Of a stretch of 35,415 nt of DNA, positions 1 through 35,415 are shown in pieces. A model generated the notes under the pieces. That model was given only the letters and a program-made list of their open reading frames with translations. It was not told where the DNA came from and made no database searches. The DNA comes from Actinomycetes bacterium (lineage in GTDB: Bacteria > Actinomycetota > Thermoleophilia > Solirubrobacterales > Solirubrobacteraceae), in the NCBI GenBank assembly GCA_021792455.1, contig JAJYUP010000019.1, positions 1-35,415 on the forward strand, in the 5' to 3' direction. Each line of letters starts with the position of its first letter. The stretch's first letter is position 1. Both the position numbers and the translations under genes were made by a program.

Positions 1-37
1 ATTGGGGTTCGCCGTCGATCGTGACTGCTGACTGCAT
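1..37 (-). CDS. 5' end of an unidentified gene (truncated by window edge)
   Basis: Only the first 12 codons are in the window, reading MQSAVTIDGEPQ. The start is well supported: a strong Shine-Dalgarno (AAGGAGG, minus strand, 46-52) lies 8 nt before the ATG at 37, and a near-consensus promoter lies further upstream (110-138). The reading frame is open to the window edge. Too little protein is present to name a family. Confidence 0.7.
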   Translation of the reverse strand, partial: MQSAVTIDGEPQ

Positions 38-109
38 CGGCCTTTCCTCCTTCGGGGCTTCGACTTCGACGCGGACCACGCCGAGCCGCCGATACGTGAC
101 GGCAGCATC

Positions 110-138
110 ATGATAGACAAATCAGGCTTAGCTGTCAA
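110..138 (-). promoter_or_regulatory. Near-consensus sigma70-type promoter for the truncated gene at 37
   Basis: Read on the minus strand, TTGACA (133-138) is separated by exactly 17 nt from TATCAT (110-115). Transcription would begin near 103, leaving a 5' UTR of about 65 nt with a clear Shine-Dalgarno before the ATG at 37. This is the best -35/-10 pair seen in the window; most other genes show only a -10. Confidence 0.75.
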
Positions 139-249
139 GTCTGCAGGCACCGCACATCGCGATGACAAGCAATGCTCAGGGCGCGGCCGCCGCGGTTCTT
201 CGGCGCTCCACAGATGATGTGTGTGCGCCGTTGACGGATTGTTGTATTC

Positions 250-1443
250 ATGGTGTCGACGGGAGCGCAGTTGAGACGCGGCGGGCGGCTCGTCGTCGCG
301 GGAGGTGGCTTCGCAGCGCTCGAGTCGCTGCTCGCACTGCGCGCGCTGCTTGGCGCGCAAGTCGACATCACCCTGGTCGCGCGAAGCAGATGGCTCGCCT
401 ACAGGCCGGCGGCGAGCGCTGAGGCGCTCGGCAGCGAACCCTCGCGGGTGTACGACCTGCTCGCGATCGCGGAGGAGCATGGCGCCCGCTTCCGCGAAGA
501 TCGACTCGAGGCGGTGGCCTCCGAGCGGCACAGAGTGCGGCTCGCGTCGTTCGCGGTGCTGAGCTATGACAAGCTCGTGCTCGCGCTCGGCGCCCGCTCA
601 CGCGTTGCGGTACCGGGCGCTCTCACCTTCCGCGACCAGCGCGACCTTCCGCAGATGCGGCGGATGATCGATGATCTGCGCGACGGCGTGCCTCGTCGTC
701 TCGTCTTTGCCGTCCCAGACGGGTGCTCCTCTCCCCTTCTGCTCTACGAGCTCGCCGTCTCCGCTGCCCGTGAGAATGCTCTGCGAGCCGTGGGCGTGAG
801 CGTCACGATCGTGACAGCGGAGCACGCCCCGCTCGAAATGTTCGGTCCTGACGCTTCACGTGCGGCGGGGAGAATGCTCTCCGATGCGGGAGTGCAGCTG
901 GTCACCGGGGCGGCGCCGATCGCCGTGAGGCGCGATGGCTCGCTGCTCGTGCGAACCGGCGCTGCGATCCCTGCAGACAGGGTTGTCGCAGCCCCTGCGC
1001 TGCGCGGCAGGCGGCTCGCGGGCGTGCCGCATGGAGCCCACGGCTTTGTGCCGGTCGAGCGCGACGGGCGGGTCGTCGGGCTCGAGGATGTCTACGCGGC
1101 TGGGGAGATGACGACCTTCCCGATCAGACACCCTGGCATCGCCGCCCAGCAGGCCGATGTGATCGCCACTGCGATTGCGGCGTCGCCCTCCATCGCGCTC
1201 CGCCTGGGACGCGAGGCATCGAGCAGACGGCCTGCTCGCAGGCTTCGTCAGCCGGCGCGCCTGCTCGCACGATCCAGGGCGCTTCATCTGCAGGCTGCGC
1301 TCGATCCGATAGGACGCCCTCTTGCGAGTGGTGGGGAGAGGTCCTCGACTCAGGCGTACGCCGGCGCTGAGGGCCGCTACCTCGCTGACTGCCTCGCGGC
1401 GCGGATGCCACTGCGCCGCGGGCGCCTCGCGCCGCTCACCTGA
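250..1443 (+). CDS. NAD(P)/FAD-dependent oxidoreductase, sulfide:quinone oxidoreductase-like
   Basis: A 397-residue flavoprotein of the pyridine nucleotide-disulfide reductase superfamily. The N-terminus has the dinucleotide-binding loop LVVAGGGFAALES (about residues 14-26). YDKLVLALGARS (about 99-110) is the usual second FAD contact. Near the C-terminus, DVYAAGEMTTFPIRHPGIAAQQAD is the flavin-binding strand typical of sulfide:quinone and type II NADH dehydrogenase relatives, here with GE instead of the common GD. No redox-active CxxC is visible, so a thioredoxin-reductase role is unlikely; electron donor and acceptor cannot be told. The ATG at 250 has no ribosome site. A TTG at 271 is preceded by GGGAG with 5 nt spacing and still leaves the FAD loop intact, so it may be the true start. 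It stands alone, divergent from the gene at the left edge. Confidence 0.85.
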   Translation: MVSTGAQLRRGGRLVVAGGGFAALESLLALRALLGAQVDITLVARSRWLAYRPAASAEALGSEPSRVYDLLAIAEEHGARFREDRLEAVASERHRVRLASFAVLSYDKLVLALGARSRVAVPGALTFRDQRDLPQMRRMIDDLRDGVPRRLVFAVPDGCSSPLLLYELAVSAARENALRAVGVSVTIVTAEHAPLEMFGPDASRAAGRMLSDAGVQLVTGAAPIAVRRDGSLLVRTGAAIPADRVVAAPALRGRRLAGVPHGAHGFVPVERDGRVVGLEDVYAAGEMTTFPIRHPGIAAQQADVIATAIAASPSIALRLGREASSRRPARRLRQPARLLARSRALHLQAALDPIGRPLASGGERSSTQAYAGAEGRYLADCLAARMPLRRGRLAPLT

Positions 1444-1621
1444 ACGGGCGCGACCGCGGCGGGACGCAGGGCTCTCTGCCTGTCCCTGCGCGGATGAGAG
1501 CAGTGCATCTGTTGCCGGCTCCTGACAACGAGACGCATTGTGCCCCAGGTGCGGCGATGAGGTCTGCGCCTGCGCCGGCTGCGTCGCGATCGACCCTCTC
1601 CTGCGAGTGGGCGGCGATGGA

Positions 1622-2377
1622 TCAGGCTGGGATGCGGGAGGCGAACAGCACGACGGCGACCGATGTAGCGAGGTTGAGGCTGGAAACACCCTTGCGCATC
1701 GGTATCGCAAGCGCCGCAGATGCCTGGGTGATCAGGGCAGCAGACAGCCCGCGCCGCTCGCTGCCAAAGGCGAGAACTGCTCGATCTGGCAGGGCGGATC
1801 GACGCAGCGGCTGCCCACTGGGGTCGAGTGCGATCAGCGGGCGCCCATGCAGCTCGAGGTTCTCGAGCCAGAGTACGGGCAGCGCGAAGTGCAGGCCGGC
1901 TGAGCCTCTGATCGCCTCGGCGTGCCACGGGTCGTGTCGGCCGGTGACGAGCACGCCAGCCGCCTGCGCCGCTGCGGCGACTCGGATGCAGGCGCCGAGG
2001 TTACCCATGTCCCGCGGCTCCTCGAGCAGCACGACCGGAGCAGGGGAGGGATCTGCGAGCAGGAGCGCAGGATCTGTGGTCGGGCGCGATGCGAGCGCGA
2101 CCACGCCGGTGCGGGGCGCTCGCGGCATGAGGTCACTGAAAGCCTGAGCGCTGATCGGGCGTGCGATCTCGAGGACGGTTCGCTGGAGGTCGGGGGCGAG
2201 CTGCTGTGCGAGCCGTTGCAGCTCGTCCGCGTCGGAGCAGAGAACCTCGATGATCTGCGCATCGAAGCGAAGCGCATGCTTGAGCGCGTGAAAGCCCTCG
2301 ATCACCGCGAGGCTTCTCGCGCGGCGCGCGCGTCTGAAGCGATCGACCTGCTGTCGCTCTGAAGCGGATACTCTCAT
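1622..2377 (-). CDS. TrmH/SpoU-family RNA 2'-O-ribose methyltransferase
   Basis: A 251-residue SPOUT methyltransferase that would transfer methyl from S-adenosylmethionine to a ribose 2'-OH in rRNA or tRNA. All three SpoU motifs are present. Motif 1 is RDMGNLGACIR (122-132), with the conserved Asn126 and Arg132. Motif 2 is AFGSERRGL (203-211). Motif 3 is IPMRKGVSSLNLATSVAVV (225-243), which forms the knotted SAM site. Residues 1-90 form the substrate-binding L30e-like region common in 23S rRNA methyltransferases. The length is normal for the family. The exact target nucleotide cannot be told from sequence. The ATG at 2377 has a weak AGGTG upstream. About 180 bp of non-coding sequence separate its 3' end from the preceding convergent gene. 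Confidence 0.9.
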   Translation of the reverse strand: MRVSASERQQVDRFRRARRARSLAVIEGFHALKHALRFDAQIIEVLCSDADELQRLAQQLAPDLQRTVLEIARPISAQAFSDLMPRAPRTGVVALASRPTTDPALLLADPSPAPVVLLEEPRDMGNLGACIRVAAAAQAAGVLVTGRHDPWHAEAIRGSAGLHFALPVLWLENLELHGRPLIALDPSGQPLRRSALPDRAVLAFGSERRGLSAALITQASAALAIPMRKGVSSLNLATSVAVVLFASRIPA

Positions 2378-2452
2378 CCGCGGCGCGCACCTGATCTGCT
2401 CGTCCCCGGCTCGTCCCCGCGAGCAGCCGCTCTCATCTGGCGCAGCTGAGTG

Positions 2453-3133
2453 TCATCCGATCTGGCTGAGCTTGCCCTCGAGCGTGATCATGATCGCATC
2501 GACTGCCTCCTCGATGCCGATACACGGGCCGAGTACGAGCTCAGGGTGCGGGGGCGGCTCATATGGGTCGTCGACGCCTGTCAGCCCCCTCAGTTCGCCT
2601 GCGTATGCCTTCGCATACAGGCCCTTCGGGTCTCTGCTTGCGCACACATCGGCAGGTGTGTCGACGAACACCTCGATGAACGTGAGCTCCTCCGCCTCGT
2701 GCAGCCTGCGCACCTGTTCTCGACAGCGTGCATACGGTGATATGAGCGACACGAGAGCGATCGTCCCAGCATCGGCGAAGAGGTGCGCGACCTGCCCGAC
2801 GCGCCACACGTTCTCTTCTCGGTCTGCTCGCGTGAAGCCGAGGTCGGCACAGATGCCATGCCGGAGGTTGTCGCCGTCGAGACGATATGCGGGCCTTCCG
2901 GATTCGACCAGCCTCTCCTCTACGGCGGCGGCGATCGTCGACTTTCCCGCAGCTGGCAGACCTGTGAGCCAGATCGTTGCGCCCTGCTGTCCGAGCGCCT
3001 CCCACCGACGGGTGCGCTCGAGCGTACCCTGATGCCACGTGATGTGCGCGCCTGCGCGCTGAAAGCCCGCAGGGGGGGCCGAGATGCCCGCTTTCGCAAA
3101 GCTTCTACGAGGGCTCGTGATGCTCGCTTTCAT
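2453..3133 (-). CDS. cysC: Adenylylsulfate (APS) kinase
   Basis: Phosphorylates adenosine 5'-phosphosulfate to PAPS with ATP, in the cytoplasm, for sulfate assimilation or sulfonation. The 226-residue protein has the P-loop GLPAAGKST (58-66), the APS-binding stretch RLDGDNLRHGI (84-94), the ISPYARCR segment around the family's active-site serine, and RDPKGLYAKA near the C-terminus. The frame is open upstream to 3214, but I chose the ATG at 3133 because GGGAGC lies 7 nt before it; that gives a short N-terminal extension over the usual length of about 200. A possible -10 (TACAAT, 3250-3255) is upstream. No ATP sulfurylase or PAPS reductase gene is in the window, so it is separated from the rest of its pathway. 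Confidence 0.92.
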   Translation of the reverse strand: MKASITSPRRSFAKAGISAPPAGFQRAGAHITWHQGTLERTRRWEALGQQGATIWLTGLPAAGKSTIAAAVEERLVESGRPAYRLDGDNLRHGICADLGFTRADREENVWRVGQVAHLFADAGTIALVSLISPYARCREQVRRLHEAEELTFIEVFVDTPADVCASRDPKGLYAKAYAGELRGLTGVDDPYEPPPHPELVLGPCIGIEEAVDAIMITLEGKLSQIG

Positions 3134-3547
3134 GTCTGTCGCTCCCGACGTTGGGATCGCGGCTCCCCGACGGTCGCCAGAGCCCTTCCATTCGTGGACC
3201 GGACCTGGCGCCATCTCCGCATCTGTGGCATTGTTGCCCGTTGGTTAGGATTGTATTGCACCTGGTTGCGGTCTCGAGGCGGTGTGCTCGCGAGAACCTT
3301 GCGGAAGGGCGAAAGTTGCGGAACGCCTGTCTGCGTCGATCGACTCGAGCATCCTAGGGTCGCAAGCGGTCGCAACGAGCCTGGATCCTTCGCAGGCGCG
3401 CCGACGGGCGCGAAATGGGACGATTCGCTGATGCCCGTCTCTGCGCGATCTCTGCTGGAGCTTCCGGCCTCGCTTGACCTGTTTGGGCCAGGCAGGCATG
3501 AGGGCGCGGCCGCGGAAGGCGCTCGCGCCCGCCGACTTGGACACGTG
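3134..3547. other. Intergenic region between divergent cysC and kinase genes
   Basis: A 414-bp stretch without a convincing gene. The plus-strand frame is open across it only because it continues a frame lying antisense to cysC; its translation is arginine-rich and lacks domains. The middle (3230-3260) is noticeably A/T-richer and reads TACAAT on the minus strand at 3250-3255, a plausible cysC -10 element. In the plus direction TTGCCC followed by TAGGAT (3245-3250) is visible, but the spacing is poor. An in-frame ATG at 3431 could extend the downstream kinase by 39 residues. Confidence 0.4.
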
Positions 3548-4513
3548 ATGGGAGTCGACGGAGGTGCGACGAAGACGCTCGCAGCCATACTCGATCCTGT
3601 ATCGAAGGAGGTGTGGGTAGGGCATGGCGGGCCGAGCAACGAGGACTCCGTCGGTGCAGCTGCCGCGAGCGAAGCCCTGTTGAGTGCGGCGGCAGAGGCT
3701 GCCGCCCGGGCGAGCGTCGAGCTCGATGACCTGACGCTCGCTGTGCTTGCGGTCGCGGGCACCAACACTGATGCGGTCGCCGCGCACGTGCGCAAGCGAC
3801 AGCCTGACAGGTGGATCATCGTCAACGACGTCGTCGGCGCCTGGGCGACCGCGACGGGTGGGGGGCCGGGCGTTGGCGTGATCTCTGGCACCGGCAGCAA
3901 CGTGTTCGGCGTCGGGGAGGACGGGCGCACCTGGCGAGCCGGCGGTTGGGGCCACATCCTCGGCGACGAGGGCTCCGCGTACTGGCTCGGCCTGCACTCG
4001 CTCGTCGCAGCTGTGCGCCACCGCGACCGCTCAGGTGCGGCGACGGGCTTGACGGAAGCCCTGCTCGAGTTCTATGAGGTCGACGAAGTGCAGGAGCTCG
4101 TATCGCTCGTCTACGGCAAGCCCCTGAGCAAGCGCGAGATCGCCGCCTTCGCGGTGGAGGCAGCCCGCGTTGCGGGCGCAGGCGACGCCGTCGCTGTGCA
4201 GCTGTTTCACGAAGGGGCTGCGGGCCTTGCGGCTCAGATCGAGACAGTGATCGCGCAGACGGGACTTGCGGGCAGCTTCCCAGTCGGGTTGATCGGCAGC
4301 ACGTTCAACGCTGGAGCGCTGCTGCTGCAGCCGTTGACGGCCGCCCTTGCGCAGGCGGCACCCTCCGCACAGGTCTCCGTCGTCGAGGCAGCGCCAGTCA
4401 CAGGCGCGCTGCTGCTTGCCCTGCGCGCCGCCGGTCACGAGCGCGAGATCACGGTGGAGGAGCTCGATCGGGCTGTCGCAGAGGCGATCAGCGAGGGGAA
4501 GTCGGCAGGCTGA
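3548..4513 (+). CDS. BadF/BadG/BcrA/BcrD-type ATPase, N-acetylglucosamine kinase-like
   Basis: A 321-residue member of the ASKHA (actin/hexokinase-like) ATPase fold. It opens with MGVDGGATKT, the phosphate-1 loop. IVNDVVGAW (about 96-104) matches the phosphate-2 region. GVISGTGSNVFGV is followed by GGWGHILGDEGSAYWLG, the signature of the BadF/BadG and N-acetylglucosamine kinase family. The likely role is ATP-dependent phosphorylation of an amino sugar, perhaps recycled from cell wall; substrate is inferred from family only. The ATG at 3548 puts the P1 loop at the extreme N-terminus as in homologues. GTG 3545 and ATG 3431 are alternatives, and no good ribosome site decides between them. It converges on a PfkB kinase gene, which may be a chance pairing. 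Confidence 0.82.
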   Translation: MGVDGGATKTLAAILDPVSKEVWVGHGGPSNEDSVGAAAASEALLSAAAEAAARASVELDDLTLAVLAVAGTNTDAVAAHVRKRQPDRWIIVNDVVGAWATATGGGPGVGVISGTGSNVFGVGEDGRTWRAGGWGHILGDEGSAYWLGLHSLVAAVRHRDRSGAATGLTEALLEFYEVDEVQELVSLVYGKPLSKREIAAFAVEAARVAGAGDAVAVQLFHEGAAGLAAQIETVIAQTGLAGSFPVGLIGSTFNAGALLLQPLTAALAQAAPSAQVSVVEAAPVTGALLLALRAAGHEREITVEELDRAVAEAISEGKSAG

Positions 4514-4619
4514 GCTTCGACTCGCCCCCGCGCCCCGCCCCCTGTCGCTCGGCAGGGCTCATCCTTCGGTTGCGCGAAGCGTCACGCCTGCGCACGGAGG
4601 ACGGCTTCGCCGCCAACGA

Positions 4620-5636
4620 TCAGCTCGACCGTGCCGACGCCGTCACATGTGCGCGGAGGGCAGCTTCGATCGTCTCGCGTCGGCCCACCGCGCCTGCGCC
4701 CTCACCCACGATCCGCAGATGCGCCGCGACATTGCCGCAGCGGGCCGCCTGCTCCGGCGTCTCACCAGCCGCGAGCGAGACGAAGAAGGCGGCAGAGAAG
4801 ACATCGCCCGCGCCGAGATCGTCGATCGGCTCTCGGGTTGCGACCGTTGGCACGCTGCGCAGCTCTGAATCGCAGAACAGCTGCGTCGGCCTCTCACCCA
4901 TCGTCACAGCAAGCACCGCATGATGCCGCGCAATCGCGGTCCGCAGCGGTCCGCAGTTGGGCAGCTCGGCCTCGCTGACGACCGCTGCGTCGAAGCGTGG
5001 AGGCAGCGATCCTGCGGGCAGGGACGCCGCCCTCAGCAGCCCCCCCGTTCGTGGCCAGGTGCGAAGCAGCCCCTGCGGGGTGATCGCGATGAAGCGGTGA
5101 GAGCGGGTGTCGATGTCGGCGCGCAGGCCCTGCTCCGGAAGCTCAGCTGCCACGGGTGCGAGATGCAGGATCTCCCCATTCACTGCCGGCAGCTGTCGCA
5201 TTGGGCCTGCCCAGCTCAGAAGGCGCTGGGTCCGGCGCTCGCCGCTGCCTTCGGTGAGCAGCACGGTTGTGCGTCTGCTTGGAATCAGCTCGACAGCGAT
5301 CTCTGAGAGGTGTGGAGTGATCAGCGGCAACAGCTCGGCTTCGGCGCCCTGCGTCAGGAGGAGCGTCCTGCACCCGAGCCGCGCTGCCTGCAGCGCGCTG
5401 TAGAAGGCGCCGCCGCCTGGCCTGCACTGCCAGCGATCTTCGCGCATCACCAGGTCAACGGTGAGGTGCCCAACCGCAACGTAGTCGAAGGCGCTGCCCG
5501 CTCGCGCGCCGCCGGGTCCAAAGCGCGTCGTGCCCCCCGACCTCGACGGCGAGGGCAGAGGGGACGATCGTCGATCTGCGAGCGGTGCGCCCATCGATTG
5601 AAGGATGAACGCAGACCTCGATCCTCGCCCCCTCAC
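4620..5636 (-). CDS. PfkB-family carbohydrate/nucleoside kinase
   Basis: A ribokinase-like sugar or nucleoside kinase. The folded part begins near FDYVAVGHLTVDLV. RPGGGAFYSALQAARLG follows as the glycine-rich PfkB motif 1. DDLGAGDVFSAAFF near the C-terminus is PfkB motif 2, with the catalytic Asp and the GAGD anion hole. The end, GNVAAHLRIVGEGAGAVG, also fits the family. The substrate cannot be predicted. The frame starts with a GTG at 5636; an ATG at 5594 gives a protein 14 residues shorter. Neither has a clear ribosome site, and the first 45 or so residues are low-complexity. Its 3' end faces the N-acetylglucosamine kinase-like gene across about 106 bp. Confidence 0.82.
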   Translation of the reverse strand: MRGRGSRSAFILQSMGAPLADRRSSPLPSPSRSGGTTRFGPGGARAGSAFDYVAVGHLTVDLVMREDRWQCRPGGGAFYSALQAARLGCRTLLLTQGAEAELLPLITPHLSEIAVELIPSRRTTVLLTEGSGERRTQRLLSWAGPMRQLPAVNGEILHLAPVAAELPEQGLRADIDTRSHRFIAITPQGLLRTWPRTGGLLRAASLPAGSLPPRFDAAVVSEAELPNCGPLRTAIARHHAVLAVTMGERPTQLFCDSELRSVPTVATREPIDDLGAGDVFSAAFFVSLAAGETPEQAARCGNVAAHLRIVGEGAGAVGRRETIEAALRAHVTASARSS

Positions 5637-5757
5637 AGGACTGTCCGCTCAGCGGCCCTGACGGTGTGAGCGGTGCCGGAGTCCTTCGCGGCACCGGGTC
5701 TGTCGGGCGCTGGAGGCCCAGGCGGAGCTGGCAGCGCTCCTGCCGTGCTTCAGCCGC

Positions 5758-5763
5758 TATTTT
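5758..5763 (+). promoter_or_regulatory. -10 element of greA (near-leaderless transcript)
   Basis: TATTTT ends 9 nt before the ATG of greA. Transcription would begin about 3 nt before the start codon. No Shine-Dalgarno is present, consistent with a leaderless or near-leaderless mRNA. No -35 match is visible. Confidence 0.5.
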
Positions 5764-5772
5764 TCACGATCG

Positions 5773-6240
5773 ATGAGCGAAAGCACGATGGTCACCGTCG
5801 CAGGGCTCGCCGCGCTGCAGGCGGAGCTTGATGAGCTCGAAGGCAGCGGACGGCGCGAGATTGCAGATCGCATCAAGACGGCGCGTGAATGGGGCGATCT
5901 GAAAGAGAACAGTGAGTATCACGACGCGAAGAACGATCAGGCGCACCTCGAGACGAAGATCGCGCGGCTGCGAGAGCGGATATCGTCCGCTCAGGTCGTC
6001 GAGGAGCCCTCCGGGGACAGTGTTGTCGCGTTCGGGTGCACAGTGACGGTTGCAGAGGGCGCCGTTCACAGGCGATGGACGATCGTCAGCTCCCATGACG
6101 CCGCCCCAGCGGAAGGGCGAATCTCCTCTGAGTCACCGGTTGCAAAAGCGCTCATGGGACTGAGGCCCGGCGAGCGCGCTGAAGTGAAGCTGCCGAAAGG
6201 CGAGCTCGTGCTGACGGTCGTCTCGATCTCGGCCACCTGA
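5773..6240 (+). CDS. greA: Transcription elongation factor GreA
   Basis: A 155-residue GreA, close to the family length of about 158. It enters the secondary channel of RNA polymerase and stimulates cleavage of backtracked RNA. The N-terminal antiparallel coiled coil covers about residues 8-75. Its tip carries EWGDLKENSEYHDAK, with the acidic pair Asp42/Glu45 that helps hold the catalytic magnesium. The C-terminal FKBP-like domain ends in GLRPGERAEVKLPKGE, typical of the family. The start at 5773 gives the usual N-terminus; an internal ATG at 5788 is also possible. It has its own -10 element and flanks a CHAD gene transcribed the opposite way. Confidence 0.95.
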   Translation: MSESTMVTVAGLAALQAELDELEGSGRREIADRIKTAREWGDLKENSEYHDAKNDQAHLETKIARLRERISSAQVVEEPSGDSVVAFGCTVTVAEGAVHRRWTIVSSHDAAPAEGRISSESPVAKALMGLRPGERAEVKLPKGELVLTVVSISAT

Positions 6241-6301
6241 GGCGCTGCCGCGGCGGCGGTTTCGGACTCGGGCCGCTCGAGCAGCGGGGGGCTGCAGCCA
6301 C

Positions 6302-7216
6302 CTATGAGGGCTGAGCGCCTCCCCGCTTTCGCAGGCGCCGCTCGGCGAACTCGCCCGGCTTCTCAGCGAGCAGCCTGCCGCCGATCTCGAACGCACTCCT
6401 GCGCAGGGCAGCCTTGCGCTTCTCGATTGCGGCGAGCAGCAGCGTGGCAGCAGCGTCGCGCGCCTGTGCCCGCACCTTCTCTGCAAGGACCTCGAGATCG
6501 TGGGCTTCGCCAAGCACTTCGCCAAGCTCTGCCGCCTTCTTGCCCGCCTTCGAGATTCGGAGGTTCTTGCTGCCTGCCGCAGGTCGCGAACCGTCGCTCA
6601 CCGTCAAGGCCTCGAGCGCATGGCGCAAATCCTTCACGCGCTTGCGCCAGCGGTGCAGATCTGCGTCCGCTTCGGTCCGGAGAGCGCACTTCATCGCCCT
6701 GCGAGCCTGCCGGTAGATCTCGACAAACGCTGCTCCCACCTGCTCATCGGTCGGCGCAGAGGGAGGGCCAGCCGCCTGTACGCACAGGAGCGGGGAGAGA
6801 GCCTCCCGCCGCGCAGATCGCGCCTGGGTCGCGAGCTCCGCCTCCGCCCGCTCAGCTCTCAGCCGTGCCTGAAAACGCCTCACCCAGTCGAGCGCGGCGA
6901 GATCGTGTTCGCTCTCGAGCAGGGCTTCGAGGGTGCTCGAGCACACCTGGGCGTCTCTCGTGCCTGCAAGCGATTGCGCTGCCTGTCGAAGGTTCGCACG
7001 GGCCGCTCGACGCTCGCCTCTGGCGCGGCCCTGCGCGATCAGCGTGTCGAGCGTACGCAGGCGCTTGATCGCCTTCCTAGCCTCGTGGACGATCAGCTGC
7101 ACGTCAGCCTCCTCGTCCGACCCCAGCAGCGCGGTCGTCGTGTGCAGCTGCTGCGCGCGCATTCTCGTAAGCCCAGCGCCTCGGCTCTCACCGTTCCGCA
7201 GACCAAGCTCGCTCAT
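6302..7216 (-). CDS. CHAD domain protein
   Basis: A 304-residue protein made almost wholly of a CHAD (conserved histidine alpha-helical) domain, which in studied cases binds inorganic polyphosphate through conserved His, Lys and Arg residues. Two internally related repeats are visible: VHEARKAIKRLRTL in the first half and LHRWRKRVKDLRHALE in the second, each with the basic helix that lines the binding channel. There is no CYTH (triphosphatase) partner domain. I chose the ATG at 7216 because the CHAD domain begins soon after it and AGGTGG lies just upstream; the frame is open further upstream (to 7486), but that part is low-complexity and antisense to the next gene. Confidence 0.85.
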   Translation of the reverse strand: MSELGLRNGESRGAGLTRMRAQQLHTTTALLGSDEEADVQLIVHEARKAIKRLRTLDTLIAQGRARGERRAARANLRQAAQSLAGTRDAQVCSSTLEALLESEHDLAALDWVRRFQARLRAERAEAELATQARSARREALSPLLCVQAAGPPSAPTDEQVGAAFVEIYRQARRAMKCALRTEADADLHRWRKRVKDLRHALEALTVSDGSRPAAGSKNLRISKAGKKAAELGEVLGEAHDLEVLAEKVRAQARDAAATLLLAAIEKRKAALRRSAFEIGGRLLAEKPGEFAERRLRKRGGAQPS

Positions 7217-7341
7217 CGCGCCACCTGCAGGTTCGCTCCCTGCGGCTCCGTCACCGCGTGCAAGCGCCTGAAGTGGGAGCTTGCAGGGGGCGAGGCGAGC
7301 AGCTGAGCGGGCGGAGGCGCCAAGTTCGCGACAATGGGTGG

Positions 7342-7668
7342 ATGAGCAAGCTGCCGCGAGCGCGATGGTGGACTGTGCGCCGAGCGGCCAACCGGAAGCC
7401 GACCACCTACCGCTGTCCGATCTGCGGCAAGCTGCTGCCTGCTCTGACAGAGCACATGCTGATCGCTCCGGAGGGCGACTTGACACGCAGGCGCCATGCG
7501 CACACCGCCTGCGTGCTCGCTGCCCGCCGCGATGGGCGGCTCGTGCTGGAGGAAGAGTGGCGACGCAGCACGAGCGGCGGCGCTTCCAGCGGCGTTTCGC
7601 TGCTGCACCGGCTCAGAGCTCTGATCACCCTCCTTGGACGCGCACGGTCTCAGGCTCGACGCGGATGA
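7342..7668 (+). CDS. Small basic protein with zinc-ribbon-like CPIC motif, unknown function
   Basis: A 108-residue basic protein. YRCPICGKLLPAL (about 23-35) contains a CxxC knuckle, followed by HMLIAPEGDLTRRRHAHTACV, whose His and Cys could complete a zinc site. Short actinobacterial proteins of this type are familiar to me as conserved hypotheticals with no assigned role. The C-terminal third is low-complexity and basic. The ATG at 7342 is preceded by GACAAT and 6 nt, which resembles the leaderless -10 pattern seen elsewhere in the window; GGTGG directly upstream could be a weak ribosome site instead. Its last 44 bp overlap, tail to tail, the PPOX-type gene on the minus strand. Confidence 0.7.
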   Translation: MSKLPRARWWTVRRAANRKPTTYRCPICGKLLPALTEHMLIAPEGDLTRRRHAHTACVLAARRDGRLVLEEEWRRSTSGGASSGVSLLHRLRALITLLGRARSQARRG

Positions 7669-8026
7669 TGACGCGCCTTTCGCCTGGCTGCCGAAATGGA
7701 TAGCTGTCCTTGCCGAGGTACTTCTTTGCGAGCTTGTCGATGTGCGCCTCAGCGCCCTCATGACTGCGCTCTGCGACACGGCCTCTGATCTCGACGTATT
7801 CGTAGGGGTTCTCGATGTTCTGGACGGTGAGCGTGACCCTAGGATCCCGCTCGAGGTTCTTCGGCCATGCTCTGCCCTCAGCCGTGTTGAGCACGGGCAT
7901 CCCGTTCTCCACATCGACCCAGACAGGCGCCAAATGAACCGATCCGTCTCGCCGGAGCGTTGCGACGTTGCAGAAGTTCGCGGCGCTGAGGAGCTCCTCT
8001 GCGCGACCCTGAATCGTTGTGCTCAT
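7625..8026 (-). CDS. Pyridoxamine 5'-phosphate oxidase-like (PPOX class, F420-dependent type) protein
   Basis: A 133-residue split-beta-barrel flavin/deazaflavin-binding protein. CNVATLRRDGSVHLAPVWVD (about 18-37) is the family's first strand pair. NLERDPRVTLTV and YEYVEIRGRVAE follow the usual order, and KKYLGKDSYPF is typical of the F420-dependent PPOX subgroup in actinobacteria. Cofactor choice (F420 rather than FMN) is inferred from that resemblance. I chose ATG 8026 (MSTTIQ) because AAAGGG lies upstream and the family begins here; the frame extends 13 codons further. A TAGATT -10 lies at 8064-8069. It overlaps the convergent small zinc-ribbon-like gene by 44 bp. Confidence 0.85.
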   Translation of the reverse strand: MSTTIQGRAEELLSAANFCNVATLRRDGSVHLAPVWVDVENGMPVLNTAEGRAWPKNLERDPRVTLTVQNIENPYEYVEIRGRVAERSHEGAEAHIDKLAKKYLGKDSYPFRQPGERRVIIRVEPETVRVQGG

Positions 8027-8063
8027 CCCTTGCCCTTTCGGTCGGCGACGTATGCTCGCATTC

Positions 8064-8069
8064 AATCTA
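8064..8069 (-). promoter_or_regulatory. -10 element of the PPOX-type gene
   Basis: TAGATT on the minus strand. Transcription would begin near 8057, giving a leader of about 30 nt that holds the AAAGGG ribosome site. No -35 match is seen. Confidence 0.4.
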
Positions 8070-8110
8070 GCTCCGCGACGCGCCGAAGCCGTGTGCTGCG
8101 ATGCCCCAGC

Positions 8111-8230
8111 CCCCGCTGTGATGGTCCGGGGTGCGCCGTGACGCTCCGCGGTGCGCTGCGACGCTCCGCGGTGCGGAGCGATCCTTCGGCGTGCGCCCCG
8201 ATGCTTCGGGGTGCGCTGCGATGCGCCGGC
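8111..8230. repeat. Six tandem degenerate 20-bp units, intergenic
   Basis: Exact 20-bp periodicity starting at 8111, 8131, 8151, 8171, 8191 and 8211. Five units begin GTGCG. Most contain a GA[CT]G core near the middle and end in CCGCG, TCGGG or similar. Units 8131 and 8151 differ at only two bases. The array fills the gap between the PPOX gene start and the lipoprotein gene end. There are no non-repeated spacers, so it is not a CRISPR array. Confidence 0.85.
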
Positions 8231-8244
8231 AGACCCTGCGAGGC

Positions 8245-8937
8245 TCAGCGCCGCGAGAGGCCGGTGCTGGAGCTGACGGGTGGGATCGGGTTGAGCGCGA
8301 CGAGCTCGCCGTTGTTCAGCTGGAAGTGCACGTCAGCTTCGCCGCCGCTCGCGCAGCAGAGCGGGTCCTGAGGGCGGTAGAGGCGATAGCCCAGCGTCAC
8401 TTCCGTTTCGCGCTGAGAGATCACTTTCAGCGAGGCGCTTGGCTTTGCTGCGTCGGTGCCGAGGTAGGTGCCTGCAAGAAAGAAGAATGCCCGCTGCTTG
8501 TCGTCGCCGCCTTCGCCTGCCTTCCTGCCGATGAGAACCTGCAGGGTCTGGTGTTCGTGGAACTCGCTTGGGTCGATCGCGACGTAGCCCGCACTTTCGA
8601 GCACTTTCAGCGCACTGGTGAGGCTGCTGCCTTCGCCTGCCGATTTCGGCAGGAACGCGGGTGCCGTCGAGGTGCGCGCCTGCACCGATGTGCTCGTGCT
8701 CGTCGCGGAGACCGTCGAGCTCGCGCTCGTCGTCGCATCTGCTTCGCCTGCCGTTTCAGTTGTGGTTTCGCGTGCGCCTGTGCTCGTCGAACGTTCGGTT
8801 CGCGTCGCGGATGAGACGCCTCCGCTTCTCGCTGGGGGATTGGAGGAGATGCTGACCGTCCTCGTCTGTGCGCCGCAGCCGGTCGCGAGCGCGCTCGCGA
8901 GCGCCGCGATCGTGAGGAGAGCAGGGTTGCGGATCAC
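8245..8937 (-). CDS. Secreted lipoprotein, LppP/LprE-like
   Basis: A 230-residue predicted lipoprotein. Residues 1-20 form a signal peptide ending in the lipobox LATG-C, with Cys21 as the lipidated residue. Residues 25-95 are a Ser/Thr-rich low-complexity linker. The C-terminal domain has YRLYRPQDPLCCASGGEADV and a following FQLNNGELVAL, which resembles the mycobacterial LppP/LprE lipoprotein family as I remember it; function unknown. The start is a GTG at 8937, with TATCCT ending 8 nt upstream and no ribosome site, so the message is probably leaderless. A 20-bp tandem array lies just downstream of the stop codon. Confidence 0.75.
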   Translation of the reverse strand: MIRNPALLTIAALASALATGCGAQTRTVSISSNPPARSGGVSSATRTERSTSTGARETTTETAGEADATTSASSTVSATSTSTSVQARTSTAPAFLPKSAGEGSSLTSALKVLESAGYVAIDPSEFHEHQTLQVLIGRKAGEGGDDKQRAFFFLAGTYLGTDAAKPSASLKVISQRETEVTLGYRLYRPQDPLCCASGGEADVHFQLNNGELVALNPIPPVSSSTGLSRR

Positions 8938-8945
8938 AGCTGCAG

Positions 8946-8951
8946 AGGATA
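8946..8951 (-). promoter_or_regulatory. -10 element of the lipoprotein gene (leaderless type)
   Basis: TATCCT on the minus strand, followed by 8 nt and then the GTG start at 8937. This spacing puts transcription start at or within 1-2 nt of the start codon. Confidence 0.55.
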
Positions 8952-8993
8952 GGCGCCGACCCGCGCGGCGTCACGCGGCAGGGGCAGATGCGA

Positions 8994-10517
8994 TCAGGCT
9001 TGCACCGCTGCCCACGCCTGCTCTGCGCCGATCAGCGGCGCGAGCACGATGTAGGAGATGTGGTCGCAGAGGGCGGGTAGGCTGCTCGTGTTGTTGTGCA
9101 GGATGCAGTCGTGGAGCAGCTCGAAGACGCCGCCGACGATCGCCTCCCCGACGACGGAGGAGGGCATGCGCGACGGGGCGGCGTCATCGAGCCTGAAGTC
9201 GATGAGTTCCGCATAGGAGTAGTTCGCCTCATCGAGCCTGGAGGCGAAGTGGGGGTAGGCGATGAGCATGTCGACGCAGGCGAGGTGCGCATAGGCCGGC
9301 TCTGAGGCGAGGAACTCGAGCAGGCCCCTGACCCCGAGCTTCACGTTCTCAGCCCAGTCGAGCCGAAGGTCGAGGGATCCCTTCACCGCGCTGACGGCCT
9401 TCGCATGGCCGACCTCATAGGTGGCGAGGAACGCCTCCTCCTTGCTCTCGAAGTGCTCGTAGAAGGTCTGGAGCGAGATCGACGCTTCGCTTGCGATGTC
9501 CTCGAGCCCAAGCGCAGGGTAGCCGGAAGCTGCTGTGCGCTTCGCGATCGCGTCGAAGATCCGCTCGCGTTGGTTGTGGGTGATGAACCCCCGCGGCAGG
9601 CTGTGCTCTCCGGAGGGCAGTCGCCGCTCACTCCAACTTGGCGCGAGGCAGAGCGTGCCTGGCGCGCGACCACCTCGGAGTGACCTGCTTTCGCGCCCTG
9701 ACATGAGCCTTTGGACCTCACCCCGCGAGGCGCCTTCAGCGGCGCCTGGGACGGGGCCTCGAGCGGCGTCTGCGGCGGCGCCTCGGACGCTGCTTCGCGT
9801 TGCGCCGGGGGCCGCGCCTTCGGCAGCCCCTGGGACGGTGCTCGACATTCCCGTTGGCGTCGGCAGATAGCTCGAGATCCAGCCCATCAGCTCTGGGAGC
9901 ACCCTCGTCAGCTCGCCCTTCAGCGCTCTGCTCGTGCGCTTTCTGCGCACCCGTGAGTAGAGGATGTTTCGCACTGCGCCCACGATCGCCCTCGCGACAG
10001 GCTCAGGCACCGGCTCTGACGCCGCCCCATCGGTCAGTATCCGAGTGACTTGCTGGGCGAGCCTCGACCCGTCGCTCGCCCATCGCTCGATCCCAGGGGC
10101 GCCGGCGGCGGCGAGCTCGATGCACACGAGCCTCGCCGCTGCAGGCATCGCGATTGCGCTGTCGAACAGCGCGCCGATGACGGCCTGCAGCCTGCTCAGG
10201 GCGTCAGCGTGCTCGCCGCGGCGCTCAGCGCCCTCGACGTTCGAAAGCATCCTCGATATCAGGTCGTCATAGGTGGCGAGCAGGCAGTCCTCCTTGCTCG
10301 CGAAGTGCTCATAGAAGGTGCGCCTCGAGACGTGGGCCCGCCCGACGACGTCTGAGATCGTGCAGGCGAGAAAGCCCCTCTCATCGACGGCGTCGATCAT
10401 CGCCGCGAACAGGCGCTTGCGCTGATCAGCGGCGACCGCCTCCCTTGGCAGTGCCTGGGGGCCTCGTGGCAGGCCCCTCTCTCGTGGACGCCCTTCAGTG
10501 CCGCGATGCTCGGTCAT
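8994..10517 (-). CDS. Tandem TetR/AcrR-family transcription regulator (two fused TetR modules)
   Basis: A 507-residue protein, about two and a half times the usual 190-220 of TetR regulators. The first module starts near residue 31, with ISDVVGRAHVSRRTFYEHF as its DNA-binding helix-turn-helix, and runs to about residue 215. The second starts near 314, with EDIASEASISLQTFYEHF as a second complete helix-turn-helix, and runs to the C-terminus with its own ligand/dimer domain. They are joined by about 95 residues of low-complexity Gly/Ala/Pro/Arg sequence with repeated PGAAEGA. Both recognition helices look intact. One chain could act as a pseudo-dimer or hold two operators. Ligand and targets are unknown; it may control itself or the secreted hydrolase upstream. 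The ATG at 10517 has AGGA 7 nt before it. Confidence 0.88.
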   Translation of the reverse strand: MTEHRGTEGRPRERGLPRGPQALPREAVAADQRKRLFAAMIDAVDERGFLACTISDVVGRAHVSRRTFYEHFASKEDCLLATYDDLISRMLSNVEGAERRGEHADALSRLQAVIGALFDSAIAMPAAARLVCIELAAAGAPGIERWASDGSRLAQQVTRILTDGAASEPVPEPVARAIVGAVRNILYSRVRRKRTSRALKGELTRVLPELMGWISSYLPTPTGMSSTVPGAAEGAAPGATRSSVRGAAADAARGPVPGAAEGASRGEVQRLMSGRESRSLRGGRAPGTLCLAPSWSERRLPSGEHSLPRGFITHNQRERIFDAIAKRTAASGYPALGLEDIASEASISLQTFYEHFESKEEAFLATYEVGHAKAVSAVKGSLDLRLDWAENVKLGVRGLLEFLASEPAYAHLACVDMLIAYPHFASRLDEANYSYAELIDFRLDDAAPSRMPSSVVGEAIVGGVFELLHDCILHNNTSSLPALCDHISYIVLAPLIGAEQAWAAVQA

Positions 10518-10895
10518 CGAGCGTCCTGTGCTCTTGCGAATCGCGGAGGCTCAGAGCTCGCTGTGGCGCGGTGCCGACGCGGTGCCCGCCAGCCTGCGGG
10601 CTGCGCCCCACACGACTCGGGCACACTCGAGCTGCCACCTGCATGCAGCTCGTGCCTGCGTAGAAGATGATTCATATGTCTGAGGTCGGACTCGCTTCGT
10701 GCTCTGCCGATGGTCGTTCGATTCACTGTATACGCACGCATTACATCTGCACGATCGTTCTGGACGCGTGCGTTGCTGTCGCCATGAACGTGACGAAAGA
10801 CTACGCCACCTGCGTAAGGAGGCGTTCTCAGCCCTCGTGCTCAGAGAGCCGCGGTGTACGCGCTCTCCGACGGTGGGCGGACTCGGCGCCGCCCA
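10518..10895. other. Intergenic region upstream of the tandem TetR gene
   Basis: A 378-bp stretch with no supported gene. The part from 10665 to 10800 is less GC-rich than the surroundings and holds CATATG, GTATAC and an 8-bp inverted repeat, ACGCACGC (10732-10739) and GCGTGCGT (10766-10773). This is where a promoter and operator for the divergently oriented or autoregulated TetR-type gene would be expected, but no clear -35/-10 pair is visible. Confidence 0.3.
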
Positions 10896-11918
10896 CTACA
10901 GCCCAGGCCAGTGCCGCGCGACGTAGCCTTCGTTGTCGACTGGGTATGGCTGCCACCGTGAGGCGAAGACGCCGCTTCGTCCTGCCGTGTCGTACAGCAT
11001 CCATGCGCCGCCGATGTTCACGTACATGTAGGTGTGGCCGGCGTTCGCGTACACCGTGATCCACTTGCCTGGGCCTGGCACTCCCCAGCTCTCGAGCTGC
11101 CCTGAGGTCTCAGGTGCGTTCAGCAGCCCCCCAGCCGCGAGCGCGTAGCTCACAGACCCTGAGCAGTCGTATGCGCTGTCGACGAAGGAGCGGTGCCCTC
11201 CTCCATAGACATAGGGGAAGTCCGCAATCTCGTTTGCCCCTGCGATCACCTTCTGGACCGTCAGCGGCACGTCCGCCGGAATCGGGATCTTGCCGCTGCC
11301 GGCGATCGAGTCGCCTCCAGGGACCGTCCTGAAGTGAGGCGGCGCGGAAGAGGAGCTTTCCAGTTCATGCATCCGCGCAAGCTCCTTGCGCACTTCTTCG
11401 TTCGATGCCGCCCCAGGCGCGACTATCGCTTCACCTGCGCTCGCTGGTGGTGCGGCAGGCGTGTGATGCACTGAGGGCGGCGCCGGGTAGCTACGCGCTT
11501 CTTCGGGATCCCTCACCTCCGCGACTAGAGCGGCATGGCCGCGCAGCTTTGCCCTCGACTGCGCGCCCGCCGGTGCGTCAGGCTGCCTGCCTGCCTCCGT
11601 CTGGCCTGTCGCCTGAGCCTGACCGCCTGCGCGCGCCTGTCCTGTCGCCTGCCCACCCCGCTGCCCGCCTGAGGCGGCCTGCCCTCCTGCCTGCGCGCGA
11701 GCATCACCCACGGCTGGCGGAGCGGCTGCACCGAGGTGCGCGCGCCGCGCCTCCGCCTTCAGACGGATCGTCGCGGAGTCTGAAGCCGGAGAGCCGCCGC
11801 TCACGCCAGCGATCGCGATCGCCGCGCCAGTCGCCGCGAGCACCGTCACGCCAAGCAGCGTCCCTCGCGCCCGCTTACTGCTCCCGAACCTCGGCAGTGA
11901 CCCTCGCCGCGTGCTCAC
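10896..11918 (-). CDS. Secreted NlpC/P60-like peptidoglycan hydrolase
   Basis: A 340-residue exported protein. The N-terminus is basic, followed by a hydrophobic segment (LLGVTVLAATGAAIAIAGV, about 21-39) that serves as signal peptide or anchor. Residues about 60-130 are Gly/Gln/Ala-rich low complexity. The C-terminal catalytic domain has FPYVYGGGH, then YDCSGSVSYAL with the nucleophile Cys252, and NAGHTYMYV with His295, the expected Cys-His pair of NlpC/P60 endopeptidases. It probably cuts peptide bonds in peptidoglycan stems or acts in cell separation. The start is a GTG at 11918 with TACGCT 7 nt upstream and no ribosome site, so probably leaderless. It is divergent from the gtrA-like gene. 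Confidence 0.82.
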   Translation of the reverse strand: MSTRRGSLPRFGSSKRARGTLLGVTVLAATGAAIAIAGVSGGSPASDSATIRLKAEARRAHLGAAAPPAVGDARAQAGGQAASGGQRGGQATGQARAGGQAQATGQTEAGRQPDAPAGAQSRAKLRGHAALVAEVRDPEEARSYPAPPSVHHTPAAPPASAGEAIVAPGAASNEEVRKELARMHELESSSSAPPHFRTVPGGDSIAGSGKIPIPADVPLTVQKVIAGANEIADFPYVYGGGHRSFVDSAYDCSGSVSYALAAGGLLNAPETSGQLESWGVPGPGKWITVYANAGHTYMYVNIGGAWMLYDTAGRSGVFASRWQPYPVDNEGYVARHWPGL

Positions 11919-11925
11919 CCCGCAA

Positions 11926-11931
11926 AGCGTA
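11926..11931 (-). promoter_or_regulatory. -10 element of the NlpC/P60-like gene (leaderless type)
   Basis: TACGCT on the minus strand, then 7 nt, then the GTG start at 11918. The position predicts a transcript beginning at the start codon. Confidence 0.55.
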
Positions 11932-12007
11932 CTGGCATGAAACTGCTTTGTGAAGGTGTCTGGTCTCGGTCGCAGCGCCAGCTTCGACGCTCAATGGCCA
12001 GCGGCGC

Positions 12008-12013
12008 TACTCT
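12008..12013 (+). promoter_or_regulatory. -10 element of the gtrA-like gene (leaderless type)
   Basis: TACTCT followed by 7 nt and an ATG at 12021, with no Shine-Dalgarno between. This decides the start chosen for the GtrA-family gene. Confidence 0.55.
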
Positions 12014-12020
12014 GCCCTTG

Positions 12021-12521
12021 ATGCAAGATCAGGCTAGATTGGAGGCGTCTGGGCCAAACGGCGCTTCGACGATGGAGTTCAACGCTGTCAGGGTTTCTCC
12101 CGAGGAGCTGCGTGCCCATCTGCGGCTGATCGGAGCGATGAAGCAGCGAGCGAACTGGCTGCAGCTCATCAGGTTCGGGGTCGTCGGCAGCAGCGGCTTC
12201 GTCCTCAACCTCGCGATCTACGCCGTCTGCGTGCACGTCGTTGGCATCGACTATGGCGTCGCCGCGGTTCTCTCCTGGGTGCTCTCGGCTGGGAGCAACT
12301 TCTTCTTCAACCGCCACTGGACATTCGATGCCCGTGACGGTGCGGCGCACTTCCAGGCGGTGAGGTTCTTCCTCGTCAGCCTGCTCGCGCTTGGCGTCGA
12401 CCTGCTGCTGCTGATGGCATTCGTCCACGCAGGGATGCCGAAGGTGCCGGGCCAGGCGCTCGCGGTTGCCTGCTCGATGCCCTTCAACTTCCTTGGCAAC
12501 AAGCTCTGGAGCTTCAGATGA
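12021..12521 (+). CDS. GtrA-family membrane protein
   Basis: A 166-residue protein with four predicted membrane helices, at about residues 50-70, 77-95, 115-135 and 143-160. LIRFGVVGSSGFVLNLAIY opens the first helix and is the GtrA signature; SAGSNFFFNRHWTFD after the second and FLGNKLWSF at the end are also typical. GtrA-like proteins are thought to move polyprenyl-linked sugars across the membrane for cell-surface polysaccharide decoration. Several ATGs are possible (11937, 12021, 12072). I chose 12021 because a TACTCT -10 sits 7 nt before it; the residues before the first helix are poorly conserved in any case. The last codons are the first unit of a short tandem repeat that continues past the stop. 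Confidence 0.85.
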   Translation: MQDQARLEASGPNGASTMEFNAVRVSPEELRAHLRLIGAMKQRANWLQLIRFGVVGSSGFVLNLAIYAVCVHVVGIDYGVAAVLSWVLSAGSNFFFNRHWTFDARDGAAHFQAVRFFLVSLLALGVDLLLLMAFVHAGMPKVPGQALAVACSMPFNFLGNKLWSFR

Positions 12522-12607
12522 GAGGTCGTTCTCGCGCTTCTGATGAGGCGTGCTGCTCAGCTTCAGATGAGGCCTGCCGCTCGGCTTGCTGAGCTCTGAG
12601 AGTGAAG
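12511..12607. repeat. Four degenerate 24-25-bp units starting in the gtrA-like gene tail
   Basis: Units begin at 12511, 12536, 12560 and 12584. The first three share GCTTC[AT]GATGAG, which in the first unit is the final sense codons and stop codon of the gtrA-like gene. The later copies therefore carry the same stop codon motif into the intergenic region. The fourth unit keeps only GCTT plus scattered matches. Confidence 0.7.
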
Positions 12608-12687
12608 CCGGCGCCTGCGCAGCGGTCTGCAAGCGCTCCTGGCGCGGTGCTCTGCAGGCGGCTGAAGGGGGCGGCTCAGAGCGCGCC

Positions 12688-12693
12688 TATACT
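12688..12693 (+). promoter_or_regulatory. -10 element of the DUF151 gene
   Basis: TATACT, close to consensus. Transcription would start near 12700 and give a leader of about 26 nt with GGGAGG at 12714-12719. No -35 match is seen at the right distance. Confidence 0.55.
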
Positions 12694-12725
12694 CTGAGCT
12701 TCCAGCCCCGTTTGGGAGGAAACCG

Positions 12726-13217
12726 TTGCAGGAGATGGTGATCTACGGCGTCAGCTTCGACATGGTCGGCAAGCAGCCGATCGTGCTTCTGAAGACCGTT
12801 GAGGGCAACAGGTTCCTCCCGATCTGGATCGGGCATCCAGAGGCGGCGTCGATCCTGATGAAGCTCCAGGGTGCAACGACGCCGAGGCCGATGACGCACG
12901 ATCTGCTCTGCGACATGCTCGGCGAGCTCGACGTCAAGTGCACACAGGTCGCCGTCACTGAACTGCGGGAAAACACCTTCTTCGCGTCGATCACGCTGAG
13001 CGTGAACGGACGGGAGCTCGAGATCGATTCGCGGCCAAGCGACGCGATCGCGCTCGCGGTGCGTGCAGGTGCGCCGATCTTCGCGGCTGAGGAGGTGATC
13101 GCGGAGTCGGCGATAGAGTTCGAGCAGAGTGAGCAGGAGAGCGAGGATGTCGTCGAGCGCTTCAAGGAGTTCCTCGACCAGGTGAGTCCTGAGGACTTCG
13201 CCGCCGGGGACTCCTGA
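12726..13217 (+). CDS. Bifunctional nuclease family protein (DUF151)
   Basis: A 163-residue protein whose first 130 residues form a BFN/DUF151 domain. Recognisable stretches are VLLKTVEGNRFLPIWIGHPE, MTHDLLCDMLGEL and DSRPSDAIALAVRAGAPIF. Family members from plants and bacteria have been described as DNase/RNase proteins; the role in actinobacteria is not known. The C-terminal 30 residues are acidic. The start is a TTG at 12726: GGGAGG lies 6 nt before it, while the ATG three codons later is too far from that ribosome site. A TATACT -10 lies upstream. The gene stands alone, followed by a convergent aminotransferase gene. Confidence 0.9.
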   Translation: MQEMVIYGVSFDMVGKQPIVLLKTVEGNRFLPIWIGHPEAASILMKLQGATTPRPMTHDLLCDMLGELDVKCTQVAVTELRENTFFASITLSVNGRELEIDSRPSDAIALAVRAGAPIFAAEEVIAESAIEFEQSEQESEDVVERFKEFLDQVSPEDFAAGDS

Positions 13218-13282
13218 GGGCCACATCGGCCTGGACGGCAGATGTGTGCTCCAGCTGGAGCGCGCAGTGGCGCGCGCCTCGC

Positions 13283-14701
13283 TCAGCGGCGCCTGCGCTC
13301 GCTGCTGCGCTCCGTCCGGCGCGGCAGGGGAAGCACCTCAGCGAGGCTGCTCTCGGCAGCGGCGCGATGGTCGCTTGCCTGAGTTCGCATCTTTCCAGTG
13401 AGTGTTCCGAACAGACCGACCTGCTCAGAGACGACGCTGCCGATCCGCTTCACCGCCTCGGCGATGTCCTGCTCTGAGACACCTGCGAAGTTGAGTCGCA
13501 TCGAGGATCCGCCCCTGCCGTCGAGGTAGGCGGCGCGCCCAGGCACGAAGGCGACATCCTCAGTCTCGAGCGCGCGCGCAAGCAGGTCGGTGGTGTCGAT
13601 GTAGTCGGGGAGGGTCGCCCAAACGAACATCCCGCCCTGGGGCCTGGTCCACTGCGCGTCGTGACCGAAGTGGGCTTCGAGCGCCTGCAGCATAGCGTCG
13701 CGCCTTCTCCTGTACAGGTCTCGCAGCTGATCGATGTAGCCACGCCAGTCGTGCTGCGCGAAGTAGGCGGCGACGAACAGCTGGGTGACAGGGGAGGAGC
13801 AGAGGTCGGCGCCCTGCTTGCAGAGGTTGAGCTTCTCGAGCACGGGGCGTGGCGCGACCGCCCAGCCCAAGCGCACGCCAGGGGAGAGGATCTTCGAGAA
13901 GGTGCCGAGGTAGATGACGAAATCGGAGGCGCCCCCCCGCCCAGCGAGCCGCGCGTCGAGCGAGTAGAGCGTGGGCAGAGGCGTGCCTTCGTAGCGGAGC
14001 AGCCCATAGGGGTTGTCCTCGAGGACGATGATCTCCCGCTCTCTTGCGACCTCGACGAGCCGCTGTCTCCGGGGCAGCGCCATCGTGACGCCGCCAGGGT
14101 TCTGGAAGTTCGGGATCGTGTAGATGAACTTCGGCTTGATACCTTCCGCCTGCAGCGCATCGAGCTGCGCCTCGAGTGCGTCTATCGGCATGCCTTCGGC
14201 GTCGACGTCGACCTGGACGACTTTCGCCTGGTACGCGCTGAATGTTGGCACTGCGCCAGGGTAGGTTGGAGCCTCCGCGATTATCGTCTCCCCAGCGTCG
14301 AGGAACGTCTTGCAGACCAGGTCGATGACCTGCTGGCCGCCCGTGGTTATGAGCACTTCGTCGGGGTCGACGCTCGTCTGCTCCTCGAGCATGACCTGCG
14401 AAACCGCTTGAACGGTGGCGGAGAGGCCCTCGGTCGGCCCATACTGCAGGGCCTTTGCCGAGCTCTCCGCGGCGACGTGGGACATCAGCTTCGCGAACAG
14501 CTCTGGCGGGAAGGTGCTCGTGTCAGGCAGCCCCCCGGCGAGCGAGATGACCTCAGGGCGCTCCGTGAGGGACATCATGTCCCTCATCGCAGAGGACCTG
14601 AGGTCGCTCGTGCGGCTCGCGAACAGGCTCTCGTAGCGCTCGAGCTCGTGCGTCGCCAGACGGGTGCCTGCTCCCCTGCGTTGGCCGTCGTCTATCGTCA
14701 T
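13283..14701 (-). CDS. PLP-dependent aminotransferase, class I/II (2-aminoadipate/MocR-like core, no HTH)
   Basis: A 472-residue fold-type I PLP enzyme. PEVISLAGGLPDTSTFPPELF near the N-terminus, YGPTEGL, TTGGQQVIDLV, NPGGVTM, ILEDNPYG-like LEDNPYGLLRYEG, and GTFSKILSPGVRLGW (with the Schiff-base lysine) match the aminotransferase subgroup that includes 2-aminoadipate transaminases and the catalytic part of MocR regulators. There is no N-terminal DNA-binding domain. Substrate not predictable. The frame is open to 15007, but I chose ATG 14701: the family begins soon after it, a TACGGT -10 lies 10 nt upstream, and the extra residues are a Cys/Pro/Arg-rich repeat. The C-terminal 40 residues are charged and low-complexity. 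Confidence 0.88.
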   Translation of the reverse strand: MTIDDGQRRGAGTRLATHELERYESLFASRTSDLRSSAMRDMMSLTERPEVISLAGGLPDTSTFPPELFAKLMSHVAAESSAKALQYGPTEGLSATVQAVSQVMLEEQTSVDPDEVLITTGGQQVIDLVCKTFLDAGETIIAEAPTYPGAVPTFSAYQAKVVQVDVDAEGMPIDALEAQLDALQAEGIKPKFIYTIPNFQNPGGVTMALPRRQRLVEVAREREIIVLEDNPYGLLRYEGTPLPTLYSLDARLAGRGGASDFVIYLGTFSKILSPGVRLGWAVAPRPVLEKLNLCKQGADLCSSPVTQLFVAAYFAQHDWRGYIDQLRDLYRRRRDAMLQALEAHFGHDAQWTRPQGGMFVWATLPDYIDTTDLLARALETEDVAFVPGRAAYLDGRGGSSMRLNFAGVSEQDIAEAVKRIGSVVSEQVGLFGTLTGKMRTQASDHRAAAESSLAEVLPLPRRTERSSERRRR

Positions 14702-14711
14702 GGCGCCTGCC

Positions 14712-14717
14712 ACCGTA
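14712..14717 (-). promoter_or_regulatory. Possible -10 element of the aminotransferase gene
   Basis: TACGGT on the minus strand, 10 nt before the ATG at 14701. A leader of only about 3 nt would result. Weaker match than the other -10 candidates. Confidence 0.35.
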
Positions 14718-14726
14718 CCGCAACGC

Positions 14727-14807
14727 TGAGATGCTGGCAACGGGCAGCAACATTGGGAAGCCCGCGACGGGCAGCAGCCTCGAGCAGCTCGCACCTCGCG
14801 GCAGCCC
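14727..14807. repeat. Three degenerate 27-bp units between divergent genes
   Basis: Units start at 14727, 14754 and 14781. The first two share a GCGACGGGCAGCA-like core (GCAACGGGCAGCA in the first); the third keeps CTCGCGGCAGC at the same phase. The array lies between the divergent starts of the aminotransferase and the DUF4126-like gene. Confidence 0.5.
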
Positions 14808-14882
14808 CGAAATGTCGGCGACGTGCACCAGCTCTTTGAACCTGGCAAAGAACCAACACCCTGACGAACTCGCAACGAACTG

Positions 14883-15491
14883 ATGTTGAGCAAAGGCATC
14901 GTCTTCGTGATCGGCCTCGGCCTCGGCCTCGGCGTCGCCGCCGGCGTGCGCCCATTCCTGCCTGCGCTGCTCTCAGGCGGGCTTGCGAGCGCCCATGCCC
15001 TTGGCATCGCCTTCTCAGGCGGACCCTATGCCTTCCTGCAGGAAAGCTGGTGGCTGATCGTGGCCGCTGCATCTCTGCTGATCGTCTATGCACTCGCGCT
15101 GAGGGCGGGCTCTGAGCGGGTGAACGGGGGGGGCGGAGGAGCAGCGCTTTCAGGGATCGGCGTCGGCGTCGGAGCGCTGCTGCTCGCAGGCAGCCTCTCC
15201 GCAGCGCACGACCTGGCCTGGCCTGGCCTGATCGGTGGTGGCCTTGCGGCGCTTGGTGCGCAGCTTGCGCTGCGGCCGATAGTGGAGGGTGCCCGCAAGC
15301 GGCTGCCTGACGAGGCCTCGCGGCAGGCGCTGGCCCTCTATCTCGACCTCCTCTCGCTGTTGCTGGCGTTCCTCGTCGCACTCCTGCATCCCCTCGGGTA
15401 TCTCGCCGTCGTGATCGTCGCCTGGCTTGCGCTTGCGCGCCGCCGCCGCACCGACTCGAGGTACGCTGGCCTGCGGATCCTGAACCGGTAG
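14883..15491 (+). CDS. DUF4126-like integral membrane protein
   Basis: A 202-residue membrane protein with about five to six hydrophobic segments. GLGVAAGVRPFLPALL near the N-terminus is similar to the amino end of DUF4126 proteins as I recall them. LLLAFLVALLHPLGYLAVVIV near the C-terminus is followed by a basic tail (LARRRRTDSR). A central Gly-rich loop holds a run of six glycines. Function is unknown. The ATG at 14883 gives a compact N-terminus leading straight into the first helix; no ribosome site or -10 is clear. A phosphodiesterase gene follows 80 bp downstream on the same strand, so they may be co-transcribed. A 24-bp repeat begins at the stop codon. Confidence 0.65.
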   Translation: MLSKGIVFVIGLGLGLGVAAGVRPFLPALLSGGLASAHALGIAFSGGPYAFLQESWWLIVAAASLLIVYALALRAGSERVNGGGGGAALSGIGVGVGALLLAGSLSAAHDLAWPGLIGGGLAALGAQLALRPIVEGARKRLPDEASRQALALYLDLLSLLLAFLVALLHPLGYLAVVIVAWLALARRRRTDSRYAGLRILNR

Positions 15492-15537
15492 GCGCGCTGT
15501 CGTGACCGACGAGAGGCGCGCTGCTGTGATGGACGAG
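15490..15537. repeat. Two 24-bp tandem units at the stop codon of the DUF4126-like gene
   Basis: AGGCGCGCTG opens both units (15490-15513 and 15514-15537) and GACGAG closes both; 20 of 24 positions match, by eye. The first unit starts within the TAG stop codon of the upstream gene. Confidence 0.75.
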
Positions 15538-15571
15538 ACGCCGTGACGCTGAGGGCGGCGCGACAGGCGAG

Positions 15572-17194
15572 ATGGTGAGCGGCCCGTCGAAGCTCGTCCT
15601 GTGCGTGATCGACGCGATGTCGCCGACGATGCTGAAGCGGGCGATCGACGACGGTGCGGCACCTGTGCTGCAGGCCCTGATGGAGGCGGGCGATTACACG
15701 CCGAGCTGCGTTGCCGCCTTCCCATCCGTCACCCCTGTCTGCGCCGCGTCGATTGTCACAGGCGCCTGGCAGGATCAGCACCGCATCCCGGGCATGAACT
15801 GGTATGACCGGCAGGAGGATCGCTACGTCGAGTACGGGTCCAGCCTGAAGGCCTCACAGCGCTTCGGCATCGCCCAACAGCTGATCGACACCGTCTACAA
15901 CCTGAATCGCTCCCATCTCGCGCCTGAGCCGCTGACGATCTTCGAGCGGCTCGACGACGCTGGCCTGCGGACCGCGGGCACGACATACCTGATGTACAGG
16001 GGTCGCTATGAGCACGAGCCTGATCGCGAGAGGACGCTGTCGCGGATCGCGGCGATGACGCTGATGCGCCACCCGGTGATGGGCCCGAGGGAGCTGTTCT
16101 ACGCTGACATCTTCGCGAGCAGGCGCACGCCCTGCCGCTCGGTGTTCGGCATGCCTGGGATCCGCGACAGGCATTCGGGGTGCGTCGGTGCCCACCTCGT
16201 CGAGCACGACCTGTTCGATTTCCTTCTGCTCTCGCTGCCAGACAACGACTGGTACTCGCACAAGTACGGCCCTGAAGCGCAGGTTCGCTCGATCGCAGCT
16301 GCGGATGCTCAGCTGAGCAGGGTCGCGGAGGCTGCCGGCGGGCTCGACGCCTTCCTCGGCGACCATGCGGTGATAGTGCTTGCAGATCACTCCCAGGCAC
16401 CTGTGAGCGCCTCCCGCTCGCTGCAGGACGACCTCGAGGAGCTCTCCGTGCTGCGTCCTGACGGGCGCTGCAGCCGCGGGGGGCGACCAAAGATCGCCGT
16501 CTGCCCGTCGCAGCGCGCGGCGATGGTCTACGTGCTCGATCCCGAGCAGCGCGATGCGCTGCGGCCCCGCATCGTGCGGCAGGCGAGCGCTCTGAGTGGC
16601 GTCGAGCTGACGATGTGGCTCGAACGCGACGCGCATGGCGCCCCTCGCGAAGGGGTGGTGAGGGGACCTGACGGCGAGCTGCGCTTCGCCCCTGGCGGTG
16701 AGCTCCTCGATGCTCGGGGGGCAGCCTGGAGCGTTGAGGGACAGCTGCGCGTGCTCGCTGCGGAGGTGAGGGATGGCCTCCTTCTGACGCCCTCCCACCC
16801 TGACGCCCTCAGCAGGGTCTACGCCGCCCTCACCTGTGAGACCTCTGGGGACGTCCTGCTCTCAGCAGCCCCAGGCTTCGAGTTCGGCGACTGGGGGGGC
16901 GAGGCTCACATCGGCGGGGGCAGCCATGGCTCGCTGCGCGCTGAAGACTCGCTTGGCCCGCTGCTCAGCTGCGGCCTGGGGAGCGGCGCGGCGCGTCCGT
17001 CTTCTGCCACCAGCTCGCATCCGCCTTCTGCCACCGGCTCGCATCCGTCTTCCGTTCCCGGCTCGGGGCCGTCTTCCGCCCCCGGCTCGGGGCCGTCTTC
17101 CGCTCGCCGCGGTGGGGAGCTCGCTGCGATCCCCTCATCGCGGATAAGCGACGTCGTTCCGATGATCCTCGACTTCTTCCACCTGAGGCGCTGA
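15572..17194 (+). CDS. Alkaline phosphatase superfamily / type I phosphodiesterase-nucleotide pyrophosphatase protein
   Basis: A 540-residue protein of the metal-dependent alkaline phosphatase superfamily. LVLCVIDAMSPTML (about 8-21) provides the first metal-binding Asp. AAFPSVTPVCAASIVTG (about 48-64) holds the Thr/Ser nucleophile region typical of phosphodiesterases such as NPP and PhnA relatives. LLSLPDNDWYSHKYGPEA gives the central Asp and His ligands, and VIVLADHSQ the second metal-site Asp-His. No signal peptide is visible, so it may act inside the cell. Near the C-terminus (about residues 476-514) is an in-frame 8-residue repeat built on PSSA, followed by a conserved-looking tail that ends DVVPMILDFFHLRR. 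Substrate unknown; phosphodiester or phosphonate compounds are possible. Confidence 0.85.
   Translation: MVSGPSKLVLCVIDAMSPTMLKRAIDDGAAPVLQALMEAGDYTPSCVAAFPSVTPVCAASIVTGAWQDQHRIPGMNWYDRQEDRYVEYGSSLKASQRFGIAQQLIDTVYNLNRSHLAPEPLTIFERLDDAGLRTAGTTYLMYRGRYEHEPDRERTLSRIAAMTLMRHPVMGPRELFYADIFASRRTPCRSVFGMPGIRDRHSGCVGAHLVEHDLFDFLLLSLPDNDWYSHKYGPEAQVRSIAAADAQLSRVAEAAGGLDAFLGDHAVIVLADHSQAPVSASRSLQDDLEELSVLRPDGRCSRGGRPKIAVCPSQRAAMVYVLDPEQRDALRPRIVRQASALSGVELTMWLERDAHGAPREGVVRGPDGELRFAPGGELLDARGAAWSVEGQLRVLAAEVRDGLLLTPSHPDALSRVYAALTCETSGDVLLSAAPGFEFGDWGGEAHIGGGSHGSLRAEDSLGPLLSCGLGSGAARPSSATSSHPPSATGSHPSSVPGSGPSSAPGSGPSSARRGGELAAIPSSRISDVVPMILDFFHLRR
16997..17112 (+). repeat. In-frame 24-bp tandem repeat in the phosphodiesterase gene (about 4.8 copies)
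   Basis: Units start at 16997, 17021, 17045, 17069 and 17093 (last one partial). All contain CCG[TC]CTTC[TC]G and encode an eight-residue Pro-Ser-Ser-Ala/Val-x-x-Ser-x pattern. Length is a multiple of three, so copy number can change without loss of frame. Confidence 0.9.
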
Positions 17195-17204
17195 GCCCTT
17201 CCCC

Positions 17205-17324
17205 TTCCATCCGACTGGGCAGACGCCCTTGGATCCGATGGAGCGGGCTCTCTTGCATCCCGCTGAGCCGCCGCTGTTGGATCCGACGGAGGGGCTGCTC
17301 TCGGACCGGGCGGGGTGCGCGGAG
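17205..17324. repeat. Five degenerate 24-bp units downstream of the phosphodiesterase gene
   Basis: Units start at 17205, 17229, 17253, 17277 and 17301. Units 2 and 4 share TTGGATCCGA[TC]GGAG; units 1 and 3 keep TT[CG]CATCC. The array begins 10 nt after the TGA of the phosphodiesterase gene and ends where the signal-peptide-coding frame of the next gene becomes plausible. Confidence 0.75.
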
Positions 17325-17337
17325 TGGGGTCGCTCGC

Positions 17338-17454
17338 ATTCGTGCCTGCTCGAGGCCGATCAGGCTTGCCTGCGCGATCGCGATCGCGATCTCAGGCGTC
17401 GTCCCTCCGCCGATCGCTTCGGCGAGCACCACGCTCGCAAGCCGCTCGGGCGGG
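17338..17454 (+). other. In-frame N-terminal extension encoding a signal peptide, no standard start codon
   Basis: The frame of the downstream GT87-like gene is open upstream of its TTG start and reads RPIRLACAIAIAISGVV, then PPPIASA. This is a textbook signal peptide: arginine-rich start, 13 or so hydrophobic residues, and an AxA-type cleavage site. No ATG, GTG or TTG lies in frame ahead of it. The only candidate is an ATT at 17338, with GGAGTGGGG a short distance upstream. Either a rare ATT start is used or the reading frame has been altered. Confidence 0.5.
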
Positions 17455-19077
17455 TTGACGCCGGTGCCTGTCAAGCTCTCTGAAACGCCCCCAGCGGGGT
17501 ACAGGCTCTCATCTGATCAGGCGCTTGAAAGGGCGGCGGTGCTGCGGGAGGTGCGCGACGTGCTGGCCACCCACCGAAGGGCGGCCCCATACGTCTATCT
17601 GCTTGGTCACGAGCGCTGGCAGGTCGACTGGCAGCTGCCAAGCGGCAGGCTTCTCGCGGAGGTCGTGCTCTCAGGCGGGAGCGGGAGGGTGCTCGAACGG
17701 TGGAGCGGCATACAGGCGGAATGGACGATGGCGCGGGGAACGCCGGGCGCCTTTGGGGAACTCGCGGACAGCGTGTATGTGTGGCTGCCGCTGTGCCTGC
17801 TGTTCCTCGCGCCGTTCGTGAACTGGCGAAGGCCTCTCAGCCTCCTGCACCTCGACCTGCTCGCGCTGCTCTCGTTCTGCCTCTCCTTCGCCTTCTTCGA
17901 GCATGGCGTGATATCGCTGTCGGTGCCGCTTTCCTACCCGCCGCTGATCTACCTGCTCGCGCGGATGCTGACGCTTGCGCTGAAGCGCCCTTCGATTGGA
18001 GCTCAGCCGCTGCAGCTGAGGCTGCGAACGCGCTGGCTTGCGATCGGTGTCGTTGTGATCGCGACCTTCAGGATCGCCCTCAATGTCACGGACGGCAACG
18101 TGATCGACGTCGGCTATGCAGGGGTCGTCGGAGCTGCACGGATCCTCCACGGCGAGAGGATGTATGGGGGATACCCGTCGCTCGTCGAACATGGCGACAC
18201 CTATGGACCCTTCAACTACGAGGCGTATGTGCCCTTCGAGGTCGTCTTCGGCTGGAGTGGCACATGGGACTCGCTGCCCGCCGCCCACGCCGCCTCGATC
18301 GCCTTCGACCTGCTTGCGCTGCTGTGCATATTCCTCATCGGCTTGCGGATCCGGGGCCCAACTTTAGGCGTCGCTCTCGCCTGGGCCTGGGTGACATACC
18401 CGTTCACGCTCATCGCGCTGAACAGCGACAGCAACGATGCGCTGCTCGCGGCGATGGTCCTCGCCGCCCTGCTCGCGGCCTCCTCCCCGCCTCGCAGGGG
18501 AGCTCTCACCGCGCTTGCGGGCCTGACGAAGATCGCGCCGTTCGCCCTCGCACCTCTGCTCGCCTCTGACCTGCTGGCGCGAGCGCGTTCAACCTCGCAC
18601 AGGCTGAAGGCTCTCGCCGGGTTCGCGCTTGGCTTCGCGATCGCGGCTGCGGCATCGTTCGCTCCTGCGCTCGCACACGACAGCCTCGGGTTCATCTGGC
18701 GGCGCACGGTGATCTATCAGAGCACGCGCACAGCGCCCTTCTCGCTGTGGGGGCTCTACCACCTCTCCTCCGCGAAGCTCGTGATCGAGGGGTTCGCCGC
18801 CGCGCTTGCGCTCGCGCTCGCAGTCCTGCCGCGGCGCCCTGGCATACCCGCGCTCGCCGCTGCATGCGCCGCGGTGATCATCGCCCTGCAGCTTGGGCTC
18901 GAATACTGGTTCTACCTCTACATCCCGTGGTTCTTCCCCCTTGTCGCAATCGCTCTGCTCGCCGGTCTGCAGGCGCGCTCGCCACCGACATCTCGAAGGT
19001 GTGAAGACGCGCACGGCGCAAAGGGCTCGAGCGCGACTTCGCCTCTCAGCGAGTCGGCTGTTGCGGGCGCGGCATGA
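17455..19077 (+). CDS. Multi-spanning GT-C/GT87-like mannosyltransferase-type membrane protein
   Basis: A 540-residue protein from the TTG at 17455. Residues 1-110 form a soluble domain with VYLLGHERWQVDWQLPSGRLLAEVVL and SGRVLERWSG, resembling a PepSY-like fold. About ten membrane helices follow. NVIDVGYAGVVGAARILHGERMYGGYPS after the fourth helix and GPFNYEAYVPFE are like the acidic extracytoplasmic loops of DUF2029/GT87 polyprenyl-phosphate-sugar transferases. The first helix is followed by NWRR, which should be cytoplasmic, so the N-terminal domain would lie outside and would need a signal peptide. One is encoded in frame just upstream (17338-17454). The true start is therefore uncertain. 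The gene's last 32 bp overlap the convergent YmdB-like gene. Confidence 0.75.
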   Translation: MTPVPVKLSETPPAGYRLSSDQALERAAVLREVRDVLATHRRAAPYVYLLGHERWQVDWQLPSGRLLAEVVLSGGSGRVLERWSGIQAEWTMARGTPGAFGELADSVYVWLPLCLLFLAPFVNWRRPLSLLHLDLLALLSFCLSFAFFEHGVISLSVPLSYPPLIYLLARMLTLALKRPSIGAQPLQLRLRTRWLAIGVVVIATFRIALNVTDGNVIDVGYAGVVGAARILHGERMYGGYPSLVEHGDTYGPFNYEAYVPFEVVFGWSGTWDSLPAAHAASIAFDLLALLCIFLIGLRIRGPTLGVALAWAWVTYPFTLIALNSDSNDALLAAMVLAALLAASSPPRRGALTALAGLTKIAPFALAPLLASDLLARARSTSHRLKALAGFALGFAIAAAASFAPALAHDSLGFIWRRTVIYQSTRTAPFSLWGLYHLSSAKLVIEGFAAALALALAVLPRRPGIPALAAACAAVIIALQLGLEYWFYLYIPWFFPLVAIALLAGLQARSPPTSRRCEDAHGAKGSSATSPLSESAVAGAA

Positions 19078-19879
19078 GGACCTGCTCGATCGCATCCGCT
19101 TTCAGCGGCGTTGAGCAGGTGATGAGCACGGCGTTCATCCAAGGGTCCTCCTCAGATGTCTCGAAGCGGATCGGCATCTGGGTGCGCATCGACTCGATCG
19201 CCTGGTCACGCTTGACGCCGATGACTCCGCCCCGTGGCCCAGTCATGCCGACGTCTGTGATGTAGGCGGTCCCCGCCGGAAGCACCCTTGCGTCGGCCGT
19301 CGGGACGTGGGTGTGGGTGCCGAGCACAGCGGTGACCCTGCCGTCGAGGTGCCAGCCGAGGCCAACCTTCTCGCTCGTCGCCTCAGCGTGCATGTCGACG
19401 AGGATGTGGTCGACCTGCCCAAGCTCAGCGATTGCGCCCTCGATCTCGATGAACGCGGGTTTGCCCGCCCTGAGGAAGAGGTTGCCTGACAGGCTGATGA
19501 CGCCGAGCGTGACGCCAGAGGTGGCGCTGACGACGCATGTGCCGTGACCAGGCTGGCAGCGAAGGTAGTTCGCGGGCCTGAGGATCCTCGGCTCCTCGTC
19601 GAGGTAGGGGTAGATCTCGCGCCGATGGTAGGCGTGGTTGCCAAGGGTGATGACGTCGACGCCCGCTTCGAAGATTCCCCTCGCAATCCGCGGCGTGATG
19701 CCGAGGCCGCCTGCGGCGTTCTCTGCGTTGACGACGACGAACGTCGGCGAATGACGCTCCTGGACGACTGGTAGGCAGTCGATGAGCGTGTGGCGTCCGA
19801 TCCCGCCGACGACGTCGCCGACGAACAGGATCCGCGTCTGATCAGGCGGAGGGGTCGGCGCCGCCTGTCGCTCAGCCAT
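19046..19879 (-). CDS. YmdB-type metallophosphoesterase (TIGR00282 family)
   Basis: A 277-residue dinuclear metal phosphoesterase; the Bacillus relative YmdB hydrolyses 2',3'-cyclic nucleotides. All expected ligands are visible in order: ILFVGDVVG (Asp), VVNAENAAGG (Glu-Asn), TLGNHAYHRREI (Asn-His), VDMHAEATSEK (His), GTHTHVPTAD (His-x-His). The usual TWD after GNH is replaced by AYH, a small departure. Start at ATG 19879 puts the first strand near residue 15, as in homologues; the frame is open further upstream, but that part is antisense to the next gene. Its start is only 23 bp from the divergent GTG start of the AI-2E-type transporter, and its 3' end overlaps the GT87-like gene by 32 bp. 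Confidence 0.88.
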   Translation of the reverse strand: MAERQAAPTPPPDQTRILFVGDVVGGIGRHTLIDCLPVVQERHSPTFVVVNAENAAGGLGITPRIARGIFEAGVDVITLGNHAYHRREIYPYLDEEPRILRPANYLRCQPGHGTCVVSATSGVTLGVISLSGNLFLRAGKPAFIEIEGAIAELGQVDHILVDMHAEATSEKVGLGWHLDGRVTAVLGTHTHVPTADARVLPAGTAYITDVGMTGPRGGVIGVKRDQAIESMRTQMPIRFETSEEDPWMNAVLITCSTPLKADAIEQVLMPRPQQPTR

Positions 19880-19884
19880 ACTCT
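19879..19884 (+). promoter_or_regulatory. Possible -10 element of the AI-2E transporter gene
   Basis: TACTCT overlapping the first base of the divergent ymdB-like gene. Transcription would start near 19891, just before GGGAG (19894-19898), which is 4 nt from the GTG start at 19903. Confidence 0.4.
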
Positions 19885-19902
19885 GGTTCAGATGGGAGAC
19901 CA

Positions 19903-21309
19903 GTGAGAACGGTGAGCCAGAGCGTCCGACAGCCACCGCCGAAGGCATCAGGGCAGCAGGAGCCGGCCGAGGGCTCGAGGCCGCAGGAGCACCCCGCTGC
20001 GGCGGCCGCGGGCCAGGGCGCGATCGAGCAGGCGTCACCTGCGGGCACCGAACAGGCGGGTGCGGACGAAGATGGCCTGAGGGCGGGCGGGGGGCCGCCT
20101 GGGGTTGAGGAGGCGCCGCCTGGAGCCGATGTGCGATCTCCTGCGGTCGAGGTCGAGCCTCCGGTCGAGGTCGAGCCTGCGGTCGAGCAGGTCCTCGGGC
20201 CGCCGCGCCGGACGGTCGTGCCGCGGTGGGTCCAGCTCGTGCTGCTGCCGCTCGCTCTGCTCGCGCTGTGGGAGATCGCGCGCGCGGCAGGCAAGGTGCT
20301 GCTCATCTTCCTCGTTGCAGGCGTGATCGCGCTCATCCTCAACCCGCTCGTCGCGCAGCTGCAGCGCCGCGGGCGCATCCCACGCGGCCTGGCTGTGCTC
20401 GCGGTGTACCTCGGGTTCTTCATCGTCATCGGAGGCATCGTCTTCCTGCTCGCCAACCCGGTATCAAACCAGGTCGCGCAGTTCGCACACCACCTGCCTC
20501 GGATCATCGACGAAGCGGAAGCGGGCCTGCGCAGCTTCCAGGCGAGCCTTCACAAAGCCGGGATACACGTGCAGCTGATCGGCAAAGGGAAAACGGCTCT
20601 TCAGGCGATCAGGGAACAGCTGCAAAAGAGCTCGAGCTCGATCGTCTCCTCGCTTGGGGGCGCCCTCACTGAAGCGGCAGGGGCGATCGTCGATGTCGTG
20701 CTCGTGTTCGTGCTCTCCGTCTACGCGCTCATCTATGCGCCGAGCATCGGCTCGCTCGTGCGCCGTTTCATGCCGAAGGGCGACGGCAGCCGAGCAGAGG
20801 ACTACCCGCTGCTCGTGCAGCAGGCGGTCTCCCGGTATGTGGGCGGCCAGCTGCTGTTCAGCCTGATCATGGGCACGACCGCTGGACTCGCGCTCTACAT
20901 ATTCGGTCTCGTCGGACTGTTCCCGCCAGGCCGCACCTATGCAGTCGCGTTCGGAGCATTTCTCGCGGTGATGGAGCTCGTCCCCTACATAGGGCCCGTC
21001 CTTGGCGCGGTGCCGCCGATCCTCGTCGCCCTGTTCACGAACCCGATCACGGCGATCTGGGTGACGCTCCTGTTCATCGGCCTGCAGCAGCTCGAGGGCC
21101 ATGTCGTCGCTCCGCAGATCTTCAGCCACACGCTGCGGATAAACCCGCTGCTCGTGATCTTCGCGCTGCTGTTCGGCGAGCAGATCTACGGCGTCATCGG
21201 CGCTCTCATCGCGCTGCCGATCCTCGCGATTCTCCGTGAGACGGCGGTCTACCTGAAAGGGCATCTGACGGCTGAGTCCTGGGCGCAGTCGGGCGATCGG
21301 ATGCTGTGA
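19903..21309 (+). CDS. AI-2E family transporter (PerM/TqsA-like membrane protein)
   Basis: A 468-residue membrane protein. Residues 1-105 are a long Pro/Glu/Ala-rich cytoplasmic N-terminus with VEVEPPVEVEPAVEQ repeats. The AI-2E domain follows: two helices (about 108-150), a third (about 160-182), a long amphipathic stretch (about 185-250), then five to six helices. AVMELVPYIGPVLGAVPP and LQQLEGHVVAPQIFSHTLRINPLLVIFALLFGEQIYGVIGA are the most conserved stretches of the family. Members export diverse solutes or act as proton-coupled antiporters; autoinducer-2 itself is doubtful here. Start is a GTG at 19903 with GGGAG just upstream. The stop overlaps the GTG of the ABC ATPase gene, so the three downstream genes look like one operon. 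Confidence 0.88.
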   Translation: MRTVSQSVRQPPPKASGQQEPAEGSRPQEHPAAAAAGQGAIEQASPAGTEQAGADEDGLRAGGGPPGVEEAPPGADVRSPAVEVEPPVEVEPAVEQVLGPPRRTVVPRWVQLVLLPLALLALWEIARAAGKVLLIFLVAGVIALILNPLVAQLQRRGRIPRGLAVLAVYLGFFIVIGGIVFLLANPVSNQVAQFAHHLPRIIDEAEAGLRSFQASLHKAGIHVQLIGKGKTALQAIREQLQKSSSSIVSSLGGALTEAAGAIVDVVLVFVLSVYALIYAPSIGSLVRRFMPKGDGSRAEDYPLLVQQAVSRYVGGQLLFSLIMGTTAGLALYIFGLVGLFPPGRTYAVAFGAFLAVMELVPYIGPVLGAVPPILVALFTNPITAIWVTLLFIGLQQLEGHVVAPQIFSHTLRINPLLVIFALLFGEQIYGVIGALIALPILAILRETAVYLKGHLTAESWAQSGDRML

Positions 21310-22112
21310 GCGGGCTGGCGGGCAGCGATCCTTGGCGGGCCGAGGCGGACGACGCTGCGAGGGGGCGGCACGCTCATCGCGCCGCTCGGCAGGGTGAGGA
21401 GCTCCTGAGCGCCTCGGCTGCGCTGAGCGTCCGTGGTCTGTGCAAGCGTTTCGGTCCGCGCGTCGCCCTCTCAGGCGTCGACCTCGATCTGAGCGCGGGC
21501 GAGATGCTTGCGGTCGTCGGGTGCAACGGTGCGGGCAAGACGACGCTGCTGTCGATCATCGCGGGCGTCGAGAGCCCAAGCGAAGGCTATGTGAGCCGCA
21601 GCCCCGACGAGGTCGGATGGGTGCCGCAGCAGCCCGCGCTCTACAGCACCCTCTCTGTGGCGGAGAACCTGCGACTCTTCGCGGCGCTTCAGCGGGCGGC
21701 CGACGTGGACGGGGTCGTTGCGGCGATGCTCGCACAGACGGGGTTGGGCGGTCGTGCGAACGAGCGCGTAGGGCGACTCTCCGGCGGCAACCGCCAGCGC
21801 GTCAACGTCGCACTCGGACTGCTCAGCGACCCTCCAGTGATCGTGCTCGACGAGCCTTCGACGGCACTCGACCCGCCGCAGCGGGAGCGGCTGTGGGATC
21901 TCATCTGCGAGATAGCGGCGAACGGCAGCGCGGTTCTGTTCTCCACGCACATCCTCCAGGAGGCTCACCGGTATGCCGACAGGGTGCTCGTGCTCGACGA
22001 GGGCGAGACGCTCTTCCTCGGCGCGCCTGCGCAGCTGCTGGCGCTCACCGGCTGCGAGGAGTTCGAGCGTGCCTTCGTCGCGCTGCTGGAGCAGCGATCA
22101 GCAGGCCGTTGA
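21306..22112 (+). CDS. ABC transporter ATP-binding protein (CcmA/NatA-like)
   Basis: A 268-residue nucleotide-binding subunit. Walker A is GCNGAGKT (72-79), with Cys where most relatives have Pro or His. Q-loop WVPQQPAL is at about 105-112. Signature LSGGNRQR is at 158-165. Walker B VIVLDEPST (178-186) includes the catalytic Glu183. His215 is the switch histidine. The first 38 residues are a poorly conserved extension; an internal start is possible. It starts with a GTG that overlaps the stop codon of the transporter gene before it (GTGA), and a permease gene follows after 27 bp. Together they form an ABC-2-type exporter; the substrate is not evident. Confidence 0.92.
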   Translation: MSGLAGSDPWRAEADDAARGRHAHRAARQGEELLSASAALSVRGLCKRFGPRVALSGVDLDLSAGEMLAVVGCNGAGKTTLLSIIAGVESPSEGYVSRSPDEVGWVPQQPALYSTLSVAENLRLFAALQRAADVDGVVAAMLAQTGLGGRANERVGRLSGGNRQRVNVALGLLSDPPVIVLDEPSTALDPPQRERLWDLICEIAANGSAVLFSTHILQEAHRYADRVLVLDEGETLFLGAPAQLLALTGCEEFERAFVALLEQRSAGR

Positions 22113-22139
22113 GGCGGCGGAACGGAGGCAGAGACCAAC

Positions 22140-23744
22140 GTGGCGAGGGGCAGTGAGGAAGCGGGGCAGGCAGCGGGACTCGGTGCAGCGCCGCCCGGGG
22201 CGGGGGCGCCCGGGGCGGGGGCGCATGGGCAGGTGGTGCGCAGAGGGCAAGCGGGGTGGAGGCGAGGGGTGAGGTCGGTTGGCGCGCTGCTGCGCAAGGA
22301 CGCGCTGATCCTCGGCCGCTCTCGCGCGACGGCTGTGGTCCTGCTCGTCTACCCAGCTGTGATCGCCGTGCTCATCGGCCTTGCTATCTCCCGCGCGCCA
22401 GGCAAGCCGAGGGTTGCGATCGTCGACCTGACTCCGCCTGGGCAGTCCGTGCAGCTCGGGGGCAGGCGCGTCGGCGTCTCTGAATACGTTGACGCGCTCT
22501 TCAAGCAGGTCGATGCGGTGCAGGTCGCGACGCGCGCTGCCGCCGAGCGCGAGGTCAGCTCAGGAGAAGTGCTTGCGGCGGTCGTGATTCCCGCCGACGT
22601 CGTATCGAAGATCTCATCTGGCGTCAGCCAGGCCCACGTCGCCGTCATCTATGACGGAGACGCGTTGAAGCAGTCGCTCGTGCGAGCGAGCATCGATTCG
22701 GCGCTCGCCGAAGCGAACCTCGCTCTCTCGAGGCAGCTGCGGAGCATCACGCTGCAGGACATCGATCTGCTGCTGAAGGGGGGCGTCTCGGCCGCGATCT
22801 TCGGCGCTCCGAGCAGGCTCGTCGGTCTCGCCGAAATCCCAGCGCAGCTGAGCGCGCTTGCGGTGAGGCAGCGATCGACGGCGGCGGCGCAGGAGCTCCG
22901 GCGCATCGCCTCCTCGACGAGCTACGCGGTGAGGAACCTGCAGCTGAGCAGGGCGGTCCTGAGGACGGTGAGCGAGCCGATCGCGCCGACCAACGTCATC
23001 CTGCATGGCAGGAAGACCCCTCTCGACGCTTATGCCGTCGTCGTCGCGGTGACGATCTCGCTGATGTTCGTCGGGGTGCTGCTCGCCGCGGGCGCGCTTG
23101 CGCTCGAGCGCGAAGAGCACACTCTCACTCGGCTTGCGAGGGGCTCGCGGGCTTCGTGGTGGCCGACGCTCCGGGGACGGTCTGCGCCCCGTCGAGGGTC
23201 TGCGCCCCGTCGAGGGTCTGCGCCCCGTAGAGGGTCTGCGCCCCGTGGAGAGTCTGCGCCCCGTGGAGGGCCGGCGCTCGTCTCGATCGGAGAGCTGATC
23301 TGCGCGAAGGCGCTGCTTGCCGGTGCCTGCGCGTTCCTGCTCGCGCTTGCGATGCTCGCTGTCATCGGCGCGTTCGTGCCGATCAGCTGGGGCAGAGCTG
23401 GGCTCTGGGTGGTCGCGCTCGGCATCGGCGCGCTCGCGTTCGCTGCGCTTGGCCTCGCGATTGGCGCGCTCGTCAGCGAGGTGCGTGCCGCAAGCCTGCT
23501 CGCGTTCCTGGTCTCGCTGCCCCTCGCCTTCCTCGCGCTCGTCCCTGCAGGCGCCCTTGCGAGCGGGATCTACGACGCTCTGAATGCAATCTCCTTTCTG
23601 TTTCCGTACAAGGCGTCGCTGCAGGCCCTCGATGCCGCCGTCAACAGAGCCTCGCCTGCGATCGGCCTGCCGCTCGTTCACCTCGTCGTCCTCTCGGTTG
23701 CCTTCGCGGCCATCGCGCGCGTCGCGCTTGCGCGCGTGCGCTGA
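22140..23744 (+). CDS. ABC-2 type transporter permease
   Basis: A 534-residue permease. After a Gly/Ala-rich start, the first membrane helix (VVLLVYPAVIAVLIGLAI, about 63-80) is followed by a large extracytoplasmic domain (about 85-295). Five to six helices make up the second half, the usual ABC-2 exporter layout. Between the second and third helices a cytoplasmic loop carries five SAPRRG-like hexapeptides coded by an 18-bp tandem repeat. The GTG at 22140 has GGAGG about 12 nt upstream; the first 40 residues include two 15-bp repeats (PGAGA) and may not be conserved. It is downstream of its ATPase and just upstream of hemB, but a link with haem is only positional. Confidence 0.85.
   Translation: MARGSEEAGQAAGLGAAPPGAGAPGAGAHGQVVRRGQAGWRRGVRSVGALLRKDALILGRSRATAVVLLVYPAVIAVLIGLAISRAPGKPRVAIVDLTPPGQSVQLGGRRVGVSEYVDALFKQVDAVQVATRAAAEREVSSGEVLAAVVIPADVVSKISSGVSQAHVAVIYDGDALKQSLVRASIDSALAEANLALSRQLRSITLQDIDLLLKGGVSAAIFGAPSRLVGLAEIPAQLSALAVRQRSTAAAQELRRIASSTSYAVRNLQLSRAVLRTVSEPIAPTNVILHGRKTPLDAYAVVVAVTISLMFVGVLLAAGALALEREEHTLTRLARGSRASWWPTLRGRSAPRRGSAPRRGSAPRRGSAPRGESAPRGGPALVSIGELICAKALLAGACAFLLALAMLAVIGAFVPISWGRAGLWVVALGIGALAFAALGLAIGALVSEVRAASLLAFLVSLPLAFLALVPAGALASGIYDALNAISFLFPYKASLQALDAAVNRASPAIGLPLVHLVVLSVAFAAIARVALARVR
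23178..23267 (+). repeat. In-frame 18-bp tandem repeat in the ABC permease gene (five copies)
   Basis: Units start at 23178, 23196, 23214, 23232 and 23250. Each carries TCTGCGCCCCGT and codes a Ser-Ala-Pro-Arg-Arg/Gly-Gly hexapeptide in a predicted cytoplasmic loop. Copies differ at one to three bases. Confidence 0.92.
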
Positions 23745-23837
23745 ATGCGATTGGCGATGGTCTGTGCGTCGGCGCCTGCAGGCCCCGGCGCCCGAAGGAC
23801 TCGGCGATCGCCGGGTCTCGTGCCCGCAGGGCTGGAG

Positions 23838-23843
23838 TAACCT
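23838..23843 (+). promoter_or_regulatory. -10 element of hemB (leaderless type)
   Basis: TAACCT followed by 6 nt and the ATG of hemB. The intervening GGAGCG is too close to the ATG to act as a normal ribosome site. This would make hemB the first gene of a new transcript, separate from the ABC exporter. Confidence 0.5.
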
Positions 23844-23849
23844 GGAGCG

Positions 23850-24851
23850 ATGGCGTTTCCCCAGACGCGCATGCGACGTCTGCGCTCGAGCTCTGCCCTT
23901 CGCGGCCTTCTCCGCGAGACCGAGGTTGCACCCTCGCGGCTGATCATGCCGATGTTCATCAGCGCGGACGGACCATCGCGTGTGCCGATCGAGGCGATGC
24001 CTGGCATCGAGCGGCTGTCGATCGCAGAGGCTGAGGCGGAGGCGCAGGAGCTCTTCGCGCTCGGAGTTCCCGGGCTGCTGCTGTTCGGGGTGCCGTCGCA
24101 GCCCGAGAAGGACGACTGCGGCTCGGCGGCGTGGGATGAGGCGGGCGTCGTGCAGCTCGCGCTGTCAGCGATCAAGCGCGCCGTCCCTCAGATGCTGCTG
24201 ATCACCGACGTCTGCCTGTGCGAGTACACGAGCCATGGGCACTGTGGTGTGCTGAGCGTGACGCCATCAGGCGCGAGGCAGGTCGACAACGACGCCTCCG
24301 TCGAGCTGCTCGCCCGCGTAGCCGTCAGCCACGCGCGGGCGGGCGCGGATGTCGTCGCGCCCTCGGACATGATGGACGGCCGCGTCGCCGCGATCAGGAA
24401 GGCGCTCGACGGGGCAGGGTGCGAGCAGACGCCGATCCTCGCCTACTCGGCGAAGTTCGCCTCCGCCTTCTACGGTCCGTTCAGGGAGGCGGTGGGCTCT
24501 GCGCCTGCGTTCGGGGACCGCCGCGGCTACCAGATGGACCCAGCGAACGGCTGTGAGGCGGTGCGGGAGGCGCTCCTCGACGTCGAGGAGGGGGCGGACA
24601 TGCTGATGGTGAAGCCCGCGCTCGCCTATTGCGATCTGATAGCGGCGGTGAAGCGGGCGACTTCGATGCCGCTCGCCGCCTACAACGTCTCAGGTGAGTA
24701 CGCGATGGTGAAGGCGGCCGCAGCAGCTGGCTGCCTCGACGAGATGGAGACCGCGCTCGAGATCCTCACCTCGCTGCGCAGGGCGGGCGCGGACGTGTTG
24801 ATCACCTACCACGCAAAGGAGGCGGCGCGATGGCTCGCGCAGATCGTCTAG
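23850..24851 (+). CDS. hemB: Delta-aminolevulinic acid dehydratase (porphobilinogen synthase)
   Basis: Condenses two 5-aminolevulinate molecules to porphobilinogen, the first shared ring of all tetrapyrroles. The 333-residue length is standard. The zinc triad is intact: DVCLCEYTSHGHCG gives Cys122, Cys124 and Cys132, so this is a zinc- rather than magnesium-type enzyme. Lys202 in SAKFASAFYGPFR and Lys255 in MLMVKPALAY are the two Schiff-base lysines. RRGYQMDPAN is also typical. The ATG at 23850 gives the common MRRLR N-terminus. It leads a tightly packed run: the next gene starts inside it (22-bp overlap), then hemL overlaps that one. This is the C5-pathway core plus a siroheme decarboxylase. 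Confidence 0.97.
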   Translation: MAFPQTRMRRLRSSSALRGLLRETEVAPSRLIMPMFISADGPSRVPIEAMPGIERLSIAEAEAEAQELFALGVPGLLLFGVPSQPEKDDCGSAAWDEAGVVQLALSAIKRAVPQMLLITDVCLCEYTSHGHCGVLSVTPSGARQVDNDASVELLARVAVSHARAGADVVAPSDMMDGRVAAIRKALDGAGCEQTPILAYSAKFASAFYGPFREAVGSAPAFGDRRGYQMDPANGCEAVREALLDVEEGADMLMVKPALAYCDLIAAVKRATSMPLAAYNVSGEYAMVKAAAAAGCLDEMETALEILTSLRRAGADVLITYHAKEAARWLAQIV

Positions 24852-26029
24852 CGGCCGCGAGGCCTGACACGGCGGCTCCACCGTCTGCGGCGCCGGCCGC
24901 ATCGTCTCTCACGAGTCCCGCAGGGGCTGGCAACGGGGCCGGCAGGCCTGCAACTCCGAAGCTGCGCAGCCGTGAGCATGGCGCGGCGATCCCGCTCGAC
25001 GACGTCGACCGCAGGGTGCTCAACCTCATGCAGGGCAGCTTCCCGATCAGCACGCGGCCCTATGCGCGCGTGGCTGAGCTCGCCCAGCTGCCTGAGCAGG
25101 AGGTGCTCCAGCGGGTGCGGCGGCTGCTCGAGCAGCGGATCATCAGGCAGATAACTCCGATCTTCGACACGCGCGCGCTCGGCTACTCTTCGATGCTCGT
25201 CGCCGCGAAGGTCGATCCCGCCCACCCACACAGAGCTGCGAGTGTCATCAACGCCCATCCTGGCGTATCGCACAACTACCTGCGAAACCACGATTTCAAC
25301 CTCTGGTTCACGATCGCCGTCGAGCCTGACTCCCCGCTTGGTCTCGACGGCACCCTCGAGGTGCTCGCGAAGGAGTCTGGCGCGAGCTCGATGCGGCAGC
25401 TGCCCACCCTCAAGCTGTTCAAGATCAGGATGGATCTCGAGATGGAGGGCGACACGAAGGCGCTCGCCTCAGCGGCGGAGGCGGCCGACCCGATCGAGCT
25501 CGACCCCCAGCCCTACGACGAGTTCGACGTCGCGGTCATCAGGGCACTGCAGGGGGACATGCCAGTGACCGAACAGCCTTACGCTCCGGCGGCGGCAGAG
25601 CTCGCAATCACGCAGGAGCGCCTGCTTGCGCACCTGTCGGGCATGCAGGAGAGGGGCCTGCTCCGGCGCGTAGCGGCGATCCTCTACCACCGCAGGGCGG
25701 GATTCTCGGCGAACGGCATGGGCGTCTGGAAGGTGCCTCCGGACGAGGTCCACGATGTCGGCCGCCAGATGGCGGCCGTCCGCGGGATCTCGCACTGCTA
25801 CCAGCGACCCACCTATGAGGACTGGCCGTACTCGATCTTCACGATGGCCCATGGCCGAAGCAAGCAGGAGTGCGACGCGATCCTCGACTCGATCGCGCAG
25901 CTCACCGGAATTCAGGAGCGGGCGACGCTGTACTCCTCGACGGAGTTCAAGAAGATCAGGCTGCTCTACTTCACCGACGAGTTCAAGCGCTGGGAAGCGG
26001 AGCACGCAGGCGGGCGTGCGCCCAGTTGA
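24830..26029 (+). CDS. ahbAB: Fused siroheme decarboxylase, AhbA-AhbB in one chain (Lrp/AsnC-like fold)
   Basis: A 399-residue protein with two Lrp/AsnC-like modules, each a winged helix plus ferredoxin-like domain. Module A is about 54-205 and module B about 228-385, after a 50-residue disordered start. Automatic annotation would call it a transcription regulator. The stretches GVSHNYLRNHDFNLWFTIAV (145-164) and ISHCYQRPTYEDWPYSIFTM (320-339) are instead signatures of AhbA/AhbB and NirD/NirL, which decarboxylate siroheme to 12,18-didecarboxysiroheme for the alternative haem route or haem d1. FPISTRPYARVAELAQL and VTEQPYAPAAAELAI match the non-DNA-binding helices of those enzymes. Position between hemB and hemL, with overlapping ends, supports the enzyme reading. 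AhbA and AhbB are usually separate chains; here they are fused. AhbC/AhbD are not in the window. Confidence 0.85.
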   Translation: MARADRLAAARPDTAAPPSAAPAASSLTSPAGAGNGAGRPATPKLRSREHGAAIPLDDVDRRVLNLMQGSFPISTRPYARVAELAQLPEQEVLQRVRRLLEQRIIRQITPIFDTRALGYSSMLVAAKVDPAHPHRAASVINAHPGVSHNYLRNHDFNLWFTIAVEPDSPLGLDGTLEVLAKESGASSMRQLPTLKLFKIRMDLEMEGDTKALASAAEAADPIELDPQPYDEFDVAVIRALQGDMPVTEQPYAPAAAELAITQERLLAHLSGMQERGLLRRVAAILYHRRAGFSANGMGVWKVPPDEVHDVGRQMAAVRGISHCYQRPTYEDWPYSIFTMAHGRSKQECDAILDSIAQLTGIQERATLYSSTEFKKIRLLYFTDEFKRWEAEHAGGRAPS

Positions 26030-27330
26030 GCTCGCCAACCGACACGCGCTCCCGCGATCTGCAGGGTCGCGCCGCGCAGCTCATCCCCGGCGGGGTGAAC
26101 TCGCCTGTGCGGGCGATGCGCGCGATCGGCCGCGACCCTCTTTGGATCCGCGCCGGCGATGGCGCTGAGCTCGTCGACGTCGACGGCAACCGCTACGTCG
26201 ACTACGTCTGCTCCTGGGGTCCGCTGATCCATGGGCACGCCCACCCGCGGATCGTCGATGCGGTCTGCGAGGCGGCTCGCAGCGGCATGAGCTTCGGTGC
26301 ACCGACCGAGGGGGAGCTGCTGCTTGCGCAGGAGATCGCGGCACGAATGCAGTCGGTGGAGATGGTGAGGAGCACCTCCTCTGGCACGGAGGCGAGCATG
26401 ACTGCGATCAGGCTGGCGCGGGCGGCGACCGGCAGGCGGGCGATCATCAAGTTCGCTGGCGCCTATCATGGCCACCTCGACAGCCTGCTCGCCGAAGCGG
26501 GCTCTGGCGTCGCGACCGCGGCCGCTGGCCGTTCCGTGCCGGCGAGCCCTGGTGTCACGGAGGGCGCTGCGGAAGACACGATCGTCTCGCCGTGGAATGA
26601 CTCGAGGGCGCTCGAAGAAGCTGCGGAGTGGGCGGCTGAGCGTGGTGGTCTCGCGGCGATCATCGCCGAGCCGCTTCCTGCGAACATGGGCCTCGTGCCG
26701 CCGCAGGACGGGTTCCTCCAGGAGGTCCGGGAGGTTGCGGCGCGCTGCGGCGCGCTGCTCATACTCGACGAGGTGATAAGCGGCTTCAGGGTTGCGCGCG
26801 GCGGCGCACAGCAGCTGCTCGGCGTCAGCGCCGACCTCACGATCATGGGCAAGGTGATCGGGGGCGGGCTGCCTGCCGGAGCGGTCGGCGGGCCTGCCGA
26901 GCTGATGGGGATGCTCGCCCCTGAGGGTGAGGTCTACCATGCGGGCACTCTCTCCGGCAACCCGCTCGCGGTCGCCGCCGGGCTCGCGAGCCTCTCCATG
27001 CTCGACGAGGACGCCTACATGCGCCTTGCAGCGACTACTGAGAAGCTCGCGAATCTGCTCGCCGCAGCTGCAGGCGACCGCCCTGTGCAGGTCGTCTCGT
27101 GCCCAGGTCTGCTCACTGTCTTCTTCAGCGAGCGGCCGGTCAGGAGCTTCGCCGACGCGAAGGCATGTGACCTCGATGCGTATGGCAGATGGTGCAGGGG
27201 CCTGCTTTCCCGCGGCGTATATCCGCCCCCGTCGCAGTTCGAGGCGTGGTTTCCCTCCCTCGCCCATCAGCAGGAGCAGCTCGAGCGCACCGCCTCCGCC
27301 GCTGAGGAGTCCTTCAGGGAGCTCGAGTGA
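26026..27330 (+). CDS. hemL: Glutamate-1-semialdehyde 2,1-aminomutase
   Basis: Converts glutamate-1-semialdehyde to 5-aminolevulinate in the C5 pathway, supplying HemB. The 434-residue length fits the family of about 430. LIPGGVNSPVRAM is the standard N-terminus. CSWGPLIHGHAHP, VRSTSSGTEASMTAIRLAR, FAGAYHGHLDSLL and ILDEVISGFR are family landmarks. MGKVIGGGLPAGAVGG contains the PLP lysine, Lys276. I chose the TTG at 26026, which overlaps the TGA of the preceding gene and gives exactly the family's length; the open frame upstream of it is antisense-free but lies inside ahbAB in another frame. The stop overlaps the GTG of the next gene. Confidence 0.95.
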   Translation: MSSPTDTRSRDLQGRAAQLIPGGVNSPVRAMRAIGRDPLWIRAGDGAELVDVDGNRYVDYVCSWGPLIHGHAHPRIVDAVCEAARSGMSFGAPTEGELLLAQEIAARMQSVEMVRSTSSGTEASMTAIRLARAATGRRAIIKFAGAYHGHLDSLLAEAGSGVATAAAGRSVPASPGVTEGAAEDTIVSPWNDSRALEEAAEWAAERGGLAAIIAEPLPANMGLVPPQDGFLQEVREVAARCGALLILDEVISGFRVARGGAQQLLGVSADLTIMGKVIGGGLPAGAVGGPAELMGMLAPEGEVYHAGTLSGNPLAVAAGLASLSMLDEDAYMRLAATTEKLANLLAAAAGDRPVQVVSCPGLLTVFFSERPVRSFADAKACDLDAYGRWCRGLLSRGVYPPPSQFEAWFPSLAHQQEQLERTASAAEESFRELE

Positions 27331-27920
27331 GCGGCGGTGAAGCGCTTCAGCGGCTTCGGCGGCTGCTGCTCGAGCAGGGCGGTGTGATCGGCGGTCTGAT
27401 CGAGGTCCGCCCTGGCGCCTCGACCGGCAGCGTCGGTCCGGCGCGGATCGGGGATCCCGCGCAGATCAAGGATCCCGCGCAGATCAAGGATCCCGCGCAG
27501 ATCGGGGATCCGGCGCAGCGCGCCTGCCGAGGGCCGCGAGCCTCCGCTCACCCCGCAGAGTATGAGCTGCTCGTCGAGGCGATCTACGAGGGTTACCTGC
27601 TGCACTACGGCGTCCCACGGCTGCTGCGGCCCGTCGAGCCGGATCTTGCGCTGCTCGCCGGCGATCAGCTGTATGCGCTTGGGCTTGCGAGGCTCGTACG
27701 CCTCGGCGACATCCACGCCGTCGCTCAGCTTGCGGATGTCATCTCTCTCTGCGCCCTCGCGCACGGGTCGGGCGAACCTGAGCTCGCATACGCGGTCTGG
27801 GATGCAGGCGCTCGGGCGGTCGGCTGGGGCGGCACGGGCCGGCATGAGCGTGCGAAGAGGCTCGCGAGGGTCCGCGCGCCGTCGGCACTCGCGGCGATGC
27901 GCGAGGCGGCTGAGCTCTAG
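27327..27920 (+). CDS. Unknown protein co-transcribed with hemL, with hexapeptide repeat
   Basis: A 197-residue protein I cannot assign. The GTG start overlaps the hemL stop codon (GTGA), so translation is probably coupled. Residues about 40-65 are an in-frame DPAQIK hexapeptide repeat. The rest is helical: YELLVEAIYEGYLLHYG, then LALLAGDQLYALGLARLVRLGDIHAVAQLADVI, then a Gly/Ala/Arg-rich tail. LLAGDQLYALGLARL has a faint likeness to the AGDLLFSRAFAEL helix of polyprenyl synthases, such as the one 4 kb downstream, but no DDxxD motif is present. No signal peptide or membrane helix. It sits between haem-precursor genes and the bc-complex genes, so a role in haem handling or respiratory assembly is possible but only inferred. 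Confidence 0.75.
   Translation: MSGGEALQRLRRLLLEQGGVIGGLIEVRPGASTGSVGPARIGDPAQIKDPAQIKDPAQIGDPAQRACRGPRASAHPAEYELLVEAIYEGYLLHYGVPRLLRPVEPDLALLAGDQLYALGLARLVRLGDIHAVAQLADVISLCALAHGSGEPELAYAVWDAGARAVGWGGTGRHERAKRLARVRAPSALAAMREAAEL
27452..27520 (+). repeat. In-frame 18-bp tandem repeat in the gene after hemL (3.8 copies)
   Basis: Units start at 27452, 27470 and 27488, with a partial fourth at 27506. The first two are identical; each contains GGATCCCGCGCAGATC and codes Asp-Pro-Ala-Gln-Ile-Lys/Gly. A decayed half unit precedes them at about 27439. Confidence 0.93.
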
Positions 27921-27965
27921 CTCGCCTGCGTCGCGGCCGCCGCGTCATCGCCGCGAGCCAGTCGA

Positions 27966-27971
27966 TATTGT
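27966..27971 (+). promoter_or_regulatory. -10 element of qcrA (leaderless type)
   Basis: TATTGT followed by 8 nt and the ATG at 27980, with no Shine-Dalgarno. A TTG overlapping it (27968) is less likely to be the start. Confidence 0.5.
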
Positions 27972-27979
27972 TCCCGGCC

Positions 27980-28642
27980 ATGCCTGACAAGCACGAATCT
28001 CGCAAGTCGAAGTACACGGCCGATCGTCTGATTCCTGGGGCATTCGAGGGCGAGACAGTCACCCGCCGCCGCTTCATGACGGGCACCGTCCACGCTGCGG
28101 GCGCGATCGCCGCAGCATCGTTCACGCTGCCCGCGCTTGGGTTCGCGATTGGGCCGATCTTCAAGGAGTTCCCGCACCACTGGGAGACCGCTGGGCCGAC
28201 TGACATGTTCCCGAACGACAACTACGTGCCTGTCACGATCGAAATCGAGCCTGGCGAAGGCGAGATCGGCAACACGACCGTCTACGTCCGCCAGAAAAAT
28301 CCGAAGATCGACACCGATCCCTACGACCGCAACACGGCCTACATCGCGATCACGAGCCGCTGCTCCCACCTCGGCTGCCCTGTGCGGTGGATCGATGCGG
28401 CGAAGCGGTTCATCTGTCCCTGCCACGGCAGCGTGTTCGACTTTCTTGGCCTTCGCGTCACGGGCCCGGCGGTGCGACCGCTCGACCGCTTCTTCACGCG
28501 GGTTGAGAAAGGCCTCGTGCAGATCGGGCCTCGGTTCAGCGTCAACTCGCACCTGCGCCGCTTCTCTCCGCGAGACCCAGGGGAGCCGCTCGACGGCATT
28601 GGCCAGTATCTGTACCCGTCGCGCCCGTCCGCGCGGATCTGA
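27980..28642 (+). CDS. qcrA: Rieske iron-sulfur subunit of menaquinol:cytochrome c reductase
   Basis: A 220-residue Rieske protein that takes an electron from menaquinol and passes it to cytochrome c. Residues 28-33 read TRRRFM, a twin-arginine motif, followed by a hydrophobic anchor (AAGAIAAASFTLPALGFAI), so it is exported folded by the Tat system; tatC is about 5 kb downstream. The [2Fe-2S] site is complete: CSHLGC gives Cys128 and His130, CPCHGS gives Cys146 and His149, and Cys133-Cys148 form the expected disulfide. The ATG at 27980 has a -10 8 nt upstream. The order qcrA-qcrB-qcrC matches Bacillus rather than the qcrCAB of classical actinobacteria. Confidence 0.94.
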   Translation: MPDKHESRKSKYTADRLIPGAFEGETVTRRRFMTGTVHAAGAIAAASFTLPALGFAIGPIFKEFPHHWETAGPTDMFPNDNYVPVTIEIEPGEGEIGNTTVYVRQKNPKIDTDPYDRNTAYIAITSRCSHLGCPVRWIDAAKRFICPCHGSVFDFLGLRVTGPAVRPLDRFFTRVEKGLVQIGPRFSVNSHLRRFSPRDPGEPLDGIGQYLYPSRPSARI

Positions 28643-28672
28643 CATCACGCTCCCCGATCGCACCATCGCAAC

Positions 28673-29476
28673 ATGCCGAAGCTGCCAGCGCCGCCGATCC
28701 CATCGCTTCTGAAGTCACCGCCGCCGCGCCCTGGCGAGAGCAACGGGGCGGTGACGCCCGCAGAGGAGGCGATGGAGGCGGGCGTCTCGGTCGTCGACTG
28801 GATCGACGAGCGGACGTCCCTGTCAGGTGCGGCGCGGTGGATGATGTTCAGGAAGGTGCCGAAGGGCACGAACTGGTTCTACACGCTTGGGTCGGCGACG
28901 ATGTTCGCGTTCCTCAACCAGGCTGTCACCGGCGTTTTCCTCGCGATGTACTACAGGCCGGAAGCGAACGGCGGGGCCTACGAATCGGTCAGGCACATCA
29001 CGAACGAAGTGTTTCTCGGAGCACTCGTGCGCGGGATGCACAAGTGGGGCGCGAGCGTGATGGTCGCGCTCGTGTTCCTGCACATGGCGAGGACGTTCTT
29101 CTTCGGCGCCTACAAGTACCCGCGGGAGCTCAACTGGGTGATAGGGGTTGCGCTGCTCATCCTCACGATGGTGATGGGCTTCACCGGCTATCTGCTGCCG
29201 TTCGACGAGCGGGCCTACTGGGCGACGATCGTCGGCGTCAACATCAACGGCACCGGCCCGCTGATCGGTCCTTACCTCAGCGACTTCCTCAGGGCTGGGC
29301 CTGAAATCAGCGCGGCGACGCTCACCAGGTTCTACGCGATCCACATGATGATCGTGCCGGGACTGATCGCCGCTCTGATAGGCGCGCATCTCTACCTCGT
29401 TGCGAAGCTCGGAACGACCGCCCCACCGTGGATCAAAGCCGAGAAGAAGGCGCAGCTGCGCAGGAGCGAGGCGTAG
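28673..29476 (+). CDS. qcrB: Cytochrome b6-type subunit of menaquinol:cytochrome c reductase
   Basis: A 267-residue cytochrome b N-terminal-half protein with four membrane helices. Haem ligands are visible as pairs: His123 and His137 in the second helix (GMHKWGASVM to FLHMARTFF), and His224 and His239 in the fourth (AIHMMIVPG to GAHLYLV). Thirteen residues lie between the first pair and fourteen between the second; that unequal spacing marks the b6 type. GFTGYLLPFDERAYWA follows the third helix at the quinol-oxidation side. The first 60 residues are a soluble extension. No ribosome site is obvious, but the gene lies 30 bp after qcrA and 6 bp before qcrC, so it belongs to the same operon. Confidence 0.94.
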   Translation: MPKLPAPPIPSLLKSPPPRPGESNGAVTPAEEAMEAGVSVVDWIDERTSLSGAARWMMFRKVPKGTNWFYTLGSATMFAFLNQAVTGVFLAMYYRPEANGGAYESVRHITNEVFLGALVRGMHKWGASVMVALVFLHMARTFFFGAYKYPRELNWVIGVALLILTMVMGFTGYLLPFDERAYWATIVGVNINGTGPLIGPYLSDFLRAGPEISAATLTRFYAIHMMIVPGLIAALIGAHLYLVAKLGTTAPPWIKAEKKAQLRRSEA

Positions 29477-29482
29477 GAGACG

Positions 29483-30217
29483 ATGAACCAGCGCCAGAAG
29501 GAGGAGTACCTCCGCGAATACAGCATCCTCAAGTCCGAAGGCAAGCCGTTCTTCCCTTACGCCGTTGCGAAGGACGCGCTCATGGCCTGCATCGTCATGG
29601 CGGTCATCATCTGCGCCTCGCTCGTGCTTGGCGTCGAACTCGGCGCGAGGGCGAACCCGGCGACGACGAGCTTCGACCCACGGCCTGACTGGTACTTCTT
29701 CTTCCTCTTCGAGATTCTGCGGATCGTCAGGATCCCTGCGCTCGTTCAGCTCGCGACGATCGGCATCCCGACGCTGTGCATGATTCTCCTGTTCCTGCTG
29801 CCCTTCTACGACAGGGGGCCAGAGCGCAGGCCGGAGAGGCGTCCGATCGCGACGCTGTCTGCGATCGCCGTCATCGGTGCGATGGCCTATCTCACGATCA
29901 ACGGCGCTGAGGCGGGCTCCGTCTACTCCCTGAAAATCAAACCTCCGCAGTCGGTGCTGCTCGCGGGACCGAAGGCGCTCGCGGAGTTCGAAGCAGGCAA
30001 AAAGGCGATCGCGCAGTCCGGCTGCGAGGCATGCCACAAAATCGGGGAAAACGGCAACCCTGGACCAGGCCCTGAACTCACCCACATCGGCGCCCGCATA
30101 CCCGCTGAGGGCATCGCGCGCACGATCGTGAACCCGACAGCGCCGATGCCGTCCTTCAAGGGGCTGCCTGCGAAGAAGTTCGAAGCGATCGTCTTCTTCC
30201 TCTCGCACCTGAAGTAG
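29483..30217 (+). CDS. qcrC: Subunit IV fused to cytochrome c, menaquinol:cytochrome c reductase
   Basis: A 244-residue fusion. The first 145 residues are the C-terminal half of cytochrome b (subunit IV type), with three membrane helices and PDWYFFFLFEILR, the PEWY-like quinol-site motif. Residues about 165-244 are a class I cytochrome c domain: GCEACH gives Cys181, Cys184 and axial His185, and Met222 in TAPMPSFKGL is the probable sixth ligand. The c domain lies outside the membrane and would receive electrons from the Rieske cluster, removing the need for a separate cytochrome c1. This layout is known from Bacillus QcrC. AGGAG precedes the ATG; the gap to qcrB is 6 bp. Confidence 0.94.
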   Translation: MNQRQKEEYLREYSILKSEGKPFFPYAVAKDALMACIVMAVIICASLVLGVELGARANPATTSFDPRPDWYFFFLFEILRIVRIPALVQLATIGIPTLCMILLFLLPFYDRGPERRPERRPIATLSAIAVIGAMAYLTINGAEAGSVYSLKIKPPQSVLLAGPKALAEFEAGKKAIAQSGCEACHKIGENGNPGPGPELTHIGARIPAEGIARTIVNPTAPMPSFKGLPAKKFEAIVFFLSHLK

Positions 30218-30279
30218 AGTCCGTCAGGCGTTCGCCGCTGGCGCCGCCCTGCCAGCCGTCGCGCCGCGTCTCATCTGGG

Positions 30280-30285
30280 TAGGCT
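30280..30285 (+). promoter_or_regulatory. -10 element upstream of the menG leader ORF (leaderless type)
   Basis: TAGGCT followed by 6 nt and an ATG at 30292, the start of a 22-codon ORF that runs into menG. The same arrangement is seen at hemB, greA and others in the window. Confidence 0.45.
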
Positions 30286-30291
30286 CCAGTG

Positions 30292-30360
30292 ATGCCAGCC
30301 ACCGCGGGGCAGGTGCAGCGCTTCGGCGCTGCGGAGAAGCGCAGGCGGAGCGCTCTGTGA
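30292..30360 (+). CDS. Possible 22-residue leader peptide coupled to menG
   Basis: The frame reads MPATAGQVQRFGAAEKRRRS and ends AL. Its TGA overlaps the menG ATG as TGATG, a classic translational-coupling junction. A TAGGCT -10 lies 6 nt before its start, and a GGAG ribosome site for menG lies inside it, 9 nt before the menG ATG. It is thus a leaderless start feeding ribosomes into menG. Whether the peptide itself matters is unknown; it has no run of regulatory codons. Confidence 0.4.
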   Translation: MPATAGQVQRFGAAEKRRRSAL

Positions 30361-31190
30361 TGAGGACTTCGAACTCCAACGTGCCTCCACTGCGCAACCG
30401 CCCTCGAGCAAGTGCCTCCTCCGACGCTCAGGTTCAGGGCAGGCTCGAGGCAGCCGAGGTGCGCGCGATGTTCGACCGGATCGCCTCCGTCTATGACCTC
30501 ATGAACAGCACGATGACCGCCGGTCTTCACCACCGCTGGCGGGCGAGGGCCGCCGATCTCGCTCGACTTCGCGGTGGCGGAAGGGCGCTCGACGTTGCGA
30601 CCGGAACGGGCGATCTCGCGTTCGAGCTCGCGGCGCGCACCGGAGATGACGGCCTCGTCGTTGGGGTCGACTTCTCTGAGGGCATGCTCGCAAGGGCGCG
30701 GGCGAAGGCGCGCGGCCGGGAGCATCGAGGCTCTGTCCGATTTGAATGGGCAGATGCTGCAAGCCTGCCCTTCCCCGACCACGCCTTCGATGCCGTCACG
30801 GTCGGCTTCGGCGCACGCAACTTTGAGGACTTCCCGCGGTGCCTCTCTGAGATGGTGCGCGTTCTGCGGCCGGGGGGAAGGGTCGTCATCCTCGAGATCA
30901 CGACCCCGCGCAGGCCGCCGCTGTCGAGCTTCCACCGGCTGTGGTTCGACAGAGCCGTTCCTCAGCTTGGGCGTCTCGCAGCGGCGGCGCAGTCGCTGTC
31001 GCTGCGGGCTGAGCAGATCGACGGTGAGGGGGTCGCTGCGGCCTACACCTACCTGCCGAGCTCCGTGAAGCGGTGGTATTCGCCACAGGCGCTTGCGGCT
31101 GAGATGGAGCGGGCTTCGCTGTCGCAGATCGCCTGGATCACGACCGCTGGCGGGATAGTCGCGATTCACAGCGCTACCGTCGTGGAGTAG
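30360..31190 (+). CDS. menG: Demethylmenaquinone methyltransferase (UbiE/MenG family)
   Basis: C-methylates demethylmenaquinone with S-adenosylmethionine, the last step of menaquinone synthesis. In the 276-residue protein, VRAMFDRIASVYDLMNSTMTAGLHHRWR (about 33-60) is the UbiE/COQ5 N-terminal signature. ALDVATGTGDLAFELA is SAM motif I. SLPFPDHAFDAVTVGFGARNFED is the second family signature. VLRPGGRVVILEITTPRRPP follows, and YLPSSVKRW marks the C-terminal lid. Start at ATG 30360 (or GTG 30357 directly before) overlaps the leader ORF stop. The polyprenyl synthase gene follows after 6 bp, so the two make and finish the quinone used by the bc complex encoded just upstream. Confidence 0.93.
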   Translation: MRTSNSNVPPLRNRPRASASSDAQVQGRLEAAEVRAMFDRIASVYDLMNSTMTAGLHHRWRARAADLARLRGGGRALDVATGTGDLAFELAARTGDDGLVVGVDFSEGMLARARAKARGREHRGSVRFEWADAASLPFPDHAFDAVTVGFGARNFEDFPRCLSEMVRVLRPGGRVVILEITTPRRPPLSSFHRLWFDRAVPQLGRLAAAAQSLSLRAEQIDGEGVAAAYTYLPSSVKRWYSPQALAAEMERASLSQIAWITTAGGIVAIHSATVVE

Positions 31191-31196
31191 GAGCAG

Positions 31197-32276
31197 ATGG
31201 GGATCCTCAGCGGCAGAGAGGTTGTAAAGAGGTCGGCGCCCGCAGCGCCGACCTCCTCTGCGCCGTCCTCGCCCGCGGACACCGATGCGCTTGCGGCCAT
31301 CGTCAGGCGCGGCGGGGCGAGGTTGCGAGCGAGGATGCTGCTGATCGAGCGGCATCTCAGACGCGTCACATTGGATGCGGGTGCGCCGCTTGGCGTGCAT
31401 GCGGGTGCGACGATCGCCGCGGGGGGCAAGCGTCTTCGGCCGCTGCTCGTAGTGCTCGCCGCCGAGTCGGCTGGTGGCCCGCCCGCCACGCAGCAGGGAG
31501 AGCGCTCGATCGTGCGTGCAGCGGCGGCTGTCGAGCTCGTTCACTCTGCGACGCTCGTCCACGACGACGTCATCGATGGGGCGCCGCTGCGCAGGGGGTG
31601 CCCGACGATCGCGCAGAGCGCGGGCAGGGAGGTCGCGGTCGCGACGGGTGACCTGCTGTTCTCCAGGGCGTTTGCCGAGCTTGCTCGCAACGGCGACCAA
31701 GCGCAGCTGAAGGCGCTCTCCGATGCGAGCTCAGCGCTCGCTGAGGGTGAGCTTCTCCAGCGCGAGGACGCCTACGCCGCGGTCGTTCCCGTCGAGCGTT
31801 ATCTGAGACGATGCGAGCTGAAGACGGCCGCGCTGTTCGAGGCGGCGTGCAGGCTCGGAGCGCTGATCGCGGTTGGTGGTACGCCAGCGCTCGCCGATGC
31901 CCTTGGCGCCTTCGCGCGCCGAATAGGGCTTGCCTTCCAGCTGCTCGACGACGTGCTCGATGTGTCGGGCCCTGTCGAGCGGACGGGCAAGCCACGGGGG
32001 ACCGATCTGCTCGATGGCACCGTCACGCTGCCGCTGATCCTCGCAAGAGAACGGGACCCTCAGATCGCGCAGGAGGATCTGTTTGCGCTTCGCGACCCAC
32101 TGCTTGCGGAGGCGATGTGCGAGAGGATCGCAGCTACGGGAGCTCTCGAGGATGCGCGGGAGCGGGCTCTCTCGATCGTCGCAGACGCGAAGACAGCTCT
32201 CGCAGGCAGCTGCCTCGACGGCCGGGCCAGCCTACTCGACCTCGTTGCCGACGCGGTCGTCGCGAGGTACAGGTAG
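31197..32276 (+). CDS. Long-chain polyprenyl diphosphate synthase (menaquinone side chain)
   Basis: A 359-residue trans-prenyltransferase that extends allylic diphosphates with isopentenyl diphosphate. AGGKRLRPLLVVLA is the substrate-binding start of the fold. The first aspartate-rich motif, LVHDDVIDGAPLRRG, holds Asp123, Asp124 and Asp127. ATGDLLFSRAFAEL follows. The second, AFQLLDDVLDVSG, holds Asp251, Asp252 and Asp255. Small residues before the first motif suggest a long product such as hepta- to nonaprenyl, but the chain length is inferred. A good AGGAG ribosome site spans the 6-bp gap after menG, so both are one operon. About 45 N-terminal residues are extra. A 17-bp piece of its 3' end recurs just after its stop codon. 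Confidence 0.93.
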   Translation: MGILSGREVVKRSAPAAPTSSAPSSPADTDALAAIVRRGGARLRARMLLIERHLRRVTLDAGAPLGVHAGATIAAGGKRLRPLLVVLAAESAGGPPATQQGERSIVRAAAAVELVHSATLVHDDVIDGAPLRRGCPTIAQSAGREVAVATGDLLFSRAFAELARNGDQAQLKALSDASSALAEGELLQREDAYAAVVPVERYLRRCELKTAALFEAACRLGALIAVGGTPALADALGAFARRIGLAFQLLDDVLDVSGPVERTGKPRGTDLLDGTVTLPLILARERDPQIAQEDLFALRDPLLAEAMCERIAATGALEDARERALSIVADAKTALAGSCLDGRASLLDLVADAVVARYR

Positions 32277-32295
32277 CTCTGCCTCGACGGCCGGG
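32210..32295. repeat. 17-bp direct repeat flanking the stop codon of the polyprenyl synthase gene
   Basis: CTGCCTCGACGGCCGGG occurs inside the gene (32210-32226) and again exactly 69 bp later (32279-32295), just after the TAG stop. The match is perfect over 17 bp. Confidence 0.85.
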
Positions 32296-32423
32296 TGTGC
32301 CGCGCGGCCTGAGAGCTCGTGCCGGCTCGACCGCGCTTCGAGCTGCGGCTTTCTACGTACGTCGAATCGTGCCGCGCTGGCGCACATCGTCGTCCGCGTG
32401 CGCAGCCTCAGAAGGTCAGAGGG

Positions 32424-32457
32424 CGAACGGCAGGATCGGTCAGAAATCGAACGGCAG
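32424..32457. repeat. 24-bp-spaced repeat spanning the 3' end of the 32856 gene
   Basis: CGAACGGCAG occurs at 32424-32433 and 32448-32457, 24 bp apart. Read on the minus strand, the copy in the gene codes ILPFDF then TGA; the next copy, beyond the stop, would code ILPFAL then TGA. A gene tail including its stop codon appears duplicated. Confidence 0.75.
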
Positions 32458-32856
32458 TATCAGGCCACCGTTCAGGGCGTTGACGAAGCGCTCGATCTCC
32501 TCTGACATGTTCGCGCTCGTCACCTGCTTCAGGTCGCGCAGCAGAGACGCTGCGGCACCCTCGAGCTCCTGCTCGAGGCGCTGCACCTGATCACGCTCGA
32601 ACACCCCCTCGCGCGTCGCCTCGCACTCTGGACAGCGCAGGAGGATGCGCCATGCGCCGTCCGCTTCCCTGCTCCAGCTCACAGGTTCGACGAGCTTGCT
32701 CATGCAGTGGAAGCAGTCGTGCAGCTCGAGGCCTCCAGCGCCCGATGACGCGCTCCTCGCCTCCGCGCCGACGCCGTTGTGGTAGACGACCTCGATCTCA
32801 CGGCCGTCGAAGAGGCGCACGCGGTGGTGGATGTTGAAGCGCTCCTCTGGTCTCAT
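32440..32856 (-). CDS. Conserved small protein with paired CxxC (zinc-ribbon-like), unknown function
   Basis: A 138-residue protein. HDCFHCMSKLVEPVSW (about 46-61) and ILLRCPECEATREGVFE (about 70-86) provide two CxxC knuckles separated by about 25 residues, a zinc-ribbon layout. The N-terminal part, HHRVRLFDGREIEVVYH, looks like a beta hairpin. After the ribbon comes a charged helix (RDQVQRLEQELEGAAASLLRDLKQ). I recall similar short conserved proteins in actinobacteria without assigned function. The ATG at 32856 has no clear ribosome site or -10. It is flanked by the menaquinone genes and by divergent tatC. Its 3' end carries a 24-bp tail duplication. Confidence 0.78.
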   Translation of the reverse strand: MRPEERFNIHHRVRLFDGREIEVVYHNGVGAEARSASSGAGGLELHDCFHCMSKLVEPVSWSREADGAWRILLRCPECEATREGVFERDQVQRLEQELEGAAASLLRDLKQVTSANMSEEIERFVNALNGGLILPFDF

Positions 32857-32940
32857 CGTCGTTGCGCTGCTCTCATGTGGCTGATCGTCTCCTTGATCGG
32901 CCGGCGGAGGCAGCCCCTTTAGTGCTGGATGCGCTGTTGC

Positions 32941-33010
32941 GCAGCGAGCGCCGCCCAGCCGCAGCGAGCGCCGCCCAGCCGCAGCGAGCGCCGCCCAGCC
33001 GCAGCGAGCG
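32941..33010. repeat. Perfect 20-bp tandem repeat (3.5 copies) upstream of tatC
   Basis: Three identical 20-bp units at 32941, 32961 and 32981, each beginning GCAGCGAGCGCCGCCCAGCC, followed by the first 10 bp of a fourth. A decayed unit may follow at 33021. The perfect identity suggests recent expansion. It is intergenic, between two divergent genes, about 55 bp before the tatC -10. Confidence 0.97.
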
Positions 33011-33065
33011 CGTCACAGGCGCTCCGAGCGAGGCCGAGCTGGTGCGGCCTTCCACTGCGCTCAGC

Positions 33066-33071
33066 TAACCT
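33066..33071 (+). promoter_or_regulatory. Possible -10 element of tatC
   Basis: TAACCT, identical to the hemB -10. Transcription would start near 33078, about 50 nt before tatC. An eight-codon ORF (ATG 33100 to TGA 33126, MQRGEGWR) lies in this leader and ends 3 nt before the tatC ATG. Confidence 0.4.
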
Positions 33072-33129
33072 GGGTGGCCGACTGCCGTCGTGCGCTCAGA
33101 TGCAGCGAGGCGAGGGCTGGCGGTGATTG

Positions 33130-34224
33130 ATGGCCACAGCGATCCGGATGATCCGCCACGAGGACCACCTCAGCCTCGTGGACCACCTCGATGAGCTCCG
33201 CTCCCGACTCATCGTGTGCGTGCTCGCCTTTGGCGTCGCCTTTGGTGTGTGCTTCTGGCAGAACCACGCTCTGCTGCGGATCGTCAACGCGCCGCTCAAG
33301 CATGAGACCTCGCGGCAGGTCGCGAGGGGCGAAGGGCCTCTTGGCGGCATCTGGAAGGCGCAGCAGAGTGTTCGTGCGGTCTCGAAGACAGACCAGGCGC
33401 TGGTGCAGACGCTTCTGAAGCCCTCGAGTGGCCTCGCTCTGTCTGGCCCAGCGCGCGCTGAACTTGCCCGCCAGCTGTCGCAGATGAAGAGGGACGTCGC
33501 CTCGCTTCCACGCAAGCCGTCAGGGGCGAACCCGACGACGATCGGCTTCGGTGAACCGTTCACGACGACGCTGACCGTCACCTTCTACATCGCGATTCTG
33601 CTCTCTCTGCCGGTGATCCTCTTCGAGCTCTATGGCTTCGTGCTGCCTGCGTTCACGCCCCAGGAGCGGCAGGTCGCGCTGCCGCTGCTGCTCGCCGTTC
33701 CCCTCCTGTTCGGGCTTGGCGTCGCCTTTGGCTACTACATCGTGCTGCCTGCCGCCGTCCACTTCTTCGAGAACTTCAACAGCTCGCAGTTCAACGTGCT
33801 CGTGCAGGGCGGCTCCTACTACAAATTCGCCGTGATCGTGCTCGTCGCGCTTGGGTTCGTCTTCCAGGTGCCAGTCGTCATCCTCGCCGCGACCTCCGCG
33901 GGCATCGTCACCCCGAAGCAGCTGCGAAAAGGCAGACGCTACGCGTTCCTCGTCTGCGCGATCATCGCAGCCTTCATCCCTGGCGAAGTGATCACGATGG
34001 TGCTCGAGACTATCCCCCTCTACATCCTCTACGAGCTGAGCATCCTGATCGCCGCGTTCGTCGATCGCAGGCGCGTGCGCCGCGAGCAGGCGGAGGCGAG
34101 AAGCCTCGCTCTCGCGACCGCCGGCGGCTACTCGCACGCCTCGCCCGATGACGGCCTCGGATCATCCGTCCAGGAGATGATCGACCACGTCGACCCCGAG
34201 CTCCACCGGCCTGACGAGCTGTGA
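33130..34224 (+). CDS. tatC: Sec-independent protein translocase subunit TatC, with enlarged first loop
   Basis: The receptor for twin-arginine signal peptides in the cytoplasmic membrane. LSLVDHLDELRSRLIVCVL (about 15-33) is the TatC N-terminal signature with the Glu used in signal recognition. Six helices can be placed. TTTLTVTFYIAILLSLPVILFELYGFVLPAF and FGYYIVLPAAVHFF are strongly family-like. At 364 residues it is well over the usual 240-260. Most of the excess is a soluble, Lys/Arg/Gln-rich insert at about 58-135 between the first and second helices, in the extracytoplasmic loop; the rest is a C-terminal tail. ATG 33130 directly follows a TTG (33127). No tatA/tatB gene is in the window. 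The Rieske protein QcrA nearby is a likely substrate. Confidence 0.93.
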   Translation: MATAIRMIRHEDHLSLVDHLDELRSRLIVCVLAFGVAFGVCFWQNHALLRIVNAPLKHETSRQVARGEGPLGGIWKAQQSVRAVSKTDQALVQTLLKPSSGLALSGPARAELARQLSQMKRDVASLPRKPSGANPTTIGFGEPFTTTLTVTFYIAILLSLPVILFELYGFVLPAFTPQERQVALPLLLAVPLLFGLGVAFGYYIVLPAAVHFFENFNSSQFNVLVQGGSYYKFAVIVLVALGFVFQVPVVILAATSAGIVTPKQLRKGRRYAFLVCAIIAAFIPGEVITMVLETIPLYILYELSILIAAFVDRRRVRREQAEARSLALATAGGYSHASPDDGLGSSVQEMIDHVDPELHRPDEL

Positions 34225-34375
34225 GCGCGATCGACTTCGCGGCTTCTGCCCTCCATCGGATCCTCACCTCGCGAGCTCCACGGGCACGGTGACCCCTGAT
34301 GTCGACGGGCCCGTCGAGCCGTGATCTCCACCGGCCCTGCGAGCTCTGCCCTCCGCCGGCCTGGCGAGTCTCGAC
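34201..34375. repeat. Seven-unit degenerate 25-bp lattice starting in the tatC tail
   Basis: Units start every 25 bp at 34201, 34226, 34251, 34276, 34301, 34326 and 34351. Five of the seven begin CTCC[AG][CT]CGG or CTCCACGGG; 34301 begins GTCGACGGG; 34226 is the most decayed. The first unit consists of the last codons and stop codon of tatC (Leu-His-Arg-Pro-Asp-Glu-Leu-stop). The array fills nearly all the gap up to the next promoter. Confidence 0.85.
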
Positions 34376-34431
34376 CTGCGCTCAGCTAGATTGTCCTCAT
34401 CTGCACGAGCTTTCCTCACCACCGCTGCTCC

Positions 34432-34437
34432 TAGAAT
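34432..34437 (+). promoter_or_regulatory. -10 element of the TPR gene (leaderless type)
   Basis: TAGAAT followed by 6 nt and the ATG at 34444, with no Shine-Dalgarno. Confidence 0.6.
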
Positions 34438-34443
34438 CGACTC

Positions 34444-35274
34444 ATGCTCTTTGATCTCAGATCGCGCGGTCGCCGCCGCACCGTCCAGGTCGTCTACCTC
34501 GGTCTCGCCGGGCTGATGGCCCTCGGCCTCATCGGCTTCGGCATCGGCGGCGGCTTCGGCGGCGGCGGCCTCTTCGAAGGCCTGAGCAGGCAGACAGGCA
34601 GCCGCGGAGCGAGCTTCAGCTCAGAGGTCCGCTCGGCTGAAAAGCGGATCGCCGCCCACCCGAGCGAAGCTGCAGCCTGGGCGGCGCTCACAGAAGCGGA
34701 TCTGCATCAGGCGAGCGGGGCCGAATACTACGACTCGAACACCGGCACCTACACCGCGAAGGGCAAGCAGGAGCTGCAAAAGGCGGCGAGCGCTTGGAGT
34801 CGCTACCTGCAGATCGAACCGAAGAACCCAAGCCCGCGGATCGCTGAGCACATGTCGAGCGTGTTCTCCGTCGAAGCGCTCGACGAACCGGCGAAGGCGG
34901 TCGAAGCCCTGCAGATCGTCATCGCCGCGAAGCCGGAAAGCGCCGCCCTCTACTCTGCGCTTGCGGAGTACGCCTACCTCGCCCACAACGAACGGGAGGG
35001 CGATCTCGCGAGCAGGAAGGCGATCTCGCTTGCACCGAAGTCGAAGCGGCCCCTGCTCGAACTCGAATTCGAAAAGATGAAGAAGCAGGCGAAAGGCACC
35101 ACGAGCACCTCCGCCACGGCTACCTCCAGCACCTCTGCGGCAGCTGCCTCCAGCACCTCCGCCGCGGCCACTTCGAGCACGTCTAAGACAGGCGCCTCGA
35201 GCAGCACCGCCTCGGCCACCTCCACTTCGGCGCACAATTCGAGCGAAAGCAGATCCTCCTCCGCGACGAAATAG
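34444..35274 (+). CDS. Membrane-anchored tetratricopeptide-repeat-like protein with Ser/Thr-rich tail
   Basis: A 276-residue protein. A basic start (RSRGRRR) precedes one membrane helix (VVYLGLAGLMALGLIGFGI, about 16-34) and a Gly-rich hinge. The middle, about 60-205, is helical with TPR-like pairs: AHPSEAAAWAALTEADLHQA, AASAWSRYLQIEPKNP, AVEALQIVIAAKPESAALYSALAEYAY and ASRKAISLAPKS. The last 60 residues are a low-complexity Ser/Thr/Ala tail built on an 8-residue STSA repeat. The positive N-terminus predicts that the TPR part lies outside the membrane. Function unknown; TPRs usually hold partner proteins. A TAGAAT -10 sits 6 nt before the ATG. Confidence 0.82.
   Translation: MLFDLRSRGRRRTVQVVYLGLAGLMALGLIGFGIGGGFGGGGLFEGLSRQTGSRGASFSSEVRSAEKRIAAHPSEAAAWAALTEADLHQASGAEYYDSNTGTYTAKGKQELQKAASAWSRYLQIEPKNPSPRIAEHMSSVFSVEALDEPAKAVEALQIVIAAKPESAALYSALAEYAYLAHNEREGDLASRKAISLAPKSKRPLLELEFEKMKKQAKGTTSTSATATSSTSAAAASSTSAAATSSTSKTGASSSTASATSTSAHNSSESRSSSATK
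35104..35199 (+). repeat. In-frame 24-bp tandem repeat in the TPR gene (four copies)
   Basis: Units at 35104, 35128, 35152 and 35176 each start AGCAC[CG]TC and code Ser-Thr-Ser followed by five small residues. A partial copy (AGCAGCACC) follows at 35200. Confidence 0.9.
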
Positions 35275-35331
35275 GCGTCCGGCTGGCGCTGCAGGAGCCG
35301 GCGCCACGCCGACCTCCTCGGCCCCGACGAG

Positions 35332-35415
35332 CTCGCCTCTGCTGCTCCGTTGGAGCAATCTCGCCTCCGCTGCCTCTCGGCAGACCAGCTCGCCTCTGGT
35401 GCCTCTCGGCGGACC
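35332..35415. repeat. Degenerate 28-29-bp tandem repeat running off the right edge
   Basis: CTCGCCTC occurs at 35332, 35360 and 35389, and CTGCCTCTCGGC-like sequence follows in the second and third units. The array lies downstream of the TPR gene and is cut by the window end, so its full size is unknown. Confidence 0.75.

What the first reader, a model, noticed from the sequence alone, without database searches (positions are those of the whole stretch)
24830..26029. Fused AhbA-AhbB siroheme decarboxylase hidden as an 'Lrp/AsnC regulator' between hemB and hemL
The protein has two Lrp-like modules with the AhbA/NirD-type GVSHNYLR and AhbB/NirL-type SHCYQRPTYEDWPY signatures. It sits, with overlapping reading frames, inside a C5-pathway operon. 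Established knowledge: Ahb enzymes serve the siroheme-dependent haem route of archaea and sulfate reducers, whereas classical actinobacteria use the coproporphyrin route. A single-chain fusion in a high-GC actinobacterium-like genome suggests an alternative haem (or haem d1) pathway feeding the adjacent bc complex.
Basis: partly seen in the sequence, partly recalled or inferred. Interest (0 to 1): 0.78.

Follow-up and report, generated by a model that had tools for sequence, protein, structure and literature searches.

The report
Fused siroheme decarboxylase, heme operon
A gene that looks like a regulator is a two-in-one enzyme for an ancient, archaea-like way of making heme; most sampled bacteria of this order seem to rely on it, and one later step of that route has no known enzyme in them.

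Summary
ORF 24830-26029 (399 aa) is a single-chain AhbA-AhbB siroheme decarboxylase: both halves pass NCBIfam's equivalog cut-offs, it aligns almost end to end with solved fused NirDL (4CH7), and both HXYXR motifs are intact. It sits between hemB and hemL in a Solirubrobacterales MAG.

The fusion is known (archaea, Hydrogenobacter); the pathway context is the finding. In a hand-picked panel of 56 genomes of the order, hemE and hemH/cpfC were found in the same 8 only, fused AhbAB in 49, ChdC in 52, SUMT in 55. All 52 ChdC genomes carry AhbAB or HemE. In 7 of 11 AhbAB-negative genomes hemB runs straight into hemL; in 4 hemB was not found. Four losses, on separate branches of a rough tree, are in hemE-cpfC genomes.

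So AhbAB probably supplies heme through siroheme, finished by ChdC. Strong AhbC-like genes were found in 3 of 56, leaving deacetylation unassigned in 42 AhbAB genomes without HemE.

This MAG is one of 4 with both routes. No convincing cytochrome cd1 was seen, so heme d1 is unlikely. No activity is shown.

The parts
23850..24851 (+). hemB, porphobilinogen synthase
   Evidence: Pfam ALAD 468 bits; NCBIfam NF006762 475 bits, cut-off 297
24816..24822 (+). AAGGAGG, likely ribosome-binding site of ahbAB inside the hemB 3' end
   Evidence: sequence read; inference
24830..26029 (+). ahbAB: fused siroheme decarboxylase (AhbA-like and AhbB-like modules on one chain)
   Evidence: NCBIfam AhbA and AhbB equivalogs; match to 4CH7/4CZC over nearly the whole chain
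25007..25444 (+). AhbA-like module (residues 60-205)
   Evidence: NF040708, 251 bits, cut-off 140
25271..25285 (+). HXYXR motif of the AhbA half (H148-N-Y-L-R152; H148 = AhbA His115, the iron ligand named in PMC4145669)
25535..25969 (+). AhbB-like module (residues 236-380)
   Evidence: NF040707, 239 bits, cut-off 125
25793..25807 (+). HXYXR motif of the AhbB half (H322-C-Y324-Q-R326 = AhbB His98/Tyr100/Arg102)
25952..25954 (+). K375, equivalent of AhbB Lys152
26026..27330 (+). hemL, glutamate-1-semialdehyde 2,1-aminomutase (the longest ORF starts at 25870; TTG 26026 is the likelier start)
   Evidence: TIGR00713 531 bits, cut-off 527 (scanned from 25870); start, inference
27327..27920 (+). conserved small ORF without a Pfam match between hemL and the Rieske gene; operon neighbour
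   Evidence: tblastn hit in 88 of 101 loci; no Pfam match
27968..28642 (+). Rieske iron-sulfur protein
   Evidence: Pfam PF00355; conserved neighbour
28673..29476 (+). cytochrome b N-terminal subunit
   Evidence: Pfam PF00033
29483..30217 (+). cytochrome b C-terminal domain fused to a cytochrome c domain
   Evidence: Pfam PF00032 and PF13442

Best explanation
The gene encodes a one-chain siroheme decarboxylase: two Lrp-like modules that together form one heme-type pocket. By homology it removes the C12 and C18 acetate carboxyls of siroheme and yields 12,18-didecarboxysiroheme. In Solirubrobacterales this is probably the main entry to heme b: uroporphyrinogen III, then SUMT and SirC to siroheme, then AhbAB, then an unassigned deacetylation to coproheme, then ChdC. 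A few genomes have an AhbC-like and AhbD-like pair for the later steps. Lineages that carry hemE-cpfC can lose ahbAB. The genome of this window is one of four in the panel with both routes. Shown here: the family, the intact catalytic residues, the operon, and the gene-presence pattern. Inferred: substrate, direction and flux. Unknown: the enzyme that replaces AhbC, and the iron chelatase, which was not searched for.
For: Family and fold: (best structures 4CH7/4CZC, Foldseek E 3e-28, from a model of mean pLDDT 73). Catalytic residues kept in 93-94 of 94 rows. Gene order hemB-ahbAB-hemL-Rieske-cytochrome b recurs in most of 20 relative stretches. Panel of 56 genomes: hemE 8 of 56; hemH the same 8; chdC 52 of 56; SUMT 55 of 56; AhbAB 49 of 56. 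All 52 chdC-positive genomes have AhbAB or HemE; the 3 genomes with neither also lack chdC. AhbAB absence against HemE presence: Fisher p = 0.0055 over 56 genomes, 2.6e-4 over the 52 with chdC (relatedness not corrected). In 7 of the 11 AhbAB-less genomes hemB runs into hemL with ahbAB missing. On a rough tree without support values G009, G014, G031/G058 and G096 fall on separate branches. Three HemE-less genomes carry an AhbC-like and an AhbD-like gene. In the three other genomes with both routes (G004, G011, G034) AhbAB is more similar to the window's protein than HemB or HemL is.
Against: No strong AhbC-like match in 53 of 56 genomes, so the siroheme route as known is incomplete in nearly all of them, this MAG included. 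This MAG has hemE, cpfC, cgoX and chdC, so here AhbAB is not needed in principle. SUMT and SirC also serve siroheme and cobalamin (recalled), so their presence does not discriminate. A sirohydrochlorin ferrochelatase was not searched for. SirC was seen only as a neighbour of SUMT in 13 of 20 loci (one member identified), and not in this MAG, whose SUMT contig is only 5.9 kb. The window's ChdC is below NCBIfam's HemQ cut-off (122 against 235 bits). The panel was hand-picked. The general AsnC-type HTH family also matches. No enzyme activity is shown.
Confidence: 0.7

Rival explanations
1. Iron-first uroporphyrin route: AhbAB decarboxylates all four acetates of iron-uroporphyrin III, giving coproheme directly, and ChdC finishes. 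No AhbC, HemE or HemH would be needed.
For: It explains why AhbC, HemE and HemH are missing together in 41 ChdC-positive genomes with AhbAB. The closest solved relative was crystallised with an iron-uroporphyrin III analogue (4CZC title; the paper itself was not read).
Against: No report of such activity was seen (12 of 17 rows listed; passages of PMC3942049 and PMC4145669). It needs an iron chelatase for uroporphyrin. The active-site residues look ordinary. Three HemE-less relatives do carry an AhbC-like gene.
Confidence: 0.12
2. In this genome the coproporphyrin route (HemE-CgoX-CpfC-ChdC) makes all heme, and AhbAB is a leftover or makes didecarboxysiroheme for an unknown use.
For: Complete cassette present; no AhbC found; hemE-carrying relatives have lost ahbAB on separate branches.
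Against: The gene is intact and its identity to relatives is not lower than that of HemB or HemL. It is still in its operon with a likely ribosome-binding site. The MAG is only 83% complete, so AhbC could be missed.
Confidence: 0.25
3. A DNA-binding, tetrapyrrole-sensing Lrp/AsnC regulator of the hem operon.
For: HTH modules present, and the general Pfam HTH_AsnC-type family passes its cut-off (37.6 against 27 bits). PMC4145669 notes that a NirL homologue was reported to bind DNA and that dual function is not excluded.
Against: NCBIfam Lrp models score far below cut-off while AhbA and AhbB models pass. The catalytic HXYXR motifs are invariant apart from one divergent second copy. Its loss goes with HemE presence while hemB and hemL stay.
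Confidence: 0.05
4. A NirDL-type enzyme for heme d1 and cytochrome cd1 nitrite reductase.
For: Nearest solved relative is Hydrogenobacter NirDL. Five of 56 genomes have a cytochrome d1 family score over the Pfam cut-off.
Against: No such hit in this genome; elsewhere the hits are weak (single pieces up to 31.7 bits, summed up to 51.3) and in only 9 of 56, whereas AhbAB is in 49 of 56. The gene sits in a hem operon.
Confidence: 0.02

Closest known systems
NirDL of Hydrogenobacter thermophilus (4CH7, 4CZC)
   Same: Single chain with two modules; aligns over query residues 62-391 (277 bits); the same SHNYxR and SHCYQR motifs
   Different: The known one serves heme d1 (recalled); here the gene is in a hem operon and no convincing nirS was seen
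AhbA/AhbB of Desulfovibrio desulfuricans (4CZD, 4UN1)
   Same: Each half matches its counterpart; all six pocket residues compared are conserved
   Different: Two separate subunits there, one chain here; D. desulfuricans is a sulfate reducer using the anaerobic Ahb route (recalled)
Fused ahb-nirDH genes of archaea (PMC3004389, passage seen)
   Same: The same gene fusion in a heme route
   Different: Archaea; here an actinobacterial order, mostly without a detectable AhbC
Haloferax volcanii mixed route (Ahb enzymes plus ChdC/PitA; PMC5746218, PMC8305020, passages seen)
   Same: Ahb genes together with ChdC; CpfC and PgoX reported absent
   Different: Haloferax has AhbC and AhbD; most Solirubrobacterales genomes searched show neither
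Coproporphyrin-dependent route of Gram-positive bacteria (PMC10991733, passages and part 1 of section 3 seen)
   Same: ChdC at the end; the full cassette is also present in this MAG
   Different: 48 of 56 genomes of the order show neither its HemE nor its ferrochelatase CpfC

Membership tests
Siroheme decarboxylase AhbA/AhbB (NirDL type) | Both subunit profiles matched above curated cut-off | tested here: met
   251.0/140 and 238.6/125 bits
Siroheme decarboxylase AhbA/AhbB (NirDL type) | HXYXR motif in both halves and the named pocket residues | tested here: met
   93-94 of 94 rows; the one deviating row is L040, a second copy in another genome
Siroheme decarboxylase AhbA/AhbB (NirDL type) | Fold of two HTH-RAM modules in one pocket | tested here: met
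   Foldseek best hits 4CH7 and 4CZC, TM-score 0.79 by target length, 0.62-0.63 by query; model only moderately confident
Siroheme decarboxylase AhbA/AhbB (NirDL type) | Conversion of siroheme to didecarboxysiroheme | not testable with these tools
   needs purified protein
Siroheme-dependent heme pathway (AhbABCD) | AhbC (didecarboxysiroheme deacetylase) present | tested here: not met
   No strong match in this genome (83% complete) or in 53 of 56 genomes. Strong AhbC-like matches (449-473 bits, below the 650 cut-off, NirJ1 model a close second) in 3. Weaker matches (82-168 bits) in 11 other genomes: in 6 they are the TIGR04053 genes, this MAG also has its MftC, and 5 (82-98 bits) were not identified. 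Control set: 6 of 14 rang, 1 over cut-off
Siroheme-dependent heme pathway (AhbABCD) | AhbD (heme b synthase) present | tested here: inconclusive
   TIGR04053 radical SAM gene on C6 scores 339 on the AhbD model (cut-off 500) and 439 on TIGR04053 (cut-off 395); TIGR04053 in 9 of 56 genomes, 8 over cut-off
Siroheme-dependent heme pathway (AhbABCD) | Siroheme supply (SUMT, SirC, ferrochelatase) | tested here: inconclusive
   SUMT in 55 of 56; SirC cluster beside SUMT in 13 of 20 loci; the ferrochelatase was not searched for
Coproporphyrin-dependent pathway | HemE, CgoX, CpfC, ChdC all present | tested here: met
   Met in this MAG; not met in 48 of 56 genomes, where HemE and CpfC were not found
Heme d1 (nir) pathway | Cytochrome cd1 (NirS) present | tested here: not met
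   No hit in this genome; weak hits in 9 of 56, 5 over the Pfam cut-off
Lrp/AsnC transcription regulators | Best match to a DNA-binding Lrp model | tested here: not met
   Best NCBIfam regulator model 39.3 bits, cut-off 180; the general Pfam HTH_AsnC-type does pass (37.6/27) but is outscored by the NirDL-like HTH (100.1)

The most novel reading that the evidence does not exclude
A mixed heme route without AhbC, HemE or the HemH-type ferrochelatase: AhbAB at the front, ChdC at the end, and between them either an undiscovered oxygen-tolerant didecarboxysiroheme deacetylase or an AhbAB that strips all four acetates from iron-uroporphyrin. It would be the main heme route of Solirubrobacterales, repeatedly displaced where a hemE-cpfC cassette is present.
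Probability: 0.5. Interest if true: 0.85.

Novelty: new variant of a known kind. Interest (0 to 1): 0.62.

Why it matters
Reviews of which I saw passages assign Gram-positive bacteria to the coproporphyrin route and the siroheme route to archaea and sulfate reducers (PMC10991733, PMC7242693). An actinobacterial order in which HemE and the ferrochelatase are mostly not found, while a siroheme decarboxylase and ChdC nearly always are, does not fit that division. It turns a vague annotation, 'Lrp/AsnC regulator', into a testable enzyme. It also exposes a missing step, the AhbC replacement, that can be hunted for in cultured soil bacteria.

Tried and rejected
Heme d1 reading: disfavoured. Lrp regulator: rejected as the main function. 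AhbC replacement candidates were looked for near chdC and near SUMT: a cluster found in 7 of 20 chdC loci has one member identified as an FprA-type NADPH-ferredoxin reductase, and a cluster in 4 of 20 SUMT loci has one member identified as an MpaB/Lcp-type oxygenase; both are weak leads and I claim neither. The ORF at 27327-27920 was considered as a candidate. Its conserved LLAGD..YA.GL pattern reminds me of prenyl synthase subunits (recalled, not tested), its neighbours include a UbiE-type methyltransferase and a polyprenyl synthetase, and it is kept in all 7 genomes where ahbAB is seen to be lost, so I set it aside. YmdB, ABC transporter and phosphodiesterase neighbours look unrelated. Rfam and tRNA scans of the window gave nothing. 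A plasmid search found 26 records, the 15 listed being 32-38% identical. No tree of HemE, CpfC or TIGR04053 was made.

Limits of the counts: the 56-genome panel was my choice from the 101 (own, 48 AhbAB-positive, 7 of the 11 AhbAB-negative; G058, G091, G095, G100 left out). hemE was counted at E <= 1e-30, hemH at 1e-10, AhbC at 1e-20, TIGR04053 at 1e-40, SUMT at 1e-20. In the alignment, 8 of 101 loci gave no usable ORF and were dropped; the window counts twice (as a locus and as P0001), and some genomes occur both as a G stretch and as a named contig. The tree covers 35 genomes and prints no support; G003, G004 and G011 rest on 2 of 6 genes, G096 on 3. G011 is labelled same genus but falls elsewhere on the tree. 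Of the 11 AhbAB-negative genomes, hemB was not found in G045, G088, G091 and G095, so their absence is not confirmed by synteny; in G023 hemB is split over two contigs, the 3' part being followed by hemL; in G096 the Rieske gene lies 5 kb away. Gene calls come from my own GC-based or similarity-based scripts and are wrong in places: they missed the ahbAB cluster in L041, L046, L047 and L029, L034, and missed chdC in L184-L186.
Full report
What is there. The ORF at 24830-26029 encodes a 399-residue protein. Residues 60-205 match NCBIfam's AhbA equivalog and residues 236-380 its AhbB equivalog, each at nearly twice the curated cut-off; NCBIfam's Lrp regulator models stay far below theirs. Pfam's NirDL-like HTH scores 100 bits; the general AsnC-type HTH also passes, at 37.6 against 27. 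A sequence search of solved structures gives the fused Hydrogenobacter enzyme NirDL (4CH7) over residues 62-391 at 277 bits, then AhbA and AhbB of Desulfovibrio for the two halves. A predicted structure of moderate confidence (mean pLDDT 73) has 4CH7 and 4CZC as its best Foldseek matches. The pocket residues named by Palmer et al. (PMC4145669, passages) are all present: H148, R152, H322, Y324, R326 and K375, each kept in 93 or 94 of 94 aligned rows. The one deviating row is a second, 34% identical copy in genome G039. So the family call is firm, while activity is not tested.

The fusion is not new. PMC3004389 (passage) states that almost all archaea with these genes, apart from methanogens, have the fused form, and PMC4145669 repeats it. 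PMC4835899 (passages) notes the single-chain Hydrogenobacter structure.

The operon. hemB, ahbAB and hemL overlap: the ahbAB start lies 22 nt inside hemB behind AAGGAGG, and a TTG start for hemL would overlap the ahbAB stop. A small conserved ORF, a Rieske protein and a split cytochrome b follow. The same order recurs in most of the 20 relative stretches from 19 genomes; my scripts missed the gene in a few, and L040 is the second copy of G039 without this neighbourhood. The host is a Solirubrobacterales MAG: the 80 kept hits (of 175) of a named-genome scan are mostly titled Solirubrobacterales, Solirubrobacteraceae or Thermoleophilaceae, and include Conexibacter, Solirubrobacter and Paraconexibacter strains.

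What else the genome holds. Contig C6 carries cgoX (hemY-like), cpfC (hemH) and hemE in one run, with a divergent radical SAM gene of family TIGR04053 whose next best model is AhbD. chdC is on C238, though below NCBIfam's HemQ cut-off. A SUMT gene in a 578-residue frame is on C48; that this is a SUMT-HemD fusion was read by Pfam in a relative. The other radical SAM matches were identified as mycofactocin, MoaA, sulfatase-maturase and HpnH types, one staying unnamed. No AhbC was seen, in a genome 83% complete. So this organism has a full coproporphyrin route and a siroheme decarboxylase.

The order as a whole is different. I chose 56 of the 101 genomes (own and 100 relatives) searched. Fused AhbAB is in 49 of 56, SUMT in 55 and ChdC in 52. 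But hemE was found in only 8 and hemH/cpfC in the same 8; in the named control genomes hemE rang in 6 of 14 and hemH in 8 of 14. AhbC-like genes above 440 bits are in 3 (best family AhbC with NirJ1 close behind, both below cut-off), each with a TIGR04053 gene and without hemE. Eleven more genomes have weaker AhbC-model matches (82-168 bits): six are the TIGR04053 genes, five were not identified. TIGR04053 is in 9, 8 over cut-off. The cross table: 41 genomes have AhbAB and ChdC, with neither HemE nor AhbC nor TIGR04053; 4 have AhbAB, HemE, ChdC and TIGR04053 (this MAG among them); 4 have HemE and ChdC without AhbAB; 3 have AhbAB, AhbC, TIGR04053 and ChdC; 1 has AhbAB without ChdC; 3 have none of these. 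Every ChdC genome thus has AhbAB or HemE.

The either-or pattern is a real gene loss where it could be checked. In G009, G014, G031, G058, G096, G100 and G023, 7 of the 11 AhbAB-negative genomes, hemB runs into hemL with ahbAB missing and most neighbours in place. In the other four hemB itself was not found. On a tree of 35 genomes from six neighbouring proteins, G009, G014, G031 with G058, and G096 fall on separate branches, each with AhbAB-positive relatives nearby; no support values were printed. HemE was not tested in G058 and G100. The association of AhbAB absence with HemE has Fisher p = 0.0055 (all 56) or 2.6e-4 (the 52 with ChdC), without correction for relatedness. In the three other genomes with both routes AhbAB is more similar to the window's protein than HemB or HemL is, which speaks against decay.

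Reading. HemE and AhbAB look like interchangeable ways to reach coproheme, the substrate of ChdC. Haloarchaea provide a precedent for Ahb genes together with ChdC (PMC5746218 and PMC8305020, passages), but they have AhbC; a metagenome paper also draws HemQ as a possible last step of the siroheme route (PMC8587615, passages). Here AhbC is mostly missing, so either an unknown enzyme removes the two ring A/B acetates, or AhbAB itself acts on iron-uroporphyrin. The second idea rests on the title of 4CZC and on chemistry, and I give it 0.12. A second gene run, seen in relatives, joins a sirC-type gene, moaC, ccm-type genes, hemA, hemC and SUMT-hemD. It fits a siroheme supply but is not specific, because siroheme and cobalamin need it too (recalled). 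TIGR04053 beside hemE-cpfC fits the statement in PMC10548856 that ahbD is found with hemY/hemH/hemQ or with ahbABC.

Heme d1 is disfavoured: the cytochrome d1 family has no match in this genome and weak ones in 9 of 56, five over the Pfam cut-off of 25.5 bits with at most 51.3 bits summed over a frame. I take these for other beta-propellers but did not test that.

Print. Searches of the open library (only the listed top rows seen, 7 to 20 each) showed no paper on siroheme decarboxylase or HemE-less heme synthesis in Solirubrobacterales or Thermoleophilia; every listed row has zero occurrences of the taxon names. The Dailey 2017 review was not held, so this is not proof of novelty. Mixed pathways are reported for Chloroflexota (PMC10991733 citing Kim et al. 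2021).

Verdict. The larger result, an order that mostly lacks detectable HemE and ferrochelatase but keeps AhbAB and ChdC with a missing middle step, is the part worth following.

Noticed in passing
control genomes: Among the 14 named controls, Deinobacterium chartae rings for ChdC, SUMT and the NirDL-like HTH family but not for hemE, hemH or AhbC; the same gap may exist in Deinococcota. The HTH family also rings in Corynebacterium glutamicum, so it is not specific.
   Followed up: no
L012:5146-6954 (own genome, contig C180): One ORF carries both the mycofactocin chaperone MftB (residues 44-126) and the radical SAM enzyme MftC (201-537), an apparent MftB-MftC fusion in a mycofactocin operon.
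   Followed up: no
L040 (genome G039, second copy): A second fused AhbAB-like protein, 34% identical, lacks the equivalents of AhbA-half Tyr150, AhbB-half His322 and Tyr324, and Lys375; it may be a non-decarboxylating paralogue.
   Followed up: partly
window 27327-27920: Conserved ORF of about 200 residues between hemL and the Rieske gene, hit in 88 of 101 loci, no Pfam family; also kept where ahbAB is lost.
   Followed up: partly
L177, L180, L182 (chdC loci): chdC is followed on the same strand by a gene of a cluster whose member in L180 is an FprA-type NADPH-ferredoxin reductase; 7 of 20 chdC loci carry the cluster.
   Followed up: partly
L196:1055-1861, and L199, L203: A gene of a cluster whose L196 member is MpaB/Lcp-type oxygenase lies next to the sirC-type gene; the cluster is in 4 of 20 SUMT loci. 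A weak lead for an oxygen-using tetrapyrrole step.
   Followed up: no
L079, L139, L118 (named contigs): Records titled Bifidobacterium breve (two MAGs) and Chlamydiae carry AhbAB 69-76% identical to the window's; the titles are probably wrong and the contigs Solirubrobacterales.
   Followed up: no
window 22140-23744: The ABC-2 permease upstream of hemB has a run of near-identical RRGSAP-type repeats inside the protein; several relatives have a similar permease and ATPase pair just upstream of hemB.
   Followed up: no
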